Positions 1 through 64,000 of a DNA stretch of 64,000 nt are shown one piece after another (within the stretch, counting starts at the first letter, position 1; every line of letters begins with the position of its first letter). The notes beneath the pieces are model-generated. The model was given only the letters and a program-made list of their open reading frames with translations, was not told the origin of the DNA and made no database searches. The stretch spans positions 124,001 to 188,000 of the forward strand of contig CAIMVG010000010.1 of assembly GCA_903844845.1 (NCBI GenBank), given 5' to 3'. The position numbers and the translations under genes are program-made. The DNA comes from an uncultured Dehalococcoidia bacterium (GTDB lineage: Bacteria > Chloroflexota > Dehalococcoidia > Dehalococcoidales > UBA1222).

Positions 1-50
1 AAAAAACAGGTAATAGATGATTCCGACAATAAAAAGGCCACAGAGAGGTA

Positions 51-1040
51 TCAGGGCGTCCATGAAATCCCATGGATGTGATGAGCCAGGCTGGACAGCG
101 TGTGGCCAGTGTTCACAAGCCTGTGCCCCGTGTTTACTATACTGGTACGGGTCTCCACGACGGCATCATGGGCAAAAGCATTATGCGATTGAAAAACGAA
201 GAACGTCAACGCCACGGCCACCGCCACCGACGCCCGCTTAAAGAATAGCCACCTGTCCCTTGCCTGCTCCGCCCTGAAGGCAGGCCAGGAGAATATGGAG
301 AGGCTTTTGCCTATTATCAAAGAAATAGCGTAGTTCACGATGTAATACCAGAGGAGGGTAACAACCATCCCGTAGAACATACCGCGGCGCAAGCGCCTGC
401 TGGATGTGAAGATGTAATTGCCGGGAACATATTCGATTTTGCCAATCCTGTTCAGTTTGCGCAGGAAATCCAGCTCGTCCCCGCCCTGACTGATCTTTGT
501 GTTGTACCCCGGAAAGATGCCCCTCTTGAAGGCAGTGTTGCAGGCGGTGATATACCAGACCTTGCCGGTCAGGCGGTAAACAGACTTAATGCTCCAAAAG
601 AGGAAGGACTGAGACGACCTTGCCCACCACGGGGCATCGATGAACCTGCAGGGGCCGCCAACGGCGATGACTCCCGGATTTCTCGAAAAGCCGCTCCAGA
701 TTTCGCTCAGCCAGTTCGGCGAAAACACGTTGTCGGCATCGGTTGAAACGACCACCTCGCCGAGCGCGGCACGGGTGCCCGCTTCACGGGCGGCGCAGAC
801 GCCTTTCTGCGGTTCAAATACCACACGAGCACCCAGCCGACGGGCGATATCGCCGGTGCCGTCGGTGCTGTTATTGTCGGCGACGATAATCTCGAAATCG
901 CCGCTGAAATCCTGGGCCTTTAACGAATCGAGACAAGCCGCAATAACCAGTTCTTCGTTATAACAGGGGATAACGATGGAGATGGACGGTTTTAAATTAT
1001 TTTTTGTGCTGTTTTCGATGAACATAGATAAAGCTATCAT
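51..1040 (-). CDS. Family 2 glycosyltransferase with C-terminal membrane segments
   Basis: A 329-residue protein with a GT-A fold N-terminus: a SIVIPCYNEE strand-loop near residue 21, a DNNSTDGTG nucleotide-binding segment and a STDADN sequence standing for the metal-binding DxD. These motifs define GT2 enzymes that move sugars from nucleotide-sugar donors, often for cell-surface glycans or lipid-linked sugars. Two hydrophobic segments in the last 120 residues suggest membrane attachment. The tail after the last one is rich in His and Thr, which is odd for the family. An internal ATG 15 bases downstream is an alternative start. The acceptor cannot be told, and no other glycan genes are adjacent. 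Confidence 0.85.
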   Translation of the reverse strand: MIALSMFIENSTKNNLKPSISIVIPCYNEELVIAACLDSLKAQDFSGDFEIIVADNNSTDGTGDIARRLGARVVFEPQKGVCAAREAGTRAALGEVVVSTDADNVFSPNWLSEIWSGFSRNPGVIAVGGPCRFIDAPWWARSSQSFLFWSIKSVYRLTGKVWYITACNTAFKRGIFPGYNTKISQGGDELDFLRKLNRIGKIEYVPGNYIFTSSRRLRRGMFYGMVVTLLWYYIVNYAISLIIGKSLSIFSWPAFRAEQARDRWLFFKRASVAVAVALTFFVFQSHNAFAHDAVVETRTSIVNTGHRLVNTGHTLSSLAHHIHGISWTP

Positions 1041-1104
1041 AATTGGTTTTCACGCATGATTCAAGTACCAACTCCGAAACGGGAAGGGGAAAATACCATG
1101 TCGA

Positions 1105-1712
1105 CTCTGGATCCCGGCTGTCGCGCCGGAATGACCACCGGGGGGGACGTGGGGAAAAGGGGACATTTATTATTGTCTCGCGATGCTCGACAAAGCATTT
1201 GAAATGGATCCCCGGGTCTGCGGCCCGAGGATGACAAGAAGGGGATCCGGTATCTAAGAACAGATGACAGTCAACCGAGAGGCCAAAGAGATGGATTGTC
1301 TGAGCTAGTCCGACAATGACAGATAAACTATTCTTGGCCCCTTGTAGACACGCTCGAGGGCAAGAACCTCGGGGACCCGCCCAGGGTCCGGGGCGCGACC
1401 CGGGATGAACAAAAGGGGTTGAAAAAAGAAGAACAGACGCGAGGACATTTGTTGCTCGCCTTGCTGCGCTTCGACGAGGCTAAGGATGTGGATTCCCGAG
1501 TCTGCGCTCGAGAATGACGATGAAAGGCGTCTCGGCTTCAAGCATTCGATAGTCAACAGGGAGTGTTAATCGGGATTGAAGTGAATGACAGACGTCTGGC
1601 CTGAAGGACAGGTGGATGTGAGGACCAGATTGCCACACTCGCTCCGCTCGCAATGACAATGTAACGGGAGCTCCCCCTTATTCTGGATCCCGGGCCGCAG
1701 CCCGGGATGACA
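1105..1712. repeat. Intergenic cluster of GC-rich palindromic repeats
   Basis: The gene-free stretch 1041-1753 holds at least six related units near 1105-1135, 1205-1235, 1351-1410, 1489-1518, 1625-1660 and 1681-1712. Type A reads TGGATCCCGG, a variable loop, then CCGGGATGAC, so the arms pair. Type B (1625-1660) has the form GATTGCCAC, a GC-rich loop, then CGCAATGAC. The same two types occur near 5745, 10706-10923 and 11680. Open reading frames crossing this area are translated repeats and are not called as genes. Confidence 0.75.
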
Positions 1713-1753
1713 GACGTGGTTTTGGTTTCCCGCCTTCGAGGGAATAACATGTG

Positions 1754-2245
1754 CTATTTGAAGAAGTTTTTAACGGCATCGAAACTTGCCGGTAGTAGAT
1801 TCAGGACGAGCGGGAAATTATAAAGCAGAACTTTTGCCAGAAATGAGTGGTAGACCGTTCCGTTCAAATTGGGGAGAAATTTGACCCACAGGGCGAGCAG
1901 TGCGCCCCATGAAACCGCTCCTACCCCCAACCCCATTACGCCGCCTAAAAAACGGTCAAGCCAACCCAGCATAATGCCGGAAAGTATTTTGTGAAGGATC
2001 CTGCCGGTGATTTCAGCGATTGTCACAATTATCGCAAGGATGATGAGAAAAGCGGCCACATTGGCCACGTCCCTGCTGTGTATAAAAGTTATGTTGCTGC
2101 CAAAGGTCTCATAGTACCTGCCGGCCAGGAAAATGCCGATAATCAGGCCTCCGAGATTGCAAATCCCACGCACAAGCCCCGTGCCCAACCCCCCAATGAC
2201 CGCAGCTGCCAGGCTAACGAGTATCAGGATATCAAGCCAGTTCAT
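1754..2245 (-). CDS. cvpA: CvpA family membrane protein
   Basis: A 163-residue, mostly hydrophobic protein with about four membrane segments and the N-terminal pattern of CvpA/colicin V production proteins (NWLDILILV followed by a Gly-rich helix, GLVRGICNLGG). CvpA proteins sit in the inner membrane; in E. coli one is needed for colicin V export, and the general role is unclear. It is the last gene of a minus-strand series after leuS and proC, starting 20 bases past the proC stop, so co-transcription is likely. Family assignment is good; function is not defined. Confidence 0.8.
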   Translation of the reverse strand: MNWLDILILVSLAAAVIGGLGTGLVRGICNLGGLIIGIFLAGRYYETFGSNITFIHSRDVANVAAFLIILAIIVTIAEITGRILHKILSGIMLGWLDRFLGGVMGLGVGAVSWGALLALWVKFLPNLNGTVYHSFLAKVLLYNFPLVLNLLPASFDAVKNFFK

Positions 2246-2265
2246 ATTCCCTCCTTCTGTATAAC

Positions 2266-3078
2266 TTAAGCGCCAAGTTCCTGCGCGCGGCGATAGGCCG
2301 CGGCGACGGCTTTATGGACCAACGGCGTGAACCCGCCTTCTTCGAAAACCTTCAGAGCAGCTGCGGTCGTCCCGCCCGGAGAAGTCACGTTGCGCCGCAG
2401 TTCGGCCAGGTCTTTCACCGAAGCCCTGGCGTACTCTGCGGACCCGAGCAGGGTCTGATAAACCAGCGTTTTAGCCATCTCATCGGGCATGCCGATCTCA
2501 ACTGCGGCCGACATCATCGCCTCCATGAAAAGGAAAACGTAAGCCGGCCCGGAACCGCTGACGGCGGTGGCGAGGTCGAGATATGACTCGTAGCCTGCGT
2601 AAATCCCTTTGCCCATGACCATGACTATGGCTTCGGCATTGGTTCTTTGAGCCGGGGTGACATCCCTAGTGGCCGACCAAACAGTCATCCCTTTGCCGAT
2701 CTGGGCAGGTGTATTGGGCATGGCGCGCACGACGGACTGGTGCTTAAGGCCAGCCACGAGTGTTTCCATCTTTTTACCCGCGATGATGGAAAAAACCAGA
2801 GACCTGGGGTTTAGCTTGCCCGATAATTCCTCCATCAGGGCTGTGAGCGTTTGCGGCTTCACGGAAAGGACGATTATCTCGCCGCGGTTCGCCACCTCAA
2901 GGTTATCGGTCGAAGTAAAAACTCCGAGTTCTTCTTTAAGCTGATCGAGGCGGGGCTGGCTGACGTCGCTGATAGAGACGTCTTTAGGCTCCGCAAGGTG
3001 ATTTTTTATTACAGCAGAGGCGATGGCCTGGCCCATGTTGCCTCCGCCGATGAATGATATCTTGAATATACTCAACAC
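2266..3078 (-). CDS. proC: Pyrroline-5-carboxylate reductase
   Basis: A 270-residue cytoplasmic enzyme of normal family length, catalysing the last step of proline synthesis: NAD(P)H-dependent reduction of 1-pyrroline-5-carboxylate. The N-terminus has the Rossmann pattern ISFIGGGNMGQAIA. The C-terminal dimerisation domain carries DLATAVSGSGPAYVFLF and the ending RRNVTSPGGTTAAAL, both diagnostic. It starts 19 bases after the leuS stop and precedes cvpA, in an apparent leuS-proC-cvpA operon. The first codons hold a few extra residues (MLSIFK) before the usual start, so the true start might be slightly internal. Confidence 0.95.
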   Translation of the reverse strand: MLSIFKISFIGGGNMGQAIASAVIKNHLAEPKDVSISDVSQPRLDQLKEELGVFTSTDNLEVANRGEIIVLSVKPQTLTALMEELSGKLNPRSLVFSIIAGKKMETLVAGLKHQSVVRAMPNTPAQIGKGMTVWSATRDVTPAQRTNAEAIVMVMGKGIYAGYESYLDLATAVSGSGPAYVFLFMEAMMSAAVEIGMPDEMAKTLVYQTLLGSAEYARASVKDLAELRRNVTSPGGTTAAALKVFEEGGFTPLVHKAVAAAYRRAQELGA

Positions 3079-3097
3079 AATCTCCTAAAAATCACTC

Positions 3098-5548
3098 TTA
3101 CCTGACCACGATATTAACCAGCTTGAAAGGCACGTAGATGACCTGCACGACGGCTTTCCCCTCGGTATGGGCTTTCACCTTCGGGCTTTCCTGGGCGAGA
3201 CGTTTGGCCTCGGCTTCCGTTATGTCAGCAGAAACCGTGAGCTTCTCCCGTACCTTGCCGTTAACCTGAACGATAAGCGGGATCTCCCGGTTTTCAGCCA
3301 GTTTCTCGCTCCACTCCGGCCATTTCTGATTATGGATGCTGTATTCGTATCCAAGCCTCGACCATACCTCTTCCGTAAAGTGAGGAGCGGTCGGCGCCAG
3401 CAGTCTCAGCAGCGTGCGTACTGCGCTGCGGTAATTGTCGGTGGTGACGCTGCCGGCTTCCCTGACTTTTGCTATATAGTTGGAAAATTCCATCAGGGCC
3501 GAAATCATAGTGTTAAAGCGCAAGCGGTCCATGTCCTCCGAGACGCGGCGGATGGTCTGGTGAGTCACGCGCAGCAGGTCTTCGAGGCCCGGCTCATCAT
3601 TCCCGCCGCAGCCGATGCCTTCATATGGTTCCAGCGCCAGGCCCCAGATGCGGTTCAGCCAGCGTGACAGCCCGTAGATGCCCGAGTCGTCCCAGTCGCC
3701 GCCCTGCTCCCAGGGGCCTATGAACATAAGGTACGAGCGCACCGTGTCAGCCCCGAGGTCGCCGACGTATTTATCGGGATTGACGACATTGCCCTTGGAC
3801 TTGGACATCTTCTGGTGGTCGGCAGTGATGGTGCCCTGGTTGAACAGCCGAGTGAAGGGTTCACCGAAAGTCACGAGCCCCATGTCACGCAGGGCCTTGA
3901 TAAAGAATCGGGAGTAGAAAAGGTGCATGACGGCGTGCTCGGCCCCGCCGGTGTAGATATCGACGGGCATCCACTTCTTCAGCAGTTCCGGGTCGAAAGC
4001 CCCGGCAGCGAAATGCGGGCTGGTGTACCGCAGGTAGTACCACGACGAGCACATGAAGGTGTCCATAGTATCGGTCTCGCGTTTCGCGGGGCCCCCGCAC
4101 TTCGGGCAAATAGTGTTAACGAAGCCCTCGTTGTATTTGAGGGGAGACTCTCCGGTGGGTTTGAATTCGGCATCCTCGGGAAGGAGGACGGGCAGGTCGG
4201 CTTCAGGCACGGGTACGATGCCGCAAGTCGGGCAATATATGGCAGGGATAGGCGCGCCCCAGTAGCGCTGGCGGGATATGAGCCAGTCCCGCAGCTTGTA
4301 ACTTACCGTGCGCTTGCCCCAGTCCCGTTTCTCGATGTATTCGGAAATGGCCGCCTTGGCCATGGTGTTATCCATACCGTCAAAACTTGAGGAGTTGACC
4401 AGTACACCGGGGCCGAGGAAGGCTTCTTTCAGTTCACAGCCAGCCGAGTTGTGTGAGGCCACGACTTCCTTTACAGGAAGGCCGTATTTTTTGGCAAACG
4501 CGAAATCGCGTTCGTCATGCCCGGGGACCGCCATGACGGCACCAGTACCGTAAGAGGCGAGCACATAATCGGCTATCCAGATGGGGATTTTCTCCCCGTC
4601 GAGCCGGTTAACCGCATAAGCGCCGGTGAAAACGCCGTCTTTCTCGCGTTCGGTGGAGAGACGTTCGATCTCGGTATGATGGCGCGCTTTTTCGACGTAG
4701 GCCTCGACCGCGGCTTTGCATGCGGTCGAGGTGAGTTTAGCCACCAGCGGGTGTTCCGGAGCCAGCACCATGAAAGTCACGCCGAAGACGGTATCAGGGC
4801 GTGTCGTAAAGACCTTTATCTCTTTTTCTTCGACACCCGGGTAATCCAGGGCGAAAGATATCTCGGTGCCCTCGCTGCGGCCGACCCAGTTGGCCTGCAT
4901 GGTCTTGATGCGTTCCGGCCAATCGAGGCCGTCGTGCCGCATCAATTCATCGGCATATTTGGTGATTTTGAAGAACCACTGCTCCAGGTCGCGGCGAGTC
5001 ACCGGGGTTTCGCACCGCCAGCATTCCCCGTTGACCACCTGTTCGTTGGCCAGCACGGCTTTGCACGTGGGGCACCAGTTGACCGGCGCCTTGGAACGAT
5101 ATGCCAGTCCGGCTTCCCAGAGCTTCAGGAAGAACCACTGCGTCCACTTGTAGTATTCAGGAAGGCAGGTGATGACTTCCCGGTCCCAGTCGTAGATGGC
5201 GCCGATGCTCTTAAGCTGGCGGCGCATATTGTCGATATTGGACATGGTCCAGACACGCGGATGGATACCGCGTTTGATGGCGGCGTTCTCGGCGGGAAAA
5301 CCGAAGGCGTCGAAACCCATAGGATGCAGGACGTTATAGCCCTGCATACGCTTAAAACGGGCGTAAACGTCAGACGGGCCCATGGCATACCAATGGCCTA
5401 TGTGAAGGTCCCCCGAAGTATAAGGAAGCATGGTAAGCGCATACCACTTCGGGGCGGTGCTTGCTTCATTGACTTTATAGAGCTTATCGTCGGCCCAACG
5501 TTTCTGCCATCGGGCTTCAATCTCGACTGGATTATACTTTTCAATCAT
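3098..5548 (-). CDS. leuS: Leucyl-tRNA synthetase
   Basis: An 816-residue class I aminoacyl-tRNA synthetase charging tRNA-Leu. The HIGH signature is HIGH at residues 49-52 in YTSGDLHIGH, and the second signature KMSKS is at 580-584. Between them lie a zinc-type Cys-rich insert (CPTCKAV with a later CWRC) and the CP1 editing domain with TTRPDT and GHDERD motifs. The length is normal for a bacterial LeuRS. It is first in the operon with proC and cvpA. The ATG at 5548 is preceded by GAGG at a good distance, and a promoter lies at 5584-5612. Confidence 0.97.
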   Translation of the reverse strand: MIEKYNPVEIEARWQKRWADDKLYKVNEASTAPKWYALTMLPYTSGDLHIGHWYAMGPSDVYARFKRMQGYNVLHPMGFDAFGFPAENAAIKRGIHPRVWTMSNIDNMRRQLKSIGAIYDWDREVITCLPEYYKWTQWFFLKLWEAGLAYRSKAPVNWCPTCKAVLANEQVVNGECWRCETPVTRRDLEQWFFKITKYADELMRHDGLDWPERIKTMQANWVGRSEGTEISFALDYPGVEEKEIKVFTTRPDTVFGVTFMVLAPEHPLVAKLTSTACKAAVEAYVEKARHHTEIERLSTEREKDGVFTGAYAVNRLDGEKIPIWIADYVLASYGTGAVMAVPGHDERDFAFAKKYGLPVKEVVASHNSAGCELKEAFLGPGVLVNSSSFDGMDNTMAKAAISEYIEKRDWGKRTVSYKLRDWLISRQRYWGAPIPAIYCPTCGIVPVPEADLPVLLPEDAEFKPTGESPLKYNEGFVNTICPKCGGPAKRETDTMDTFMCSSWYYLRYTSPHFAAGAFDPELLKKWMPVDIYTGGAEHAVMHLFYSRFFIKALRDMGLVTFGEPFTRLFNQGTITADHQKMSKSKGNVVNPDKYVGDLGADTVRSYLMFIGPWEQGGDWDDSGIYGLSRWLNRIWGLALEPYEGIGCGGNDEPGLEDLLRVTHQTIRRVSEDMDRLRFNTMISALMEFSNYIAKVREAGSVTTDNYRSAVRTLLRLLAPTAPHFTEEVWSRLGYEYSIHNQKWPEWSEKLAENREIPLIVQVNGKVREKLTVSADITEAEAKRLAQESPKVKAHTEGKAVVQVIYVPFKLVNIVVR

Positions 5549-5583
5549 CGGGTTTTCCTCGTAATCCGGTTTGGGTTCAACCT

Positions 5584-5612
5584 ATTGTAGCAAGGGGTCA
5601 AGCACGGCGCAA
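5584..5612 (-). promoter_or_regulatory. Sigma-70 type promoter for leuS operon
   Basis: On the minus strand the gap before leuS contains TTGCGC, 17 bases, then TACAAT (the -10 occupies 5584-5589). Transcription would begin about 30 bases upstream of the leuS ATG. The spacing is ideal; the -35 matches three to four of six consensus bases. Confidence 0.55.
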
Positions 5613-5680
5613 TAAACCGGCTGTCAGCCCACAGCAGTCAGCTATTTAGTGCTCCGCAGGGTGCAAGCAAGCCCGACGAT

Positions 5681-5725
5681 TAAAGAAAAAAGAGCGGGAT
5701 TAAACCCACCCTTTTTTATTCCCGC
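5681..5725 (-). terminator. Rho-independent terminator after the macroglobulin gene
   Basis: Read on the minus strand, GCGGGA (5720-5725) pairs with TCCCGC (5694-5699), with an inner TAAA/TTTA helix, and is followed by a T-rich run (TCTTTTTTCTTT). It lies between the macroglobulin stop at 5788 and the leuS promoter, separating the two transcription units. Confidence 0.7.
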
Positions 5726-5744
5726 GGCCCCCCACGATGTTAAC

Positions 5745-5772
5745 CCGGATCCCCGCCGCAGCGTGAATGACT
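5745..5772. repeat. Degenerate type A palindromic repeat
   Basis: A weak copy of the GGATCCC...GAATGAC repeat family seen around 1105-1712 and 10706-10923. It lies between the macroglobulin stop codon and its terminator. Confidence 0.4.
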
Positions 5773-5787
5773 GGAATGAGGGCTGAG

Positions 5788-8700
5788 TTATTTAATAGTC
5801 ATGTCCACACCGAGGCTTTCGCCTTTAAATTCCGGCTGGTAGTATGAGTACGCCTGCGAAGAAGCACCCTTGGCTTTAACGGGATACAGTGCCAGAACCT
5901 TGAAACTGAAACTGAACTTCGCTCCCGCTTTAAGGTTGTCAATGTAGAAGATAACCTTGCGGCCCGAAATGTCATAGCGTTTGATGAGCGGCTGGCTTTT
6001 CAACAGGGCGTTGAGGCTGGCCGTGTCCGCGGCGAAACCGGTCGGCACCGAAATATCCACCACCAGCATACCCGATTCAACCTGCCCGGGCGGGTTGAAA
6101 CTCAGGTTCACGAGGACGTTGACAAGGTCATTCACAGCCACATCGGTAGCGTCGTATTTAACGTCGATGCCGATGACAGGGGCGACCTCGTCCGGGGCGG
6201 GGATATTGCAGCGGCGCACTACCTGCGCCATCACTTCCCCTTTGCCCTTAGCCGTGACCGTTACACTTTGATTCGCGGGCAGTTCGACTATCTGAAGCAC
6301 ATCGAAGTTGGCCGAGGTGATGCGCACCTGTTTGTCGATACCCTGGCCTTTGACACTGACCGTCAGGTCTACGTCCGACCTCAACCCTGCAGCGTATGCA
6401 GAAAGTCCCTGGAGCCCCACGACGGTGTCCTGGGTCGAGCCGAAACCACCGTAGGCGTTGCGCTGGGAAATGAGCCAGGTCCCGGCCTTGCCGGCGTTGA
6501 GGTTATCTCCCCGGCGGATAAGGGCCAGCATGGCGTAAGCAGTCGTTTCGATGACGGCCGACCGGTTCGGCTGCTGAATCATGATGGGCGCGATCTTACC
6601 GGGGGTGGTGGAAACCGGCGGAGTTACCGATGTATTCCCCCAATGAAGCCCGTTCTCGTCTAGTTGCGCCAGCGCCATAAGGTCTTTATTGGCTTCGTCC
6701 CTTTTCGGGCTGCCGGCCATCTCGAAGGCATAGCTTGTGAGAGCAAGTGTGTAAACGTCGGTCATGCTGCCGATTTTGGTCCCCAGATATGAAACCGCTC
6801 TGGCCGAGGCGGCGGTGTCACCGGCTTCCATGAGCGCTATCGCCACATAGGCCGTGAGCGCGTCTTTGCCTGACAGGCCGCCCAGTAATTCCTGGTGGTG
6901 CACGAAACCCACGGCTTCAAATGAGCCGTCGGTTTTCTGCTGAGCGGTTATCCAGTTTCTGGCGGCATCCAGAACGGCTCCATCGATATATATGAGGCCT
7001 TGCGCCTGTGAAAATGATTTCAGTACAAATGCCGTCAGCCACAGACTGCCCGACTGGTCCTGCATCCCGAAGGCGGAGAAACTGCCGTCCGTGCGCCTGT
7101 AGGTGAGCTCTCGCTGGTATCCCGTGACCATCAGGAGTTCAGCCTTGGCCATGACTTCGGGTTTAACCTGGCCGCTGGCCGCAAGGTATTTAGTTATAAA
7201 CACATCCGGGGCAAAGTTCAGCATGTTCTGTTCGCCGCAGCCATACGGCATCTGGATAAGGCCCTCCAGGCCCTGCAGGGTCTGTGTAAGATAGCTTCCG
7301 GTAAGGGTGAGGTAGACCTTGCCCGAATCGGGGACTGCATCCGACGGGATCGAAGTATCGAGCGTTTTGGAAGCACCTTCGGAAAGAACCAGGTTGTCGA
7401 CGAACTCGCGCGGGACGCCTTCGGGCTGAACGAGAACAGACTGTATCACGGCGTCCGCCGCCTGGGAGCTGCGTGCGCTGACTTTGAGGTCATTGAACCC
7501 GAGCCCTTTCGAGCGGACAGTGAACACCGCGCTGCCGACTTCACCGGCTGCGATGCGAACGGTCTGTTCGGCGGCACCGACGATATCGAACCAACCCGCC
7601 TTGTCCAGAGTAACAACGACGTCCTGTGATTTGTCGAGGTAATTATAGACCGCGACCTTTACAGGGAATTCCTCTCCTCGGATGGCTGAATACGTCAGGT
7701 CGAGCTTCAGGAAGAATGGCTGGAAAGCCTTGAACGAAGTTTCCGCCACACCGAGGCCTTTGTCTTTCGAGATGGCGACAGCGCGCAGCATCCAGGTCGT
7801 GATGCTGTCGGGAACGGTGAGTTTGAGTGTCGCTTTACCATTGCCGTCAGTCACCACTGGTTGCGATATCCAGGTCTCCGGGAAATACTGGCGTATGCGC
7901 TGGACGTCCGCCAGGTTCGCGGCGTCGACGGTAACCGCAGGCTGCTGGGTCACTTTTATGGTCGGCGCGGCCGCGACGGCCACGTTTCCGCCTTTGGCAT
8001 CCCCTATCCCCGGCGGGAACATGCCGCCGAAATTCGGGGAGTCATACTGCTTGCCGGCCGGGATGGTGTTGTTGGAAAGCGCAATGACCCCTGCGTCTTT
8101 GAAGGTGTCGCTCGCCCCTGTCGTCAAGATGGAAGGATACAGCGTCACCTCATGCAGTTCAGCCTGCGGGTCCATATAGAGTTTCTCGAGCTCTGCAAAA
8201 ACCTGCGCCAGATTAAGTCGGTTTTCTGCGAGGATAAATACCGATTTGTCGACTGCGGTGACGATGACATGGCTCTGGTTCTCCGTCTTTATGTTGAGGT
8301 CAACACTATCGCCGGGCTTCGCCTCGCCAGTGTTGAAATCCGCGGTGACGGTTTGCGGATACTCTGCGGCAACATCAAACGGGACGAAGTCTGCCGCGAT
8401 TTCGCTATTCGGGAGCACCTGGTAAACCAGCAGTTTGGCCGAAGGCGACATGGCAGGCGTGACCTTCAGGGAGATGTCGGCGGTTGTGGTGTAATCTAAA
8501 AATACGACACGGTCCCGCGCGACCACTTCATAATAGAAGTTGGACGCCTGCCTGGTGGCGCTTATATGGAATTTCGCGGTCGCACCGACTGCGAGCGCCG
8601 CGCCGCCTACCTGGGCCACGTGAATAAAGCTCGATGAGGGTGAATACGCAGCCAGCAGGTTCTTACCGGCATAGGCGGTGCCGGAGGAAGTATTAATCGT

Positions 8701-9945
8701 GAGCCCGACAGCGCCAGCTGGAGGCAAAAGCGTAACCATTCCCATGCCGGACGCGCCGGTATCTATCTTTTTGGTATCCCGGCTCAACTGCTTGTAAGCG
8801 CTATCGAGGTAGGTAACATCCATATTGACTGATGAAGGCACCGGCAAGCCGCCCGGGTCCTGCGACAGAACAAGGACGTTCAGTGGCAATCCGGGCTTGA
8901 ACGAAATGCTGTCGGGGATTATCTGGAGCGTCACGGGCGTCGATGAAATAGTGAGCAGTTTTGTGGCGCTCTCTTCGTAGCCGGTGGACTGCTCCCGGAT
9001 GGTAAACTCAAGATTCACATTACCCAGCCCGCCACTGGCCGGGACCCCTGCCACGTAACCGACCGGAGGCAGTTCAAATTCGACGCTGCCATCTATGCCT
9101 TTGGTGAAACGGGCGTATTCCTGCCACGTCCCAACGTAACGCGTGGCGACGATCTCCACCTCGCCCTGGACCGGTTTGCCGAAACTGTAGATACCTTCTA
9201 CCTTTCCGGTGATGCGGTCGCTCGCCAAAAACCAGTCTTTGGGCAGGGTGACGGTTACTTCATATTTCGGAAGGACATAGGTGTCCACTGTTACGTCTAG
9301 TTCAGTTTTGGCCCCGTCCGCTGCCGAGGCATTGAGTTTCCAGGTGCCGAGGTTCGGTTCCATGGACAGGGGCAGGTCCACAGAGGCCATACCATAATCG
9401 TCGGTGCCGAGTTCCCGCTTGAATATCTTGATACTTTTGCCGTCGGTCGCCTCAAACGTTAGTTTCCGGACCACGGGTTTGAGGTCGCCGTCAAGCGCAA
9501 ACGCGCTAACATGGATAACTTGCCCGGGTTTGTATATGGGCTTGTCGGTTTCAAGGAAGATAAGACTCGAACTCGCCACCTGGACAGAAGCTTTCTGGTT
9601 GAACCCTGGCCCACTCAAGTTTATCTCATAATCCCCGGCAGACAAGGGGGGCAATTTTAGTTCGATGACATCTTTGCCAAAAACATGCTGTTTCGAAGAA
9701 GCGACGGTGTTTCCGTCTTTAGACAGTTTTACCTCGACCTCGCCGGCGGCGAGGCTATCGCCGTTCATGAGCGCGACGGAAAGTTGACTCGTGGTACCGC
9801 TCTGCAGGACCTTCGGAATGATGGCCATATAGCTGGTTGCGGCAAGAAAAGAGGATGGCGCACCTTGACGGCAGGCCGGCAAAGATGAAAAAACAGTGAC
9901 GAATGCAAGAACCAGACAGATGAGTGATAACCAGCGCTTTTTCAT
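5788..9945 (-). CDS. Thioester-containing alpha-2-macroglobulin lipoprotein
   Basis: A 1385-residue exported protein. The N-terminus has a signal peptide ending in the lipobox LPAC (Cys near residue 25). Repeated macroglobulin beta-domains follow, including TDKPIYKPGQ near residue 135. The thioester motif GCGEQN is at 902-907 (Cys903, Gln906), inside a helical TED domain. VHHQE at 1015-1019 supplies a His 114 residues after the thioester Cys, close to the spacing in complement C3. A receptor-binding-like C-terminal domain closes the protein. In this family the thioester covalently traps attacking proteases or targets. Segments such as YFPETW and AFQPFF are unusually like animal macroglobulins. 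The gene stands alone, with its own terminator. Confidence 0.93.
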   Translation of the reverse strand: MKKRWLSLICLVLAFVTVFSSLPACRQGAPSSFLAATSYMAIIPKVLQSGTTSQLSVALMNGDSLAAGEVEVKLSKDGNTVASSKQHVFGKDVIELKLPPLSAGDYEINLSGPGFNQKASVQVASSSLIFLETDKPIYKPGQVIHVSAFALDGDLKPVVRKLTFEATDGKSIKIFKRELGTDDYGMASVDLPLSMEPNLGTWKLNASAADGAKTELDVTVDTYVLPKYEVTVTLPKDWFLASDRITGKVEGIYSFGKPVQGEVEIVATRYVGTWQEYARFTKGIDGSVEFELPPVGYVAGVPASGGLGNVNLEFTIREQSTGYEESATKLLTISSTPVTLQIIPDSISFKPGLPLNVLVLSQDPGGLPVPSSVNMDVTYLDSAYKQLSRDTKKIDTGASGMGMVTLLPPAGAVGLTINTSSGTAYAGKNLLAAYSPSSSFIHVAQVGGAALAVGATAKFHISATRQASNFYYEVVARDRVVFLDYTTTADISLKVTPAMSPSAKLLVYQVLPNSEIAADFVPFDVAAEYPQTVTADFNTGEAKPGDSVDLNIKTENQSHVIVTAVDKSVFILAENRLNLAQVFAELEKLYMDPQAELHEVTLYPSILTTGASDTFKDAGVIALSNNTIPAGKQYDSPNFGGMFPPGIGDAKGGNVAVAAAPTIKVTQQPAVTVDAANLADVQRIRQYFPETWISQPVVTDGNGKATLKLTVPDSITTWMLRAVAISKDKGLGVAETSFKAFQPFFLKLDLTYSAIRGEEFPVKVAVYNYLDKSQDVVVTLDKAGWFDIVGAAEQTVRIAAGEVGSAVFTVRSKGLGFNDLKVSARSSQAADAVIQSVLVQPEGVPREFVDNLVLSEGASKTLDTSIPSDAVPDSGKVYLTLTGSYLTQTLQGLEGLIQMPYGCGEQNMLNFAPDVFITKYLAASGQVKPEVMAKAELLMVTGYQRELTYRRTDGSFSAFGMQDQSGSLWLTAFVLKSFSQAQGLIYIDGAVLDAARNWITAQQKTDGSFEAVGFVHHQELLGGLSGKDALTAYVAIALMEAGDTAASARAVSYLGTKIGSMTDVYTLALTSYAFEMAGSPKRDEANKDLMALAQLDENGLHWGNTSVTPPVSTTPGKIAPIMIQQPNRSAVIETTAYAMLALIRRGDNLNAGKAGTWLISQRNAYGGFGSTQDTVVGLQGLSAYAAGLRSDVDLTVSVKGQGIDKQVRITSANFDVLQIVELPANQSVTVTAKGKGEVMAQVVRRCNIPAPDEVAPVIGIDVKYDATDVAVNDLVNVLVNLSFNPPGQVESGMLVVDISVPTGFAADTASLNALLKSQPLIKRYDISGRKVIFYIDNLKAGAKFSFSFKVLALYPVKAKGASSQAYSYYQPEFKGESLGVDMTIK

Positions 9946-10148
9946 AGGACACCACCTTCAAGCGAATTCAGAACCATCTAGCTATATAACGCTGTTACCC
10001 TGGAAAAGTTATAAAAACAGGACATTCGTGCCCTGCGGGGGAATATATAGCCAAGAGAGAATACAATAGAATAGTCCTGCTAACTTTTTATCCCTGAGTG
10101 CGTTAACATATCAGGGCATAGACAAAATGCAGTAAGAAAGGGGATCAA

Positions 10149-10589
10149 ATGCGCAGATTCTTAATAATAGTTATGGCGGCTGCGGCGATAATGTCGATAC
10201 TTGCGGCAGGTTGCGGGTCCGCTAAAAATGATACCAATACCACCAGACTGGCGGGTACTTCCTGGATCCTCGCGTCTTACGGCGAAGCGGCCAACCCAAA
10301 AGCCGTCATCAGCGGAAGCACAATCACGCTCGTTTTCAACGCCGCGTCCGACCAGGTCCATGGCAACGGCGGAGTGAACGGGTATGGGGGCGAGGTCCAG
10401 CTGACGGACAACCAGATAACTGTCACTCAAATAATCCGCACAGAGATGGCTTCGACCAACCAGGCGATAAACGACCAGGAAAACGCCTATTTCCAGATAT
10501 TGCAGGCCTCTCAGAGCCTGGAGTTCAGAAACAATTCCTTTACTATCCATTGTCAGGGAGGGCAGGAATTGGTGTTTAACGCGGCGTAA
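10149..10589 (+). CDS. META domain lipoprotein
   Basis: A 146-residue protein. A signal peptide ends in the lipobox LAAGC (Cys22), predicting a membrane-anchored lipoprotein. The remainder has the META/HslJ pattern: a start LAGTSWILASY, a Gly-rich central HGNGGVNGYGG, and a C-terminal stretch with a later Cys. META domains occur in the heat-inducible E. coli HslJ and in many secreted proteins; their biochemical role is not settled. It is divergent from the macroglobulin gene and is followed by a strong terminator, so it is probably a single-gene unit. Confidence 0.8.
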   Translation: MRRFLIIVMAAAAIMSILAAGCGSAKNDTNTTRLAGTSWILASYGEAANPKAVISGSTITLVFNAASDQVHGNGGVNGYGGEVQLTDNQITVTQIIRTEMASTNQAINDQENAYFQILQASQSLEFRNNSFTIHCQGGQELVFNAA

Positions 10590-10620
10590 CCGCGGAGGCT
10601 ACCAAATCTGGCTTAGGGAG

Positions 10621-10649
10621 AGCCCGCTTGAGCGGGCTTTTCCGTTTTT
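10621..10649 (+). terminator. Rho-independent terminator after META gene
   Basis: AGCCCGC, a TTGA loop and GCGGGCT form a perfect 7-bp stem followed by TTTCCGTTTTT. It lies about 30 bases after the stop of the META-domain gene. Confidence 0.85.
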
Positions 10650-10703
10650 AGCCTCCCCCCGAACCTCTATTTCGGAAAGGAGCGAGAACAAGCCCCCTCC
10701 CCT

Positions 10704-10923
10704 GGTTCTGGATCCCGGGTCCCGGCCCGGGATGACACGCTCGAGGACAAGCACCTCGGGGAACGGTCCGAGGCACGGCCCGGGGTGACACGGGGGGTAC
10801 GGGATTGCCACTCTCCGCTCGCAAAGACAAACCTAGACTCTGGATCCCGGATCGCGGTCCGGGATGACACCGGGGAGCTAAGGAGAGCGGAACGGGATCG
10901 CCGCACTGCGTTCGCAATGACAC
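10704..10923. repeat. Second cluster of palindromic repeats
   Basis: This gap between the META gene and the rhomboid gene holds type A units near 10706-10738, 10738-10790 and 10837-10870, and type B units near 10803-10828 and 10890-10923. The two types alternate. The copies are divergent from each other, suggesting old or repeated insertion rather than a recent tandem duplication. No gene is supported here. Confidence 0.7.
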
Positions 10924-11012
10924 CACCAACGAATGCCGCAATTTGCCACTTCGGGGTTCTGCTGATATGATGATTTCAATATGGTCCCAGCCCCTGAACG
11001 GAGAATAAACCA

Positions 11013-11593
11013 TTGGAAGATATTTTCGCTTTAATACTGATAAACGTTCTTGTCTGGATCGCGCTGCAAATCCACCCCGCTTATGTCAACAACCTGGCGC
11101 TGGTGCCTGTGGACGTCTGGACACATCCATGGTTCCTTTTAACCAGCATGTTCACTCACCAGGACTTTTTCCATATCCTTTTCAATATGTGGACACTGTA
11201 CTTTTTCGGGAGCGCAGTACACCAGCTTCTTGGAGTACGGCGGTTCTGGATAATATACGTAGCCGGCGGTTTGATGGGCGGTGTCTGTATGTCGCGTTAG
11301 CCTATGCAGGCAACGCCTTGCACTTCGGATTCCTTGGTGATATCTATTCAGGGGCCATAGGAGCTTCGGGGGCTATTTTCGCACTAGGAGGGGCGCTGGC
11401 AGTACTGAGGCCCCAGATGAGGGTCATGATTTTCCCTATACCGGCCCCCATGCCTTTGTGGATCGCTATCGTCGGCAGTTTTCTTGTACTTACATTCATC
11501 CCCGGCGTGGCGTGGACCGCCCACCTCGGCGGAATTTTAACCGGCGCTGCGGCGGGTTGGTACTGGAGAAGAGGGCGTTACTACGGGGACTGA
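11013..11593 (+). pseudogene. Rhomboid family intramembrane serine protease, frameshifted
   Basis: Two overlapping frames together make one rhomboid protein of about 193 residues. The first (TTG start at 11013 behind GGAG at 11000-11003) encodes the N-terminal helices with HILFNMWTLYFFG and runs to a stop at 11298-11300. The second frame continues with VALAYAGN, the catalytic Ser motif GASGAIFA and the catalytic His in AHLGG. Restoring one base near 11285-11292 would join them without loss. Rhomboids cleave membrane proteins inside the bilayer. Either the gene is inactivated in this genome or the sequence has a one-base error; the domain is otherwise intact. Confidence 0.8.
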
Positions 11594-11679
11594 CAGCGAT
11601 CAGCTTTATTTTGACGACGTACACAGCAAGGATTCGCAAACATTTATTGATTGCCTAGCTTTGCGCGGCAAGGCAAGGG

Positions 11680-11757
11680 AAATGGATCCCCGGGTCTCCT
11701 CGAGCCTCGAGGACAAGAACCCCGGGAAACGCCCGAGGTCACGCCCGGGGATGACAT
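11680..11757. repeat. Palindromic repeat downstream of the ccm genes
   Basis: A composite type A unit beginning GGATCCCCGGG and ending CCCGGGGATGAC, with an internal CTCGAG...CTCGAGG pairing. It sits between the convergent rhomboid and ccmD genes and may fold into a long hairpin acting on either transcript. Confidence 0.55.
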
Positions 11758-11786
11758 GTGTTTAGTGGAGTCAAGACGCCCTTCGC

Positions 11787-11927
11787 CTAGGCTTTCTTCA
11801 TGCCTTCTTTGAGAGAGGCTATGTCGCGCCGCAGTCCCTTTTCCCGCTGGACCAGCATGAAGATGTAGATGAAAAGCCCAACCCAGACGACCCCGAAGGC
11901 TGCAACGACGAAACCGGCGTTATCCAT
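11787..11927 (-). CDS. ccmD: CcmD-like small haem exporter subunit
   Basis: A 46-residue protein: one hydrophobic helix (FVVAAFGVVWVGLFIYIFML, residues 6-25) followed by a charged tail (QREKGLRRD). This is the size and layout of CcmD, which in E. coli associates with CcmABC and helps release haem-loaded CcmE. Its ATG overlaps the last eight bases of ccmC (ATGGATAA), which points to translational coupling. It ends the ccmA-B-C-D series. The sequence family is very short and poorly conserved, so the call rests on position and topology. Confidence 0.75.
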   Translation of the reverse strand: MDNAGFVVAAFGVVWVGLFIYIFMLVQREKGLRRDIASLKEGMKKA

Positions 11928-12603
11928 TTGATTCTTCCTCAACAATATTTTTTATTTCAGAGATTTCGGCCGCATCTTCTTTCAGGTGGATACCGAAGAA
12001 CAGCAGCGCAAAGTAGAGAACGGTGAAAGCCACCACTCCCAATATGAGCGTAAGCACCATCCCCGGCTTGTCGAGATGGAAAGCGGCGTCCCCCGGGTGC
12101 ATCTGTTTAGACACAAACAGCGTGAGGATTACAATAGGGACATCGACGAAACCCAGGATGCCGAATACAGCCGAGAAGCGCGCCCTCTGTTCCGTCCCGG
12201 AGATATAAGCGCGAAGCAAAAAATAGGCGACGTAAATTATCCACAGCACCAGAGAACTGGTCAGGCGCGCATCCCACGTCCACCAGGTGCCCCAGGCGAA
12301 TTTCGCCCATATAGAACCTGTGAGTAAAAACATGGTAGTGAACACCAGGCCGAGTTCCGCCGAGGTGGCGGCCACGATGTCCCAGAACGGTTTCCGCTTC
12401 GCCAGATAGGCGATACTGGCGATGAAAACGCACAGGAAAGCGAAAAGCGCGACCCACGCTACCGGGATGTGCCAGTAAAAAATAGGGCTGTACTGGATAA
12501 AGCCCGTGTTCGCAGTGTCGAGATGAGGAATCAGCAGCATATCCAGACCGATGGTTGCGATAAGCAACACCGCGCTTATTATCAACAATATCCTTACTCG
12601 CAT
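11920..12603 (-). CDS. ccmC: Haem exporter/handling protein CcmC
   Basis: A 227-residue protein with six hydrophobic segments and the tryptophan-rich WWTWDARLTSS signature (WWD domain) on the outer face, flanked by conserved His residues (FYWHIPVAW near 45). CcmC binds haem at the WWD domain and loads it onto CcmE. Length is normal. It lies 15 bases after ccmB and overlaps ccmD. Together with ccmA, ccmB, ccmE and ccmF this gives a cytochrome c maturation system I. Confidence 0.92.
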   Translation of the reverse strand: MRVRILLIISAVLLIATIGLDMLLIPHLDTANTGFIQYSPIFYWHIPVAWVALFAFLCVFIASIAYLAKRKPFWDIVAATSAELGLVFTTMFLLTGSIWAKFAWGTWWTWDARLTSSLVLWIIYVAYFLLRAYISGTEQRARFSAVFGILGFVDVPIVILTLFVSKQMHPGDAAFHLDKPGMVLTLILGVVAFTVLYFALLFFGIHLKEDAAEISEIKNIVEEESNG

Positions 12604-12618
12604 CGCCCCTCCTTGTGG

Positions 12619-13290
12619 TTATTCTTCAACGACAAACGGGAATACCAGGACAGGAACCGTCAGATATATGATGTCGAAAGCAATTATTATGGCAAGCCAG
12701 ATAGTCATGTCGCCCCAGCTTTGTCCTGCCAGAGAAATCGATGACGCTTTGACCGCCGCGATGATTATCGGGCTGACCACCGGTAAAAAGAGGATAGGCA
12801 GGACCATCTCTCGCGCGCGCGTGTTCACCGCAAGCGCCGAGAATATAGTCCCGACAGCCACAAAACCAATCGTCGCCAGCAGTGTCACGGCTATCAACTC
12901 GGGCTGAAGAACGGCGATGTTGAAAAGCAGGGCGAATACCGGAAGGATGATAGCCTCTATCAGCAACATGAAAAAGAGACTGCCGATAGCCTTGCCGACG
13001 TAAATGGCTTCGCGAGCCACGGGGCAGGCCATCAAGCCCTCAAGGCAGTTATCCTCTTTTTCCGGGATGAAAGTACGGTTCAGGGCCAGCACGCCCGAAA
13101 AGGCGAAGGCTACCCAGAGGATACCCGGAGCTATTTGCGCAATCAGATCGGGATTCAGGTCGAAGGCAAAGTTGAATATCACGAGCACCAAAACGGCGAA
13201 AACAAGCACAGACGAGATGATCTCGCGAGTACGCAGCTCGGAAAGGATATCTTTCCAGGCAATGGCACGGACGCAACTCCAGAATTTCAC
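12619..13290 (-). CDS. ccmB: Haem exporter permease CcmB
   Basis: A 223-residue membrane protein from the GTG chosen here, beginning VKFWSCVRAIAWKD, which matches the usual CcmB start. That GTG overlaps the ccmA stop as GTGA. An in-frame ATG 21 bases upstream (13311) would add seven residues inside ccmA and is less likely. About six membrane segments follow; the loop with LNRTFIPEKEDNCLEGLM is typical of the CcmB/ABC-2 permease group. CcmB forms the membrane part of the CcmABCD complex that uses ATP to release holo-CcmE. Confidence 0.9.
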   Translation of the reverse strand: MKFWSCVRAIAWKDILSELRTREIISSVLVFAVLVLVIFNFAFDLNPDLIAQIAPGILWVAFAFSGVLALNRTFIPEKEDNCLEGLMACPVAREAIYVGKAIGSLFFMLLIEAIILPVFALLFNIAVLQPELIAVTLLATIGFVAVGTIFSALAVNTRAREMVLPILFLPVVSPIIIAAVKASSISLAGQSWGDMTIWLAIIIAFDIIYLTVPVLVFPFVVEE

Positions 13291-14030
13291 GGTTTCACCG
13301 CCGTGGTGCATTCGCCGTATTTCTTTTTCAAAGATTCAAGGTTCATATTGCAGGCCCGCTCCCTGAACGCCAGGCGGCCGCGTTCGATAATGATGATATC
13401 GTCGCAAACGGAAAGAGCCCTTTCAAAGCTGTGGCTGGTGAAGATGATGGTGCGCTTACCCGCTTCCTCGCGCCTGATAATGTCCCACATGGCCCCGAGC
13501 GCCTGCTGGTCCAGGCCCGTTTCGGGTTCGTCCAGGAGCAGGATAGACGGCCGGTGAAGCAAGGCCCTGGCCAGTGCCATGCGCTGCTGCATGCCCCGCG
13601 AAAACGTAGAGAGGCGGTCATACCTGCGCCCCGTCATGCTGACCAGGTCCAGAACTTCGGCGATGCGTCTGGCCCTGTCTTGAACGCCGTACATGCGGGC
13701 ATAAAAATCCAGATTTTCCCAGGCGCTGAGGTTGCCGTAGAGGTAGCTCTGGTGGGCTACGAGGCCAAGTTTGGCACGTATGCCCTCCGCGTCGTCTTTC
13801 AGCTCAAAACCTTCGATAAGTACCTTCCCCGACGTCGGGCGCATGATGCTCGCCAATATCTTGATAAACGTGGTTTTGCCGGCCCCGTTCGGGCCGAACA
13901 CGGCGAGGGAACTACCTGCCGGGATTTTGAGGTCGAGCCCGCGGAGAGCCTTAAAATTACCGAAAGACTTGGAGAGCCCGACCGTTTCCACGGCGGGCGA
14001 TGGCGGCGGGGGCGCTGTAACGTTGTTCAT
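13287..14030 (-). CDS. ccmA: Cytochrome c biogenesis ABC transporter ATP-binding protein CcmA
   Basis: A 247-residue ABC ATPase with Walker A GPNGAGKTTF, the signature FSRGMQQR and Walker B SILLLDEPETGLD. It opens the ccmA-ccmB-ccmC-ccmD run, with translational overlap into ccmB. In system I its ATP hydrolysis drives release of haem-bound CcmE from CcmC. The ATPase family is certain; the specific assignment follows from the neighbours. No strong ribosome binding site is visible before the ATG. Confidence 0.92.
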   Translation of the reverse strand: MNNVTAPPPPSPAVETVGLSKSFGNFKALRGLDLKIPAGSSLAVFGPNGAGKTTFIKILASIMRPTSGKVLIEGFELKDDAEGIRAKLGLVAHQSYLYGNLSAWENLDFYARMYGVQDRARRIAEVLDLVSMTGRRYDRLSTFSRGMQQRMALARALLHRPSILLLDEPETGLDQQALGAMWDIIRREEAGKRTIIFTSHSFERALSVCDDIIIIERGRLAFRERACNMNLESLKKKYGECTTAVKP

Positions 14031-14092
14031 GCGAATCGTTTCATTTTAGCTCTTTAAGGTTCCTGTGGCTAGTGATCCGAAGTTTTTACACG

Positions 14093-14121
14093 AAAAAGGG
14101 GGGACAAACCATCCCCCCCTT
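14093..14121 (-). terminator. Hairpin terminator between ccmF and ccmA
   Basis: On the minus strand AAGGGGGGA pairs with TCCCCCCTT around a 7-base loop, and TTTCG follows. It lies after the ccmF stop and before the ccmA start, so ccmEF and ccmABCD may be separate units, or the hairpin may only reduce expression of the downstream genes. Confidence 0.6.
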
Positions 14122-14144
14122 CAAAGTGCGCCAATCGCCAGTTA

Positions 14145-16121
14145 TTATTTGTCGTCGGTTGTCAGGTTGCGCGTTGCCGCGCTGAATGAGACCACCCCGC
14201 CGATGAGCAACAGGACCCCGCCTATCCATATCCACTCCACCAGCGGATTGACTATCACCATCACCAACCCCTGGTTAGTCGTACCGTCGAAATCTTCAAA
14301 AATTACGTAAAAATCGCGCGCGAGGTTGCTGCGTATGGCGACCTTATTGCTCACAAGGCTCATGTTGGTTATGGTTTGCCCGGAATACGTGAATCCGAGC
14401 ACCTGGGACGGGTGTATCGAGCCGACCGCCTTGCCGTTGTAAGTGATGTCCATATTGGCGACAACCGTCAGCCAAACAGAGCCGTCATTTTGGGGGGCCG
14501 AAGAAGAATCGAACCCGTTATATTTCAGAGTGTACCCGTTCAAAGTAATCGTGTCGCCGACATTGAGGGTCTTCTCCACCTGGGTCTTGTAGGCAGAAGA
14601 GCCGACGATACCGAGCGCCAGGACCACTATGGCGATATGGATTATATAACCGCCGTAGCGGCTGCGGCTGGCCATGAACAGCCTTCCGAAAGCCACCGCG
14701 AAATTCTCCTTTTTGCCACGCATGCGGGCAGCCACATCCGCAGACCATTTAACAAAAGTAGCTACCAAAACGGCCGCCAGGATAAAGAAAGGAACCACGG
14801 CATACCAACGGTTGACCCCGCCGATGATAAGGGCAACGACTACAAGGATACCGACACCTAAGGGCAATAGAAGTTTTTTACCCAGCTGTTTGAGGTCGGG
14901 GACCTTCCATCCGACCAAAACGCAAACCCCCGCCAGCGCGATTATCAACAGGAACAGCGGCAGGTTGACCATGTTGAAATAGCCCTTGGCGGGGATGATA
15001 TTCGTGAATACGGGAAGTGTCGTCCCGATAAAGATGAAAACCGTGGATATCACGAGCAAAAGGCTCACCGCCACGAAAGTGCCGGTCCCGGAAACGAGAG
15101 AATCGTCGCCTGTGGCGCTTTTAATGAATTTTCGGCGGTCGAGAAGCAGCCAAACCGAGCCAACCAGGGTTATCACCAGGAACACGATAAATACGGGGGT
15201 CATGGGGGTCTGTCCAAAAGTGTGTACGGAGCCCTTGACGTCAGAGCGGGTCAAGAACGCGCCGAAAATGGTGAGCCAGAAGGCTGTGATGGCAAGGATA
15301 AACGTCCAGGTTTTAAACATACCTCGCCTGACGTACATTATGCCGGAATGCAGGAAAGCGGTGACCAGCAGCCAGGGCATCAGGCCGGCGTTCTCCACGG
15401 GGTCCCAGGCCCAGTACCCGCCCCACCCGAGTTCGGCGTAAGCCCACCACATGCCAAGGACGTTGCCTAAACCGAGCAGAAGGAAAGCGGCAACAGCCCA
15501 GCGCTTAGCCGTGGTAACCCAGACATCGTCGGTCTTCCGATTGAACAGTGCCGACATGGCCAGGGCAAAAGGAATCGTAAAAAGGGCATAACCAGCCAGC
15601 AAGAGCGGCGGGTGGAAAACCATGCCTACATTCTGGAGGACTGGTTTAAGGCCAAGCCCATCCGCGGGAACCGGGGACAACGCCTTAAAGGGGCTGTCTA
15701 TGAAAATCAGGACAAGGAAAAGGGTGACCGTGAACATGACGATGGAAAGGGCATCGGGCATCAGTTCTTTGTTATTTTTATCGCTACGCCAGAGCAAGAT
15801 CGCGCCGGAAAGAGATATTATCCAGCCCCAGAAAAGGAGAGAACCAGGGTTACCGGCCCAAAGGCCCGTAACAAGATAAAGGAGCGGGGTCTCCCGGCTG
15901 GAATAATCAGCCACGTACTGCAGGCTGAAATTGTGAGTCAGAAGGGAAATCAGGAGGACGGCGACCGCCAGTGTTACCAGCCCGGCTACCGCAAATACGC
16001 CGAACCGGGCGTTCGTGGGAAAACCATACTTGTTCTTGCGCGAATCCATCAACGCGGCCGCTATGGTATATATCGCCACCAGGAAAGCCAGGATGATTGC
16101 CGCATTCCCTAAAAAGGACAT
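14145..16121 (-). CDS. ccmF: Cytochrome c haem lyase CcmF
   Basis: A 658-residue polytopic membrane protein with the WWD signature GWGGYWAWDPVENAG near residue 230 and conserved His residues in neighbouring loops. CcmF takes haem from CcmE and attaches it to CXXCH cysteines of apocytochromes outside the membrane. Length is normal. The extracytoplasmic region near residues 545-620 lies before the final helix. It follows ccmE by 17 bases. No ccmG, ccmH or ccmI is in the window, so thiol reduction of apocytochromes must come from elsewhere or from a simplified system. Confidence 0.95.
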   Translation of the reverse strand: MSFLGNAAIILAFLVAIYTIAAALMDSRKNKYGFPTNARFGVFAVAGLVTLAVAVLLISLLTHNFSLQYVADYSSRETPLLYLVTGLWAGNPGSLLFWGWIISLSGAILLWRSDKNNKELMPDALSIVMFTVTLFLVLIFIDSPFKALSPVPADGLGLKPVLQNVGMVFHPPLLLAGYALFTIPFALAMSALFNRKTDDVWVTTAKRWAVAAFLLLGLGNVLGMWWAYAELGWGGYWAWDPVENAGLMPWLLVTAFLHSGIMYVRRGMFKTWTFILAITAFWLTIFGAFLTRSDVKGSVHTFGQTPMTPVFIVFLVITLVGSVWLLLDRRKFIKSATGDDSLVSGTGTFVAVSLLLVISTVFIFIGTTLPVFTNIIPAKGYFNMVNLPLFLLIIALAGVCVLVGWKVPDLKQLGKKLLLPLGVGILVVVALIIGGVNRWYAVVPFFILAAVLVATFVKWSADVAARMRGKKENFAVAFGRLFMASRSRYGGYIIHIAIVVLALGIVGSSAYKTQVEKTLNVGDTITLNGYTLKYNGFDSSSAPQNDGSVWLTVVANMDITYNGKAVGSIHPSQVLGFTYSGQTITNMSLVSNKVAIRSNLARDFYVIFEDFDGTTNQGLVMVIVNPLVEWIWIGGVLLLIGGVVSFSAATRNLTTDDK

Positions 16122-16138
16122 GCCCTGCTCCTTTATGC

Positions 16139-16540
16139 CTACGTAGCCGCAGGCTGTTTAGATGCGCATTTGACTATAATGCCGCTGCCGTCGAAAACGC
16201 CAGCCGCAGGATCGAATTTGCCTTCAACCACAGCCTGCTGGCCAACTTTGAAAGTGTCGGGAGGTGTAGGTCCGTTGTAGACAACCTCAATCTTAACGTC
16301 CGGGCTGGAGATGTCGAGAAGTGTGAAGCGATAAGTAAAACCATCCTTGACCGGAGGGACCGCGGAGTCAACGATACCGCTCACGCGCACCGTTTTACCC
16401 GAAAGCGTGCTTTCCTTGGATATGAACTCACTCACGTTGTAATAATATGTACCTACGCCCATGAAACCGACATATCCCAAAACCAACGCGGCCAAAACCA
16501 CGATGATTCCACCGATGATGAATTTCTTGTGTTTGAACAT
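16139..16540 (-). CDS. ccmE: Cytochrome c maturation haem chaperone CcmE, Cys type
   Basis: A 133-residue protein with one N-terminal membrane anchor (IIGGIIVVLAALVLGYVG) and an OB-fold domain typical of CcmE. The usual haem-binding His of HxxxY is replaced by Cys125 in KCASKQP. Cys-type CcmE proteins (CxxxY) are known from system I* in some archaea and anaerobic bacteria, where CcmH is also absent. Here the partner Tyr is Gln, so even that motif is altered. It is first in the operon, with an extended -10 promoter about 55 bases upstream of its ATG. Confidence 0.88.
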   Translation of the reverse strand: MFKHKKFIIGGIIVVLAALVLGYVGFMGVGTYYYNVSEFISKESTLSGKTVRVSGIVDSAVPPVKDGFTYRFTLLDISSPDVKIEVVYNGPTPPDTFKVGQQAVVEGKFDPAAGVFDGSGIIVKCASKQPAAT

Positions 16541-16594
16541 ATATAAAACCTCGAGAGAAGTTATAGAGATTTATGTTGAATACCGACGTATGCA

Positions 16595-16622
16595 ATTATA
16601 ACACAAAGATTTTTTAGGGCAA
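16595..16622 (-). promoter_or_regulatory. Promoter of the ccmEF operon
   Basis: On the minus strand TTGCCC, 16 bases, then TATAAT preceded by TGT (an extended -10). Transcription should start near 16588, about 48 bases before the ccmE ATG at 16540. Confidence 0.6.
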
Positions 16623-16784
16623 TCGAAATGCTTCAGGCAGATGCCCACCACGCTTCACCCGGGGGACCCCACCGAGTACAAGCAGTCGGCAGCAACGAAT
16701 TTGGAGAAGTACATTTCGTCATGCCTATGATGAAAGTGACATTTGGTTGAAATATCGTGCCGATCAGGAGACACGGTCCCGAAA

Positions 16785-16818
16785 TAAAAAAGCCGCCATC
16801 CGCCCTAGGGCGGATGGC
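16785..16818 (-). terminator. Terminator after multihaem lipoprotein gene
   Basis: A near-perfect palindrome (GCCATCCGCCC, then GGGCGGATGGC) followed on the minus strand by GGCTTTTTTATTT. It lies just past the stop codon of the lipoprotein gene that ends at 16840. Confidence 0.85.
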
Positions 16819-16839
16819 AGATTCATAAGAAAAATATTT

Positions 16840-17400
16840 TTAACTGGCGGGTTGGTGGCAGAGGATGCACGTTGCATTCAAAGCTGGCTTGTTTTTCGTC
16901 AGTGAATCATCATGGCTGGCAAGCGGAAGCTGCTGCAACCCGTTGTGGCACTGAAGGCACGGATGCGAAGTTTCATCTATTAGCTTTGCCGCGATACCTG
17001 TTTGGCCGTGGCAGGATAGACAATCTGCGTAAACCCCTCCGGTTGGATGCGTCATTATTGTAGGTTTAGCACCAAGATTCATCCCTCCGGTTGCGACAGT
17101 CGGGGTTGATGGTGCGGAGGTGGTGGTGGTCAAGGTGGTGGTCTTCGTTGTGGTCGTCGAAGCAACAGGTGTCGAAGCGACGGGTGTCGACGACGTTGGT
17201 TTAGCAGACGTGGTTGTCGAGGTAGTCGCTACGGCTGAGCTAGTGGTAACGGCAGGCGTGGCAGATGTGGTGACGGGGGGAGCGGCGGTAGTGGTAGGCG
17301 GAACAGTCGATGTAGTGGCCTTAGTTCCGCCACAGGAGGACACAAGTAAAGCCAACGTCAAGGCCGTGATGGCCAGTACTGACAATGATCCTTTTTTCAT
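16840..17400 (-). CDS. Tri-haem c-type cytochrome lipoprotein
   Basis: A 186-residue exported protein. The signal peptide ends in the lipobox VSSC (Cys23). A low-complexity Ser/Thr/Pro linker fills residues 25-100. The C-terminal 85 residues hold three haem motifs: CLSCH, CLQCH and CILCH, plus extra His residues for axial ligation. It should be a small electron-transfer cytochrome tethered outside the membrane on a flexible stalk, with haem fitted by the Ccm system encoded next door. No catalytic domain is seen, so the electron donor and acceptor are unknown. Confidence 0.85.
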   Translation of the reverse strand: MKKGSLSVLAITALTLALLVSSCGGTKATTSTVPPTTTAAPPVTTSATPAVTTSSAVATTSTTTSAKPTSSTPVASTPVASTTTTKTTTLTTTTSAPSTPTVATGGMNLGAKPTIMTHPTGGVYADCLSCHGQTGIAAKLIDETSHPCLQCHNGLQQLPLASHDDSLTKNKPALNATCILCHQPAS

Positions 17401-17973
17401 TAAAATTTCTCCCTCGTTTTATTCGGATCCGTGATGTTTTTCTTAATTTTGAACAGGAACAGATAAAATACGCTCAAAACTTGTCTGCAGGATATTAATA
17501 ATACCTAAAACCATACTTTCGATAAGGAAAGGAATAGAATATTTTTACTTTCTGGCTTCAATCAATAACGCTACCCAACAATCCGGCAACCGGAAAAACG
17601 GAGAGGTTAAAAGCACCGAAAGTTAGGTAGGATTTAGTGCAAGGAAAGCAAAAATATGGATAGCAAATATGTGGTTGCATGAAGGTAAATATTGCGCGCC
17701 GTTCGATTAATAACCTTTAAAAGCCACATCTATTATCGCTTCATCTACACCTTTTCTGAATATCCGCACCCCCTATTTGTATTAACAATTATGAACTTCA
17801 TCAACAAGAATAAATATCATTCTAACACTGAGTGCTTTTTTGGTCAAAAACATAGAAGGGGCGGTTTTTGCCGCCCCTTTCGGATCAATGGCTATATCTG
17901 GGCTTAGGCAGCCTATTTCAAACGCTTAAAAACGCCAATCGTTCTAGCACTCGCTTCTCCGAGGGTCAAAACA
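17401..17973. other. Gene-free interval between the two cytochrome genes
   Basis: About 570 bases, more AT-rich than their surroundings, with no convincing protein-coding frame. A hairpin AAGGGGCGG / CCGCCCCTT lies at 17856-17879 without a clear T-run. The segment 17570-17660 contains several possible short helices, but I could not match it to a known riboswitch. The upstream regulatory sequence of the tri-haem lipoprotein must lie here. Confidence 0.5.
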
Positions 17974-18007
17974 CGAAAAAGGGGGCGGTTGTTCACCGCC
18001 CCCTTTT
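17974..18007 (-). terminator. Terminator of the cytochrome b / haem lipoprotein operon
   Basis: On the minus strand AAAAGGGGGCGG pairs with CCGCCCCCTTTT around a 7-base loop and TTTTTCG follows. It ends the operon 18699-19553 plus 18036-18689. Confidence 0.8.
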
Positions 18008-18035
18008 AGTAAAAGACTAATTTTAAACCAGATTA

Positions 18036-18689
18036 TTACTTTGGCGCCGTGTGGCAGCCGGCTTGCGTGCACTGATCAACAGTGTACGGAGTATGGTCTT
18101 GAGGTGACCCGGCAACAACCGCGTATACGCCTGTGTTAGCGGTAGAACCGTTAGCTTTACCATCCCAGGAAGGAGTATAGGGATTGGAGTTGGTCGTGCC
18201 CGGCGCGTGGCACATCTGGCAAAGGCCCTTGTACGAAGCGAGCTGGGCCGCAGTATGAGTAGTAATGGCAATAGCTGCCGTGGGCAGTGTCGCTGCGGGA
18301 GTAGAACTCGCGGGAGTCGTGCTGCCGCTGGGAGTCGTGCTGCCAGCGGGAGTCGTACTGCCGGCAGGAGTCGTCGATACAGGAGTCGTCGATGCCGGCT
18401 TTGTAGTGGTAGGAGGAGTGGTTGTGGCGGAACCTGTCGGCAACGCATGGCAAATCGGCAAACTCGAGCAGTCTTTGTCGGTATATCCCAGGGCCACATG
18501 ATCAAACGGCGCTTTCGCCTTCTCCATTTCGGTAACATGGCAGGCAAGGCAATCCGCAAAGCGCACATCGACCGCATGGGGAATGGGCTGGGCTAGCTTC
18601 TGGCCGGTAAGGGCCGTTCGACCGCAAGACGCAGCCACAGGAATTACAATCAGTGCAAAGGCTAATAAAATAAGCAGCTTTTTATTCAT
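18036..18689 (-). CDS. Multihaem c-type cytochrome lipoprotein with unusual haem motifs
   Basis: A 217-residue lipoprotein: signal peptide with lipobox VAASC, a first Cys-rich segment with CLACH and CSSLPICH, a long Thr/Pro/Ser linker, then CQMCH and CTQAGCH. Two motifs are standard CXXCH, one is CX4CH and one CX5CH, so two to four haems are possible. It starts 10 bases after the membrane cytochrome b gene and should receive electrons from it or give electrons to it on the outer face. The stalk-and-haem design resembles the tri-haem lipoprotein at 16840-17400. Confidence 0.82.
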   Translation of the reverse strand: MNKKLLILLAFALIVIPVAASCGRTALTGQKLAQPIPHAVDVRFADCLACHVTEMEKAKAPFDHVALGYTDKDCSSLPICHALPTGSATTTPPTTTKPASTTPVSTTPAGSTTPAGSTTPSGSTTPASSTPAATLPTAAIAITTHTAAQLASYKGLCQMCHAPGTTNSNPYTPSWDGKANGSTANTGVYAVVAGSPQDHTPYTVDQCTQAGCHTAPK

Positions 18690-18698
18690 GTCGGTCTC

Positions 18699-19553
18699 CT
18701 AGCTCTTATTCGTGCGAGTCGTCAGGTTCTCAAACCAGACGGGATGATGATGCTCGACGAAATTTTTGGACATTGTGCCGGTCCACCATGAGCGGAAAGC
18801 CGGCCAATCACCCAGCACCACTACGATACCGACGTGCACCAGAGTGTAGAGGATGATGAACACCATGAACACATCATGGATGACGGTAGCCCAGCCCCAA
18901 ACATTGGCAGTTATGGGCCAGACATGGGCAGCTACCTTAACAGCGCCGGAGAGCAATATCACGAGGCCTATAGCGAAGTAAGGCATGGCGGCACTCTTCT
19001 GAGATGAAAGGTATTTCTCCTCTTTCTCCCACTTGCGGCGCAGGAAATACTTCCCGATGAAGCCCTGGATAACATCCTGCAAGTTGGGAATGAGCAGGGT
19101 CCAATCCCGAGTTGCGACGTAATCGGCGCAGAAGAAAAACGCACCGAAAAGGATCATCAACACGGCAAAGTAGTGAGCATTGAGCGCGGAAGTAACCGCA
19201 CCCTGAGTTTTAGCGAAGACAGGTAGGATCCAGACGGATTTCCCGCTCATGACGAAGAACCCCAGCATGACGCCGGAATAAATCGCAGCGAAGATGCCGA
19301 ACGCTGTGGCCCAATGGGAGATCAAAGATCCCAGGCCATGGCGGGTGACGAGTTCACCCTTTATCTCATTCTTCTTTTTGAGCAGTCCCCTGGCCACCCC
19401 CAGTATCAGACCAACTACAACGGAGGCAAGAATGCCCCATTGAGCGTTGCGGTTGTTGAACAGGTTGCCCTCAATGTGGGTATACGAAAAAAAGATACCC
19501 ACTCCCAGGGCGGCCAAGAGCACAAATGTCAGTAACAGTGTCTTTTTCAGCAT
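18699..19553 (-). CDS. Di-haem membrane cytochrome b subunit
   Basis: A 284-residue integral membrane protein with about six hydrophobic segments. His residues suited to two b-type haems sit in SHWATAFG, NAHYFAVLMILFG and in the late helix HDVFMVFIILYTLVHVG. This is the pattern of the formate-dehydrogenase-gamma / cytochrome b561-like quinol oxidoreductase subunits. Its coding partner is the multihaem lipoprotein at 18036-18689, so the pair probably exchanges electrons between quinones and periplasmic carriers. The catalytic enzyme they serve is not in the window. Confidence 0.8.
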   Translation of the reverse strand: MLKKTLLLTFVLLAALGVGIFFSYTHIEGNLFNNRNAQWGILASVVVGLILGVARGLLKKKNEIKGELVTRHGLGSLISHWATAFGIFAAIYSGVMLGFFVMSGKSVWILPVFAKTQGAVTSALNAHYFAVLMILFGAFFFCADYVATRDWTLLIPNLQDVIQGFIGKYFLRRKWEKEEKYLSSQKSAAMPYFAIGLVILLSGAVKVAAHVWPITANVWGWATVIHDVFMVFIILYTLVHVGIVVVLGDWPAFRSWWTGTMSKNFVEHHHPVWFENLTTRTNKS

Positions 19554-19731
19554 TACTTGCTCTCCTTCAGCCTTATTTTGAGTCCCACCGGAATGGGCGG
19601 GACACTAAGCCAGACCAAACTACCCGGCCATACTAGCGAGATAATATAGTCCATAGGAGAGCCTCGTGTCAATAACTTGCAGCGGCTTTTCAAACGATAA
19701 TTGGGTGAAGGATACCTGGCAGTTTATGACG

Positions 19732-20190
19732 CTACCATTCCCGGGCGTGGGCCGCCATCCATTCCTCGTGCGGAGGAGTTTTTTCATGCACCACCCAGAG
19801 GAAATAATAGGCCCCCGTCTCGCCCAAAAATTTAAATTCCTTATGCAATGCAGCCACGGTCTTTTCAAAAGTGCCATGGGCATGCAGAAAATTTGGAAAC
19901 CCCTTGTATTCTTTGTCCAACTCGAGCAGGCGCCTGGCGTTAAGGACGACGCCTTCCAGCTTTTTACGGTTGCGGATCATCTTTCCGTCCTGCATGAAAC
20001 GGTCGACATCCACACCTGTGAACTTAGCAACCTTGAGCGGGTCGAAGCCCTTCATGTTTTCGCGGATATCCGGCCATTTTTTATCAACGACCTGCCAGGA
20101 TATCCCCGCCTGAAAGGCAGCTTTGCTCATGGCCTCAAGGTAATTTGAAAGGGTAACCGGTTGTTTGAACCGGGCGGGAGCTTGCTGCAT
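19732..20190 (-). CDS. DNA-3-methyladenine glycosylase I-like protein
   Basis: A 152-residue protein resembling Tag, the base-excision enzyme removing 3-methyladenine: QAGISWQVVDKKWPDIR, FDPLKVAKFT and IRNRKKLEGVVLNAR are the helix-hairpin-helix family segments. It is shorter than E. coli Tag (187 residues) and lacks the C-terminal zinc ligands. In the segment before QAGISW the residue aligned with the catalytic Glu of Tag appears to be Ala, so activity is uncertain. It is monocistronic and diverges from the zinc operon. Confidence 0.65.
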   Translation of the reverse strand: MQQAPARFKQPVTLSNYLEAMSKAAFQAGISWQVVDKKWPDIRENMKGFDPLKVAKFTGVDVDRFMQDGKMIRNRKKLEGVVLNARRLLELDKEYKGFPNFLHAHGTFEKTVAALHKEFKFLGETGAYYFLWVVHEKTPPHEEWMAAHAREW

Positions 20191-20266
20191 CTCGACGCCT
20201 CCTTATGTCATTTGTTTCTAAGGTACTTCTACTATATATATATGTCAATGACTTCCCCGTAACCTA

Positions 20267-20295
20267 TTGACTCCCGTTTGCTCACAGTTTATAAT
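20267..20295 (+). promoter_or_regulatory. Promoter of zur-znuABC operon
   Basis: TTGACT, exactly 17 bases, TATAAT: a near-consensus housekeeping promoter. The start of transcription should fall near 20302, inside the palindrome at 20299-20317. Confidence 0.85.
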
Positions 20296-20298
20296 CCA

Positions 20299-20317
20299 GT
20301 TGAAAAGGATTTTCAAC
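20299..20317. promoter_or_regulatory. Candidate Zur/Fur operator palindrome
   Basis: GTTGAAAAGGATTTTCAAC is a perfect inverted repeat with 8-bp arms and a 3-bp centre. It lies immediately after the -10 box, over the expected transcription start, an ideal place for repression by the Fur-family regulator encoded directly downstream. Its form is like Fur-family boxes. Confidence 0.75.
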
Positions 20318-20324
20318 TACAGAC

Positions 20325-20768
20325 ATGACTCCGCTTGAAATGAAACGGCGCAAACTGCGAGGGGGCGGCAACAAGATAACCCCCCAGAGGATAGCAATCC
20401 TCAAGGCCATCGACGGCATCCATTCCCAGTTCACTCCCCAGGAGCTTCACCGCAAACTCTCGGCCGAACACCCTGAAATAGGGCTGGTTACCGTTTACCG
20501 AACTCTTAAACTCCTGGCAAAAAGCGGATTAGTATGCCTTATGGGCAATATCGGCAGGTCACAGAGCTACGCCCGCGGCCCGCAACAGCACCATCACCAC
20601 CTCATCTGCGCAGGGTGCGACATGGTCGTGGACATACCGACCTGCGGTTTGGACGAACTCGAGAAAAGGCTGGCGCACGAAACGGGTTTCACCATAAGCC
20701 GGCATCACCTTGAATTCACCGGGCTCTGCCGCAACTGCCAGGCTGTTTCCGCCGGAGGGCTGGTATGA
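20325..20768 (+). CDS. zur: Fur family zinc uptake regulator
   Basis: A 147-residue Fur-family repressor: N-terminal winged helix (TPQRIAILKAIDG, then LVTVYRTLKLLAKSGLV), a His-rich HHHHLICAGC metal/dimer region and two CxxC pairs (CAGC, CRNC) for a structural zinc. It opens an operon with znuA, znuB and znuC, so zinc-responsive Zur is the best call over Fur or PerR. The next gene starts inside its stop codon (ATGA overlap). It probably autoregulates through the palindrome at 20299-20317. The 5' leader is only about 23 bases. Confidence 0.88.
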   Translation: MTPLEMKRRKLRGGGNKITPQRIAILKAIDGIHSQFTPQELHRKLSAEHPEIGLVTVYRTLKLLAKSGLVCLMGNIGRSQSYARGPQQHHHHLICAGCDMVVDIPTCGLDELEKRLAHETGFTISRHHLEFTGLCRNCQAVSAGGLV

Positions 20769-21685
20769 AAAAGTGGTTGCTCGCCCTGGGAGCGGCCCTT
20801 TCATCCGCGTTATTGATACTCCCGGCTTCGTCCGGGTGCGCGGGCCCCGTCCCGGCAACAGGTTCCATCGTCGTCACCTATTCAATATTGGGGTCGCTGG
20901 TCAAAGACCTGGTGGGTAACCGGGCTGAGGTTATAGTGTCCATCCCTAACGGGCTTGACCCGCATACATGGTCCCCCTCCGCCAGGGACATCGAAGCAAT
21001 CAACAAAGCCAGACTGGTCATCCAGAACGGGCTGGGGCTTGAAGGCGGAATGCAGAAAACCCTGGCCCAGGCGCAATCCAACGGCGTCAGATTCTTCACG
21101 GCCTCCGACTACATCACCGTCAGGCACGTAGGCCCCGGGGAAGGCGTTCCTTCGGGCGACCCGGACCAGACGGTCGGCGCCCCGGACCCCCACCTGTGGA
21201 CCGACCCGCTGGCCCTGAAAAGCATCATCGCGGCACTTTCCGGCTACCTTAAATCCAATCTCGGTATCGATGTCGATGCGGAGTCAACAGCCCTCCAGTC
21301 TCGGCTCGATACACTCAATCAGCAGATAACCGCCCTGACGTCCGCCCTCCCGCCTGACAGCCGCAAACTGGTGACGGGCCACGAATCAATGGGGTATTTC
21401 TCCGCACGCTACGGATTCACTCTCATCGGAGCCCTCGTCCCCAGTCTGAGCGACCAGGCAGACGTATCGGCTGCCGACCTCGCGGCATTGAAACAGGACA
21501 TCCTTTCTAACGGTGTAGGGGCAATTTTCACCGAACTCGGCACTTCGGCCGTCGTAATCAACCAGATAGGGAAGGAAACTGGAGCCAGGGTGGTGCAACT
21601 CTCCACCCACGTTCTGCCGGCGGACGGCTCGTATTTCACTTTTGAGACCAATCTGGCGCAAACCATAGTGGATGGGTTAAAATAG
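20765..21685 (+). CDS. znuA: Zinc ABC transporter substrate-binding lipoprotein
   Basis: A 306-residue cluster A-I (ZnuA/TroA) solute-binding protein. The signal peptide ends at an SSGC lipobox (Cys24), giving a lipoprotein. Metal-site His residues are visible in LDPHTWSPSARD, DPHLWTDPLA and GHESMGYFSARYG, with an acidic ligand near the C-terminus. It lacks the long His-rich loop of Gram-negative ZnuA. It delivers zinc (or possibly manganese) to the membrane pair ZnuB/ZnuC. It overlaps zur by four bases. Confidence 0.92.
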   Translation: MKKWLLALGAALSSALLILPASSGCAGPVPATGSIVVTYSILGSLVKDLVGNRAEVIVSIPNGLDPHTWSPSARDIEAINKARLVIQNGLGLEGGMQKTLAQAQSNGVRFFTASDYITVRHVGPGEGVPSGDPDQTVGAPDPHLWTDPLALKSIIAALSGYLKSNLGIDVDAESTALQSRLDTLNQQITALTSALPPDSRKLVTGHESMGYFSARYGFTLIGALVPSLSDQADVSAADLAALKQDILSNGVGAIFTELGTSAVVINQIGKETGARVVQLSTHVLPADGSYFTFETNLAQTIVDGLK

Positions 21686-21692
21686 GCCACTT

Positions 21693-22544
21693 ATGAATGG
21701 ACTGATCACCCCATTTACTTCGAATCCTTTTATGATGCAGGCGCTGGTAGCCGGCATACTGGTTTCCATAGCCTGCGCAGTCGCAGGAACGTTCGTAATC
21801 ATGCGCGGCATGGCGTTTATCGGCGACGCGCTTGCACACGGCGTCCTCCCCGGGATCGCACTGGCGTTTCTGCTCGGTTTCCCGGGCATAATCGGCGCTG
21901 CGATCGGTGCCGTGGTCATGATAGGCGGAGTAACCGTAATTACCCAGCGCTCACGACTTTCCTCCGACACTGCCATAGGGCTGCTGTTTATCGGCATGCT
22001 GGCGCTCGGCGTGGTTATCGTATCGCGCTCGAATTCCTTCAGCGGCGACCTGACATCGATACTCTTCGGGGAGATAATGGGGATCGGCATCTCGGCGATC
22101 TGGATTCAGCTTGCCGCTACCATCGTTATCGGAATCACAGCCTTCATATGCGCACGCCCTTTTCTGCTGCTCAGCTTCGATCCCGAACAGGCACAGGTTG
22201 CAGGATTTTCACAGAAGATTTACCACAACATCATGCTCTTCATGATAGCCACAACGATCATCGTATCTTTCCAAACTGTGGGGACATTGCTCGTATTCGG
22301 GCTCCTTATAGCCCCTGCCGGGGCCGGCGCACTGCTGGCGCGGCGCATCCGCGGCATGATGGCATGGGCGGCGCTTTTCGGCATCGTCTCGGTTTATACC
22401 GGGCTCCTTCTGAGTTATTACTTCAACCTTGCAACCGGCGCTTCAATCATACTGGTGACAACTATCATTTTCTTCATCGTTTTCACCATCCAGAACGCGC
22501 ACAGCCGCCGTAACAACGCCCAGGGGGAAGCGGCCCATGAATAA
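21693..22544 (+). CDS. znuB: Zinc ABC transporter permease
   Basis: A 283-residue polytopic permease of the ABC-3 family with the usual N-terminal MRGMAFIGDALAHGVLPGIA segment and about eight membrane helices. It forms the channel for the metal delivered by ZnuA. It begins seven bases after znuA, and its last eight bases overlap the znuC start. Confidence 0.92.
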   Translation: MNGLITPFTSNPFMMQALVAGILVSIACAVAGTFVIMRGMAFIGDALAHGVLPGIALAFLLGFPGIIGAAIGAVVMIGGVTVITQRSRLSSDTAIGLLFIGMLALGVVIVSRSNSFSGDLTSILFGEIMGIGISAIWIQLAATIVIGITAFICARPFLLLSFDPEQAQVAGFSQKIYHNIMLFMIATTIIVSFQTVGTLLVFGLLIAPAGAGALLARRIRGMMAWAALFGIVSVYTGLLLSYYFNLATGASIILVTTIIFFIVFTIQNAHSRRNNAQGEAAHE

Positions 22545-23400
22545 TGCCGCGGCTGATATGACTACCTCACAGGCTGGCTCCATAAAACCAATCTTTGCCA
22601 GGGCAAAGAATGTAACAGTCGGTTATCCCGGGGAAATAATCGTCGAGGGCATTAACTTCGAACTGCCGCAGGGGCAGGCCATGGCGCTCATCGGTACCAA
22701 CGGCAGCGGTAAAACGACGCTTCTCAAGACATCGGTGGGCCTGATACCCCCTCTCGGGGGGGACTTGACAGTTTTCAATACAAAACCCGGAAACAGCGCC
22801 AGGCGTATCGCGTATCTCGGACAGTTCCACAACGCGGGATTCATACTTCCGCTACGGGCCTTAGACGTGGTGCGCATGGGGCGTTTCCCCCTGCACGGGC
22901 TGGTGGGCAAAATGAACGCCGCAGACAATGAAATGGTGAAAAGCGCCATGCATACGATGGGCATAGAAAAACAGGCGGATACGCCTCTGAGGTTTCTTTC
23001 CGGCGGGCAGCAGCAAAGAGTTTATCTTGCACAGGTTCTGGCTCATCACGCCGATCTGCTGGTACTGGACGAACCCACTTCCGGGCTGGACGCGGCAGGC
23101 AGGGAATTATACCTGCACGCAATGAATGACGAGATGTGCCGCGGAGCTTCTATAATTGTAGCCACCCATGACATCCAGGAAGAAGCCGCGTTATGCCAGC
23201 AAATCATGCTGCTCGCACACAAGGTGGTCGCTTTCGGCCCGCCGCAACAGGTGCTCAACTCCGAAACCCTGCTGGAAACCTTCGGCATAGTGATAGGTAA
23301 AGACCAGAAACGCCCTGCGGTGCTGGAATGCGCCCATGGCCACGACACAGAGCCCGCGATCCAGGCCAAGGTCAAGGGCAGAAAATTCTGGATGCGCTGA
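22537..23400 (+). CDS. znuC: Zinc ABC transporter ATP-binding protein
   Basis: A 287-residue ABC ATPase: Walker A GTNGSGKTTL near residue 53, signature LSGGQQQRV, Walker B LLVLDEPTSGLD and the switch His in ATHDIQEE. It energises ZnuB. An extension of about 20 residues precedes the ATPase fold and the C-terminus is Lys-rich. It overlaps znuB and completes the zur-znuABC operon; a 52-base gap separates it from the radical SAM gene. Confidence 0.92.
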   Translation: MNNAAADMTTSQAGSIKPIFARAKNVTVGYPGEIIVEGINFELPQGQAMALIGTNGSGKTTLLKTSVGLIPPLGGDLTVFNTKPGNSARRIAYLGQFHNAGFILPLRALDVVRMGRFPLHGLVGKMNAADNEMVKSAMHTMGIEKQADTPLRFLSGGQQQRVYLAQVLAHHADLLVLDEPTSGLDAAGRELYLHAMNDEMCRGASIIVATHDIQEEAALCQQIMLLAHKVVAFGPPQQVLNSETLLETFGIVIGKDQKRPAVLECAHGHDTEPAIQAKVKGRKFWMR

Positions 23401-23452
23401 CACCACCCAGTCCCGGGAAGAAAACTTCAACAATCTCCCGGGCAGGAAGCAT

Positions 23453-24196
23453 ATGAAGGTTTACCACGTCGTTTATGAACCATCTTTCAAATCGGCAGAC
23501 ATCCATTTCTGGACGAAATGCACGCTCGCATGCCGCTCGTGCTATACGCGTTACGAAACACTTGATTTCGGCCTATTCGACGACCCTATAGAATCGATAG
23601 CTCGCAAACCTCCTCAAAAACCACCAGGCAACTTTTTAACCCCAGGCAAGGTACTGGACCTTCTTAAAGGCAGAGAAGTAGACCGCGTCATTTTTATGGG
23701 AACGGAAGCCGCTCTTGACCCCGATATGCCCAAACTGGCGAAGGCGCTGCACGATAAATTCCATTCCTACAACGTGATGCTGACCAATGGCTTGAAACTG
23801 GCCGACATGAGCGACATCGATGAGGTGATTTTCAGCATCAAGGCCATCTCCCCAGACCTGCACAGGGCATATACCGGCAAAGACAACGCGGTTATCCTCG
23901 AAAATTTCAGAAAACTGGCCGGTTCGGGGAAAAAAATACAGGCTGAAACGGTGCTGATCCCGGGCTTGATAGAAGCAACAGAGATAGAGAAAATCGCAGA
24001 ATTCATCTCAACCGTCGACCGAAGTATCACGCTCCGCATCGATGCCTATTTTCCTGCCGGAGACAACCCATGGCCCGCTGCAAGCGCCGCCGAGGTGGAG
24101 GCAGCAGCCGTCCTGGCCCGCAAACACCTTAACAAGATTTCATGCCTGACGCTCGATATGAAACGTACGGGCGAAAAACCCCTGCGACTGTTCTGA
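23453..24196 (+). CDS. Radical SAM protein coupled to ribonucleotide reductase
   Basis: A 247-residue protein from the ATG at 23453, behind AGGA. The motif KCTLACRSCY (residues 19-28) supplies the CxxxCxxC cysteines for the 4Fe-4S cluster of radical SAM enzymes. The rest follows a partial TIM barrel with FMGTEAALDP and MLTNGLKL, like PflA/NrdG-type activating enzymes. Its stop overlaps the next start (TGATG), so it is translationally coupled to a class II ribonucleotide reductase. Class II enzymes use adenosylcobalamin and need no glycyl-radical activase, so its role here is puzzling. A longer upstream frame in the same phase has no better start. Confidence 0.8.
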   Translation: MKVYHVVYEPSFKSADIHFWTKCTLACRSCYTRYETLDFGLFDDPIESIARKPPQKPPGNFLTPGKVLDLLKGREVDRVIFMGTEAALDPDMPKLAKALHDKFHSYNVMLTNGLKLADMSDIDEVIFSIKAISPDLHRAYTGKDNAVILENFRKLAGSGKKIQAETVLIPGLIEATEIEKIAEFISTVDRSITLRIDAYFPAGDNPWPAASAAEVEAAAVLARKHLNKISCLTLDMKRTGEKPLRLF

Positions 24197-25974
24197 TGAA
24201 AGACAAGACTCCCGACACGGTCCCGGCCCTTTCGGCAAATGCGTTGTATATCCTCAAAAAACGTTACCTCAAACGCGACAAGCGCGGCAGCGTGAACGAG
24301 ACGCCCGCCGATCTGCTGAGGAGGGTTTCCTCTGTGGTCGCCTCAGTGGAAATCCGATACGGCAGGCAGGCAGACGTAAAATCCTGGGAAGACGCTTTTT
24401 TCGGCATGATGTCGCGCCTTGAATTCCTGCCCAATTCTCCCACGCTGCTCAATGCCGGCCGCCTTTCGGGGCAGATGTCATCGTGTTTCGTACTTCCGGT
24501 GGGCGATTCGCCTTCATCCCTTGAGACCAGTGTCGAAGAAGCGATCCTGGTCCACAAGAGCGGCGGGGGAACGGGGTTCAACCTCTCACGCCTGCAGCCG
24601 CGGGACGAAAAATCGAATAAAATCCAACAGGGCGGACCGACGTCGTTCCTTGCCCCTCTCTCTGCGGCCACGGCCGCAGTCAAGCAGGGCGGGATACGCA
24701 TGGGCTGCAACTCCGCGACTCTTGACGTGCACCATCCCGATATCATGGCCTACATACACACCAAGAATACGAGGAACGCGCTGCCAAATTTTTACCTTTC
24801 CGTCGGGGTTACTTCCGAATTCATTCAGGCGGTAAAAGAAGACCGTCCCTACAACCTTATCGACCCGGCCACCGGAAAAACAGTGCGCACCCTGCGAGCC
24901 AGGCATGTTTTCGGTGCAATAGTTGAACAAACATGGAAAACGGGAGACCCGGGACTCCTTTTCCTGGACCGCATCCAGGCCGGCAACCCCGTCCCCAAAC
25001 TGGGTGAGATTGAGGGCGTGAGCGGCTGCGGGGAACAGATGCTGCTCAAATACGAATCCTGCAACCTCGGCTCCATCAACCTGGGACGGATGCTGGATGA
25101 TAAAACCCCGCCCGGATTGGATTTTGCCAAATTATCAAAAACAGTCAGGCTGGCTGTGAGATTCCTCGACGACGTCATAGACGTGAACAAATATCCTCTT
25201 CCAGCCATCGCCTCCGGCACGTTTAGGACGCGCAAGATCGGGCTGGGCGTTATGGGTTTTGCAGATATGCTTGCCCGGCTCGGCATACCTTACGATTCAT
25301 CTTCGGCCGTAGTGCTGGCGGAAAAGATCATGGGATTCATAAACGACGAAGCGCATCTCGCTTCAGAGTCGCTTGGAACGGAAAAGGGAGTCTTTCCCGC
25401 CTACAAGGGCAGCTTGTATGACCGCGCAAAACGCCCCATGCGAAACGCTTCCTGCACAACCATCGCCCCGACCGGCACGATCTCTTTGATAGCCGGATGT
25501 TCAAACGGCATCGAACCTTTCTTCGCCCTGATTTATATGCGGCGCATCAGGAGCGGACACAACCTGCTCGAGGTGAACAGCGAATTTATCCGCGCGGCGG
25601 AACGATGCGGGCTTTATTCTGAAAAGATAGTAAAGCGACTGGCAAACGGTGAGACTTTGGCCGATATCCCGGAAGTGCCGGCTGAAATGCGGCGGCTGTT
25701 CGCTACGGCCTCCGAGATTGAGGCAACCTGGCACATCGCGATACAGGCGGCTTTTCAACGCCACGTGGACAATGCAGTCTCGAAAACAGTCAACCTTCCG
25801 AGTGGCGCTACCCGGGGCTCGATAGCAGATATATATATCGAAGCGTACAACCTGGGGTTGAAGGGCATTACCATTTACCGCGACAGGAGCCGCGGTAAAC
25901 AGCCGCTGGAAGGGCATATCAATCCTGCCCTGCTGGCGGATTACCTGAAGACAATACCCTTGGACTCCGGATAA
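24196..25974 (+). CDS. nrdJ: Class II (adenosylcobalamin-dependent) ribonucleotide reductase, divergent
   Basis: A 592-residue ribonucleotide reductase large chain, making deoxyribonucleotides. The active-site cysteines are visible: Cys97 (MSSCFVLPV), the thiyl-radical Cys278 in SGCGEQ and Cys289 (YESCNLGSIN). Spacings match T. maritima NrdJ. The usual motif NPCGE reads SGCGE, so the catalytic Asn is Ser. The C-terminus stops after ITIYRDRSRGKQ and lacks the Cys pair that relays reducing power. There is no N-terminal ATP-cone. The start at 24196 overlaps the radical SAM stop. An upstream in-frame ATG (24142) is rejected because it lies inside that gene. Confidence 0.85.
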   Translation: MKDKTPDTVPALSANALYILKKRYLKRDKRGSVNETPADLLRRVSSVVASVEIRYGRQADVKSWEDAFFGMMSRLEFLPNSPTLLNAGRLSGQMSSCFVLPVGDSPSSLETSVEEAILVHKSGGGTGFNLSRLQPRDEKSNKIQQGGPTSFLAPLSAATAAVKQGGIRMGCNSATLDVHHPDIMAYIHTKNTRNALPNFYLSVGVTSEFIQAVKEDRPYNLIDPATGKTVRTLRARHVFGAIVEQTWKTGDPGLLFLDRIQAGNPVPKLGEIEGVSGCGEQMLLKYESCNLGSINLGRMLDDKTPPGLDFAKLSKTVRLAVRFLDDVIDVNKYPLPAIASGTFRTRKIGLGVMGFADMLARLGIPYDSSSAVVLAEKIMGFINDEAHLASESLGTEKGVFPAYKGSLYDRAKRPMRNASCTTIAPTGTISLIAGCSNGIEPFFALIYMRRIRSGHNLLEVNSEFIRAAERCGLYSEKIVKRLANGETLADIPEVPAEMRRLFATASEIEATWHIAIQAAFQRHVDNAVSKTVNLPSGATRGSIADIYIEAYNLGLKGITIYRDRSRGKQPLEGHINPALLADYLKTIPLDSG

Positions 25975-25988
25975 CCCGACCGGTCCGT

Positions 25989-26381
25989 CTAAACCATCGA
26001 GCCCGGGTCACGCAAAGCTTTTACCACAGCAGCTTTCAGGTCCTCTGTACCAAAAGGTTTATTCAGAAAAAACAGATCTTCGCCGGCCAGGAAATCCGCC
26101 ATCTCCCCATCGAGCAGTGCGCCGCTGGTAAATACAACATGCCGCGCCAGGCGGGGGCACGCCACTTTAATGTATTCATAAAGCTGACGCCCGTTCAATT
26201 TGGGGAGACGCATATCTATGATGGTGGCCTCGTAGCCGTTGGCGGAGATAAAGCTCCTGGCAGTTTCCCCATCGGTTGCAATATCGATAGTGAACCCCTG
26301 CATGCCAAGAACCCTGGCCATGAATTCGGCCACCACAGGTTCGTCGTCCACAACGAGCAGCTTTCTTGGAGTGTCCGGCAT
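25989..26381 (-). CDS. Single-domain response regulator (CheY-like receiver)
   Basis: A 130-residue receiver domain with the acidic pocket VVDDEP (residues 10-15), phospho-acceptor Asp56 in ATIIDMRLPKLNG, Thr/Ser switch in FTSGAL and Lys in FLNKPFG. There is no output domain, so it should act by protein contact. It is convergent with nrdJ and is the third minus-strand gene after the STAND/BTAD regulator and the small peptide gene. No histidine kinase is adjacent. Confidence 0.88.
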   Translation of the reverse strand: MPDTPRKLLVVDDEPVVAEFMARVLGMQGFTIDIATDGETARSFISANGYEATIIDMRLPKLNGRQLYEYIKVACPRLARHVVFTSGALLDGEMADFLAGEDLFFLNKPFGTEDLKAAVVKALRDPGSMV

Positions 26382-26490
26382 ATTATGTCGCCTCTAGTAA
26401 ACAGGTGAAACGCCATCCAACGCCAAGGAAGCCCTTCAAACAGAAAATATTTTGTGAGGGCTTCCCCTGGCTAAATAAGAAGGTCGGTTA

Positions 26491-26634
26491 CTAGGGGCCA
26501 AAGATATCGGGGCCGGCGCTCACCATGTGGGGCAAGGCAAACAACACGATCAGGGCCATTGCCAGAACTGCTACTCGTAGGAGCTTGACGGCCTTTGAAT
26601 GGGCGACGGTCAAAAAGCATAAACGATTTAACAT
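26491..26634 (-). CDS. Small secreted-peptide precursor (candidate signalling peptide)
   Basis: A 47-codon gene behind a strong ribosome binding site (GGAGG six to seven bases before ATG). The product has a basic N-terminus, a 17-residue hydrophobic core (LLRVAVLAMALIVLFAL) and a signal-peptidase-like site HMVSA, after which only GPDIFGP remains. Its size and layout resemble Phr-type peptide precursors of Firmicutes. It follows the gene for a TPR-containing transcription regulator on the same strand, beyond that gene's terminator. Whether the peptide is released or remains as a membrane peptide is unknown. Confidence 0.55.
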   Translation of the reverse strand: MLNRLCFLTVAHSKAVKLLRVAVLAMALIVLFALPHMVSAGPDIFGP

Positions 26635-26708
26635 TTTTTCCTCCGCGATTCCGATTCTTCGGTATCGGGAAGATATTAATACCCGGCCTATTACCAACCT
26701 CTTACCAA

Positions 26709-26739
26709 CAAAAAAGGACGTCTTTTTTCAAGGCGCCCT
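26709..26739 (-). terminator. Terminator after the STAND/BTAD regulator
   Basis: On the minus strand AGGGCG pairs with CGTCCT (one G-T pair), with an inner CTT/AAG helix and a following TTTTTT. It separates the regulator from the small peptide gene, which should therefore have its own promoter. Confidence 0.65.
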
Positions 26740-26762
26740 CACAAAAGCGAGAAAAACCGGTG

Positions 26763-29700
26763 CTAGTTTCTACTGGTATGGCCGGTCAAAATGCGTTTGT
26801 ACAAATTCTGCATCTGAACCGAAGGCCTGCAGTCCATATCACGCAAAATGGTCTCAACGTACAGTTTGTAAACCGTTGAAGCCGCAATGTCGTTGCCCAT
26901 CGCCAGGTATTCTTCGATAAGGTGGCAATATGTTTCTTCGCGATACGGGTCGATAACGCTTAGTTTTTCGAGGAGACCGACGGCTCGATTATGCTGGCCC
27001 CGGGTGCTCGAAATCCGCGCCAGCAGCATGAGAACTTTAACATACTGGTTTTCAAGGGTCCGCCTTTTTTCCAGGGCCCAATCGCTGAACACTTCCGAGA
27101 GGAATGCACCTTTATAGAGAGAAACCGCTTTCTCAAGAGCAGGAATGAGTTCAGTGTCACTTATGCCGGCGCTGTCTACCCTGGAAACAAGTTTTTCAAA
27201 TTCCACCACATCGAAGCATACTTCAAGATTGGGGTTGACGAGATACCTGCCCTGTTCCATCGTGATTATGCGCGGGTGCAGCGCTTTCCTCAGGCGATAA
27301 AGGTTGATGTGGAAATTGCTGGTCGCCTTGGCGGGCGAAAGGTCAGGCCAGACGGCGGCGGTGATGCTTTCGCGGGTCTGCGCCCTCTCCGACGAAAGAA
27401 GGAAAAAGAGGATCTCCCTGGCACGGAGACTTCGCCAATCGCTTTCCGCTATGGGACGCGAATCCAGAGAGACACTCGTCTCTCCGAGGGCGAAGGCTTC
27501 GATCTCCGGCTTCCTGGAGAGCCCCGAGCGGCTGCCGGCATGATCGACCCTGTCATTTTCAACACGGTGTAGCTTAATTTTGGACAGGGCCCTCGAGAAT
27601 CGTTCCGGAGCCAGCCCCTCCGACACTGCGTATTCCAGAAGCAAAACGGCATTACGGCCTTCTACGGCGAAAAAGGCATCGTATCCAAGTCCGTCTGCCA
27701 GCGTCGAGGCGATTTTCAAATGCTGCATGGCTAAATCATATTTTTTCCCGAGAAAAGCGGCCTGGCCGAGGTGGAAATGGGCCTTCGCCAGCCCGTCCAT
27801 GTCCCCCATGGTTTCCAGCCGCAGGCAAACATCGCCGAGGATACGTTCCGCATCCGCCAGATGCCCTCGCTCGTACTCGATAATACCAAGCTGGGCGGTG
27901 AAAATCGTGGAATCGTAACCCTGTCCCTGCGAATTAGCCTGTGAGATGGCTTCCTTGATCAGAACTTCGGCTTTTTCGCTATCCCCTGCCAGGCGATAAG
28001 TTTCACCTAGTCCGGCCTTCGCCCAGATAACGTAATAAGATTCCATCACCTCGCGGGCGATGTCGAGGCCGACTCTATATGAATCCAATGCTTCGTCATA
28101 GCGGTCCAGGTCACGCAGGATCTCGGCCCGGCCGATAAATAGGGCCGCCTCGACCCTGCGGTACCCGGTTGCCCGGGCCTTTTCGATACCGGATTCTATG
28201 GTTTCGACGGCCAGTTTGAACTGCCCCAGGCGCTGGTAGATATAACCAACGTTACCGAGCGTGGCAGCAAGGGCGCCGTAATTCCGGGTCTCCAGCCAGC
28301 CGCTGCGGGCTTTTTCGAAATGAACGCTGGCATCGTCGAGTTTGCCAAGGCGTTTGTAAAGGATGCCGATGGAATTATGGATATCGGCCATCTGGCTGAC
28401 ATCCAGCAGGGATGAATACAAATCCAGCGCGCGTTCGAAATGCCTTAAAGCGGGTTGGAACTGCCCCTGCTCCACGCATACGGTTCCCAGCCTTCGATAT
28501 GCATCACCCAGAATGTCGGGGGAGCTTTCATGTGAATTGAGGAGGGCGAGGGCTTCTTCGATGTCCTTGCCGGCTTCTTTGAAATGCCCGGTGATACGCA
28601 GGGCGGCCGAACGCCAGCTAAGCGCCTGAGACCGGAACAACCAGTGGGAGTCGCCGCGGTAACTGTCCAATGCCTGCGTGAGAAGTTGCGCGGCCCTGCC
28701 GTTTTCTCCCAGGTGTATCAAGCTCTGCGAAAATAATATCGTCAATTCCGGGTCCAACGCCCGTTCCATCTCCGGAAGTGCTTCTATCCACCTGGAAACT
28801 GTGCCCCATTTCCCGGATTTAAGGAAGTTCGGCCCGGAAGAGGCAATTAACGACCTGGCCCGCGTGAAATCGTTCGCAGTGAGAAGATGATCGATGGCAT
28901 CCTGCCACCGCCCGGCATTCTCTGCGTGTCTTGCTGCCGCTGAATGAAGAGAAACGAAGAGCCCCCCGTTTTCCACCATGAGGGTCTTCTGTAAAAACTC
29001 CCGGAACAGGGCATGATAACGGTATGAAGCCCCGGTTCCATCGACACACTGGACGAACAAGCTGCGTTTTGCCAACTCCCTGAGCATCGAAAGCGAATCG
29101 GCCCGTTCCAGAAGCTTGTCGCACGTCGCCTGCTCCATCGTCTCCAAGGTACTCGATCCGAGCAAAAAATCCTGGATTTCGGGCGGCTGTTTGAGATATA
29201 CCTCGCTGCCCAGATACCTGAATACATCCTCGTGCGACAGGCCGAAGACCTGGTCCCGGGACTTGCTCCCGTGCAAAACATAGCTGCTGAGCAGGATGCC
29301 CACTATCCAGCCTTCTGTCTTCGCAGAGAGGTCGCCGGCTTCTTTCTCGTTAAGGTTTAGCCCGCGCGATTTATCGAGCAGGTCCTTCACTTCGTCGGGG
29401 TTAAATGCGAGGTCCGCAGTAGTGAGACAGGCGACTTCGTCCCGAAGCTTCAGCCTGTTTAACACCGGCAGATCCATGGAGGTCCTGCCGGAAATTACGA
29501 GATGAAGGTTTTCAGGAGCCCGTTCAATGAACAGGTTGAGCAGGTCATTGGCGGCGGGGCTGTCCTGAACATTATGATATTCGTCCAGAACGAGGACTAA
29601 AAAATCGGGAATCGTCTTGTGAATTTCCCCGGTTAAAGTGCCTGCCAGTTCCCTGGAGGAACGGGACAGATCGCCTGCAAGGGCAAGTCGATTGAGCGTG

Positions 29701-29993
29701 GTTTGACCGAACCCCGGAAAATTGACCCGGATGGAATTTACTATGCCTTCGACAAGTATGCTCGAATCCCGGTCGGCCACATCCAGAGAGTACCAGCACA
29801 CCGGAACTTCAAGTTCGGCAGCGAAGTCAATCAGCAGGGTAGTTTTGCCGTATCCGGCCGGAGCTGAAAGCGCCTGGATACGCTTGTCGACCCGCCGGAG
29901 CAGAAGGTCGTTGAGGCGCCGCCTTGCGACGACATGCTCACCCCTCTTGGGAATGATGCACTTGGTAACGAACTCCGGGTTCGATGCTATCAT
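26763..29993 (-). CDS. STAND ATPase-TPR-BTAD transcriptional regulator
   Basis: A 1076-residue regulator. It begins with a MalT-like NTPase domain (Walker A PAGYGKTT at 45-52, Walker B LVLVLDEYHN near 135). A long block of tetratricopeptide repeats spans roughly residues 400-800, with units such as AYRRLGTVCVEQGQFQPALR. The C-terminus has an OmpR-like winged helix (SLRAREILFFLLSSERAQTRE, near 850) and a BTAD domain (near 925-1065) as in SARP regulators. Such proteins bind a small inducer or peptide and use ATP to switch. It diverges from clpC and is followed by its terminator and the small peptide gene. Confidence 0.88.
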   Translation of the reverse strand: MIASNPEFVTKCIIPKRGEHVVARRRLNDLLLRRVDKRIQALSAPAGYGKTTLLIDFAAELEVPVCWYSLDVADRDSSILVEGIVNSIRVNFPGFGQTTLNRLALAGDLSRSSRELAGTLTGEIHKTIPDFLVLVLDEYHNVQDSPAANDLLNLFIERAPENLHLVISGRTSMDLPVLNRLKLRDEVACLTTADLAFNPDEVKDLLDKSRGLNLNEKEAGDLSAKTEGWIVGILLSSYVLHGSKSRDQVFGLSHEDVFRYLGSEVYLKQPPEIQDFLLGSSTLETMEQATCDKLLERADSLSMLRELAKRSLFVQCVDGTGASYRYHALFREFLQKTLMVENGGLFVSLHSAAARHAENAGRWQDAIDHLLTANDFTRARSLIASSGPNFLKSGKWGTVSRWIEALPEMERALDPELTILFSQSLIHLGENGRAAQLLTQALDSYRGDSHWLFRSQALSWRSAALRITGHFKEAGKDIEEALALLNSHESSPDILGDAYRRLGTVCVEQGQFQPALRHFERALDLYSSLLDVSQMADIHNSIGILYKRLGKLDDASVHFEKARSGWLETRNYGALAATLGNVGYIYQRLGQFKLAVETIESGIEKARATGYRRVEAALFIGRAEILRDLDRYDEALDSYRVGLDIAREVMESYYVIWAKAGLGETYRLAGDSEKAEVLIKEAISQANSQGQGYDSTIFTAQLGIIEYERGHLADAERILGDVCLRLETMGDMDGLAKAHFHLGQAAFLGKKYDLAMQHLKIASTLADGLGYDAFFAVEGRNAVLLLEYAVSEGLAPERFSRALSKIKLHRVENDRVDHAGSRSGLSRKPEIEAFALGETSVSLDSRPIAESDWRSLRAREILFFLLSSERAQTRESITAAVWPDLSPAKATSNFHINLYRLRKALHPRIITMEQGRYLVNPNLEVCFDVVEFEKLVSRVDSAGISDTELIPALEKAVSLYKGAFLSEVFSDWALEKRRTLENQYVKVLMLLARISSTRGQHNRAVGLLEKLSVIDPYREETYCHLIEEYLAMGNDIAASTVYKLYVETILRDMDCRPSVQMQNLYKRILTGHTSRN

Positions 29994-30093
29994 AAACGCT
30001 GATTATAAACGTGCCGGCATCCTAACACAAGTATTTTGCCATGTTTTTGAGCGTAAATTTTATCGTTAAGTATAAATAATTAGAGCGCCAGCT

Positions 30094-30122
30094 TTGACGC
30101 TTCCGGCAAGTTGACGTATAAT
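30094..30122 (+). promoter_or_regulatory. Promoter of clpC
   Basis: TTGACG, 17 bases, TATAAT, with transcription expected near 30129 and the ATG at 30166. A second TTGACG lies inside the spacer (30111-30116), too close to the -10 to serve it. No CIRCE or CtsR-type operator was recognised. Confidence 0.85.
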
Positions 30123-30165
30123 ATCTTGTATCTGCGATGCCAATCGCAGCCTGTGAGGTAATGAA

Positions 30166-32655
30166 ATGGCCAGCCGTTTTGACAAATTCTCAGAAAGAGC
30201 CCGCCGGGTTCTGAGCCTGGCCCAGGAAGAAGCACAGCGCCTCAACCACAATTACATCGGCACTGAGCATATCCTGCTGGGACTGGTCAAAGAAGAGGAA
30301 GGCGTCGCCGCCCGCGTCCTGATAAACATGGGGGTGAGCCTGCCCAAGATGCGGTCCGCCGTGGAGTACGTTATCGGTCCCGGCGAAAAGGTAACATCGG
30401 CGGGCACCGGGCTTACCACCCGCGCCAAGCGTGTCATAGAGCTTGCCATCGATGAAGCCCGCCAGATGGGGCACAATTATATCGGCACGGAACACCTGCT
30501 ACTCGGGCTTCTCCGCGAAGCCGACGGAGTCGCCGCCGGCGTGCTGGACAGCTTCAGCGTCACCCTTGAAAAGGCCCGCGCAGAGATCACCAGGTTCCTC
30601 AGCCAGAATGCGAACAAGAGCCGCGCCGCCAAGTCACCCAGCAAGACCCCGACGCTGGATCAGGTGGCACGCGATCTCACGGCGGAAGCGCGCGCCGGAA
30701 AGCTGGACCCCGTCATCGGCAGAAATAAAGAAATCGAACGCGTAATACAGATCCTCTCGCGCCGGACCAAAAACAACCCTGCGCTTATCGGCGAACCCGG
30801 CGTTGGGAAAACCGCCATCGTTGAGGGCCTTGCGCACCGAATAGTCTCCGGCGACGTTTTCGAAACGCTGGAGAACAAGCGAGTCGTATCGCTCGACATG
30901 GCTTCTGTGGTTGCCGGAACCAAGTACCGCGGCGAGTTTGAAGAACGTCTCAAGAAAGTCCTCGAAGAGCTGCGTGTCGCGGGCAACTGCATACTATTCA
31001 TCGATGAATTTCACACGCTTGTGGGAGCAGGTGCGGCGGAGGGCGCCGTTGACGCTGCCAACATCCTCAAGCCGGCCCTGGCCCGAGGCGAATTGCAGTG
31101 CATCGGCGCTACCACGTTGGACGATTACCGCAAATATATCGAACGTGACCCGGCCCTCGAACGCCGTTTCCAGCCCGTCCTGGTTGATGAACCTTCTCTC
31201 GAAGACGCCTTGAAGATCCTGCGCGGCATCAAGACCCGTTACGAGGAACACCACCAGTTAACCATCTCGGACGAAGCACTAAAGACGGCCGTCGATTTCG
31301 CATCCCGCTATGTTCCCGATCGTTTCCTTCCTGATAAAGCCATCGACCTTATCGACGAAGCTTCGTCGCGCGTCAGGATACGCTACCGCAGCAAACCTGC
31401 CATACTGCGCGAACGCAAGGAAGAAGAGAGCAAACTGCGTAAGGAAAAAGAAGTTGCGCTTGCCAGCCAGCAGTACGACCTGGCGGCTGAAAAACGCCAG
31501 CAGGAACTACAGCTGGAAGAAGAGATAAAAGGCATCGAGGGCGAATGGCAGGTCCGCCAGGGACAGGGAAAACCCGAGGTTAAAAAAGAAGATATTGCTG
31601 AAGTCGTCGCGATGTGGACCGGTATCCCCGTCGTGCAGATTGCCGACGATGAGACAAGCCGCCTTCTGCATATGGAAGAGGCCCTTCACAAACGTATCGT
31701 CGGCCAGGATGAGGCCATCGAGACCATCTCCCGCGCCGTCAGGCGCGCACGGGCCGGATTGAAGGACCCTCGCCACCCGATCGGCACCTTCATGTTCCTT
31801 GGCCCGACAGGGGTGGGCAAAACCGAGCTGGCCCGGGCGTTGTCCGAGTTCATGTTCGGCAATGAAAATTCACTGATCCGCATAGACATGTCGGAGTTCA
31901 TGGAGAAATTCGCGGTATCCCGCCTGGTGGGAGCACCCCCCGGATATGTGGGATTCGAAGAGGGCGGGCAACTGACCGAAGCCGTCCGCCGCAAGAGTTA
32001 CTGCCTGATCCTTCTCGACGAAATCGAGAAAGCTCATCCGGACGTTTTCAACATCCTGCTGCAGATATTCGACGACGGCCATCTTACCGACGCCAAGGGA
32101 CGCAGGGTGGATTTCAGGAACAGCATCATTATTATGACCAGCAACATCGGAGCCGAGCTTATCCGCAAGGGCAACACCCTCGGATTCGTTTCCCACACAG
32201 ACGAAAGCAAGGTTGTGCAGAAGTCATACGACCGCATGAAGGAAAACCTTCTGGGCGAGCTTAAGAAAACCTTCAGGCCCGAGTTTATCAACCGTATCGA
32301 TGGTGTAGTGGTGTTCCATCCCCTCGAAAAGGAACAGATACGCAAGATCGTCGACCTCATGCTTGCTTCAGTCACCAAACAGATGCTGGAAAAGGGCATC
32401 AAGCTTGAGGTCACTGAAACAGCCAAGGACCTGCTGGGCGCAAAAGGCTACGACGAAGTCTTTGGAGCGCGTCCCCTTCGCCGCACTATTCAGGACCTCA
32501 TCGAGGACAAACTGTCCGAAGACCTCCTGCGTTCACAGTTCCGCACAGGCGATACGGTCATAGTCGACCTTGCGGAGAACGGTGACGAGCTGTTCATAGA
32601 CGTGAAGAAAGCTGCAGAACCGGCCCTGACAGCCAGCGAGACAAGTAATAACTGA
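30166..32655 (+). CDS. clpC: ATP-dependent Clp protease ATP-binding subunit ClpC
   Basis: An 829-residue AAA+ unfoldase that feeds proteins to ClpP. Domains: two N-terminal Clp-N repeats (each with [13 protein letters not shown]-like sequence) to about residue 145; AAA-1 with Walker A GEPGVGKT at 209-216; a UVR/middle coiled-coil region near 415-465; AAA-2 with GPTGVGKT at 546-553. Length and middle domain fit ClpC rather than ClpA or ClpB. The usual partners ctsR, mcsA and mcsB are not upstream. It is a single-gene unit with its own promoter and terminator. Confidence 0.95.
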
Positions 32656-32671
32656 CACCAATCACCTGGAT

Positions 32672-32708
32672 AAAAACAGAGCCCCGGACAAACCGGGGCT
32701 CTGTTTTT
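32672..32708 (+). terminator. Strong terminator after clpC
   Basis: AAAAACAGAGCCCCGG and CCGGGGCTCTGTTTTT form a 16-bp perfect stem around ACAAA. The flanking A and T runs make it usable in both directions. Confidence 0.9.
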
Positions 32709-32745
32709 ATATCAAGGAACCCGGATGATTTAACTCGCCCCTTCC

Positions 32746-32774
32746 TTGCGTTCAAAGTTCAAATAGTTTAAAGT
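32746..32774 (+). promoter_or_regulatory. Promoter immediately upstream of radA
   Basis: TTGCGT, 17 bases, TAAAGT. The -10 box ends only six bases before the GTG start codon of radA, so the transcript would begin at or next to the start codon (leaderless). No ribosome binding site is seen before that GTG. Confidence 0.5.
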
Positions 32775-32780
32775 CAACAC

Positions 32781-34175
32781 GTGGCTAAATCAAAAATCGT
32801 TTTTGTATGTAAAGAGTGCGGCAAGGAGAGCCTCCGATGGATGGGGCAATGCCCCGTCTGCTCAAGTTGGAACAGTTTTGCGGAACAAACAATAAAGCCG
32901 GTTGCTTCCAGCCAGATGTCCGGAGCGGGCCCTTTCAGCGTCCCCCAGGAACTATCGAAGATCGAGGCGACGCCACAGGAGCGCTGGCCCGTGGACATCG
33001 CAGAACTCAACCGTGTCCTCGGAGGAGGGTTGGTGCCCGGTTCGCTGGTACTTATCGGCGGGGAACCCGGGATCGGCAAATCCACTTTGCTGCTCCAAGC
33101 CGCTTCCCGCATGGCCGCCTCGAAGGGGAAAGTGGCGTACGTAAGCGGGGAGGAAACACTTCACCAGACACACCTCCGGGCACGAAGGCTGGGTATCGCA
33201 GGGGAAGGATTATACCTCCTGGCGGAGAACAACCTTGAAAGCATCATCGAGCACCTCGATAGGCTGAAACCATGTATGGCGATAATCGATTCCATCCAGT
33301 CCGTTTTCCTGCCCGAACTCGAAACCTCGTCCGGCAGCGTTACGCAGGTCCGTGAATGCACCCTCAGGCTGATGCGCTGGGCGAAACAAAGCCAGACGCC
33401 TGTTTTCATCACCGGGCATGTCACCAAGGACGGAGCCATCGCCGGACCGCGAGTCCTCGAACACATCGTGGACACGGTTCTGTATTTCGAGGGCGAGCCG
33501 TTCAGTTCTTACCGACTGCTCCGGGCCGTTAAGAACCGTTTCGGTTCGACCAACGAAGTAGGGATTTTCGAGATGAAGGAAAAAGGGCTCGCCGAAGTAG
33601 ACAATCCCTCCCAGCTTTTCCTGTCACAGCGGCAGGGTGATTCCATCGGGTCCGTCGTTACGGCGACCCTCGAAGGTAGCAGGCCGCTGCTGGTGGTCGT
33701 TCAGGCACTTACCAGTCTTACCAGTTTCGGGCTTCCAAGGCGCACGGTGAACGGACTGGATTTCGGAAGGCTCCTGCTTATCACAGCAGTCCTGAGCCGC
33801 AGGCTGGGCCTGAAGCTGAACAACCAGGACATCATCGTAAACGTGACAGGCGGGATAAAAGTGGAAGAACCCGCCGCCGACATGGCTATCGCGCTCGCGG
33901 TCTCTTCCAGTTTCAAAGATCAGCCGGTAGACCCGACGATGGCGGCCATCGGGGAGGTGGGGCTTTCGGGTGAGATACGATCGGTCTCCCAGCTCGAACG
34001 AAGACTGACCGAGGCCGCGCGCCTCGGGTTCAAAAAGTGCCTGGTTCCCCGCTCCGGATTCTCGGGCATTCACGTGACTGACATCGAACCTGTACCGGTC
34101 AGCACTCTCCGCGAGGCGGTGAAGCTCGGCCTGATCGGGAAAACCACGGAACCCTGCGGGCAGGAAGAAGAATAA
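32781..34175 (+). CDS. radA: DNA repair protein RadA
   Basis: A 464-residue RecA-like ATPase that processes recombination intermediates. It has the N-terminal C4 zinc finger (Cys10, 13, 24, 27), Walker A GEPGIGKS at 94-101, the RadA-specific KNRFG motif at 251-255, and a C-terminal Lon-protease-like domain without its protease centre. It starts with GTG. Downstream ispD begins 20 bases after the stop, so radA-ispD-ispF probably form an operon. Confidence 0.95.
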   Translation: MAKSKIVFVCKECGKESLRWMGQCPVCSSWNSFAEQTIKPVASSQMSGAGPFSVPQELSKIEATPQERWPVDIAELNRVLGGGLVPGSLVLIGGEPGIGKSTLLLQAASRMAASKGKVAYVSGEETLHQTHLRARRLGIAGEGLYLLAENNLESIIEHLDRLKPCMAIIDSIQSVFLPELETSSGSVTQVRECTLRLMRWAKQSQTPVFITGHVTKDGAIAGPRVLEHIVDTVLYFEGEPFSSYRLLRAVKNRFGSTNEVGIFEMKEKGLAEVDNPSQLFLSQRQGDSIGSVVTATLEGSRPLLVVVQALTSLTSFGLPRRTVNGLDFGRLLLITAVLSRRLGLKLNNQDIIVNVTGGIKVEEPAADMAIALAVSSSFKDQPVDPTMAAIGEVGLSGEIRSVSQLERRLTEAARLGFKKCLVPRSGFSGIHVTDIEPVPVSTLREAVKLGLIGKTTEPCGQEEE

Positions 34176-34195
34176 AACATCTTGAGTAATGACGG

Positions 34196-34882
34196 ATGTA
34201 TAAATCTCAAACAGTAGGGGCGGTGATCGTTGCGGCGGGGCACGGGGAGCGCATGGGGGGCATCGATAAAATTTTTGCGCCCCTGTGCGGCATTTCGGTG
34301 CTGGAACGGGTCGCGGGAACCATTAACGGTTCACCTTATATCGACCGCTTTGTCATAGTCCTCGCCCGTGATAACGTCATGCGGGGCAGGCACCTCCTCA
34401 AAGATAAAAACTTCACAAAACTTGCCAACGTGGTCTCCGGAGGGGCCCGGCGCCAGGACTCGGTAGAGGCAGGGCTTAAAAGCCTGGATTCGTGCAAATG
34501 GGCCTTAATCCATGACGGAGCCCGGCCTTTGCTCGTTCCGGAACTGATCAGCAACGGGCTCGAAGCCGCCCAGGAAACCGGGGCCGCCGTTGCGGCGGTT
34601 CCCGTGACAGATACGATTAAACTGGTTGATGACGGCGGTTATGTCAAGGAGACACTGCCGCGTTCACGCCTCTGGGCCGTGCAAACCCCGCAGGTTTTTC
34701 GTTACGATATTATCTGCGATGCTTACGCAAAAAACGTCACCGAAGCGACCGACGACGCGGCGCTGGTTGAGGCTACGGGGGTCTCCGTCAAGCTATACAT
34801 GGGAGCGTATGACAATATCAAGATCACTACGCCGGCTGACCTGGCGCTGGCTGAAATCCTGTGCCGGAGAAGAGAGGGCTGA
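34196..34882 (+). CDS. ispD: 2-C-methyl-D-erythritol 4-phosphate cytidylyltransferase
   Basis: A 228-residue enzyme of the non-mevalonate isoprenoid route, joining CTP and methylerythritol phosphate. The nucleotide-binding start VIVAAGHGERMG is the IspD form of the cytidylyltransferase signature; DGARPL and AVPVTDTIK follow at the expected places. It is followed by ispF after one base, the classic pairing of this pathway. Confidence 0.95.
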   Translation: MYKSQTVGAVIVAAGHGERMGGIDKIFAPLCGISVLERVAGTINGSPYIDRFVIVLARDNVMRGRHLLKDKNFTKLANVVSGGARRQDSVEAGLKSLDSCKWALIHDGARPLLVPELISNGLEAAQETGAAVAAVPVTDTIKLVDDGGYVKETLPRSRLWAVQTPQVFRYDIICDAYAKNVTEATDDAALVEATGVSVKLYMGAYDNIKITTPADLALAEILCRRREG

Positions 34883-34883
34883 T

Positions 34884-35357
34884 ATGCGAATCGGGCTGGG
34901 CTATGATGTACACCGGCTTGCTGAAGGCGTGCCGCTGGTTTTAGGCGGCGTGAGGATACCTCATTTTCAGGGACTTGCTGGATGGAGCGACGCTGACGTC
35001 CTCACTCACGCGGTGATGGATGCCTTGCTCGGCGCGGCCGCGCTGGGGGATATCGGCAAACACTTCCCGCCCGGCGACCCCGAATTAAAAGGTATTTCCA
35101 GTCTTGTCCTGCTGGAGCGCGTCGGAGTTATCCTCGGGGAGGCCGGTTACAAAGTAGGTAACATCGACGCTACAATCGTGGCCGAACGCCCCAAAATCGC
35201 ACCCCACGTCGAATCCATGCGCGCCGCACTATCGGGGGCGCTTGGTTGTTCACCCGGCGACATCGGCATCCAGGCTACCACCTCTGAAAAACTGGGTTTC
35301 ATAGGCAGGGAAGAAGGGATGGCGGCATGGGCCGTGGCCGCGATTGAGAAAATCTAA
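34884..35357 (+). CDS. ispF: 2-C-methyl-D-erythritol 2,4-cyclodiphosphate synthase
   Basis: A 157-residue enzyme starting at the ATG one base after the ispD stop; a longer frame upstream lies inside ispD and is rejected. It forms the cyclodiphosphate intermediate of the MEP pathway. Zinc ligands are visible in the start RIGLGYDVHRL (Asp, His) and DVLTHAVMDALLGA; the C-terminal ATTSEKLGFIGREEG is diagnostic. Normal length. Confidence 0.95.
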   Translation: MRIGLGYDVHRLAEGVPLVLGGVRIPHFQGLAGWSDADVLTHAVMDALLGAAALGDIGKHFPPGDPELKGISSLVLLERVGVILGEAGYKVGNIDATIVAERPKIAPHVESMRAALSGALGCSPGDIGIQATTSEKLGFIGREEGMAAWAVAAIEKI

Positions 35358-35431
35358 CAACCTTCACGCACGGCATCGACACGGTGCAGTCCCCTAATTT
35401 CCACCCGTCATCGCCTTTTTGGCATGAGTCC

Positions 35432-35440
35432 TGTTATAAT
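35432..35440 (+). promoter_or_regulatory. Extended -10 promoter of cysS
   Basis: TGTTATAAT is an extended -10 element. It ends eight bases before the cysS ATG at 35449, predicting a transcript that begins at or almost at the start codon. No clear -35 box is needed for this class, and none is obvious. Confidence 0.6.
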
Positions 35441-35448
35441 ATTCAACA

Positions 35449-36813
35449 ATGAAAATCACCAACACTCTGTCAGGCTTAAAAGAAGCGTTTATCCCGCAGG
35501 GCGAAGAAGTAAAGATGTACGTCTGCGGTATCACGCCGCAGTCCGAGGCCCACATAGGCCACGCCATGAGCTACATCAACTTCGATGCGATACGGCGCTA
35601 TCTCAGATTCCGCGGTTATAAAGTCAGGTGCGTACAGAACTTCACAGATATCGACGACAAGATTATCAATAAAGCCGCGGCATTGGGCGTCAGCATATCC
35701 GAACTGGCTGAAAAAAACATGGCCGATTTCATGACGGACATGGATGCCCTTAACGTCAGCCGCATGGACCTTTACCCCCGGGCCACCCAGGAGATCCCCA
35801 AGATTATCGAAATAGTCCAGGGGCTGGTGGACAAGGGTTTCGCCTATCCGGCTGAAGGCAGCGTTTATTTCCGGGTAACCAGGCTGGAAAATTACGGCAA
35901 CCTGGCCCACCGTACACTGGACCAGATGATGGCGGGGGCCCGCATTGAGCCGGGAGACGAAAAAGAGAACCCCATGGATTTCGTAGTTTGGAAAGCCGCC
36001 AAGCCCGGAGAACCTTCATGGGACAGCCCCTGGGGCAAGGGGAGGCCTGGATGGCATATCGAATGCAGCGCCATGTCGCTAAGATACCTCGGAGATACGC
36101 TGGATATCCACGGCGGCGGCCAGGACCTTATCTTCCCTCACCATGAAAACGAGATAGCACAGTCAGAAAGCTTCACGGGGAAAAAACCTTTCGTGAAATA
36201 CTGGATGCATAACGGCCTTCTCAGGCTCGGCGAAGAGAAAATGAGCAAGAGCATAGGCAATATCATAAGCATCAAGCAAGCCCTTTCAAAATATTCCGTA
36301 GACGCAATACGCATCTTTATCCTCGGGTCACATTACCGCAGCCCGTTAACGTATTCCCCGGAGGCGCTGGAAGCGGCAGAGAAGGGCGCAGCCAGACTCA
36401 GGCAAGCGCTGGAGTCGAGTACCTCGGGGGGCAAAAGCATCAGCCTTGATACAGCGGGGGTGCTAAAGCGTTTCATGGAATCCATGGACGATGATTTCAA
36501 CACGCCGCAAGCACTGGCGGTGCTGTTTGACCTGACCCGCGAACTCAACCGGTTGCGCGACGAAGGTGAGGATATCTCCCAGGCTCAGAATTTGCTCAAG
36601 GAACTCAGCGAAGTACTCGGGTTGACCCTGAAAGGCGTTGAAAAAACTGCCGGTGGTTCCGATCAGTTCATCCAGCTCCTTCTGGACACCAGGAACGGGT
36701 TAAGGCAAGCCAAACAATATCAGCTGGCCGACGATATACGAAAACGCCTCGAAGACCTTGGCGTCTTTATCGAAGATACCGCCGGAGGTACGACCTGGAA
36801 AGCCAGGCGCTGA
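35449..36813 (+). CDS. cysS: Cysteinyl-tRNA synthetase
   Basis: A 454-residue class I synthetase. HIGH is at 35-38 in [10 protein letters not shown], zinc ligand Cys26 in YVCGITP, another in HIECSAMS and [13 protein letters not shown] is at 264-268. The C-terminal helical domain binds the anticodon of tRNA-Cys. Length is normal. The stop codon directly abuts the stop codon of the small convergent membrane protein gene. Confidence 0.96.
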
Positions 36814-37026
36814 TTATTTAGCGGGTTTCAACACAAACGAAAGTGCCCCGCCGATAACGATCAGGGCGGCTCCGGCACCCACCGCACTCCACATCGTACG
36901 CTTGGCTAATATCACCTGTCCGGGTATCATCGACGTGTTGACCTGGTGCAGCAATCCCCACAAGACCGTCAGAGCGCCAGCCCCGACCAGGAATACGATT
37001 ATCAACTCTTTAACAGCTTTAGTCAT
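36814..37026 (-). CDS. Small two-helix membrane protein of unknown function
   Basis: A 70-residue protein with two hydrophobic helices (ELIIVFLVGAGALTVLWGLL and SAVGAGAALIVIGGALSFVL) joined by a short polar loop. The start at 37026 is chosen because GGAGGT precedes it; an upstream in-frame ATG adds 20 unlikely residues. It is convergent with cysS, stop to stop. I do not recognise a family. Confidence 0.65.
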   Translation of the reverse strand: MTKAVKELIIVFLVGAGALTVLWGLLHQVNTSMIPGQVILAKRTMWSAVGAGAALIVIGGALSFVLKPAK

Positions 37027-37133
37027 TTTGGGTTTTACCTCCGTGCGGGATTCCAATCGAAAGTATAGGACATCACGGAACCGCATTCAACCACCCGGCA
37101 TACCGCAACCGCATTCAATCCACGAAGACAACC

Positions 37134-37162
37134 TTGCAAGAACGTAAGATTTGTGTTAAATT
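37134..37162 (+). promoter_or_regulatory. Promoter of tRNA-Ala
   Basis: TTGCAA, 17 bases, TAAATT, ending 14 bases before the mature tRNA 5' end. Confidence 0.55.
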
Positions 37163-37176
37163 AAGTTTTGTCTTTT

Positions 37177-37252
37177 GGGCCCGTAGCTCACTTGGTAGAG
37201 CGTTTGACTGGCAGTCAAAAGGTAAGGGGTTCGAGCCCCCTCGGGTCCACCA
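37177..37252 (+). tRNA. tRNA-Ala (anticodon GGC)
   Basis: A 76-base cloverleaf with encoded CCA. The acceptor stem pairs GGGCCCG with CGGGTCC and includes the G3-U70 wobble that is the alanine identity element. The anticodon stem TTTGA/TCAAA encloses CTGGCAG, giving anticodon GGC. The T-arm has GGGGTTCGAGCCCC. Confidence 0.95.
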
Positions 37253-37542
37253 AATCCACCTCTGAATCCAAACAACCGACCGTCTTAACGATGCAATTTC
37301 AGTGATTTTCGTGCCGCCTTACCCAACAATGGATTTTGGTCCCTCATCCCTGTTTGCTTAGCCCGACAATCCTTTATGTTACCGTTAATTTGATATGCGC
37401 TCAACAACAGATTTAAGGAAAATGTAATGTTTATTCATATCCATTTTATGATTATTTGAGCTCAATCAAGGTAAATTTATCGAGTAGATAATAAAACCAT
37501 TGGAATATGAGTATTGGCGCGGAGGCAAAATAACAGGATAAC

Positions 37543-37938
37543 ATGAATAAATTCTTCGGGATCACATTGATAGTACTTGCGGCAGCGATCGCTATCGTGC
37601 CGCAATTCACCCAATGCAAATCTTTCAGCTCCGACCTGGCGTCCAAAATGCCATGCCAGCAATCGGCATCTGCAGAGTTAGTCGTAGGCGCGCCATTGGC
37701 CGCGGTAGGGGCCTCGGTGTTCTCCATGAAACGGAGAAGCGGCTTTTGGGGCCTTTCATTTATCGGGATCGTACTCGGTGTATCGGCAATCCTTATCCCG
37801 ACCATGCTGATAGGCGTTTGCCCGGGGGGACTGATGCACTGCAACGTGCTGATGCGCCCCCTGCTGATTCTCCTGGGAGCAAGCACGTTTATCGTGAGCG
37901 GTTGGATGCTGGCATTAAGCCGAAATTTGAAGTATTAA
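37543..37938 (+). CDS. DUF4418 family membrane protein
   Basis: A 131-residue protein with four hydrophobic segments and conserved cysteines in FTQCKS, KMPCQQ and VCPGGLMHCN, the pattern I associate with DUF4418. The family has no firm function; members are often found beside MacB-like ABC transporters, which are not seen here. It stands alone after the tRNA gene. Confidence 0.6.
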   Translation: MNKFFGITLIVLAAAIAIVPQFTQCKSFSSDLASKMPCQQSASAELVVGAPLAAVGASVFSMKRRSGFWGLSFIGIVLGVSAILIPTMLIGVCPGGLMHCNVLMRPLLILLGASTFIVSGWMLALSRNLKY

Positions 37939-38087
37939 ACCCACACGCTAAAAGCGCAGCGGGTGCTGATAAATATTTACGGAATCACTTGATGGGAAAG
38001 CCACTGCTGTTCCAAGCGACGGAGCCCAGGGATATACTATCCGGTAATAAATGTTCGATCGCTTGAGAGCCCCAGCCTCCGGGATTT

Positions 38088-39194
38088 TCAATCACCACTT
38101 AATGACGGTATAACCTTTCCCGATTCTAACATTGAGGACACGAAGTATTTTCTTCGGAAAAAGAGGGCCACATTCACAAGAGTGATAAGGACCGGCACCT
38201 CCACCAACGGCCCGATAACAGCCACAAATGCCTGCCCCGAACCGATACCGAAAACCGCCACTGATACGGCTATCGCCAGTTCAAAGTTGTTACTGGATGC
38301 AGTAAGTGCGATAGTCGCGGTCTTCTCGTAAGTCGCTCCGATCTTCTTCCCCATGTAGAACGATACCAGGAACATTACGACGAAATAGATGAGAAGCGGA
38401 ACTGCGATGCGTAAAACATCCAAGGGGATCTGAACGATCAGTTTGCCTTTTAGTGAGAACATCACGACGATGGTGAAGAGCAAAGCAGCCAGAGTAACCG
38501 GGCTGATCCTGGGGATGAATTTGCTCTCATACCATCCGCGCCCCTTAGTCCTCAAGAAAATGAAACGCGTGAGCATCCCGCCAAAGAAAGGGATGCCCAG
38601 ATATATAAGTACGCTTTCAGCTATTTGGCCGATTGTCACATGAACAGTTGAACCGGCCAGGCCGAACCACGTAGGCAATATCGTGATAAATATATACGCG
38701 TACACCGAGTAGAACAGTATCTGAAAAATCGAATTGAATGCCACCAGCCCCGCAGCATATTCCGTGTCCCCTTTTGCCAGTTGGTTCCAAACGATCACCA
38801 TGGCTATGCAGCGGGCAAGCCCGATCATTATCAAACCTACCATGTAATCCGGGGATGGCCAGAGGAAACCGAGAAATAATATCGCAAGAAAAAACATGAG
38901 AAGAGGACCAAGAATCCAATTCTGAATCAGAGACAACCCGAGGATGCGCCAGTCTCGAAAAACTTTGCCTAATTCTTCATACTTGACCTTCGCAAGGGGC
39001 GGGTACATCATCAATATCAGCCCAACGGCAATCGGGATGGAAGTCGTGCCAACCGACAATTGTGTGATAGCGCGGCTTACCCCGGGAATGAAGTATCCGA
39101 GACCTACGCCGATCCCCATGGCCAGGAAAATCCACAGGGTAAGAAAACGGTCGAGAAGCGGCAACCTGGACTTTTCATTCTTTCCATCAGTCAT
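38088..39194 (-). CDS. acr3: Arsenite efflux permease ACR3
   Basis: A 368-residue membrane protein with about ten helices. The conserved Cys of the ACR3 family is Cys129 in LARCIAM, and [12 protein letters not shown] is the signature of helix 9. ACR3 exports arsenite, driven by the membrane potential or proton gradient; it can work alone or with ArsA. It is divergent from arsA, and its extended -10 (TGCTATAAT at 39330-39338, minus strand) lies beside the ATGCGCAT palindrome. Confidence 0.93.
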
Positions 39195-39316
39195 TGATTT
39201 CTCCTCGCGATTCCGCTTTGTTCTTGCCAGGCAGCTTGTTGATGGTTATTCTGTGCCAACCAAGAAATCTATTGACAATTAAATATTGACGATGTAGACT
39301 CCAATCAGATTTCTTA

Positions 39317-39324
39317 ATGCGCAT
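39317..39324. promoter_or_regulatory. ATGCGCAT operator candidate, acr3/arsA divergent promoter
   Basis: The palindrome ATGCGCAT, followed by GTTAGATTATAG. It lies at the expected start of the acr3 transcript and 16 bases past a forward -10 (TTGACA at 39272, 17 bases, TAGACT). The same core with similar flank occurs at 41273-41280 and 45519-45526. An ArsR-type repressor would be the natural reader, but none is encoded in the window. Confidence 0.6.
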
Positions 39325-39371
39325 GTTAGATTATAGCATAAAATACCTTTAATAAAAAAGGAGCAGGAAAA

Positions 39372-41216
39372 ATGATAAAGGATTATGTTCTCCCTTCCAA
39401 GAAAGGTACCACCCGTTACCTGTTTTTTTCCGGAAAAGGCGGGGTAGGAAAGAGTACTATGAGCTGCGCTACGGCTGTGTGGCTAGCGGGCAAGGGTTAT
39501 AAAACGATGCTGGTCACCACCGACCCTGCTCCGAATCTCAGCGATATATTCGGGCAAACCATCGGACATCGGGTAACTGCTATTGAGAAGGTACCGAACC
39601 TGCATGCCATTGAAATCAACCCCGATATGGCATCCGAAGAATATCGTGAAAGAGCCATCGCGCCGGTGCGGGGTATCCTCGAGGAGAAGCAGCTCGCCGT
39701 TATCATGGAACAGATGAAAAGCCCCTGCGTCGAAGAGGTGGCGGCTTTCGACAAATTTATTGAATTCATGGATGACCCTCAATACGACGTTGTAATCTTC
39801 GATACCGCCCCGACCGGGCACACCATACGCCTACTCGAATTGCCGAGCGGTTGGGACAAGGAGATATCCAAAGGGGGTTCCACCTGCATCGGTCCCAGCG
39901 CCTCCCTGCAGGGAGCCAAACTGAAATATGAGAAGGCCGTTTCGTACCTCCAGGACACCAGCAAAACATCTTTCGTCTTCGTACTCAAAGCTGAAAATCT
40001 TTCCATACTCGAAACCGCCAGAAGCCAGAAGGAACTGGGGGCCTTGGGGATAAATATCAACCTGCTGATTATAAACGGGTTGTTCCCGGCAGAGGCCTGC
40101 ACAGATGCTTTCTTCAAGAAAAAACTGGTCGAACAGGAACACCACATGGCGATTATCGATGACCAATTCAAAGCTATCGAAAGGTTTCGCTTCCCCCTGA
40201 TGCCATCCGAACTTAATGGTTTCAAATTACTGGAAGCGGTGGGCAGCTTTCTTTACGAAAATGACGCGCGGGAGCTGCCTTCCGCAGGTTCAGTACGGCA
40301 CAAGTCTTCAGGTATTTCTATAGTATTCGACGGCGACAAGATCAATCCGCTGCTGGTCCCTGCGGCCGGTGAAAAAACCAGGTACGTCTTCTTTACCGGC
40401 AAGGGTGGTGTAGGGAAAAGCACTGTGGCCTGTATGACAGCATTGCATATGGCGGAAAAGGGATTCAAGACCCTTATATTAACTACCGACCCTGCTTCGC
40501 ACCTTGAAGCTATCTTCGGGCAGGCAGTCGGGCACGAACCCAGGTTAATCGAGGGCGAACCTAACCTTTATGCCGCTCGTATCGACCAGAAAAAGGCGCT
40601 GGATGAATATCGGGCCCGCATCCTTGCGGCTGTTAAAGACCTCGGGGATGAAGTGATTACATCGGTGACTGAAGACCTTAATTCACCCTGCGCAGAAGAG
40701 ATGGCAGCTTTCGAAAAGTTCATGGCATACCTGGTTCCGGGACCGTACCAGGTGGTGGTGTTCGATACCGCCCCTACCGGGCATACCATCAGGCTGCTTG
40801 AATTGCCGTCTGATTGGCACGGATATATAGATCTCGGGTCCCTCACGAAAAAAACATCGGACGGGACCGTCCAGGAATACGACTCGGTCATCGCATCCAT
40901 GCGCGACCCGAAAAAGAGTACTTTCGCCTTCGTTATGTATCCGGAATTCACACCTATCGTAGAAGCCTGGCGGGCATCGGAGGATCTGAAAAAACAGGTA
41001 GGGATTCACACCGGTCTGGCAGTAGTCAACATGCTTATACCGCGCGAATCCGGCGACAATGCTTTTTTCGACAGCCGGCGCAGGCAACAAGAGAAATATC
41101 TGCCGCTGCTTCAGGAAAAATTCCCTGTTCCGCTGCTGGGCATACCCCTTTTCGACCATGAACCCGAAGGCCTTAAAGATCTGGCGGCGCTGGGTCGTAA
41201 GGTCTTCAAAACATAA
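39372..41216 (+). CDS. arsA: Arsenite-stimulated ATPase ArsA, double-domain
   Basis: A 614-residue protein formed of two homologous ATPase halves, each with a deviant P-loop FSGKGGVGKST / FTGKGGVGKST (starting near residues 21 and 343) and the signal-transduction motif DTAPTGHTIRLLELP. Metal-site cysteines are visible as KSPCVEE, STCIGPS and NSPCAEE, matching the three arsenite-binding cysteines of plasmid ArsA. It binds the cytoplasmic face of the arsenite permease, here ACR3 rather than ArsB, and is charged by ArsD (45558). Good ribosome binding site (AGGAG). Confidence 0.95.
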   Translation: MIKDYVLPSKKGTTRYLFFSGKGGVGKSTMSCATAVWLAGKGYKTMLVTTDPAPNLSDIFGQTIGHRVTAIEKVPNLHAIEINPDMASEEYRERAIAPVRGILEEKQLAVIMEQMKSPCVEEVAAFDKFIEFMDDPQYDVVIFDTAPTGHTIRLLELPSGWDKEISKGGSTCIGPSASLQGAKLKYEKAVSYLQDTSKTSFVFVLKAENLSILETARSQKELGALGININLLIINGLFPAEACTDAFFKKKLVEQEHHMAIIDDQFKAIERFRFPLMPSELNGFKLLEAVGSFLYENDARELPSAGSVRHKSSGISIVFDGDKINPLLVPAAGEKTRYVFFTGKGGVGKSTVACMTALHMAEKGFKTLILTTDPASHLEAIFGQAVGHEPRLIEGEPNLYAARIDQKKALDEYRARILAAVKDLGDEVITSVTEDLNSPCAEEMAAFEKFMAYLVPGPYQVVVFDTAPTGHTIRLLELPSDWHGYIDLGSLTKKTSDGTVQEYDSVIASMRDPKKSTFAFVMYPEFTPIVEAWRASEDLKKQVGIHTGLAVVNMLIPRESGDNAFFDSRRRQQEKYLPLLQEKFPVPLLGIPLFDHEPEGLKDLAALGRKVFKT

Positions 41217-41223
41217 AGTTGGA

Positions 41224-41285
41224 TTGACAAAAAGAGCTATTGGATGTAGTATCTTTTTGCACTCAATTGTAAATGCGCATATAAT
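41224..41285 (+). promoter_or_regulatory. Tandem promoters with ATGCGCAT site before the lipoate module
   Basis: P1: TTGACA, 17 bases, TAGTAT (41224-41252). P2: TTGCAC, 17 bases, TATAAT (41257-41285). The palindrome ATGCGCAT at 41273-41280 ends one base into the -10 box of P2, so a bound repressor would block P2 and also lie just downstream of P1. Confidence 0.65.
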
Positions 41286-41365
41286 AATCAACTATACGTT
41301 TATATAAAATCACAAGCATCTATGTTAGGGTGGATTATGGGCGGGCCGGTTCGGGGACCGAATTG

Positions 41366-41494
41366 ATGAAAAAAATCGAGGCTTCTTTCTCGAAAGTATT
41401 TCAGACCGAATTGGAACACATCTCAAAGCGCCGCTTGGCAGACATTTGTCTCACTCCAAGCTGCGACAAGGCAAGAGCGCGATGCAGAAACTAG
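41366..41494 (+). CDS. Possible 42-residue leader peptide before fabG-like gene
   Basis: An ATG frame behind GGGGA encodes a basic 42-residue peptide with three cysteines in its last 15 residues (CLTPSC ... RC). Its end overlaps the start of the reductase gene (ATG at 41482), as expected for a translationally coupled leader. No homologue is recognised. It could equally be an untranslated leader. Confidence 0.3.
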   Translation: MKKIEASFSKVFQTELEHISKRRLADICLTPSCDKARARCRN

Positions 41495-42198
41495 CTTTTG
41501 TTACCGGCGGAAACGGCGGGATCGGGACCGCTATTGTAGAGCGCCTGTTAAAAGACGACTACTTAGTGGCATACACATATTTCGAGCACGAAGCGGACCC
41601 GACCGGCATCTTAAAAAGATATCCCTGCGCTGCTTCATACCACTGCAACCTGCTGGACCTGGAAGAAGTCGATGCCTTAACCGACACCATCCTTGCCAAA
41701 TACCAAGTGGTTGACGTTCTCGTCAACAACGCAGGCGTGATGCGGGACCAGGTTTTTATCAAGATGGAGCGCGATCAGTGGGACCATGTCATGGATGTGA
41801 ACCTGAAATCGATTTTCAATTTTTCGCACGCATTCCTCCCTGGGATGATCAAGCAAAAATCCGGGCGTATCATCAATATCTCGTCTATCACCGGCCTCAA
41901 GGGGTTTGGGGGCAAAGCCAATTATTCGGCTTCCAAAGCGGGGATCATCGGATTCACTCGCTCGCTGGCAGTGGAAGTGGCATCCAGGGGGATTACAGTC
42001 AATGCCATAACCGCCGGAATGATTGATACTAAAATGATCCAAAGTATACCCGAAAAATCGATGGCATCCATACTGGATGCTATCCCTGCGCACCGTTTGG
42101 GCAAACCGGAAGAAGTCGCGTCGCTGGTGGCATTTCTGGCGGGAGAAGAAAGCGCCTACGTTACCGGCGAAGCCATTTCCATCAGCGGTGGATATTAA
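41482..42198 (+). CDS. Short-chain reductase, FabG-like (3-oxoacyl-ACP reductase)
   Basis: A 238-residue SDR enzyme: cofactor loop TGGNGGIG at 8-15, NNAGVM, catalytic Ser in NISSITG and the YSASK pair, C-terminal VTGEAISISGGY. It resembles FabG and acetoacetyl-CoA reductases. Given lipB and lipA directly downstream, a role in supplying octanoyl-ACP for lipoate synthesis is plausible but inferred. The start at 41482 (MQKLAFVTGG) fits the family; an upstream ATG at 41446 would add 12 residues. Confidence 0.85.
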   Translation: MQKLAFVTGGNGGIGTAIVERLLKDDYLVAYTYFEHEADPTGILKRYPCAASYHCNLLDLEEVDALTDTILAKYQVVDVLVNNAGVMRDQVFIKMERDQWDHVMDVNLKSIFNFSHAFLPGMIKQKSGRIINISSITGLKGFGGKANYSASKAGIIGFTRSLAVEVASRGITVNAITAGMIDTKMIQSIPEKSMASILDAIPAHRLGKPEEVASLVAFLAGEESAYVTGEAISISGGY

Positions 42199-42204
42199 AA
42201 CAAA

Positions 42205-42924
42205 ATGGTGGATGAAATATTGAGCAGATGCGGTCTTTGCCGGCTTGGGCGGATTGCCTATCCGGAAGCTGCAGCTTTACAGCAAAAACTGGTAACCGCC
42301 CGATTCGATGGCAGAATCGGCGATATTTTGCTGGTGCTGGAACATCCCCCAACGATCACCTTGGGGAAATTTGCGAAGGTTGAAAATATACTTCTCCCTC
42401 CCGAAGTTTTGGCAACCAGAGGAATCGGCATTTATACCTCAAACCGGGGAGGCGATGTGACGTTTCATTGCCCCGGCCAACTTCTGATACACCCGGTTAT
42501 GGATTTAAAAAGAAAACCAGGGGGATTGCGAGGATTCATAACCAACCTGGAGGAGGTGGCCCTCAGGGTGCTTTGGGGTTATGATATCCCGGCTGAAAGA
42601 TGGTCGGAACACCCGGGCTTATGGGTGAAAGGCAAACAGATAGGTGCGCTCGGCTTGCACTTCAGTCATGGTATCAGCGAACATGGCCTCTCTTTGAATG
42701 TGGATCCGGATCTCCTCTCATTCGAAGTGATCAATTTATGCGGGATGCCCGGCAAAGTCCCTGCCAGTATTGCAAGCGAACTCGGGGAAAATATTACCAT
42801 GACGGAAGTCGAGGAAAAGGTCATTCGATCCTTTTCCGAAGTGTTTAGTGTAGAAGTTGAACCTATTTCAAGAGAAAATTTGGAAGGAGCGTGCAGTGAG
42901 CCAGAGGCTGCCCGAATGGTTTAA
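42205..42924 (+). CDS. lipB: Octanoyl-ACP:protein octanoyltransferase, copy 1
   Basis: A 239-residue LipB: it moves octanoyl from ACP to the target lysine of lipoyl domains. The pattern HPPTITLGKF, RGGDVTFHCPGQL, catalytic Lys144 in GKQIGALGL, HGLSLNV and catalytic Cys179 in INLCGMPG are all present. It starts six bases after the fabG-like stop and overlaps lipA. A second, similar lipB lies at 47563-48258. The first 15 residues include an extra CGLC not typical of the family. Confidence 0.93.
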   Translation: MVDEILSRCGLCRLGRIAYPEAAALQQKLVTARFDGRIGDILLVLEHPPTITLGKFAKVENILLPPEVLATRGIGIYTSNRGGDVTFHCPGQLLIHPVMDLKRKPGGLRGFITNLEEVALRVLWGYDIPAERWSEHPGLWVKGKQIGALGLHFSHGISEHGLSLNVDPDLLSFEVINLCGMPGKVPASIASELGENITMTEVEEKVIRSFSEVFSVEVEPISRENLEGACSEPEAARMV

Positions 42925-43786
42925 GCAAAAGTTGCCGCGAGCCGGTGAGACCAGCCATGTTGAACGGCTGCTTTCGCAACTGAAGCTGCACACTGTATGT
43001 GAAGGAGCGCATTGCCCGAATATCGGCCAATGTTTTTCAAACGGTACGGCCACATTCATGATTATGGGTGAAGTTTGCACCCGTAACTGCACATTCTGCG
43101 CTGTAAAGAAGGGTTTTCCGCCGGCTCTCGACCCCGACGAACCGCTTCGTGTGACAGAAGCGGTCAGCCAACTCGGTTTGAAGTACGTAGTAATCACATG
43201 CGTTACCCGTGACGATCTTCCAGACGGGGGCGCAGCACATTTTTCAGCCACTATACACTCGCTTCATGACAAAATGCCTGAACTTAAAGTCGAGGTGCTT
43301 GTTTCGGACATGAAGGGCAACCCTGCATCGGTAAACACGGTCGTAGCGGCGGGCCCGGACGTTTTTTCACATAATCTGGAAACCGTGCCCCGATTGTATG
43401 CGGGGGTCAGGCCTATGGCGGGTTACCTGCGTTCTCTGGACGTGCTCAGAATGGCTAAGGAATGCGACCCGCTCATCGTTACCAAATCTGGTTTGATGCT
43501 GGGTTTAGGCGAGACCAGGGATGAGGTTATCGAGGTTATGCGCGACCTGAGGCTTACGGGTTGCGACCTCTTATCACTGGGACAGTACCTTGCACCGTCA
43601 TCCGAACACCACCCCGTGATTACTTTCGTGACTCCGGCGGAATTTGCTGAGTACGAGCAGATAGGCTTGCAGGAAGGATTCAAAGGCGTGGCATCCGCTC
43701 CCCTTGTTAGAAGTTCTTTCAGGGCCTCCGAATTATACGAACGCGTAAAAAAACCCTTGTCCACGACATCTATTAACATGCAGTAA
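42896..43786 (+). CDS. lipA: Lipoyl synthase
   Basis: A 296-residue radical SAM enzyme inserting two sulfurs into protein-bound octanoyl groups. The auxiliary cluster ligands are Cys35, 40, 46 (CEGAHCPNIGQC), the SAM-cluster ligands Cys61, 65, 68 (CTRNCTFC), and the C-terminal RSS motif is in LVRSSFRA. The GTG at 42896 is preferred because AAGGAG precedes it; it overlaps lipB by 29 bases. A longer frame from 42857 lies inside lipB. Together with LipB it completes de novo lipoylation. Confidence 0.95.
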   Translation: MSQRLPEWFKQKLPRAGETSHVERLLSQLKLHTVCEGAHCPNIGQCFSNGTATFMIMGEVCTRNCTFCAVKKGFPPALDPDEPLRVTEAVSQLGLKYVVITCVTRDDLPDGGAAHFSATIHSLHDKMPELKVEVLVSDMKGNPASVNTVVAAGPDVFSHNLETVPRLYAGVRPMAGYLRSLDVLRMAKECDPLIVTKSGLMLGLGETRDEVIEVMRDLRLTGCDLLSLGQYLAPSSEHHPVITFVTPAEFAEYEQIGLQEGFKGVASAPLVRSSFRASELYERVKKPLSTTSINMQ

Positions 43787-43804
43787 AAGTATTAAGGAGA
43801 TATT

Positions 43805-44620
43805 ATGTCAGAGAATAAAGAAAAACAAAATCCCCGGAAAAGAAATACATTTCGTGTTATAACCTTTTCCAGGCGGCAGTTCTTAAAGCACGCTGCAGTA
43901 GCAGCAGCGGGAGTGGCAATTGCCTCTTTGCCTGCCGCTTGTAAATCGTCCGGCACCTCCCAAAAAGCGACCGCTGAAACCACGCCGCCCGGAACCACGG
44001 TTATAACCTCGACCTCCCCATCATCCATTGCGACCTCAACTACTCCAACCTCGAGTGCGCCCGTTCCCACCTCAACAACTCCGACTTCGAGTACGCCCGT
44101 TCCAACCTCCACGACTCCCCTAACCAGTACGGTCACTTCGAGTACACCTCCCGCCAACGGTTATAATTACATACCTTCGACAGTCACACCACCGTTGAAG
44201 CCCGTACCCGGGACAACCTGTGTGGTTGCCACCGACAGGTCTTATTCACAGGACCACATATGGGTTCTACCTCTGCCTAACAATGTAGCAGTTATGGGAA
44301 TCAGCTCTACTATGGTCGAAATCCTCACTGAACCACATAAAATATCTTTGTCGCCAGTCGGAACAATACTTTCGAAAGGTGATATGTTCGGTTCCATAGA
44401 AGGGTTCAAAATGGCTTCCGATTTATTGACGCCCATCACAGGTGCGGTCATCGAAGTTGACAGTTGGGTATTGGCACAGTCGAGCGAACAGGGGGTGATC
44501 GCTCAAATTAATGATGACCCTTATCGAACCGGGTGGCTCACTGTCGTTCAACTTAGCAAGCCTGCGGAATTGAGCACATTGCTCACATCCCAACAGTACA
44601 TTAATCTCCTGGCTAAATAA
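43805..44620 (+). CDS. Tat-exported lipoprotein with GcvH-like lipoyl domain, copy 1
   Basis: A 271-residue protein. A twin-arginine signal (FSRRQFLK at 21-28) and hydrophobic core end at the lipobox LPAAC (Cys46). A Ser/Thr/Pro linker fills about 50-120. From about 140 the sequence follows glycine cleavage H protein: YSQDHIWV, the lipoyl-lysine hairpin IEGFKMASDLLTPITG (Lys202), and NDDPYRTGWLTVV. It should be octanoylated and thiolated by the adjacent LipB/LipA in the cytoplasm, folded, exported by Tat and membrane-anchored. A Cys (139) precedes the domain. No GcvP or GcvT is nearby, so a glycine cleavage role is unlikely. Confidence 0.85.
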   Translation: MSENKEKQNPRKRNTFRVITFSRRQFLKHAAVAAAGVAIASLPAACKSSGTSQKATAETTPPGTTVITSTSPSSIATSTTPTSSAPVPTSTTPTSSTPVPTSTTPLTSTVTSSTPPANGYNYIPSTVTPPLKPVPGTTCVVATDRSYSQDHIWVLPLPNNVAVMGISSTMVEILTEPHKISLSPVGTILSKGDMFGSIEGFKMASDLLTPITGAVIEVDSWVLAQSSEQGVIAQINDDPYRTGWLTVVQLSKPAELSTLLTSQQYINLLAK

Positions 44621-44683
44621 CCCCGGGGATAAATTCTAGATTAGAGTAGGGATGGGGTAAAGGTTTAAATCGGGAGGAATAGC

Positions 44684-45445
44684 ATGTCGGACGAATTAAG
44701 AAATAGTAGCGGAGAAATCTCCAGAAGGAATTTTCTAAAAGACACCGGTATTATCCTCGGAGGAGTAACACTGGCATCACTCGGAATCAATTCCGCGTGC
44801 AGCCCTACAACAACCTCAACCACGACAAAGGCATCCGAAACGACCTCACCAGAGATGACCGCTTCTCAACAACCCGTTACCATCCCAACCTCCGAGGCTA
44901 CGACACAATCCCCCTCCATTACCACTACCGCGGCATCAACCTCCGCCACGATTAGCGCGACCCCTACTATCCCGGCCTATTCGTATACCCCTCCAAGCGT
45001 TTTACCGCCGCTTATAACAGTTACCGGCACCGCCTGTGTTGTTGCGACGGACCGGGTTTATTCTGCCGACCATGTATGGGTCAAAACGATATCGACGGCA
45101 ACCGGCATAGCCGTACTCGGAATCACCACAACTCTGGACGAAATACTCTTTGAACCGTTCAAGATTTCATTGCCAAAAGTTGGCTTTAAAATGACCGCTG
45201 GAGATAGCTTCGGAACGATTGAAGGATACAAAATGAGTGCCGACCTGTTAACCCCGGTCTCGGGAACCGTTCTCCAAATAAACGATTTTTTAAACTCTCT
45301 GGTTATTCAGGGCACAGTTCTGGAACCCGTAATTAATGACCCCTATAACAGCGGATGGATGCTCGTGATCCAGTTGACAAGGACTTCCGAACTCAACAGT
45401 CTTCTGACGGCACAGGCATACAGGGAACTTGTGGCCCATAATTAG
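44684..45445 (+). CDS. Tat-exported lipoprotein with GcvH-like lipoyl domain, copy 2
   Basis: A 253-residue paralogue of the preceding gene. Tat signal ISRRNFLK, lipobox INSAC (Cys39), Ser/Thr-rich linker to about residue 95, then the H-protein-like domain: YSADHVWV, IEGYKMSADLLTPVSG with lipoyl-type Lys183, NDPYNSGWMLVI. The pre-domain Cys118 in GTACVVATDR is conserved between the copies, whereas the linkers are not, so both the Cys and the lipoyl lysine appear selected. Ribosome binding site GGGAGG. It lies 63 bases after copy 1. Confidence 0.85.
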   Translation: MSDELRNSSGEISRRNFLKDTGIILGGVTLASLGINSACSPTTTSTTTKASETTSPEMTASQQPVTIPTSEATTQSPSITTTAASTSATISATPTIPAYSYTPPSVLPPLITVTGTACVVATDRVYSADHVWVKTISTATGIAVLGITTTLDEILFEPFKISLPKVGFKMTAGDSFGTIEGYKMSADLLTPVSGTVLQINDFLNSLVIQGTVLEPVINDPYNSGWMLVIQLTRTSELNSLLTAQAYRELVAHN

Positions 45446-45480
45446 GGGAGTTAACATTGCCCAAAACACTTGAAAAGTTC

Positions 45481-45526
45481 TTGACTTTTCATTTTTGTGT
45501 GGTATATTATAAGCTGAAATGCGCAT
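45481..45526 (+). promoter_or_regulatory. arsD promoter with ATGCGCAT operator candidate
   Basis: TTGACT, 18 bases, TATTAT (45481-45510), then ATGCGCAT at 45519-45526 over the expected transcription start, followed by ATTAGGATAACGATG. The flank matches the acr3/arsA site (ATGCGCAT, then TTAG and ATA at the same spacing). Confidence 0.65.
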
Positions 45527-45557
45527 ATTAGGATAACGATGAAATGAGGAAAAATAA

Positions 45558-45872
45558 ATGATTCATAAAAAGCTGGCAATCTTTGAAGGCACCATGTGCT
45601 GCGAATCCGGTGTATGCGGCGTGGAACCGAATATGACGCTGGTCGAATTCAATGAAACCCTGAAGAAATTGAAAAAAGACTTCCCGGAGTTGACAATTCA
45701 ACGGGCAAATATGTCATACAATCTTGAAGTATTCGTAAAGAACCCGGATATTTTGAAAATTGTCAGGGAAAAAGGGCTGGACACATTACCTATAATGAGT
45801 ATCGACGGAAACATCTTCTCGAATACAAAATACCCGAAATACGAAGAACTAAAACAAGCCCTCGAGACCTGA
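45558..45872 (+). CDS. arsD: Arsenic metallochaperone ArsD
   Basis: A 104-residue thioredoxin-fold protein with the arsenite-binding triad Cys14, Cys15, Cys20 in MCCESGVCG, exactly the ArsD signature. ArsD hands As(III) or Sb(III) to ArsA and is a weak repressor in some operons. It is separated from arsA by the lipoate module yet carries the same promoter palindrome. A GAGG site precedes its ATG. Confidence 0.92.
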   Translation: MIHKKLAIFEGTMCCESGVCGVEPNMTLVEFNETLKKLKKDFPELTIQRANMSYNLEVFVKNPDILKIVREKGLDTLPIMSIDGNIFSNTKYPKYEELKQALET

Positions 45873-46070
45873 CGCAACTTACCCTGGACATTGGGAGAGA
45901 GTCTAAAGACACTCAAGCATCTGAAGGAGATAGCTTAGGTAGGGCCGAGCGCGAATTACCCGGTCCGGGGCGTCGGAGACGAATCAAAAGACGATGTTGT
46001 CATTTTTATGTATAGCTGGACAAGTTTTTAAGTTTGAAACATAGTAAAACGAGACGGAAGGAGAATAACA

Positions 46071-46612
46071 ATGAGTGATAAAAAAGCCCCCGAGACGGGT
46101 GAGATCAAAGCAAACCCCAACCCGCCCGAGGGCCATGAAGTACCGGTCGTTCCCTGGCCCGCATGGAAAACGGTGGTTTTGATCGCGATCGCCCTGTGTC
46201 AATCGGCCTGGTCACGAATTCAACCATCAGGTTCAACGCCAACCAAAAGAACCCGTCCGTAACGCAAAAACCGCCACCGACATATACCGGAACAGCCCCC
46301 CTTGCCATCACAAGCATCTCAGAAGCATGGAACTCCAATAATGACTTCGTCATGGTCTTTACTCCCTCCAGCGACACCGCGATTAACACTTCCATCCTGA
46401 ATTTGACGGTGCAGGCGGCTGCAAAAATACGGTCTACCGACGGAATTTATGTCGGCGTATTCACCTTGCCGGCAAACACCTCTCTTACGTACCCGACACT
46501 CACCATCAGGCTGTTCAACACTTCATCAAGCCTTCAGTTCACGATGAGGGCAGATATAACGGCAGATTCGATATATAACGCGTACCTCGATCGCAAATTC
46601 CTCAGGGGCTAA
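46071..46612 (+). pseudogene. Small single-pass membrane protein, frameshifted
   Basis: Frame 1 (ATG at 46071 behind GGAAGGAG) gives a Pro-rich cytoplasmic start and WPAWKTVVLIAIAL, the first half of a membrane helix. The reading then continues in a second frame from about 46190: SIGLVTNSTIRFNANQ and an extracytoplasmic domain of about 130 residues ending at 46612. One added base near 46190-46200 restores a 180-residue protein with one membrane helix. No family is recognised. Either the gene is broken or the sequence has a one-base error. It lies 18 bases before the CcdA-like gene. Confidence 0.6.
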
Positions 46613-46630
46613 TAAGGGAGGCTTTGAAAT

Positions 46631-47365
46631 ATGGATGCATGGATTCAATCAGTCCTGAAAGGTCAAACATTCGGATTTTTGGCGCTGGTAGCTGCCTTTC
46701 TTTTCGGGTTATCATCAGCCGCTACTACCGCCGGCTGCGGCGGACTTCCCGCCATGCTGGTGATTCTTGGCTACACGGGGTCCAGCAAGGTTAATAAAAA
46801 ACGACAATTGCTTATGGCGGCTGGAGCATTCACACTTTCATCTGTTGTAGCACTGGGCGCTCTTGGTGCCATAGTCAGTTACGCCGGAGTGAACATCATG
46901 GCAACGGAGGGCGTACTCGGTTTTTGGGTGAAAAAACTCCTTGGGTTAGTAGCGCTGCTTATCGGCCTTTCAGCTCTTGACTGGCTGCCGCTACGCTTCC
47001 CCACTTTTAAGGTATCTACCGATAAACTCCCTGGCGGGACTCTGGGGGCTCTGTTCCTGGGAGCTACCGTCGGCCTCGCGACCGCCGGATGCGCTGCCGC
47101 GTGCTCTCCTTTGCAGCTTCCCATCGTACTGGGTCTGGCTGCGCTGCGCGGCCAGGTACTTCAGGGTACCATCATCCTCATTATCTTCGCCATCGGATTC
47201 GTGGCTCCCCTCGTCGCAATAATGCTGGGCTTAGGCATGGGCAGGGCGACACACTTGATGGAAAAAATGGACAAACCGCTTCGCTATGTTTCAGGATTTT
47301 TCCTCCTCCTACTCGGTTTCTGGCTCTTGGCACAGATAAAAACTGGGAGCATAACCGGCTTTTAG
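46631..47365 (+). CDS. CcdA/DsbD-like transmembrane thiol-electron transporter
   Basis: A 244-residue membrane protein with six helices in two similar halves. Each half opens with a Gly/Cys-rich membrane segment: TAGCGGLP (Cys36) and TAGCAAACSPLQLP (Cys154, Cys158). This is the layout of CcdA and the DsbD core, which carry reducing power from cytoplasmic thioredoxin to exported thiol proteins. In this location the obvious clients are the two exported lipoyl proteins; apocytochromes from the ccm pathway are an alternative. Well-placed ribosome site and strong terminator. Confidence 0.8.
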   Translation: MDAWIQSVLKGQTFGFLALVAAFLFGLSSAATTAGCGGLPAMLVILGYTGSSKVNKKRQLLMAAGAFTLSSVVALGALGAIVSYAGVNIMATEGVLGFWVKKLLGLVALLIGLSALDWLPLRFPTFKVSTDKLPGGTLGALFLGATVGLATAGCAAACSPLQLPIVLGLAALRGQVLQGTIILIIFAIGFVAPLVAIMLGLGMGRATHLMEKMDKPLRYVSGFFLLLLGFWLLAQIKTGSITGF

Positions 47366-47385
47366 ACTTGGAAATCCCTGCTTTC

Positions 47386-47414
47386 AAAGAGAGGGGCTTC
47401 GGCCCCTCTCTTTT
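47386..47414 (+). terminator. Terminator after the CcdA-like gene
   Basis: AAAGAGAGGGGC, a TTCG tetraloop and GCCCCTCTCTTT form a 12-bp stem followed by TG. The short T tract overlaps the stem end. Confidence 0.8.
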
Positions 47415-47562
47415 GTACAGAATTCAGGAACTGATATGCCCGCAGAAAAAAGTCAAAAACCCCTTGGGAATACCGCTGGGAGTTCATGAAAAATACCGGT
47501 ATTGCAGGCCGCATTTAAGAATGTGTGACGGATCCAGCAACGAAGGTACGAATAAGTAAATT

Positions 47563-48258
47563 ATGGAAGTCCACCAGCCGCCAGCCTACCTGTACTCCAA
47601 CCTCGGCCTGATTCCTTTTCTGGACGCGATGGAATTGGAGCACAAGCTGACCAAACTCATATCTGATGAAAAATCCCATGACGTTCTGTTAATCCTCCAA
47701 CATCCCCCGACTGTTACGATGGGAAAATTTGGCAAACCGGAAAATGTATTAATCCCTCTATCCGAGCTGGGGGAAAAAGGCATCGCTTATTACGATTCGG
47801 ACCGCGGAGGAGATGCGACATTCAATTGCCCGGGGCAGATTATCGTTCACCCGATAATCAATCTCAAACACAGGGGAGCCAAAACTTACATCGCAGACCT
47901 GAACCTTATGGAATCCAGCGTACTTTCAAGCTACGGGGTAGAAGCCGATAAATTAGCCCAGCACCCGGGTATCTGGGTGAATGGAAAACAAATCGGAGCT
48001 GTGGGTTTACGAGTCAGCCACGGAATCAGTATGCATGGACTCTCACTCAATGTTAACCCCGATCTTTCAAATTTCAAGGTTATCAATCTCTGCGGCCTGC
48101 CAGGTAAAACAGCTACTTCCATCGAAGCTGAAATAGGACACACGGTTCCGATAGAAGAAGTTACACAAAGACTGATTCTTGCGTTCAGTGAGGTCTTCAA
48201 AGTTTCACTTTCGGAGATTTCCGTTGAACAACTTCGGGCTTTGTGCTCTATCTGCTGA
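47563..48258 (+). CDS. lipB: Octanoyltransferase, copy 2
   Basis: A 231-residue LipB paralogue of 42205-42924, with the same motifs: HPPTVTMGKF, RGGDATFNCPGQI, catalytic Lys142 in GKQIGAVGL, HGLSLNV and catalytic Cys177 in INLCGLPG. It stands after the terminator of the CcdA-like gene and has no visible promoter or strong ribosome site in the 150-base gap. Two catalytically intact copies in one cluster suggest separate targets or dosage. Confidence 0.92.
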   Translation: MEVHQPPAYLYSNLGLIPFLDAMELEHKLTKLISDEKSHDVLLILQHPPTVTMGKFGKPENVLIPLSELGEKGIAYYDSDRGGDATFNCPGQIIVHPIINLKHRGAKTYIADLNLMESSVLSSYGVEADKLAQHPGIWVNGKQIGAVGLRVSHGISMHGLSLNVNPDLSNFKVINLCGLPGKTATSIEAEIGHTVPIEEVTQRLILAFSEVFKVSLSEISVEQLRALCSIC

Positions 48259-48414
48259 TAACTATTTAAGCTGGTTCATATGTTCTTCGGTCCTGTCTTT
48301 TCTTATGTATTATCCGTCGATACACATTAAAACACACATTCTTTTATAAAATTAAACGGTATCCAAACGACTTTCCAACCGGTAACCAAGATTGTTCTGA
48401 TAGCATATAGTACT

Positions 48415-49761
48415 ATGCGATCAATAAACATAATATCAGCAACAACTAAACAAGATAAACGCTTGGTTAAAAACAGCAGAATTCTGGAGCAAGAAGACAA
48501 AACGACCCTGCTTTCCTCTGAATCCCTAAGTAACGCCAACACAGCATGGTTCGATAGCATCAGTCGTGTCACGGCGTCCGCCTGCAAGGACAAAACAGCC
48601 GTTGAAATCTTTCGCCAGATAGGCAGTGAACTAGGGATAATGGGGGTTTCAAGCGTATTCTTTACAAAACAGCAGCTTGGATCTTCATTAGACGCGTCGA
48701 ATGTTACACTTTCGTCGGGGGGTGCCCCTGTTTTCTATGCCCTGCCCAGGGGACGGGTTAAGACATCGATATTACCAAGCGACAGTGAAATCATCGAACG
48801 CGTGCTTTCATCTGGAAATGTCGCAGTAACAACTGAGCCGGGGATATTGGCGCAACTGTTTCTACCCCTCCCAGGAGACTCCACGGCGCCTGTTGGGCCC
48901 GTGTCATACGTCTGCGCGCCACTAGGTAGCATTGCCAACGTTTTTGGGGTACTGGTGGCAGTATCCCCCGAAATTACTCCGCTCAAAATGCAGAACATCA
49001 CTATACTAGCCCAAATCGCTTCCATGTCACATTCCAACAGCTGTTTGAATGCAGAAATAGACGCTATGCGAGAAAAACTGGAGTGTATGGATAAGGGTTT
49101 CGGATCCGCTGCCAGCGAATTAGACAGGAGCGTCCAGGATATGGTTTATGCTTTGACCATTCCGATGGAGATGCGAGACCCATACACCTCCGGCCACCAG
49201 GCAAGGGTTACAAACCTCGCCGTCGCGATCGCTGAAGAGATGGGTATTGCGCAATATCACATTGACGGCCTGAGACTTGCGGCTTCGATCCATGACATAG
49301 GCAAAATTGTTATCCCTTTCGAGATCCTTAACCGCCCAATGCGCCTATCCGAAGCCGAACTCAACCTCATTAAAATGCATCCGCAAGTGGCCTTCGAAAT
49401 GCTCAGCCCTATCAGCTTCAGATGGCCGATTGCCGAGATAGTCAGGCAGCACCACGAAAGGGCCGATGGCTCAGGGTATCCCCGCGGGCTAAAATCAAAC
49501 GAGACACTTCTTGAAGCCAAGATACTGGCAGTGGCGGACGTTGTGGAAGCTATGAGTTCACACCGCCCATACCGGGCCTCTCTCGGTATCGACGCTGCTC
49601 TTGAAGAAGTTTCTTCACAATCGGGGATTATTTATGACGCCGAGGCTGTTGCAGCTTGTATTCGTCTATTACTCATAAAGAATTTTAGCTTTGAAATCAC
49701 TTTACCTACTGCAAATCAGAATGACAGCCCCTTTAAGACCGTTAACGGGTGGACAAAATGA
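48415..49761 (+). CDS. HD-GYP domain phosphodiesterase with GAF-like sensor
   Basis: A 448-residue protein. Residues 50-210 look like a GAF-type sensor; a short helix leads to an HD-GYP domain with His293-Asp294 in SIHDIGK, GYP at 354-356 in DGSGYPRGL, and DVVEAMSSHRPYR. HD-GYP enzymes hydrolyse cyclic di-GMP. No transmembrane segment is seen, so it should sense a cytoplasmic signal. The next gene is an OmpR-type regulator 186 bases downstream. Confidence 0.88.
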   Translation: MRSINIISATTKQDKRLVKNSRILEQEDKTTLLSSESLSNANTAWFDSISRVTASACKDKTAVEIFRQIGSELGIMGVSSVFFTKQQLGSSLDASNVTLSSGGAPVFYALPRGRVKTSILPSDSEIIERVLSSGNVAVTTEPGILAQLFLPLPGDSTAPVGPVSYVCAPLGSIANVFGVLVAVSPEITPLKMQNITILAQIASMSHSNSCLNAEIDAMREKLECMDKGFGSAASELDRSVQDMVYALTIPMEMRDPYTSGHQARVTNLAVAIAEEMGIAQYHIDGLRLAASIHDIGKIVIPFEILNRPMRLSEAELNLIKMHPQVAFEMLSPISFRWPIAEIVRQHHERADGSGYPRGLKSNETLLEAKILAVADVVEAMSSHRPYRASLGIDAALEEVSSQSGIIYDAEAVAACIRLLLIKNFSFEITLPTANQNDSPFKTVNGWTK

Positions 49762-49947
49762 ATACTCGGTTATTTTAAATAACCAAACTAATCACCTCGT
49801 TCTAACTAAAATTTCAAGGAGGGGACTCAGGCAGTCAAATACAACAGAAACCTGTGGACTGCGTCTCACGATTGTGCTATTCTCGAATTTGGGTACTCCT
49901 ACAATGCATCATATCAGAAGCTTGTACATTGAAAGGAGGGTGTTATA

Positions 49948-50640
49948 TTGGAAAAGCCGAAAATCCTGGTCGTAGATGATGAACCGGCCCTGGTAGAACT
50001 TCTCAGGGAATGGCTTGAAAAAGGCAGCTACGACGTTTTTACAGCAAGTGACGGATTAGAGGGTCTGCGTGAATTCTTCAAACACCAGCCTGACTTGGCT
50101 ATTCTGGATGTAGCAATGCCAGCGATGACTGGGTTCGAGTTGTGCCAACGCATTCGTGAAGTCTCCCAGATTCCGGTAATAATGCTTAGTGCTAAGGGGC
50201 AGGAACTCGATAAAGTCAGAGGCCTCAACCTCGGAGCTGATGAATACCTTGTAAAACCCATGAGCCGCCAGGAACTACTGGCCAGGGTAGCGGCCTTGTT
50301 GCGCAGGGTCTACATGACCCCAATGGAGCCAGCCAGCAACTACTCGGATTCGGGATTGAGCCTTGATTTTGCCAAACATGAAGCTTTCGTACGCGGGGAA
50401 AAAGTATCCCTGACGCCCACTGAATATCGTTTGCTCTCGTACCTGGTGCAACATCCCGACCAGGTATTAACACTGCAGCAGATGTGGGACCGCATCTGGG
50501 GATGGACTGGGGGCTCGCTTGAGAGCGTTAAGTGGCACATCGCCTATTTGAGGAAGAAGATCGAGGTAAATCCTGAGAAACCCGAGATGATACTTACCGT
50601 AAGGGGGGTCGGCTACCGATATCAGAAACCCCGCGCATAA
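49948..50640 (+). CDS. OmpR family response regulator
   Basis: A 230-residue regulator: receiver domain with VVDDEP, phospho-acceptor Asp54 in AILDVAMPAM, switch Ser in MLSAKG and Lys in YLVKPMS, followed by a winged-helix DNA-binding domain (SLTPTEYRLLSYLVQHPDQV, ending RGVGYRYQK). The start codon is TTG behind AAAGGAGG. No histidine kinase adjoins it. A palindrome GGTTATTT-T-AAATAACC at 49768-49784 in its upstream gap could be a binding site. Confidence 0.92.
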   Translation: MEKPKILVVDDEPALVELLREWLEKGSYDVFTASDGLEGLREFFKHQPDLAILDVAMPAMTGFELCQRIREVSQIPVIMLSAKGQELDKVRGLNLGADEYLVKPMSRQELLARVAALLRRVYMTPMEPASNYSDSGLSLDFAKHEAFVRGEKVSLTPTEYRLLSYLVQHPDQVLTLQQMWDRIWGWTGGSLESVKWHIAYLRKKIEVNPEKPEMILTVRGVGYRYQKPRA

Positions 50641-50742
50641 CTACTTGCCTACCTTACCGGGAGCGTTTTCACCTGCGAGGAAGTAAGATTAATGCGTGGT
50701 TTCAGCAGTTTGGGGTCCTAGTAAAAACAAGGCTTAATATAT

Positions 50743-50772
50743 GAAAAGGGGAGGCTCTCGCCTCCCCTTTTC
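50743..50772. terminator. Bidirectional terminator between response regulator and transporter
   Basis: GAAAAGGGGAGGC, a TCTC loop and GCCTCCCCTTTTC form a 13-bp stem between two convergent genes; the A/T ends serve either direction. Confidence 0.85.
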
Positions 50773-50789
50773 TCAAACTGCGTGAATTT

Positions 50790-52214
50790 TTATTTCTTTT
50801 CTAGTTTTCCAGCCGCCTCGGATACGGCTGATGTAGAGGAAGCAGCATTCTCGATGTCGATGTGATTGGTTTCTTTGACCAGGAAAAGGCCCACAAAGAA
50901 ACAGACTGCAGCGATAAGCATTGGCCACCACAAACCGGCATAGTTATTATTGGTCCTGTTGATAAGCGACAGGCCTATGATGGGAACCAGTCCCCCGAAT
51001 ACGCCATTGCCGATGTGGTACGGCAACGACATAGAGGTATAGCGTATCTTGGTCGGGAACAATTCTACAAGGAAAGCGGCGATAGGCCCGTAAACCATGG
51101 TAACGTAGACCACCTGGATGAAGATAAGCAGGGCCAAAGCCACGGGGTGATAACCCTGGTAGGCAAAAAGAAACTGTTGGAAAGGCTTGGTAGAGTTGAC
51201 CGGAGCGAATGCCGCCATAGCCCCATAGATTGGATAATAGGTCAAAACGGCCAGGGCCATACCAGTGAGCATGATTTTCTTGCGCCCTATCTTGTCAGAA
51301 AGCCAGCCGAAAAAGATAAACAACGGAGTGCCAAGCAGAAGCGCAGCCCCTATAATGATATTTGAATCAACCAGGCCTACGCCAAAGATTTTCTGGAGAT
51401 AAAATAGAGCATAGAATTGCCCGGTGTACCACACGACGCCCTGGCCCATGGTGGCACCGAATAGAGCGATAAGGACCCATTTAAGATTGTAAGGATTGCC
51501 GAAACTCTCTTTAAGCGGGTTCTTGGAGACAGTCTTGGTATCTTTGAGTTTCTGGAACATGGGGGATTCGCGCAATGAAAGGCGTATCCACAGCGAAACG
51601 ATAACAAGTACGATGGAAATCAGGAACGGAATACGCCAACCGTAGTTGTTGAAAGCGGCCGTACCGAGGGCCTGGCGCGCTATGAGTATGACTCCCAGGG
51701 AGATAAACAACCCGAGAGTGGCCGTGGTCTGTATCCAACTGGTAAAGAATCCTCGCCGCCCTTGCGGAGAATGCTCGGCTATATAGGTAGCGGCCCCGCC
51801 GTATTCCCCTCCTAGAGCCAGCCCCTGTAAAATGCGCAGTGCGATAAGGATTATCCCGGCCCAAACACCCAGGGTGGCGTAAGTGGGCAGCAGACCAACG
51901 GCAAATGTGCCGAGGCCCATGATGGTCATCGTAACAAGGAATGTGTATTTACGCCCGATTATGTCGCCTATACGTCCGAAAACGATAGCGCCGAATGGGC
52001 GCACCATGAAGCCGACTGCAAAAGTTGCCAACCAGGCGATGAGGTCACCCACGGCGGTCCCGGTGTGATAGAACTTGCTGGCGATAGTTGTAGCCAGACT
52101 GCCGAAGATATAAAAGTCGTACCATTCAATCATGGTACCCGCGGCAGACGCGAATATGACTTTCTGTATGCCCTTTGTGGCACTCGCGGCGGTGGGCTGA
52201 GATGTGCTAGCCAT
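50790..52214 (-). CDS. MFS transporter, metabolite:H+ symporter (MHS) family
   Basis: A 474-residue, twelve-helix transporter. The N-terminus ASAAGTMIEWYDFYIFG and the cytoplasmic loop GRIGDIIGRKYTF are the MHS family signature, shared with carriers for shikimate, proline/betaine and organic acids. LALGGEYGGAATYIAEHSP is also typical. The substrate cannot be judged. It follows the universal stress protein gene by 84 bases and probably shares its promoter. Confidence 0.9.
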   Translation of the reverse strand: MASTSQPTAASATKGIQKVIFASAAGTMIEWYDFYIFGSLATTIASKFYHTGTAVGDLIAWLATFAVGFMVRPFGAIVFGRIGDIIGRKYTFLVTMTIMGLGTFAVGLLPTYATLGVWAGIILIALRILQGLALGGEYGGAATYIAEHSPQGRRGFFTSWIQTTATLGLFISLGVILIARQALGTAAFNNYGWRIPFLISIVLVIVSLWIRLSLRESPMFQKLKDTKTVSKNPLKESFGNPYNLKWVLIALFGATMGQGVVWYTGQFYALFYLQKIFGVGLVDSNIIIGAALLLGTPLFIFFGWLSDKIGRKKIMLTGMALAVLTYYPIYGAMAAFAPVNSTKPFQQFLFAYQGYHPVALALLIFIQVVYVTMVYGPIAAFLVELFPTKIRYTSMSLPYHIGNGVFGGLVPIIGLSLINRTNNNYAGLWWPMLIAAVCFFVGLFLVKETNHIDIENAASSTSAVSEAAGKLEKK

Positions 52215-52298
52215 TTATCCCTCCTTTAAATATTTTGGCCCATCGTAAGCAGGTGTCGGATGTTAAAACCCCGATTGCAAATTGAAAATAAACGCTGA

Positions 52299-52736
52299 TC
52301 AGGCTTTCGCCCGGACAAGAAGTACGGGAATGTGGGCATTACGCACGATACGGTCGGCTGTGCTTCCCATCAGCCATCGAGCCGGGCCGGTGCGGCCATG
52401 GGTAGACATAGCAATAACATCGGCCTTGGTGTCGTCCGCTACTTTCAGGATAACCTCATCTGGAGCGCCATCACGCAAGATGCTGGAGACTTTGTAGCCA
52501 TCGGCTTTGAGCTGGCGCTCAATCTCTGCGGTATATTTTTTGGCTCTGGTTTCTTGATCTTCGACCGCTCGCTCGGCTATCGAGGGGTCGGAGAATGCAA
52601 ACTCCAAGGCTGGATTTGAAGCAACATTTAAAATGATGATTTCGGCGCCTTCTGAATACGCTAGAGCCTTCGCGTGCGGCAAGACTCCTTCGGCTGTTTT
52701 GGAGCCATCCAGCGGCACTAGGATCTTTTTGTACAT
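52299..52736 (-). CDS. Universal stress protein, UspA family
   Basis: A 145-residue alpha/beta protein starting MYKKILVPLDGS, with the ATP-binding pattern GRTGPARWLMGST near the C-terminus and a terminal VLLVRA strand. The start at 52736 is preferred because GGAGG lies just upstream; an ATG 12 bases earlier is part of that ribosome site. It is upstream of the MHS transporter in a probable two-gene unit with a long leader. Confidence 0.9.
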   Translation of the reverse strand: MYKKILVPLDGSKTAEGVLPHAKALAYSEGAEIIILNVASNPALEFAFSDPSIAERAVEDQETRAKKYTAEIERQLKADGYKVSSILRDGAPDEVILKVADDTKADVIAMSTHGRTGPARWLMGSTADRIVRNAHIPVLLVRAKA

Positions 52737-53050
52737 ACCGTCCTCCATTTATTTATTTCGAAATGGTCGAGGCAGCGTCTACATAGTTCAGTGTCGTGGG
52801 ATCCTGCAGGTGCAAAAACGGAATTGCACACGGGATTTTGGGAATACGAACAGGTTATTTTCTCGTCTGACCTCCTAAAAATAATAAGAATACCCGAGTA
52901 AAAATACTACTCCCAGGTGAGGAAGAAAGGGAGATAACCTGGGAAACGGGCAAGTGCGGTGCTTAGTTCCGTACGGTTGTTATAGTCTTAGTTCCCGCAC
53001 GTCCACCGAACTTAAAGAAGAATAATACTAAAAATATCATTAATAGTCAA
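52737..53050 (-). promoter_or_regulatory. Promoter and long structured leader of the usp-MHS unit
   Basis: On the minus strand TTGACT, 17 bases, TATTAT (53022-53050) predicts a start near 53015 and an untranslated leader of roughly 280 bases. The leader contains two copies of CGGAACTAAG-like sequence, a hairpin CCCAGGT/ACCTGGG (52912-52943) directly followed by a second hairpin GAGTA/TACTC, and an unused AGGAGG. No gene is seen. This could be a riboswitch or other cis-regulator, but no known class was recognised. Confidence 0.5.
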
Positions 53051-53112
53051 ATGCGATGTTCGTTAGTTACCTATTACAAACCAAAAGAGGATGATTTTCA
53101 TCAACTTCAGTC

Positions 53113-54543
53113 CTATTCCGGTGGTTCAACGTGGATCACCACCCTGCCGAGCCCGGGGAAATGTTCCCGCAACTTCGCCTCCGTCTGTGAAGTCAGGTCA
53201 TGGGCGTCATTAATAGGCATTTCGGGGTCCACTATGCAGTGGAATGAAAGAGACACATCCTGTTTACTTCGCAGGATAGTAATTTTATGGCATTCCTTTA
53301 AACCCGATATCTCTTCAGGAAGTAGTTCAACCGCCCTTTGTATCTCGCCTGACCCAGCCTGTACTGCTGAGGTAAGAATTTCATGGTCACCAACCGGTTC
53401 GATGTGGGCGACTATTTCAGTTAGTTCCGGCACTTCAAGCGCAATGGCTTTCTCAAGCACATTTACACGTTCATGAGCCTGGCGTACACTGAGGTTTTCA
53501 GGAACTTCCGCATGCAATTCAAGGCTTAGACTTCCTCGAACATCATGCATATGAAGCCCATGGACGTTGATCCCTTCACGTGCTGCCGCACAATGAACCT
53601 TCTCAACCAGGCTGTTGCTATCACGGGCAACCGGGTCGATGTGTACCATGACATCGGTGCGGGGTAAAAGTTTTTGAACTGCGCTCTCGGCCGCCGAAGC
53701 GATGGAATGAGCCTCTTCCAGGCTGGCAGTGCGGGAAACCGCAAGAGTCATATCGACAAACACCGATGGCCCGCTCTGGCGTGAACGGATGCGGTCAACG
53801 GCAATAACTCCCGGGATAGAGGTCACTACCCGTTCAACAGCCGCATTGATTCCGATTGGAGCGCTATCCATGAGAGTCCTGATACTTCGACTCCCCATGT
53901 TGACACTCACATAAATAACGATCCCCGAAACACCAAGTGCCGCGATAGCATCGGAACGGAAGAACCAGGATGCCAGACCCGGGTTGCTGCTCTTTATGAG
54001 TTCTCCAATGCTGACAGCGATGAGTCCAGCGATAACTACTGCTGAAGACCATACATCGGTGGAAAAATGCAGTGCATCGGCCTCAAGCGCCTGGCTGCCA
54101 TGTTTTTTAGCTGCTTTCATCAGGGCTCGCGAGCGCGTTAAATCAATAGCTATGGAAAGACCCATGACGATGAAACTCCAGTAACTGACTTTAACTTCGA
54201 TCGTCTGGAAGAAGAGGCGTTGCGTCGCTTCATAAATGATCCAACCACAGGTTATAAAAAGGAGCAACGTTTCAATCAAAGCTGAAAAGTTCTCAACTTT
54301 ACCGTGACCATAAGGATGATCGGCATCGGCGGGGCGATCGGAAGCACGCACTGCAAAAAGGGTAACACCCGCAGCTACCAGATCCAATCCGCTATGGGCT
54401 GCCTCGGAGAGAATGCCCAGTGAACGAGTCAACAGCCCAATGGTTAATTTGAACGAGGTTAGAAATATGGCCGCAATCACCGATGAAAGAGCTACAAGGC
54501 GTTTCTCACGCTCGGCCTTTGTGTCCGTTTGAATATCCGCCAT
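53113..54543 (-). CDS. Cation diffusion facilitator with extended C-terminal domain
   Basis: A 476-residue CDF exporter. Six membrane helices fill the first 210 residues, with metal-site pairs in EAAHSGLD and DALHFSTD, and YGHGKVEN in the cytoplasmic loop. The C-terminal 265 residues are far longer than usual and look like two or three ferredoxin-like CDF cytoplasmic domains in series, each with MVHIDPV, IVAHIEPV or VVIHVEPP endings. Likely Zn, Mn or Fe efflux. It appears monocistronic. Confidence 0.88.
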   Translation of the reverse strand: MADIQTDTKAEREKRLVALSSVIAAIFLTSFKLTIGLLTRSLGILSEAAHSGLDLVAAGVTLFAVRASDRPADADHPYGHGKVENFSALIETLLLFITCGWIIYEATQRLFFQTIEVKVSYWSFIVMGLSIAIDLTRSRALMKAAKKHGSQALEADALHFSTDVWSSAVVIAGLIAVSIGELIKSSNPGLASWFFRSDAIAALGVSGIVIYVSVNMGSRSIRTLMDSAPIGINAAVERVVTSIPGVIAVDRIRSRQSGPSVFVDMTLAVSRTASLEEAHSIASAAESAVQKLLPRTDVMVHIDPVARDSNSLVEKVHCAAAREGINVHGLHMHDVRGSLSLELHAEVPENLSVRQAHERVNVLEKAIALEVPELTEIVAHIEPVGDHEILTSAVQAGSGEIQRAVELLPEEISGLKECHKITILRSKQDVSLSFHCIVDPEMPINDAHDLTSQTEAKLREHFPGLGRVVIHVEPPE

Positions 54544-54562
54544 TACCGTTCATGTCCTTGTA

Positions 54563-54588
54563 TAAAAAAAGAGGGCCGAATGGCCCTC
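54563..54588 (-). terminator. Terminator upstream of the CDF gene
   Basis: On the minus strand GAGGGCC, an ATTC loop, GGCCCTC, then TTTTTTTATA. It ends the transcript of the hypothetical gene 54749-55150 before the CDF gene. Confidence 0.8.
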
Positions 54589-54748
54589 GCCCTGACACAT
54601 TGTCAGTGGTTACGGCTGAAAGAAACCGTAAAACGATTATAAGACTTGAGGCAGTGGGGCGCAACTTAGAGCCGGCAAGAAGCAGAATCCCGTTGACCTG
54701 GTAAATCTATACGCATGTCCCAAGCAATGGTATCGTAGAAGAAGCAGT

Positions 54749-55150
54749 TCAATCAAGTAATTCGCGCTGCGGCAATGTTTCCCAGTTGGTGTCGGTAATG
54801 ATTATGTCATCTCGGGAAGCGCCGGATCCGGGGGTCATCCTCTGAAAGATGGTGTAGGCCCTGCGAATTATGTCCGGATTGCCGGGGGCCATACTGATGG
54901 CCCTATCAGTCAGTCGATTGACTTCCCATAACATATCAAAGTCTTCAGCCCTGGTCCCCGAAAGCATATAGGATGCTGCTTGAAGCAGACCCAAAGCGAA
55001 ATCCCCGTTGCGGCGCATGAAATCCAACAACTGAGCGGCAGCAGAATCCGCAGCAGCGGTCTCTTCTTCATAATCCAGACCATGGCTTACGTGTGCGATT
55101 TTCGCGGCTTTAACCAGTGCTTGTCGCCGGTCTTCTGCGTTTGCAGTCAC
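54749..55150 (-). CDS. Hypothetical protein, helical
   Basis: A 133-residue acidic, Ala-rich protein with no membrane segment or signal peptide, predicted mostly helical (AADSAAAQLLDFMRRNGDFALGLLQ). I do not recognise it. It lies downstream of the 5S rRNA terminator and is followed by a terminator of its own, which supports it being a real transcription unit. Start and function are uncertain. Confidence 0.5.
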   Translation of the reverse strand: MTANAEDRRQALVKAAKIAHVSHGLDYEEETAAADSAAAQLLDFMRRNGDFALGLLQAASYMLSGTRAEDFDMLWEVNRLTDRAISMAPGNPDIIRRAYTIFQRMTPGSGASRDDIIITDTNWETLPQRELLD

Positions 55151-55242
55151 CCAGCCAAGATATACTAAAAGTGGATTGGGGTCAAATTACATTATCAGGT
55201 GTTTCGGACTCCTGCAAAAATATATGGAAAAATAAGTAAACA

Positions 55243-55264
55243 ACAAAAAAGGCTTAGCAGCCTT
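55243..55264 (-). terminator. Terminator of the rRNA unit
   Basis: On the minus strand AAGGCT, a GCTA loop, AGCCTT, then TTTTG, about 25 bases beyond the 5S 3' end. Confidence 0.65.
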
Positions 55265-55287
55265 CGTAAGAAGAAAGAAAAAGACTC

Positions 55288-55402
55288 CTGGCAATGGCAT
55301 ATTTTCCGCAGGGAGTTGCCCCCCCAGTATCGTCTGCGCTAAGGCGTTTCACTACCGTGTTCGGGATGGGAACGGGTGGTGCCACCTCGCTCTAATCACC
55401 AG
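55288..55402 (-). rRNA. rrf: 5S ribosomal RNA
   Basis: About 115 bases with the conserved 5S core (GGTGGCACCACCCGTTCCCA on the minus strand, then CCGAACACGG). The ends pair as CTGGTG with the 3' TTGCCAG. It follows 23S by about 118 bases. Ends are approximate. Confidence 0.93.
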
Positions 55403-55500
55403 AAGACTCTTTCACTGTTAAGCCTGATTGTCTAATATTCAGTTTTTAAATAACTCTCACTTATTATACTCCATGGGAGTCTATTAAGCGATAGTAGTTG

Positions 55501-58500
<3,000 letters not shown>

Positions 58501-58548
58501 CTTGTTTTTTATATATTCAGTTGTTAATTCGGATAGAGGCATAAAGAA

Positions 58549-58576
58549 AGTGGCTTGGTGTATTCACCAAGCCACT
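58549..58576 (-). other. Perfect hairpin in the 23S leader
   Basis: AGTGGCTTGGTG and CACCAAGCCACT form a 12-bp helix with an AATA loop (minus strand), followed by TTCTTT. It lies between the rRNA promoter and 23S. It resembles a weak terminator; it may be an attenuator or an antitermination/processing signal. Confidence 0.6.
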
Positions 58577-58650
58577 GCTCGGTTATTCACCGTAACTACC
58601 TTTATGTATCTATCGTCAACATAATCGCCTGTTTTCACAAGGCAAAGGTA

Positions 58651-58679
58651 ATAATACCATTGGTAGTGATTGTTGTCAA
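58651..58679 (-). promoter_or_regulatory. Promoter of the 23S-5S unit
   Basis: On the minus strand TTGACA, 17 bases, TATTAT: near-consensus, about 170 bases upstream of 23S. It shows that 23S-5S is transcribed independently of 16S. Confidence 0.85.
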
Positions 58680-58848
58680 GGGAACAAACGAGGTTAAATA
58701 GGCACGTTGTCAAGAGTTTTGTATGTTTTTGCAAAATAAATTTCAAGTTTTTCCTTACTGCCCGCTGTTGCTCACGGCCCATTTTGTATTGCCGGGTTTT
58801 GGACCGACCCGAGGGCCTAAACACAAAAACTGCAGAGAAAAGAAATTC

Positions 58849-58878
58849 TGGACAGCCGAACCGCAGGCTTCGTATAAT
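58849..58878 (+). promoter_or_regulatory. Promoter abutting the YkgJ-type gene
   Basis: TGGACA, 18 bases, TATAAT. The -10 ends six bases before the ATG at 58885, so the mRNA would be leaderless, as for radA and cysS. Confidence 0.6.
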
Positions 58879-58884
58879 ATTCGT

Positions 58885-59274
58885 ATGTCTATATCTGAAC
58901 TGCCTGCAACCGTGGAAGTTATCGACGCTTTCAGGGAACGGTTTATATGCCAACGGTGCGGCGCATGCTGCACGATTTTCGACGGGGTGAAGGTAACAGA
59001 AAATGAGATGAAAGGCCTCGGCATTCATAAAACTGAATGGCAGGACGCTTTCACAAAAATCGAAGGCACATATTATATGAAAGAACCATGCCGGTTTTAC
59101 AAATCAAACAGAGCCGAATGTACGATATATGATGATCGCCCGGAGACATGCAGGAATTTCCCGATACACACAGTCAAATGCGAAGACGGCCTGATCCACC
59201 TCAGCGTTTCAGAAACATGCTCTGCAGCCGTTCAAGCTCTTGCTGAAGTTGAAGTGGAGTTACTGGGAAGATAA
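58885..59274 (+). CDS. YkgJ family cysteine-cluster protein
   Basis: A 129-residue protein with the cluster CQRCGACC (residues 22-29), then CRFY, CTIYDDRPETCRNFP and further cysteines: the pattern of YkgJ/UPF0153 proteins thought to bind Zn or an Fe-S cluster. Function is unknown. The ATG at 58885 fits the family start and the promoter; a longer in-phase frame upstream crosses the promoter and is rejected. Confidence 0.85.
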   Translation: MSISELPATVEVIDAFRERFICQRCGACCTIFDGVKVTENEMKGLGIHKTEWQDAFTKIEGTYYMKEPCRFYKSNRAECTIYDDRPETCRNFPIHTVKCEDGLIHLSVSETCSAAVQALAEVEVELLGR

Positions 59275-59291
59275 TATTCATTAAGAAGTTT

Positions 59292-60431
59292 TCACCAGGC
59301 CGCCCGATATATTGATTCGATTACTGTTTTATCCAGTTTCTTGGGATGGGCAGACAGCCACGGAGCCGTCCTGATAGCGTTGACTGCCAGATCCCCCAGT
59401 TTGGCTTTTTCCACTCCCAACATCCTTAATTTTAAATTCATACCTGTTGCCTGAAGCCAACCTTCGACAGCGGCAACTCCATCAACTTCCTCAAAAACCG
59501 AACGAGCCAATTTGTCCAACCTGGACCCGCGGACATCGGACAGCGAGCGTAGCCAGAAAGGCAGCAGCGCCGCCAGACCATCTCCGTGAGCCATATCATA
59601 CATCCCGCTGAGAGGATGCTCTATCCCATGCATCGTCATCGCGCCATCCCCACCCCCAAGGTCGGCAAAGGCCGAACAGGCAACAGTACTGGCCCAGCTG
59701 AGCTGCGAACGCGCTTCCAGGTCATCCAGTTTTTTTAAAACCCTGGGGAGATTATCAACAACCATCTTCATGGCCGTTTCAAGGATACCGTCCGTGAGCA
59801 CTTGGGGATGGCCTGCGGTTATGTATGGTTCCACTAAATGGCAAAAGATATCGATAGCGCCCTGGGCTGTTGGTTTTGCCGGGAGTGTCAGGGTCAATTC
59901 GGGATCCACAATTGAAACCACAGGATATGCGCAGAGGTCACTCAAAACGCACTTGTCATGTGTTTCCCAATTCGTAATAACTGCACCACAGTTAGATTCA
60001 GAACCACTGGCTGCGACCGTCGGTACCGTTATGAGTTTCGGATATTCGCCGCGAACCTTTTCATGTGTTTCGATATAATGCCAGACCGGCTCTCCCCCGA
60101 TAGCAGCCACCACAATCCCTTTAGAGGCATCAATCGCACTACCGCCTCCCAGTGCTATTACAAGGTTCAGCGCTTTTTCGCGCACAACCTGCGCTCCTTC
60201 GTCTACCGTGCTTGAACGGGGATTAGGTTCCGCCTGATCGAACACCGTCACTTCAACGCCGCATTTATTGAGTTCGGCTACCGCGCGATCAAGCAGACCG
60301 CTTTTTCGCATCGAATGTTTTCCTGTCACAAGCAATGCTTTTTTCCCAACCTGGGCCGCTTCTTTCCCAAGCTGGCCGAAGCCCCCGGTACCCGAAATGA
60401 TCTTAGTGGGGATATAAAATGTAGTAGTCAT
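59292..60431 (-). CDS. Iron-containing alcohol dehydrogenase
   Basis: A 379-residue group III dehydrogenase. NAD-binding GGGSAIDASKGI lies near residue 95; metal ligands are Asp/His in DIFCHLVEPY and the His residues in HGIEHPLSGMYDMAHGDG. Fe-ADHs interconvert aldehydes or ketones and alcohols, including butanol and lactaldehyde types; the substrate cannot be stated. It is convergent with the YkgJ gene and 32 bases downstream of tgt on the same strand. Confidence 0.9.
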   Translation of the reverse strand: MTTTFYIPTKIISGTGGFGQLGKEAAQVGKKALLVTGKHSMRKSGLLDRAVAELNKCGVEVTVFDQAEPNPRSSTVDEGAQVVREKALNLVIALGGGSAIDASKGIVVAAIGGEPVWHYIETHEKVRGEYPKLITVPTVAASGSESNCGAVITNWETHDKCVLSDLCAYPVVSIVDPELTLTLPAKPTAQGAIDIFCHLVEPYITAGHPQVLTDGILETAMKMVVDNLPRVLKKLDDLEARSQLSWASTVACSAFADLGGGDGAMTMHGIEHPLSGMYDMAHGDGLAALLPFWLRSLSDVRGSRLDKLARSVFEEVDGVAAVEGWLQATGMNLKLRMLGVEKAKLGDLAVNAIRTAPWLSAHPKKLDKTVIESIYRAAW

Positions 60432-60463
60432 ATCACAATTATAGCAGGGGCTATGATTTTGTC

Positions 60464-61636
60464 TCAGTCTATTTCAGGTTTGCGCGCCTTCACCCATTTC
60501 TGTTTTTGTTCCAGTCTTACTCCTTCGTTTGTCGTGCGATAGGCAGACAGAAACTGCTTCCTGAACGTCTCAAATGAACCATCGATGATTGACCCCCGGA
60601 TATCTTGCATAAGCCGGGCCATAAAACGCAGATTATGGACCGTGGCCAGCCTGTATGCGAGCAGCTCCTGCGCATGGAAAAGGTGGCTGACATACCCCGC
60701 CGAAAAATGCGTGCATGTGTAACAGTCACAGCCCTGCTCGATGGGAGAATCAGCTTCCCGAAAATAGGCGTTATCGATGTTTAGACGCCCTTTCCTGGTA
60801 AAGAGCGCTCCGTTCCGCGCAACCCGTGTCGGTAACACACAGTCCATCATGTCCACGCCCAGGCTGACCGCCTCCACCACATCCTCCGGTGAACCGACAC
60901 CCATGAGATACCGGGGTTTGTCTCTTGGAAGATATTCTAACGTCGTCCTGGCTGTTTCCCACGTCAGTTCCTTGGGTTCACCCAGGCTGAGCCCGCCGAG
61001 TGCGTACCCCGGGAAATTCAAAGAGGTGAGGTATTCGGCTGACTGCCTTCTCAATTCCCGAGAAAAGCCTCCCTGGACAATAGCGAAAAGCTGCTGTCCC
61101 GACAGCGTATGGGATCTCAGGCACCGCTCAGCCCAACGATGAGTGCGCTCCATAGCTTCGCGGACTTTGGGGAGAGGGGCGTCGGAGGCTGATGGTTCAT
61201 CAAGCACCATTGCAATATCGGATCCCAATCCTTCCTGGAGAGCAACAGCCATCTCCGGGGTGATGAAATGGGAAGAGCCATCGATATGGGAACGAAAACT
61301 GACGCCTTCATCCGTTACTTTGGAAAGAGCCGAGAGGCTGAACACCTGATAGCCCCCAGAATCTGTAAGGATGGCACCCTTCCAACCCATAAAACGATGA
61401 ACGCCGCCTAGCTTTTTAACAACTTCGACGCCTGGCCTGAGAAACAAATGATAGGTGTTGCAAAGGATTATCCGGGCGCCAAGAGCCTCAACCTCCTCCG
61501 GCGTCAGTGTTTTTACCGAGGCCTGACTGCCAACCGGCATGAAAACAGGGGTTTCTATGACCCCGTGGGGTGTCATGAGTTCTCCCGCACGAGCCTCGCC
61601 GGCAGAACTGCCAGTTACCAAATTAAAATTACCCAA
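60464..61636 (-). CDS. tgt: tRNA-guanine transglycosylase
   Basis: A 390-residue TIM-barrel enzyme exchanging guanine 34 of Asp, Asn, His and Tyr tRNAs for a queuosine precursor. Markers: LTDSGGYQVFSL with the substrate-binding Asp, GGLSLGEPKE, the nucleophile Asp in GVDMMDCVLPTR, and zinc ligands CDCYTCTHFSAGYVSHLFH. Normal length. Confidence 0.96.
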   Translation of the reverse strand: MGNFNLVTGSSAGEARAGELMTPHGVIETPVFMPVGSQASVKTLTPEEVEALGARIILCNTYHLFLRPGVEVVKKLGGVHRFMGWKGAILTDSGGYQVFSLSALSKVTDEGVSFRSHIDGSSHFITPEMAVALQEGLGSDIAMVLDEPSASDAPLPKVREAMERTHRWAERCLRSHTLSGQQLFAIVQGGFSRELRRQSAEYLTSLNFPGYALGGLSLGEPKELTWETARTTLEYLPRDKPRYLMGVGSPEDVVEAVSLGVDMMDCVLPTRVARNGALFTRKGRLNIDNAYFREADSPIEQGCDCYTCTHFSAGYVSHLFHAQELLAYRLATVHNLRFMARLMQDIRGSIIDGSFETFRKQFLSAYRTTNEGVRLEQKQKWVKARKPEID

Positions 61637-61741
61637 AATCTAATCCTTCTTTTGATAAGGGAATTAGATACATAATATATATGTAGGCACACTTAATCAA
61701 ACGGATAATAAGGAAAGAATGATTAAACCAGGAGTTTTAAT

Positions 61742-62617
61742 TTATAGCCAGACGCTGACACACATCGCAAGGAAAATTAACCCAAGATACGGGAAACTCG
61801 AGAGTTTATATAGTTTCCAGGCATCATTCGAGGCATTGGTCACCAGCAGTCTCGAGGTGGCATAAAGCATCGCCGCCCCCAGGCCAACAGCAGCCGCCAG
61901 ATAAACTATCGAGAACCCCGCCACAAAATAGAGCCAGACCGCCGCTGCGTTCAGCGCCAGTGCAAAAAGCAGCAGTACGCTGACTGCGGTGCGCACGGAA
62001 ACATTCATCGGGAAAAAAGTGAGCCCGGCGCCAAGATAATCGTCCCTGCGTGAAACCATAACACTCCAAACGTGGAGGGGCAGCCACGTGAAGATGAGCA
62101 GGCAAAGCAGTGCCGTCTCAAGGGTGAAGTCTTTATTGACTGCAAACCAGCCCATTAACACAGGCGCGCAGCTTGCTATTGCCCCCTGTGGAAAGACGCA
62201 TATAACACGTTTGCGGAAAACCGATGCTGCTATCGTGCCTGTTGCGTCTGCCGCAAAAGCATAGGGATGCAAAAACCAGGCCATGATGAGCCCGATAACG
62301 ATAAGCGAAAGCGTCCAGATAAACGCTTTCCGCGGTTCGATTCTACCTGTGGGCAGGGCTCGTCCCCGGGTACGGACCATTCTGGCGTCCACATCCCGAT
62401 CAAGGTAATTTGTGAGACCGTTAGCTCCAGCCGAAGCTATCAGGATGGTCAGGATGGCCATGACCAGAGATCCGACATGGGGGGTTCCGTTTGCCCCGAT
62501 AATGACCGAACACGCTCCTATGAAAGTGAGAAGGAGGGTTTCGCGGGGCTTCAACACTTCAACATAATTTTTGAATATAGATGCGACCGATCCGGTGTTA
62601 TTTGATACTTCAGCCAT
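61742..62617 (-). CDS. ctaB: Protohaem IX farnesyltransferase (haem O synthase), UbiA superfamily
   Basis: A 291-residue membrane prenyltransferase with about eight helices. The prenyl-diphosphate motif NYLDRDVDARMVRTRGRALP and the later conserved DDYLGAG loop fit CtaB. It makes haem O for haem-copper oxidases. No oxidase subunit or ctaA is in the window. It overlaps ruvX by eight bases from the chosen ATG; a TTG nine bases upstream (62626) is an alternative start. Confidence 0.85.
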   Translation of the reverse strand: MAEVSNNTGSVASIFKNYVEVLKPRETLLLTFIGACSVIIGANGTPHVGSLVMAILTILIASAGANGLTNYLDRDVDARMVRTRGRALPTGRIEPRKAFIWTLSLIVIGLIMAWFLHPYAFAADATGTIAASVFRKRVICVFPQGAIASCAPVLMGWFAVNKDFTLETALLCLLIFTWLPLHVWSVMVSRRDDYLGAGLTFFPMNVSVRTAVSVLLLFALALNAAAVWLYFVAGFSIVYLAAAVGLGAAMLYATSRLLVTNASNDAWKLYKLSSFPYLGLIFLAMCVSVWL

Positions 62618-63032
62618 TTCTCGCAAAAGCCTCTTCTAGATAAGATTGTAACACTACAGCGGCAGCCACAGCGTCATCTTTCTGCTTGAAACGGTCTTTC
62701 TTTTTGCCCGTCTCTCTCATGTATTCACGCGCTGCAACCGTGCTGAAACTTTCATCGACAAACTCGAATGGGACTTCCAGGGATTTGGACAGCATTTCTG
62801 TAAATGCCTTGACCTTTTGTGCCTGCATCCCGACCTCGCCGGACAGGCAAAGCGGCAATCCTATTAAAAGTTTGCCGGCGGCATGTTCGGCTACAAGTTT
62901 GACGATAGTTTTGACATCGTCGCTTTCAACGGTCCTCCTGATGATAGTCAACGGAGAAGCCAGCATTTCCAGGGGATCGGACAAGGCCACCCCGATACGG
63001 CTGTCTCCGACGTCCAAGGCCATTATTCGCAA
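62610..63032 (-). CDS. ruvX: Holliday junction resolvase-like / pre-16S rRNA nuclease YqgF
   Basis: A 140-residue RNase H-fold nuclease; the start RIMALDVGDSRIGVALSDP carries the first catalytic Asp, LLIGLPLCLSG the middle motif and DDAVAAAVVLQSYL the last. The TTG at 63032 is preferred because it yields the normal family start; the frame can be extended seven codons upstream through the ribosome site. YqgF trims 16S rRNA precursors. It lies between alaS and ctaB on the same strand. Confidence 0.9.
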   Translation of the reverse strand: MRIMALDVGDSRIGVALSDPLEMLASPLTIIRRTVESDDVKTIVKLVAEHAAGKLLIGLPLCLSGEVGMQAQKVKAFTEMLSKSLEVPFEFVDESFSTVAAREYMRETGKKKDRFKQKDDAVAAAVVLQSYLEEAFARNG

Positions 63033-63125
63033 AACACCAAACCGCCTCCACAAGAATCATCGAATGCCTTTTGAGCACAGTGGGTAATCATGAAATTGCT
63101 CCATGATCCACGTTACCTTCCAGCA

Positions 63126-64000
63126 TCATTTTTTCTCAAGCAAGCCAGGGACCGCGGCGATTGCTTCATCTATCCTTGAGATGTCTTTGCCGCCGCCTTG
63201 CGCATAGTTCGGTTTTCCGCCCCCTCCCCCTCCGGTGATTGCGGCTATCTGGCGGATGATGTTTCCTGCGTTGTAACCTTTTAGGGTGAGATCCGGGGAG
63301 ACAGTTACGACGAAAAATGGCTTGCCTTCGTTCACGGTACCCAATACGACAACAGCGCTGCCGAGTTTATCTCTGAGCGCCTCACCAATATCCCTCAATG
63401 TTTCCGGACGGCAGGGGGCCACCCGTGAAGCGACGAGTCTAACGCCGCTAACATCTACGATACGATTCAACAAGGACGGAACCGCCTTGAGCGCCTCATC
63501 GCGTTCCAATGATTCGATACGCGTTTCGAGTTCACTGGTCCTCTTAACCAAGGTTTGAGCCTTGGCCAGCATACCGGCAGGATTCGTGTCCAGCAGATCG
63601 GCAAGAATCTTCAACGTGTTCACCCGGTTTTGATTTTCAATCAACGCTTGTCTTCCGGTCACCCCTTCGATGCGCCTCAGGCCTGAACCGACGCTGGTTT
63701 CAGTTGTTATTTCAAAAAGCCCGATCTCCCCCGTTGCCGAAACATGTGTTCCCCCGCACAATTCGGTACTTATCGGGGGGAGCCCGACGGATAAAACGCG
63801 AACAACATCCCCGTATTTCTCATCGAACAAAGCTATAGCACCTGTCGCCACTGCTTCTTTATAGGACATCTGTTTATCGTAAACCGGATGATTGCGGCGA
63901 ATCTCGGAGTTCACCATTTCCTGGATGTTGGTAATTTCCTGGTCTGTGAGGGAAGTCAGGTGTGAAAAGTCAAAACGCAGGCGGGAGGGCTCTACCAGGG
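63126..64000 (-). CDS. alaS: Alanyl-tRNA synthetase, 3' part
   Basis: The window edge cuts this gene; 291 C-terminal residues are present, reading without interruption to 64000. RLRFDFSHLTSLTDQEI and the editing-domain zinc ligands in ELCGGTHVSATGEIG are diagnostic, followed by a coiled linker and the C-Ala domain ending in GGGGGGKPNYAQGGGKD. It edits and charges tRNA-Ala. An ATG at 63917 is internal and is not the start. Confidence 0.95.
   Translation of the reverse strand, partial: LVEPSRLRFDFSHLTSLTDQEITNIQEMVNSEIRRNHPVYDKQMSYKEAVATGAIALFDEKYGDVVRVLSVGLPPISTELCGGTHVSATGEIGLFEITTETSVGSGLRRIEGVTGRQALIENQNRVNTLKILADLLDTNPAGMLAKAQTLVKRTSELETRIESLERDEALKAVPSLLNRIVDVSGVRLVASRVAPCRPETLRDIGEALRDKLGSAVVVLGTVNEGKPFFVVTVSPDLTLKGYNAGNIIRQIAAITGGGGGGKPNYAQGGGKDISRIDEAIAAVPGLLEKK

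Follow-up and report, generated by a model that had tools for sequence, protein, structure and literature searches.

Putative exported lipoyl carriers with a conserved extra cysteine in arsenic operons of Dehalococcoidales

The cofactor lipoate is known from the cytoplasm and from mitochondria, and arsenic is the classic poison of the proteins that carry it. The H-protein fold is also used outside glycine cleavage: LbpA of sHdr sulfur oxidation shows two conserved cysteines, one N-terminal and one C-terminal, both absent from GcvH (PMC6067878). In Caenorhabditis elegans, Cys78 of DBT-1, a cysteine near the lipoyl lysine, alters the arsenic response (PMC6453569). As for arsenic operons, the ArsEFG system for roxarsone and nitarsone has been described (Chen, Zhang and Rosen 2019, as cited in PMC9144182). 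In the open-access literature we found no published exported lipoyl carrier and no lipoyl protein in an ars operon or associated with Tat. Here we analysed a stretch of 64,000 nucleotides (the window) from an uncultured Dehalococcoidia bacterium, and judging from its sequence and that of its relatives, it appears that in a narrow group of anaerobic bacteria arsenic-resistance operons encode proteins that receive lipoic acid in the cell and are then exported and tethered to the outside of the membrane.

Two lipoprotein genes stand in tandem in the window. The first (P0001; 43805..44620, +) encodes 271 aa with a Tat signal (RRQFLK, Arg23-24), a lipobox (Cys46), a Thr/Ser/Pro linker and a GcvH-fold domain, while the second (P0002; 44684..45445, +) encodes 253 aa with a Tat-like signal (RRNFLK), a lipobox (Cys39), a linker and the same type of domain. 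Both ORFs were thus found as the preliminary description had them, namely as paralogues with differing signal peptides and linkers. P0001 scores 26.4 bits against TIGR01409 (cut-off 16.7) and passes the Pfam cut-offs of both TAT_signal and GCV_H; P0002 reaches 75.1 bits with GCV_H (cut-off 22.2), and its twin arginine was read by eye, with no match to the Tat models of Pfam or NCBIfam. The genome has three TatC genes, so that twin-arginine motif, lipobox and Tat machinery are all present, by model for P0001 and by motif only for P0002. The shared motif GT(T/A)CVVATDR and the lysine hairpin EG(F/Y)KM, both reported earlier, can be read directly in the two ORFs. Cys139 of P0001 (TGT, 44219..44221, +; GTTCVVATDR) lies between predicted strands 131-133 and 140-142, and Cys118 of P0002 (TGT, 45035..45037, +) lies in GTACVVATDR; the putative lipoylation sites are Lys202 in EGFKM (44408..44410, +) and Lys183 in EGYKM (45230..45232, +). 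Apart from the lipobox residues, Cys139 and Cys118 are the sole cysteines of the mature proteins. A fresh tandem duplication was ruled out for the pair, because P0002 groups with a protein of another locus, L006 (95/88, 94/87).

Arsenic genes and lipoate genes flank the pair on both sides. Upstream are a divergent ACR3 arsenite efflux transporter (38088..39194, -; TIGR00832, 443 bits, cut-off 282.8), the tandem ATPase ArsA (39372..41216, +; NF041417, 901 bits, cut-off 800), a FabG-like short-chain dehydrogenase (41446..42198, +, with a start that may be 41488; Pfam adh_short_C2 and several FabG models), the octanoyltransferase LipB (42205..42924, +; TIGR00214, 141 bits, cut-off 83.55) and the lipoyl synthase LipA (42857..43786, +; TIGR00510, 358 bits, above the cut-off). 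Downstream are the metallochaperone ArsD (45558..45872, +; NF033727, 96.1 bits, cut-off 90), an ArsF-like membrane-anchored thioredoxin-fold protein (46163..46612, +), an ArsG/CcdA-like membrane protein (46631..47365, +; Pfam DsbD_TM above cut-off) and a second LipB (47563..48258, +; TIGR00214, 139 bits). No ArsE thioredoxin-like protein was seen at this locus. The ArsA scores 901 bits with a haloarchaeal model and 479.5 bits, below the cut-off, with the bacterial arsen_driv_ArsA, hinting at an unusual origin. Further along, 55286-58480 (-) holds 23S and 5S rRNA, with no 16S rRNA within the window.

The ArsF-like gene is broken relative to its relatives: it is split over two frames (46071-46612), with the N-terminal helix in another frame from about 46071, and TPSSD stands in place of TPC, so that its cysteine is lost. 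These changes may reflect either a genuine mutation or a fault in the assembly. The protein has no match to the curated ArsF model; its AlphaFold pLDDT is about 83-92 over residues 41-120, and Foldseek matches it to PDI/thioredoxin (best E 2.8e-4). The ArsG-like protein reaches 41.7 bits with NF040495, under the ArsG cut-off of 200. Its cysteines in TM1 (TTAGCGG) and the TM4 region (GCAAACSP) are kept in an ArsG alignment across both operon types described below, a pairing that we take to be the CcdA pattern.

The genome's only detected lipA and both of its lipB genes sit inside this one arsenic cluster. In the same genome, which is 97.9% complete, GcvP (PF02347) was not found and no 2-oxoacid dehydrogenase E2 core was detected. 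GCV_H has eight matches there, including the two window proteins. L001 is a cytoplasmic GcvH-like protein adjoining an Lpd-like gene, and L008 is the biotinyl-type domain of another enzyme. L005, L006 and L007 are three additional exported paralogues, all with G-T-[TA]-C-x-V-A-T-D-R, and the paralogues away from ars genes likewise keep the cysteine. L002 is an exported homologue without the lipoyl lysine (GEDTM), the cysteine or the twin arginines, a joint loss which is suggestive, with n = 1. This GcvH-like lipoprotein (contig C11, L002 1471-2232, -) has a Cys-rich C-terminal tail, QCCPPCHCNN.

To find relatives, we searched the class, the order and the phylum with profiles and scanned public genomes. 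It turned out that the exported set comprises 22 proteins at 20 loci in 13 genomes of one order, with a median pairwise identity of 36%. In these searches the exported form is confined to its own order, and the named records are Dehalococcoidales/Dehalococcoidia MAGs. At E 1e-27, searching the phylum brought up no exported form from beyond the order, a public-genome scan with a tight alignment gave only ordinary H proteins beyond Dehalococcoidales, and a genome-contig scan with P0001 alone as query gave no relatives. Plasmid searches returned ordinary gcvH only, save one LbpA-like protein, and a PHROGs search gave no match. In trees built with the Cys segment left out, the 22 exported proteins form one side of a branch (support 100/99) and the tree among them has a total length of 17.05 substitutions per site. 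At L094 of genome G468 (2019-2810 and 2870-3664), two exported lipoyl lipoproteins also stand in tandem, as an independent pair whose members are mutually closest (98/93).

A cysteine precedes [VTI]A-x-D-R in all 22 exported proteins, and the lipoyl lysine is present in all of them as well, so that the residue proposed as fixed is indeed kept throughout this set. The motif first given for it has the form C-x-VATDR, which holds within the window's own genus (six proteins), whereas the remainder outside the genus show C-x3-[VTI]A, in the form C-x3-VAxDR. These two registers are two residues apart, a shift that would keep the same face of an extended strand. Other cysteines make up 0.34% of residues in the exported domains, which gives a chance of about 2% for one Cys per 7-residue window in a single protein; as 22 of 22 keep it over a tree some 17 substitutions per site long, the conservation in these alignments is evidently above chance. 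In most exported members it is the single Cys of the domain and the only mature thiol besides the lipobox Cys. Ordinary cytoplasmic GcvH is without this extra Cys: among cytoplasmic-type H proteins from the same set of loci, only 2 of 46 have a Cys within 14 residues before the Tyr, and these sit elsewhere, two residues before the Tyr. Two additional rows that looked non-Tat (L046 and L063) belong to exported forms truncated where the contig stops.

The AlphaFold model of P0001, built with 14 sequences, has block-mean pLDDT values mostly of 89-97 from residue 121 (two lower blocks, 80 and 89), with low confidence in the signal and linker. Foldseek gave H-proteins as PDB matches (1onl, 3a7a, 3klr, 1htp; TMt 0.86-0.91). 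The preliminary description had set the cysteine beside the lipoyl arm, and in the model the Cys139 segment belongs, with high confidence, to the ordered domain. The lipoyl arm of the E. coli H-protein has its docking site at Glu12, His13 and Glu14 (PMC7733448). These correspond to D150-H151-I152 of P0001, and since they follow the Cys by 11-13 residues, contact between Cys and arm is plausible by analogy. None of the 22 exported proteins has Glu at the position equivalent to Glu14, where I, V, T or M stands instead.

Generally, the arsenic operons with an exported lipoprotein are of two types. Type A, as in the window, has ArsD, ArsA, ArsF-like and ArsG-like proteins, the lipoyl lipoprotein and usually LipB and LipA, with ArsR in addition in the relatives. 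Type B has ArsR, an ArsP_1 permease (PF03773, 272.8 bits, cut-off 32.3), an ArsE-type thioredoxin (TIGR00412, 98.9 bits in relatives, cut-off 62), an ArsF-like protein, ArsG, the lipoprotein and mostly LipB and LipA. For instance, at L048 the ArsG scores 251.8 bits, over the curated cut-off of 200, and the ArsF-like protein 27.9 bits, under the curated cut-off of 60. Read by eye, LipA adjoins the lipoprotein at 13 of the 20 loci; four genomes have two lipA genes, and one of them lies beside the lipoprotein in each. The CcdA-like protein had been suggested as docking partner of the cysteine. It is a real and recurrent neighbour, of ArsG type at 14 of 20 loci by eye (one of them a fragment at a contig end), but its docking is indistinguishable from other thiol roles by sequence. 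The other six loci have no ArsG-type neighbour on the sequence read; three of these are in the window's own genome, and the genome's ArsG could act on them in trans. Related families have the ArsR-ArsP-ArsE-ArsF-ArsG operon with neither lipoprotein nor LipA/LipB, accompanied by ACR3 in L124, L126 and L131 among the loci read. Since they keep the type B operon without it, the lipoyl module looks like an add-on, one that would have joined both ArsEFG-type and ArsAD-type arsenic operons.

Other genes also recur around exported lipoyl genes. A membrane-anchored protein of about 200 residues with one or two CPxCxGxG-type motifs is found at L038 (9475-10083), L039 (9886-10485), L042 (15831-16394), L043 (18305-18916) and L045 (388-1011), with no Pfam family above cut-off. 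A protein of 420-438 residues is found at L042 (9808-11124), L043 (6770-8047) and L046 (5978-7240), the L042 copy having no Pfam match. Besides, the lipoyl loci L042, L043, L091 and L099 adjoin genes for an HgdB/BcrAD-type ATP-dependent reductase and a polyferredoxin-like membrane protein, and some of them are also near Se/S-carrier, TusA-like or Sulf_transp genes.

We propose that these proteins are exported, tethered lipoyl carriers of arsenic operons, whose arm and cysteine would serve arsenic handling or reduction together with ArsG; to this account in full we give even chances. LipB and LipA require cytoplasmic substrates and Tat exports folded proteins, so a lipoylated, exported and tethered arm is the simplest reading. 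The domain would fold and be lipoylated by LipB and LipA in the cytoplasm, then leave through Tat with its cofactor in place; outside, the lipobox Cys would anchor it through the Thr/Pro linker to the cytoplasmic membrane's outer face. The arm would then be a swinging dithiol outside the membrane, reduced through the ArsG/CcdA-like membrane protein, its likely electron source, and it would handle trivalent arsenicals or electrons for arsenical reduction. The invariant cysteine would be a third thiol, which forms a mixed disulfide with the arm or a partner or completes a three-thiolate site. A role as partner of the arm is favoured for it because it is strictly conserved, usually the sole mature thiol, and lost jointly with the lysine in L002. 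Sequence does not discriminate between a mixed disulfide, a three-thiol site and docking to ArsG. Several observations weigh against the proposal: the window's ArsG lies far under the ArsG cut-off, its ArsF-like gene carries a frameshift and no longer encodes the Cys, six loci have no ArsG-type neighbour, selenium or sulfur genes lie near some loci, and a Cys in an LbpA-like protein from a sulfur/Hdr setting suggests that the residue may serve general lipoyl sulfur chemistry.

The arm might instead be a pure electron relay, in which ArsG, by forming a mixed disulfide with the Cys, reduces the arm, and the electrons go on to an acceptor outside the cytoplasm, for example the ArsF-like protein, with no arsenic bound. 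A single Cys suits a mixed disulfide, and ArsG with its CcdA-type cysteine pair, thioredoxin-like ArsE and ArsF-like proteins would be apt partners. However, both the window and L090 lack the Cys of the ArsF-like protein while retaining that of the lipoprotein, which is kept at loci without ArsG as well. We consider this reading somewhat unlikely.

Methylarsenite, the substrate for which ArsP-type permeases are known, takes two thiols. This bears on the arsenite site that the preliminary description had offered, where two lipoyl sulfurs and the Cys would form an AsS3 trap that takes As(III) outside the membrane or from the exporter. The cysteine of that proposal stands, fixed and ordered; its arsenic specificity is not favoured. 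ArsA, ArsD, ACR3 or ArsP are indeed neighbours, Cys and Lys are strictly conserved, and one Cys would add exactly one thiolate, but exported paralogues without ars neighbours retain the Cys and the ArsP-type substrate would need only two thiols. Moreover, the Cys of MSEYNGCELPEDLFYDLDYVWV, an Acidithiobacillus LbpA-like protein beside an Hdr-related gene, aligns with Cys139, so the residue is not an arsenic-binding signature. The analogous proposal for DBT-1, direct three-thiol binding, was doubted by its own authors on distance (about 32 A in the crystal; PMC6453569). A dedicated arsenite trap thus seems improbable to us.

That alignment, with the conserved N-terminal Cys of LbpA (absent from GcvH; PMC6067878) and the TusA-like, Se/S-carrier and Sulf_transp genes near some loci, would fit a sulfur or selenium carrier, with sulfane sulfur or selenium borne on the arm and the Cys and with the arsenic genes as co-regulated neighbours. 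Yet MSEYNGCELPEDLFYDLDYVWV falls outside the exported clade, with the cytoplasmic forms, in a tree that has one long-branched LbpA-like sequence; the exported proteins have no fixed C-terminal Cys, they have export signals, their maturation would be by LipB/LipA and not of LplA type, and no hdr-like genes were seen by eye in the ORF lists of about 20 loci. We regard such a carrier as very doubtful. A purely structural or dimer-forming Cys with no part in lipoyl chemistry, which its being the only mature Cys besides the lipobox in most members and its two-residue shift between lineages would allow, is highly improbable, given that it is lost along with the lysine in L002 (n = 1) and that a stable surface disulfide would be less likely in these relatives, which are obligate anaerobes.

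If the exported-carrier proposal is true, the lipoyl carriers of this lineage's arsenic operons turn arsenic's target into a tool, a dithiol carrier outside the membrane. The proposal would also supply a concrete candidate partner for ArsG, which has no established mechanism. Cys139/Cys118 would be a single mutable residue for probing what a third thiol does for a lipoyl arm, at a site backed by strict conservation, unlike Cys78 of DBT-1. With slightly less than even confidence, we also see here a previously undescribed extracytoplasmic lipoate-dependent system, in which dithiol and Cys would work with ArsG and lipoate would be a cofactor of periplasmic detoxification.

In comparison with known systems, the window proteins share with GcvH (PF01597, TIGR00527) the fold, the lipoyl lysine hairpin and the docking-face motif Y-x-x-[DE]-[HN]-x-W, but they are exported Tat lipoproteins with a long linker and the extra Cys, the cavity residue Glu14 is replaced by I/V/T/M, the genome has no GcvP that we could find, and at 63.8 and 71.1 bits they stay under the gcvH equivalog cut-off (115.85). 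With LbpA they share an H-protein fold used outside glycine cleavage, dedicated lipoylation genes nearby (PMC6067878) and a conserved N-terminal Cys, aligned with Cys139 in one LbpA-like protein; LbpA differs in its C-terminal Cys, Hdr partners and LplA-like ligases. GcvH-L (TIGR03077; Streptococcus pyogenes 5a35) is likewise an H-like carrier outside glycine cleavage, but the window proteins score 54.3 and 44.9 bits against its cut-off of 144, and no sirtuin/macrodomain neighbours were seen. As for ArsEFG with an ArsP-type permease, the relatives' operons pass the ArsG, ArsE and ArsP_1 cut-offs, with ArsF weak; they differ in the added exported lipoyl lipoprotein, LipB and LipA, and in the window ArsA-ArsD are present while the ArsG is no more than a distant one. 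Because defining features of GcvH and of LbpA were tested and not found, we class the window proteins with neither, but as H-protein-type lipoyl carriers with an ArsEFG-like module.
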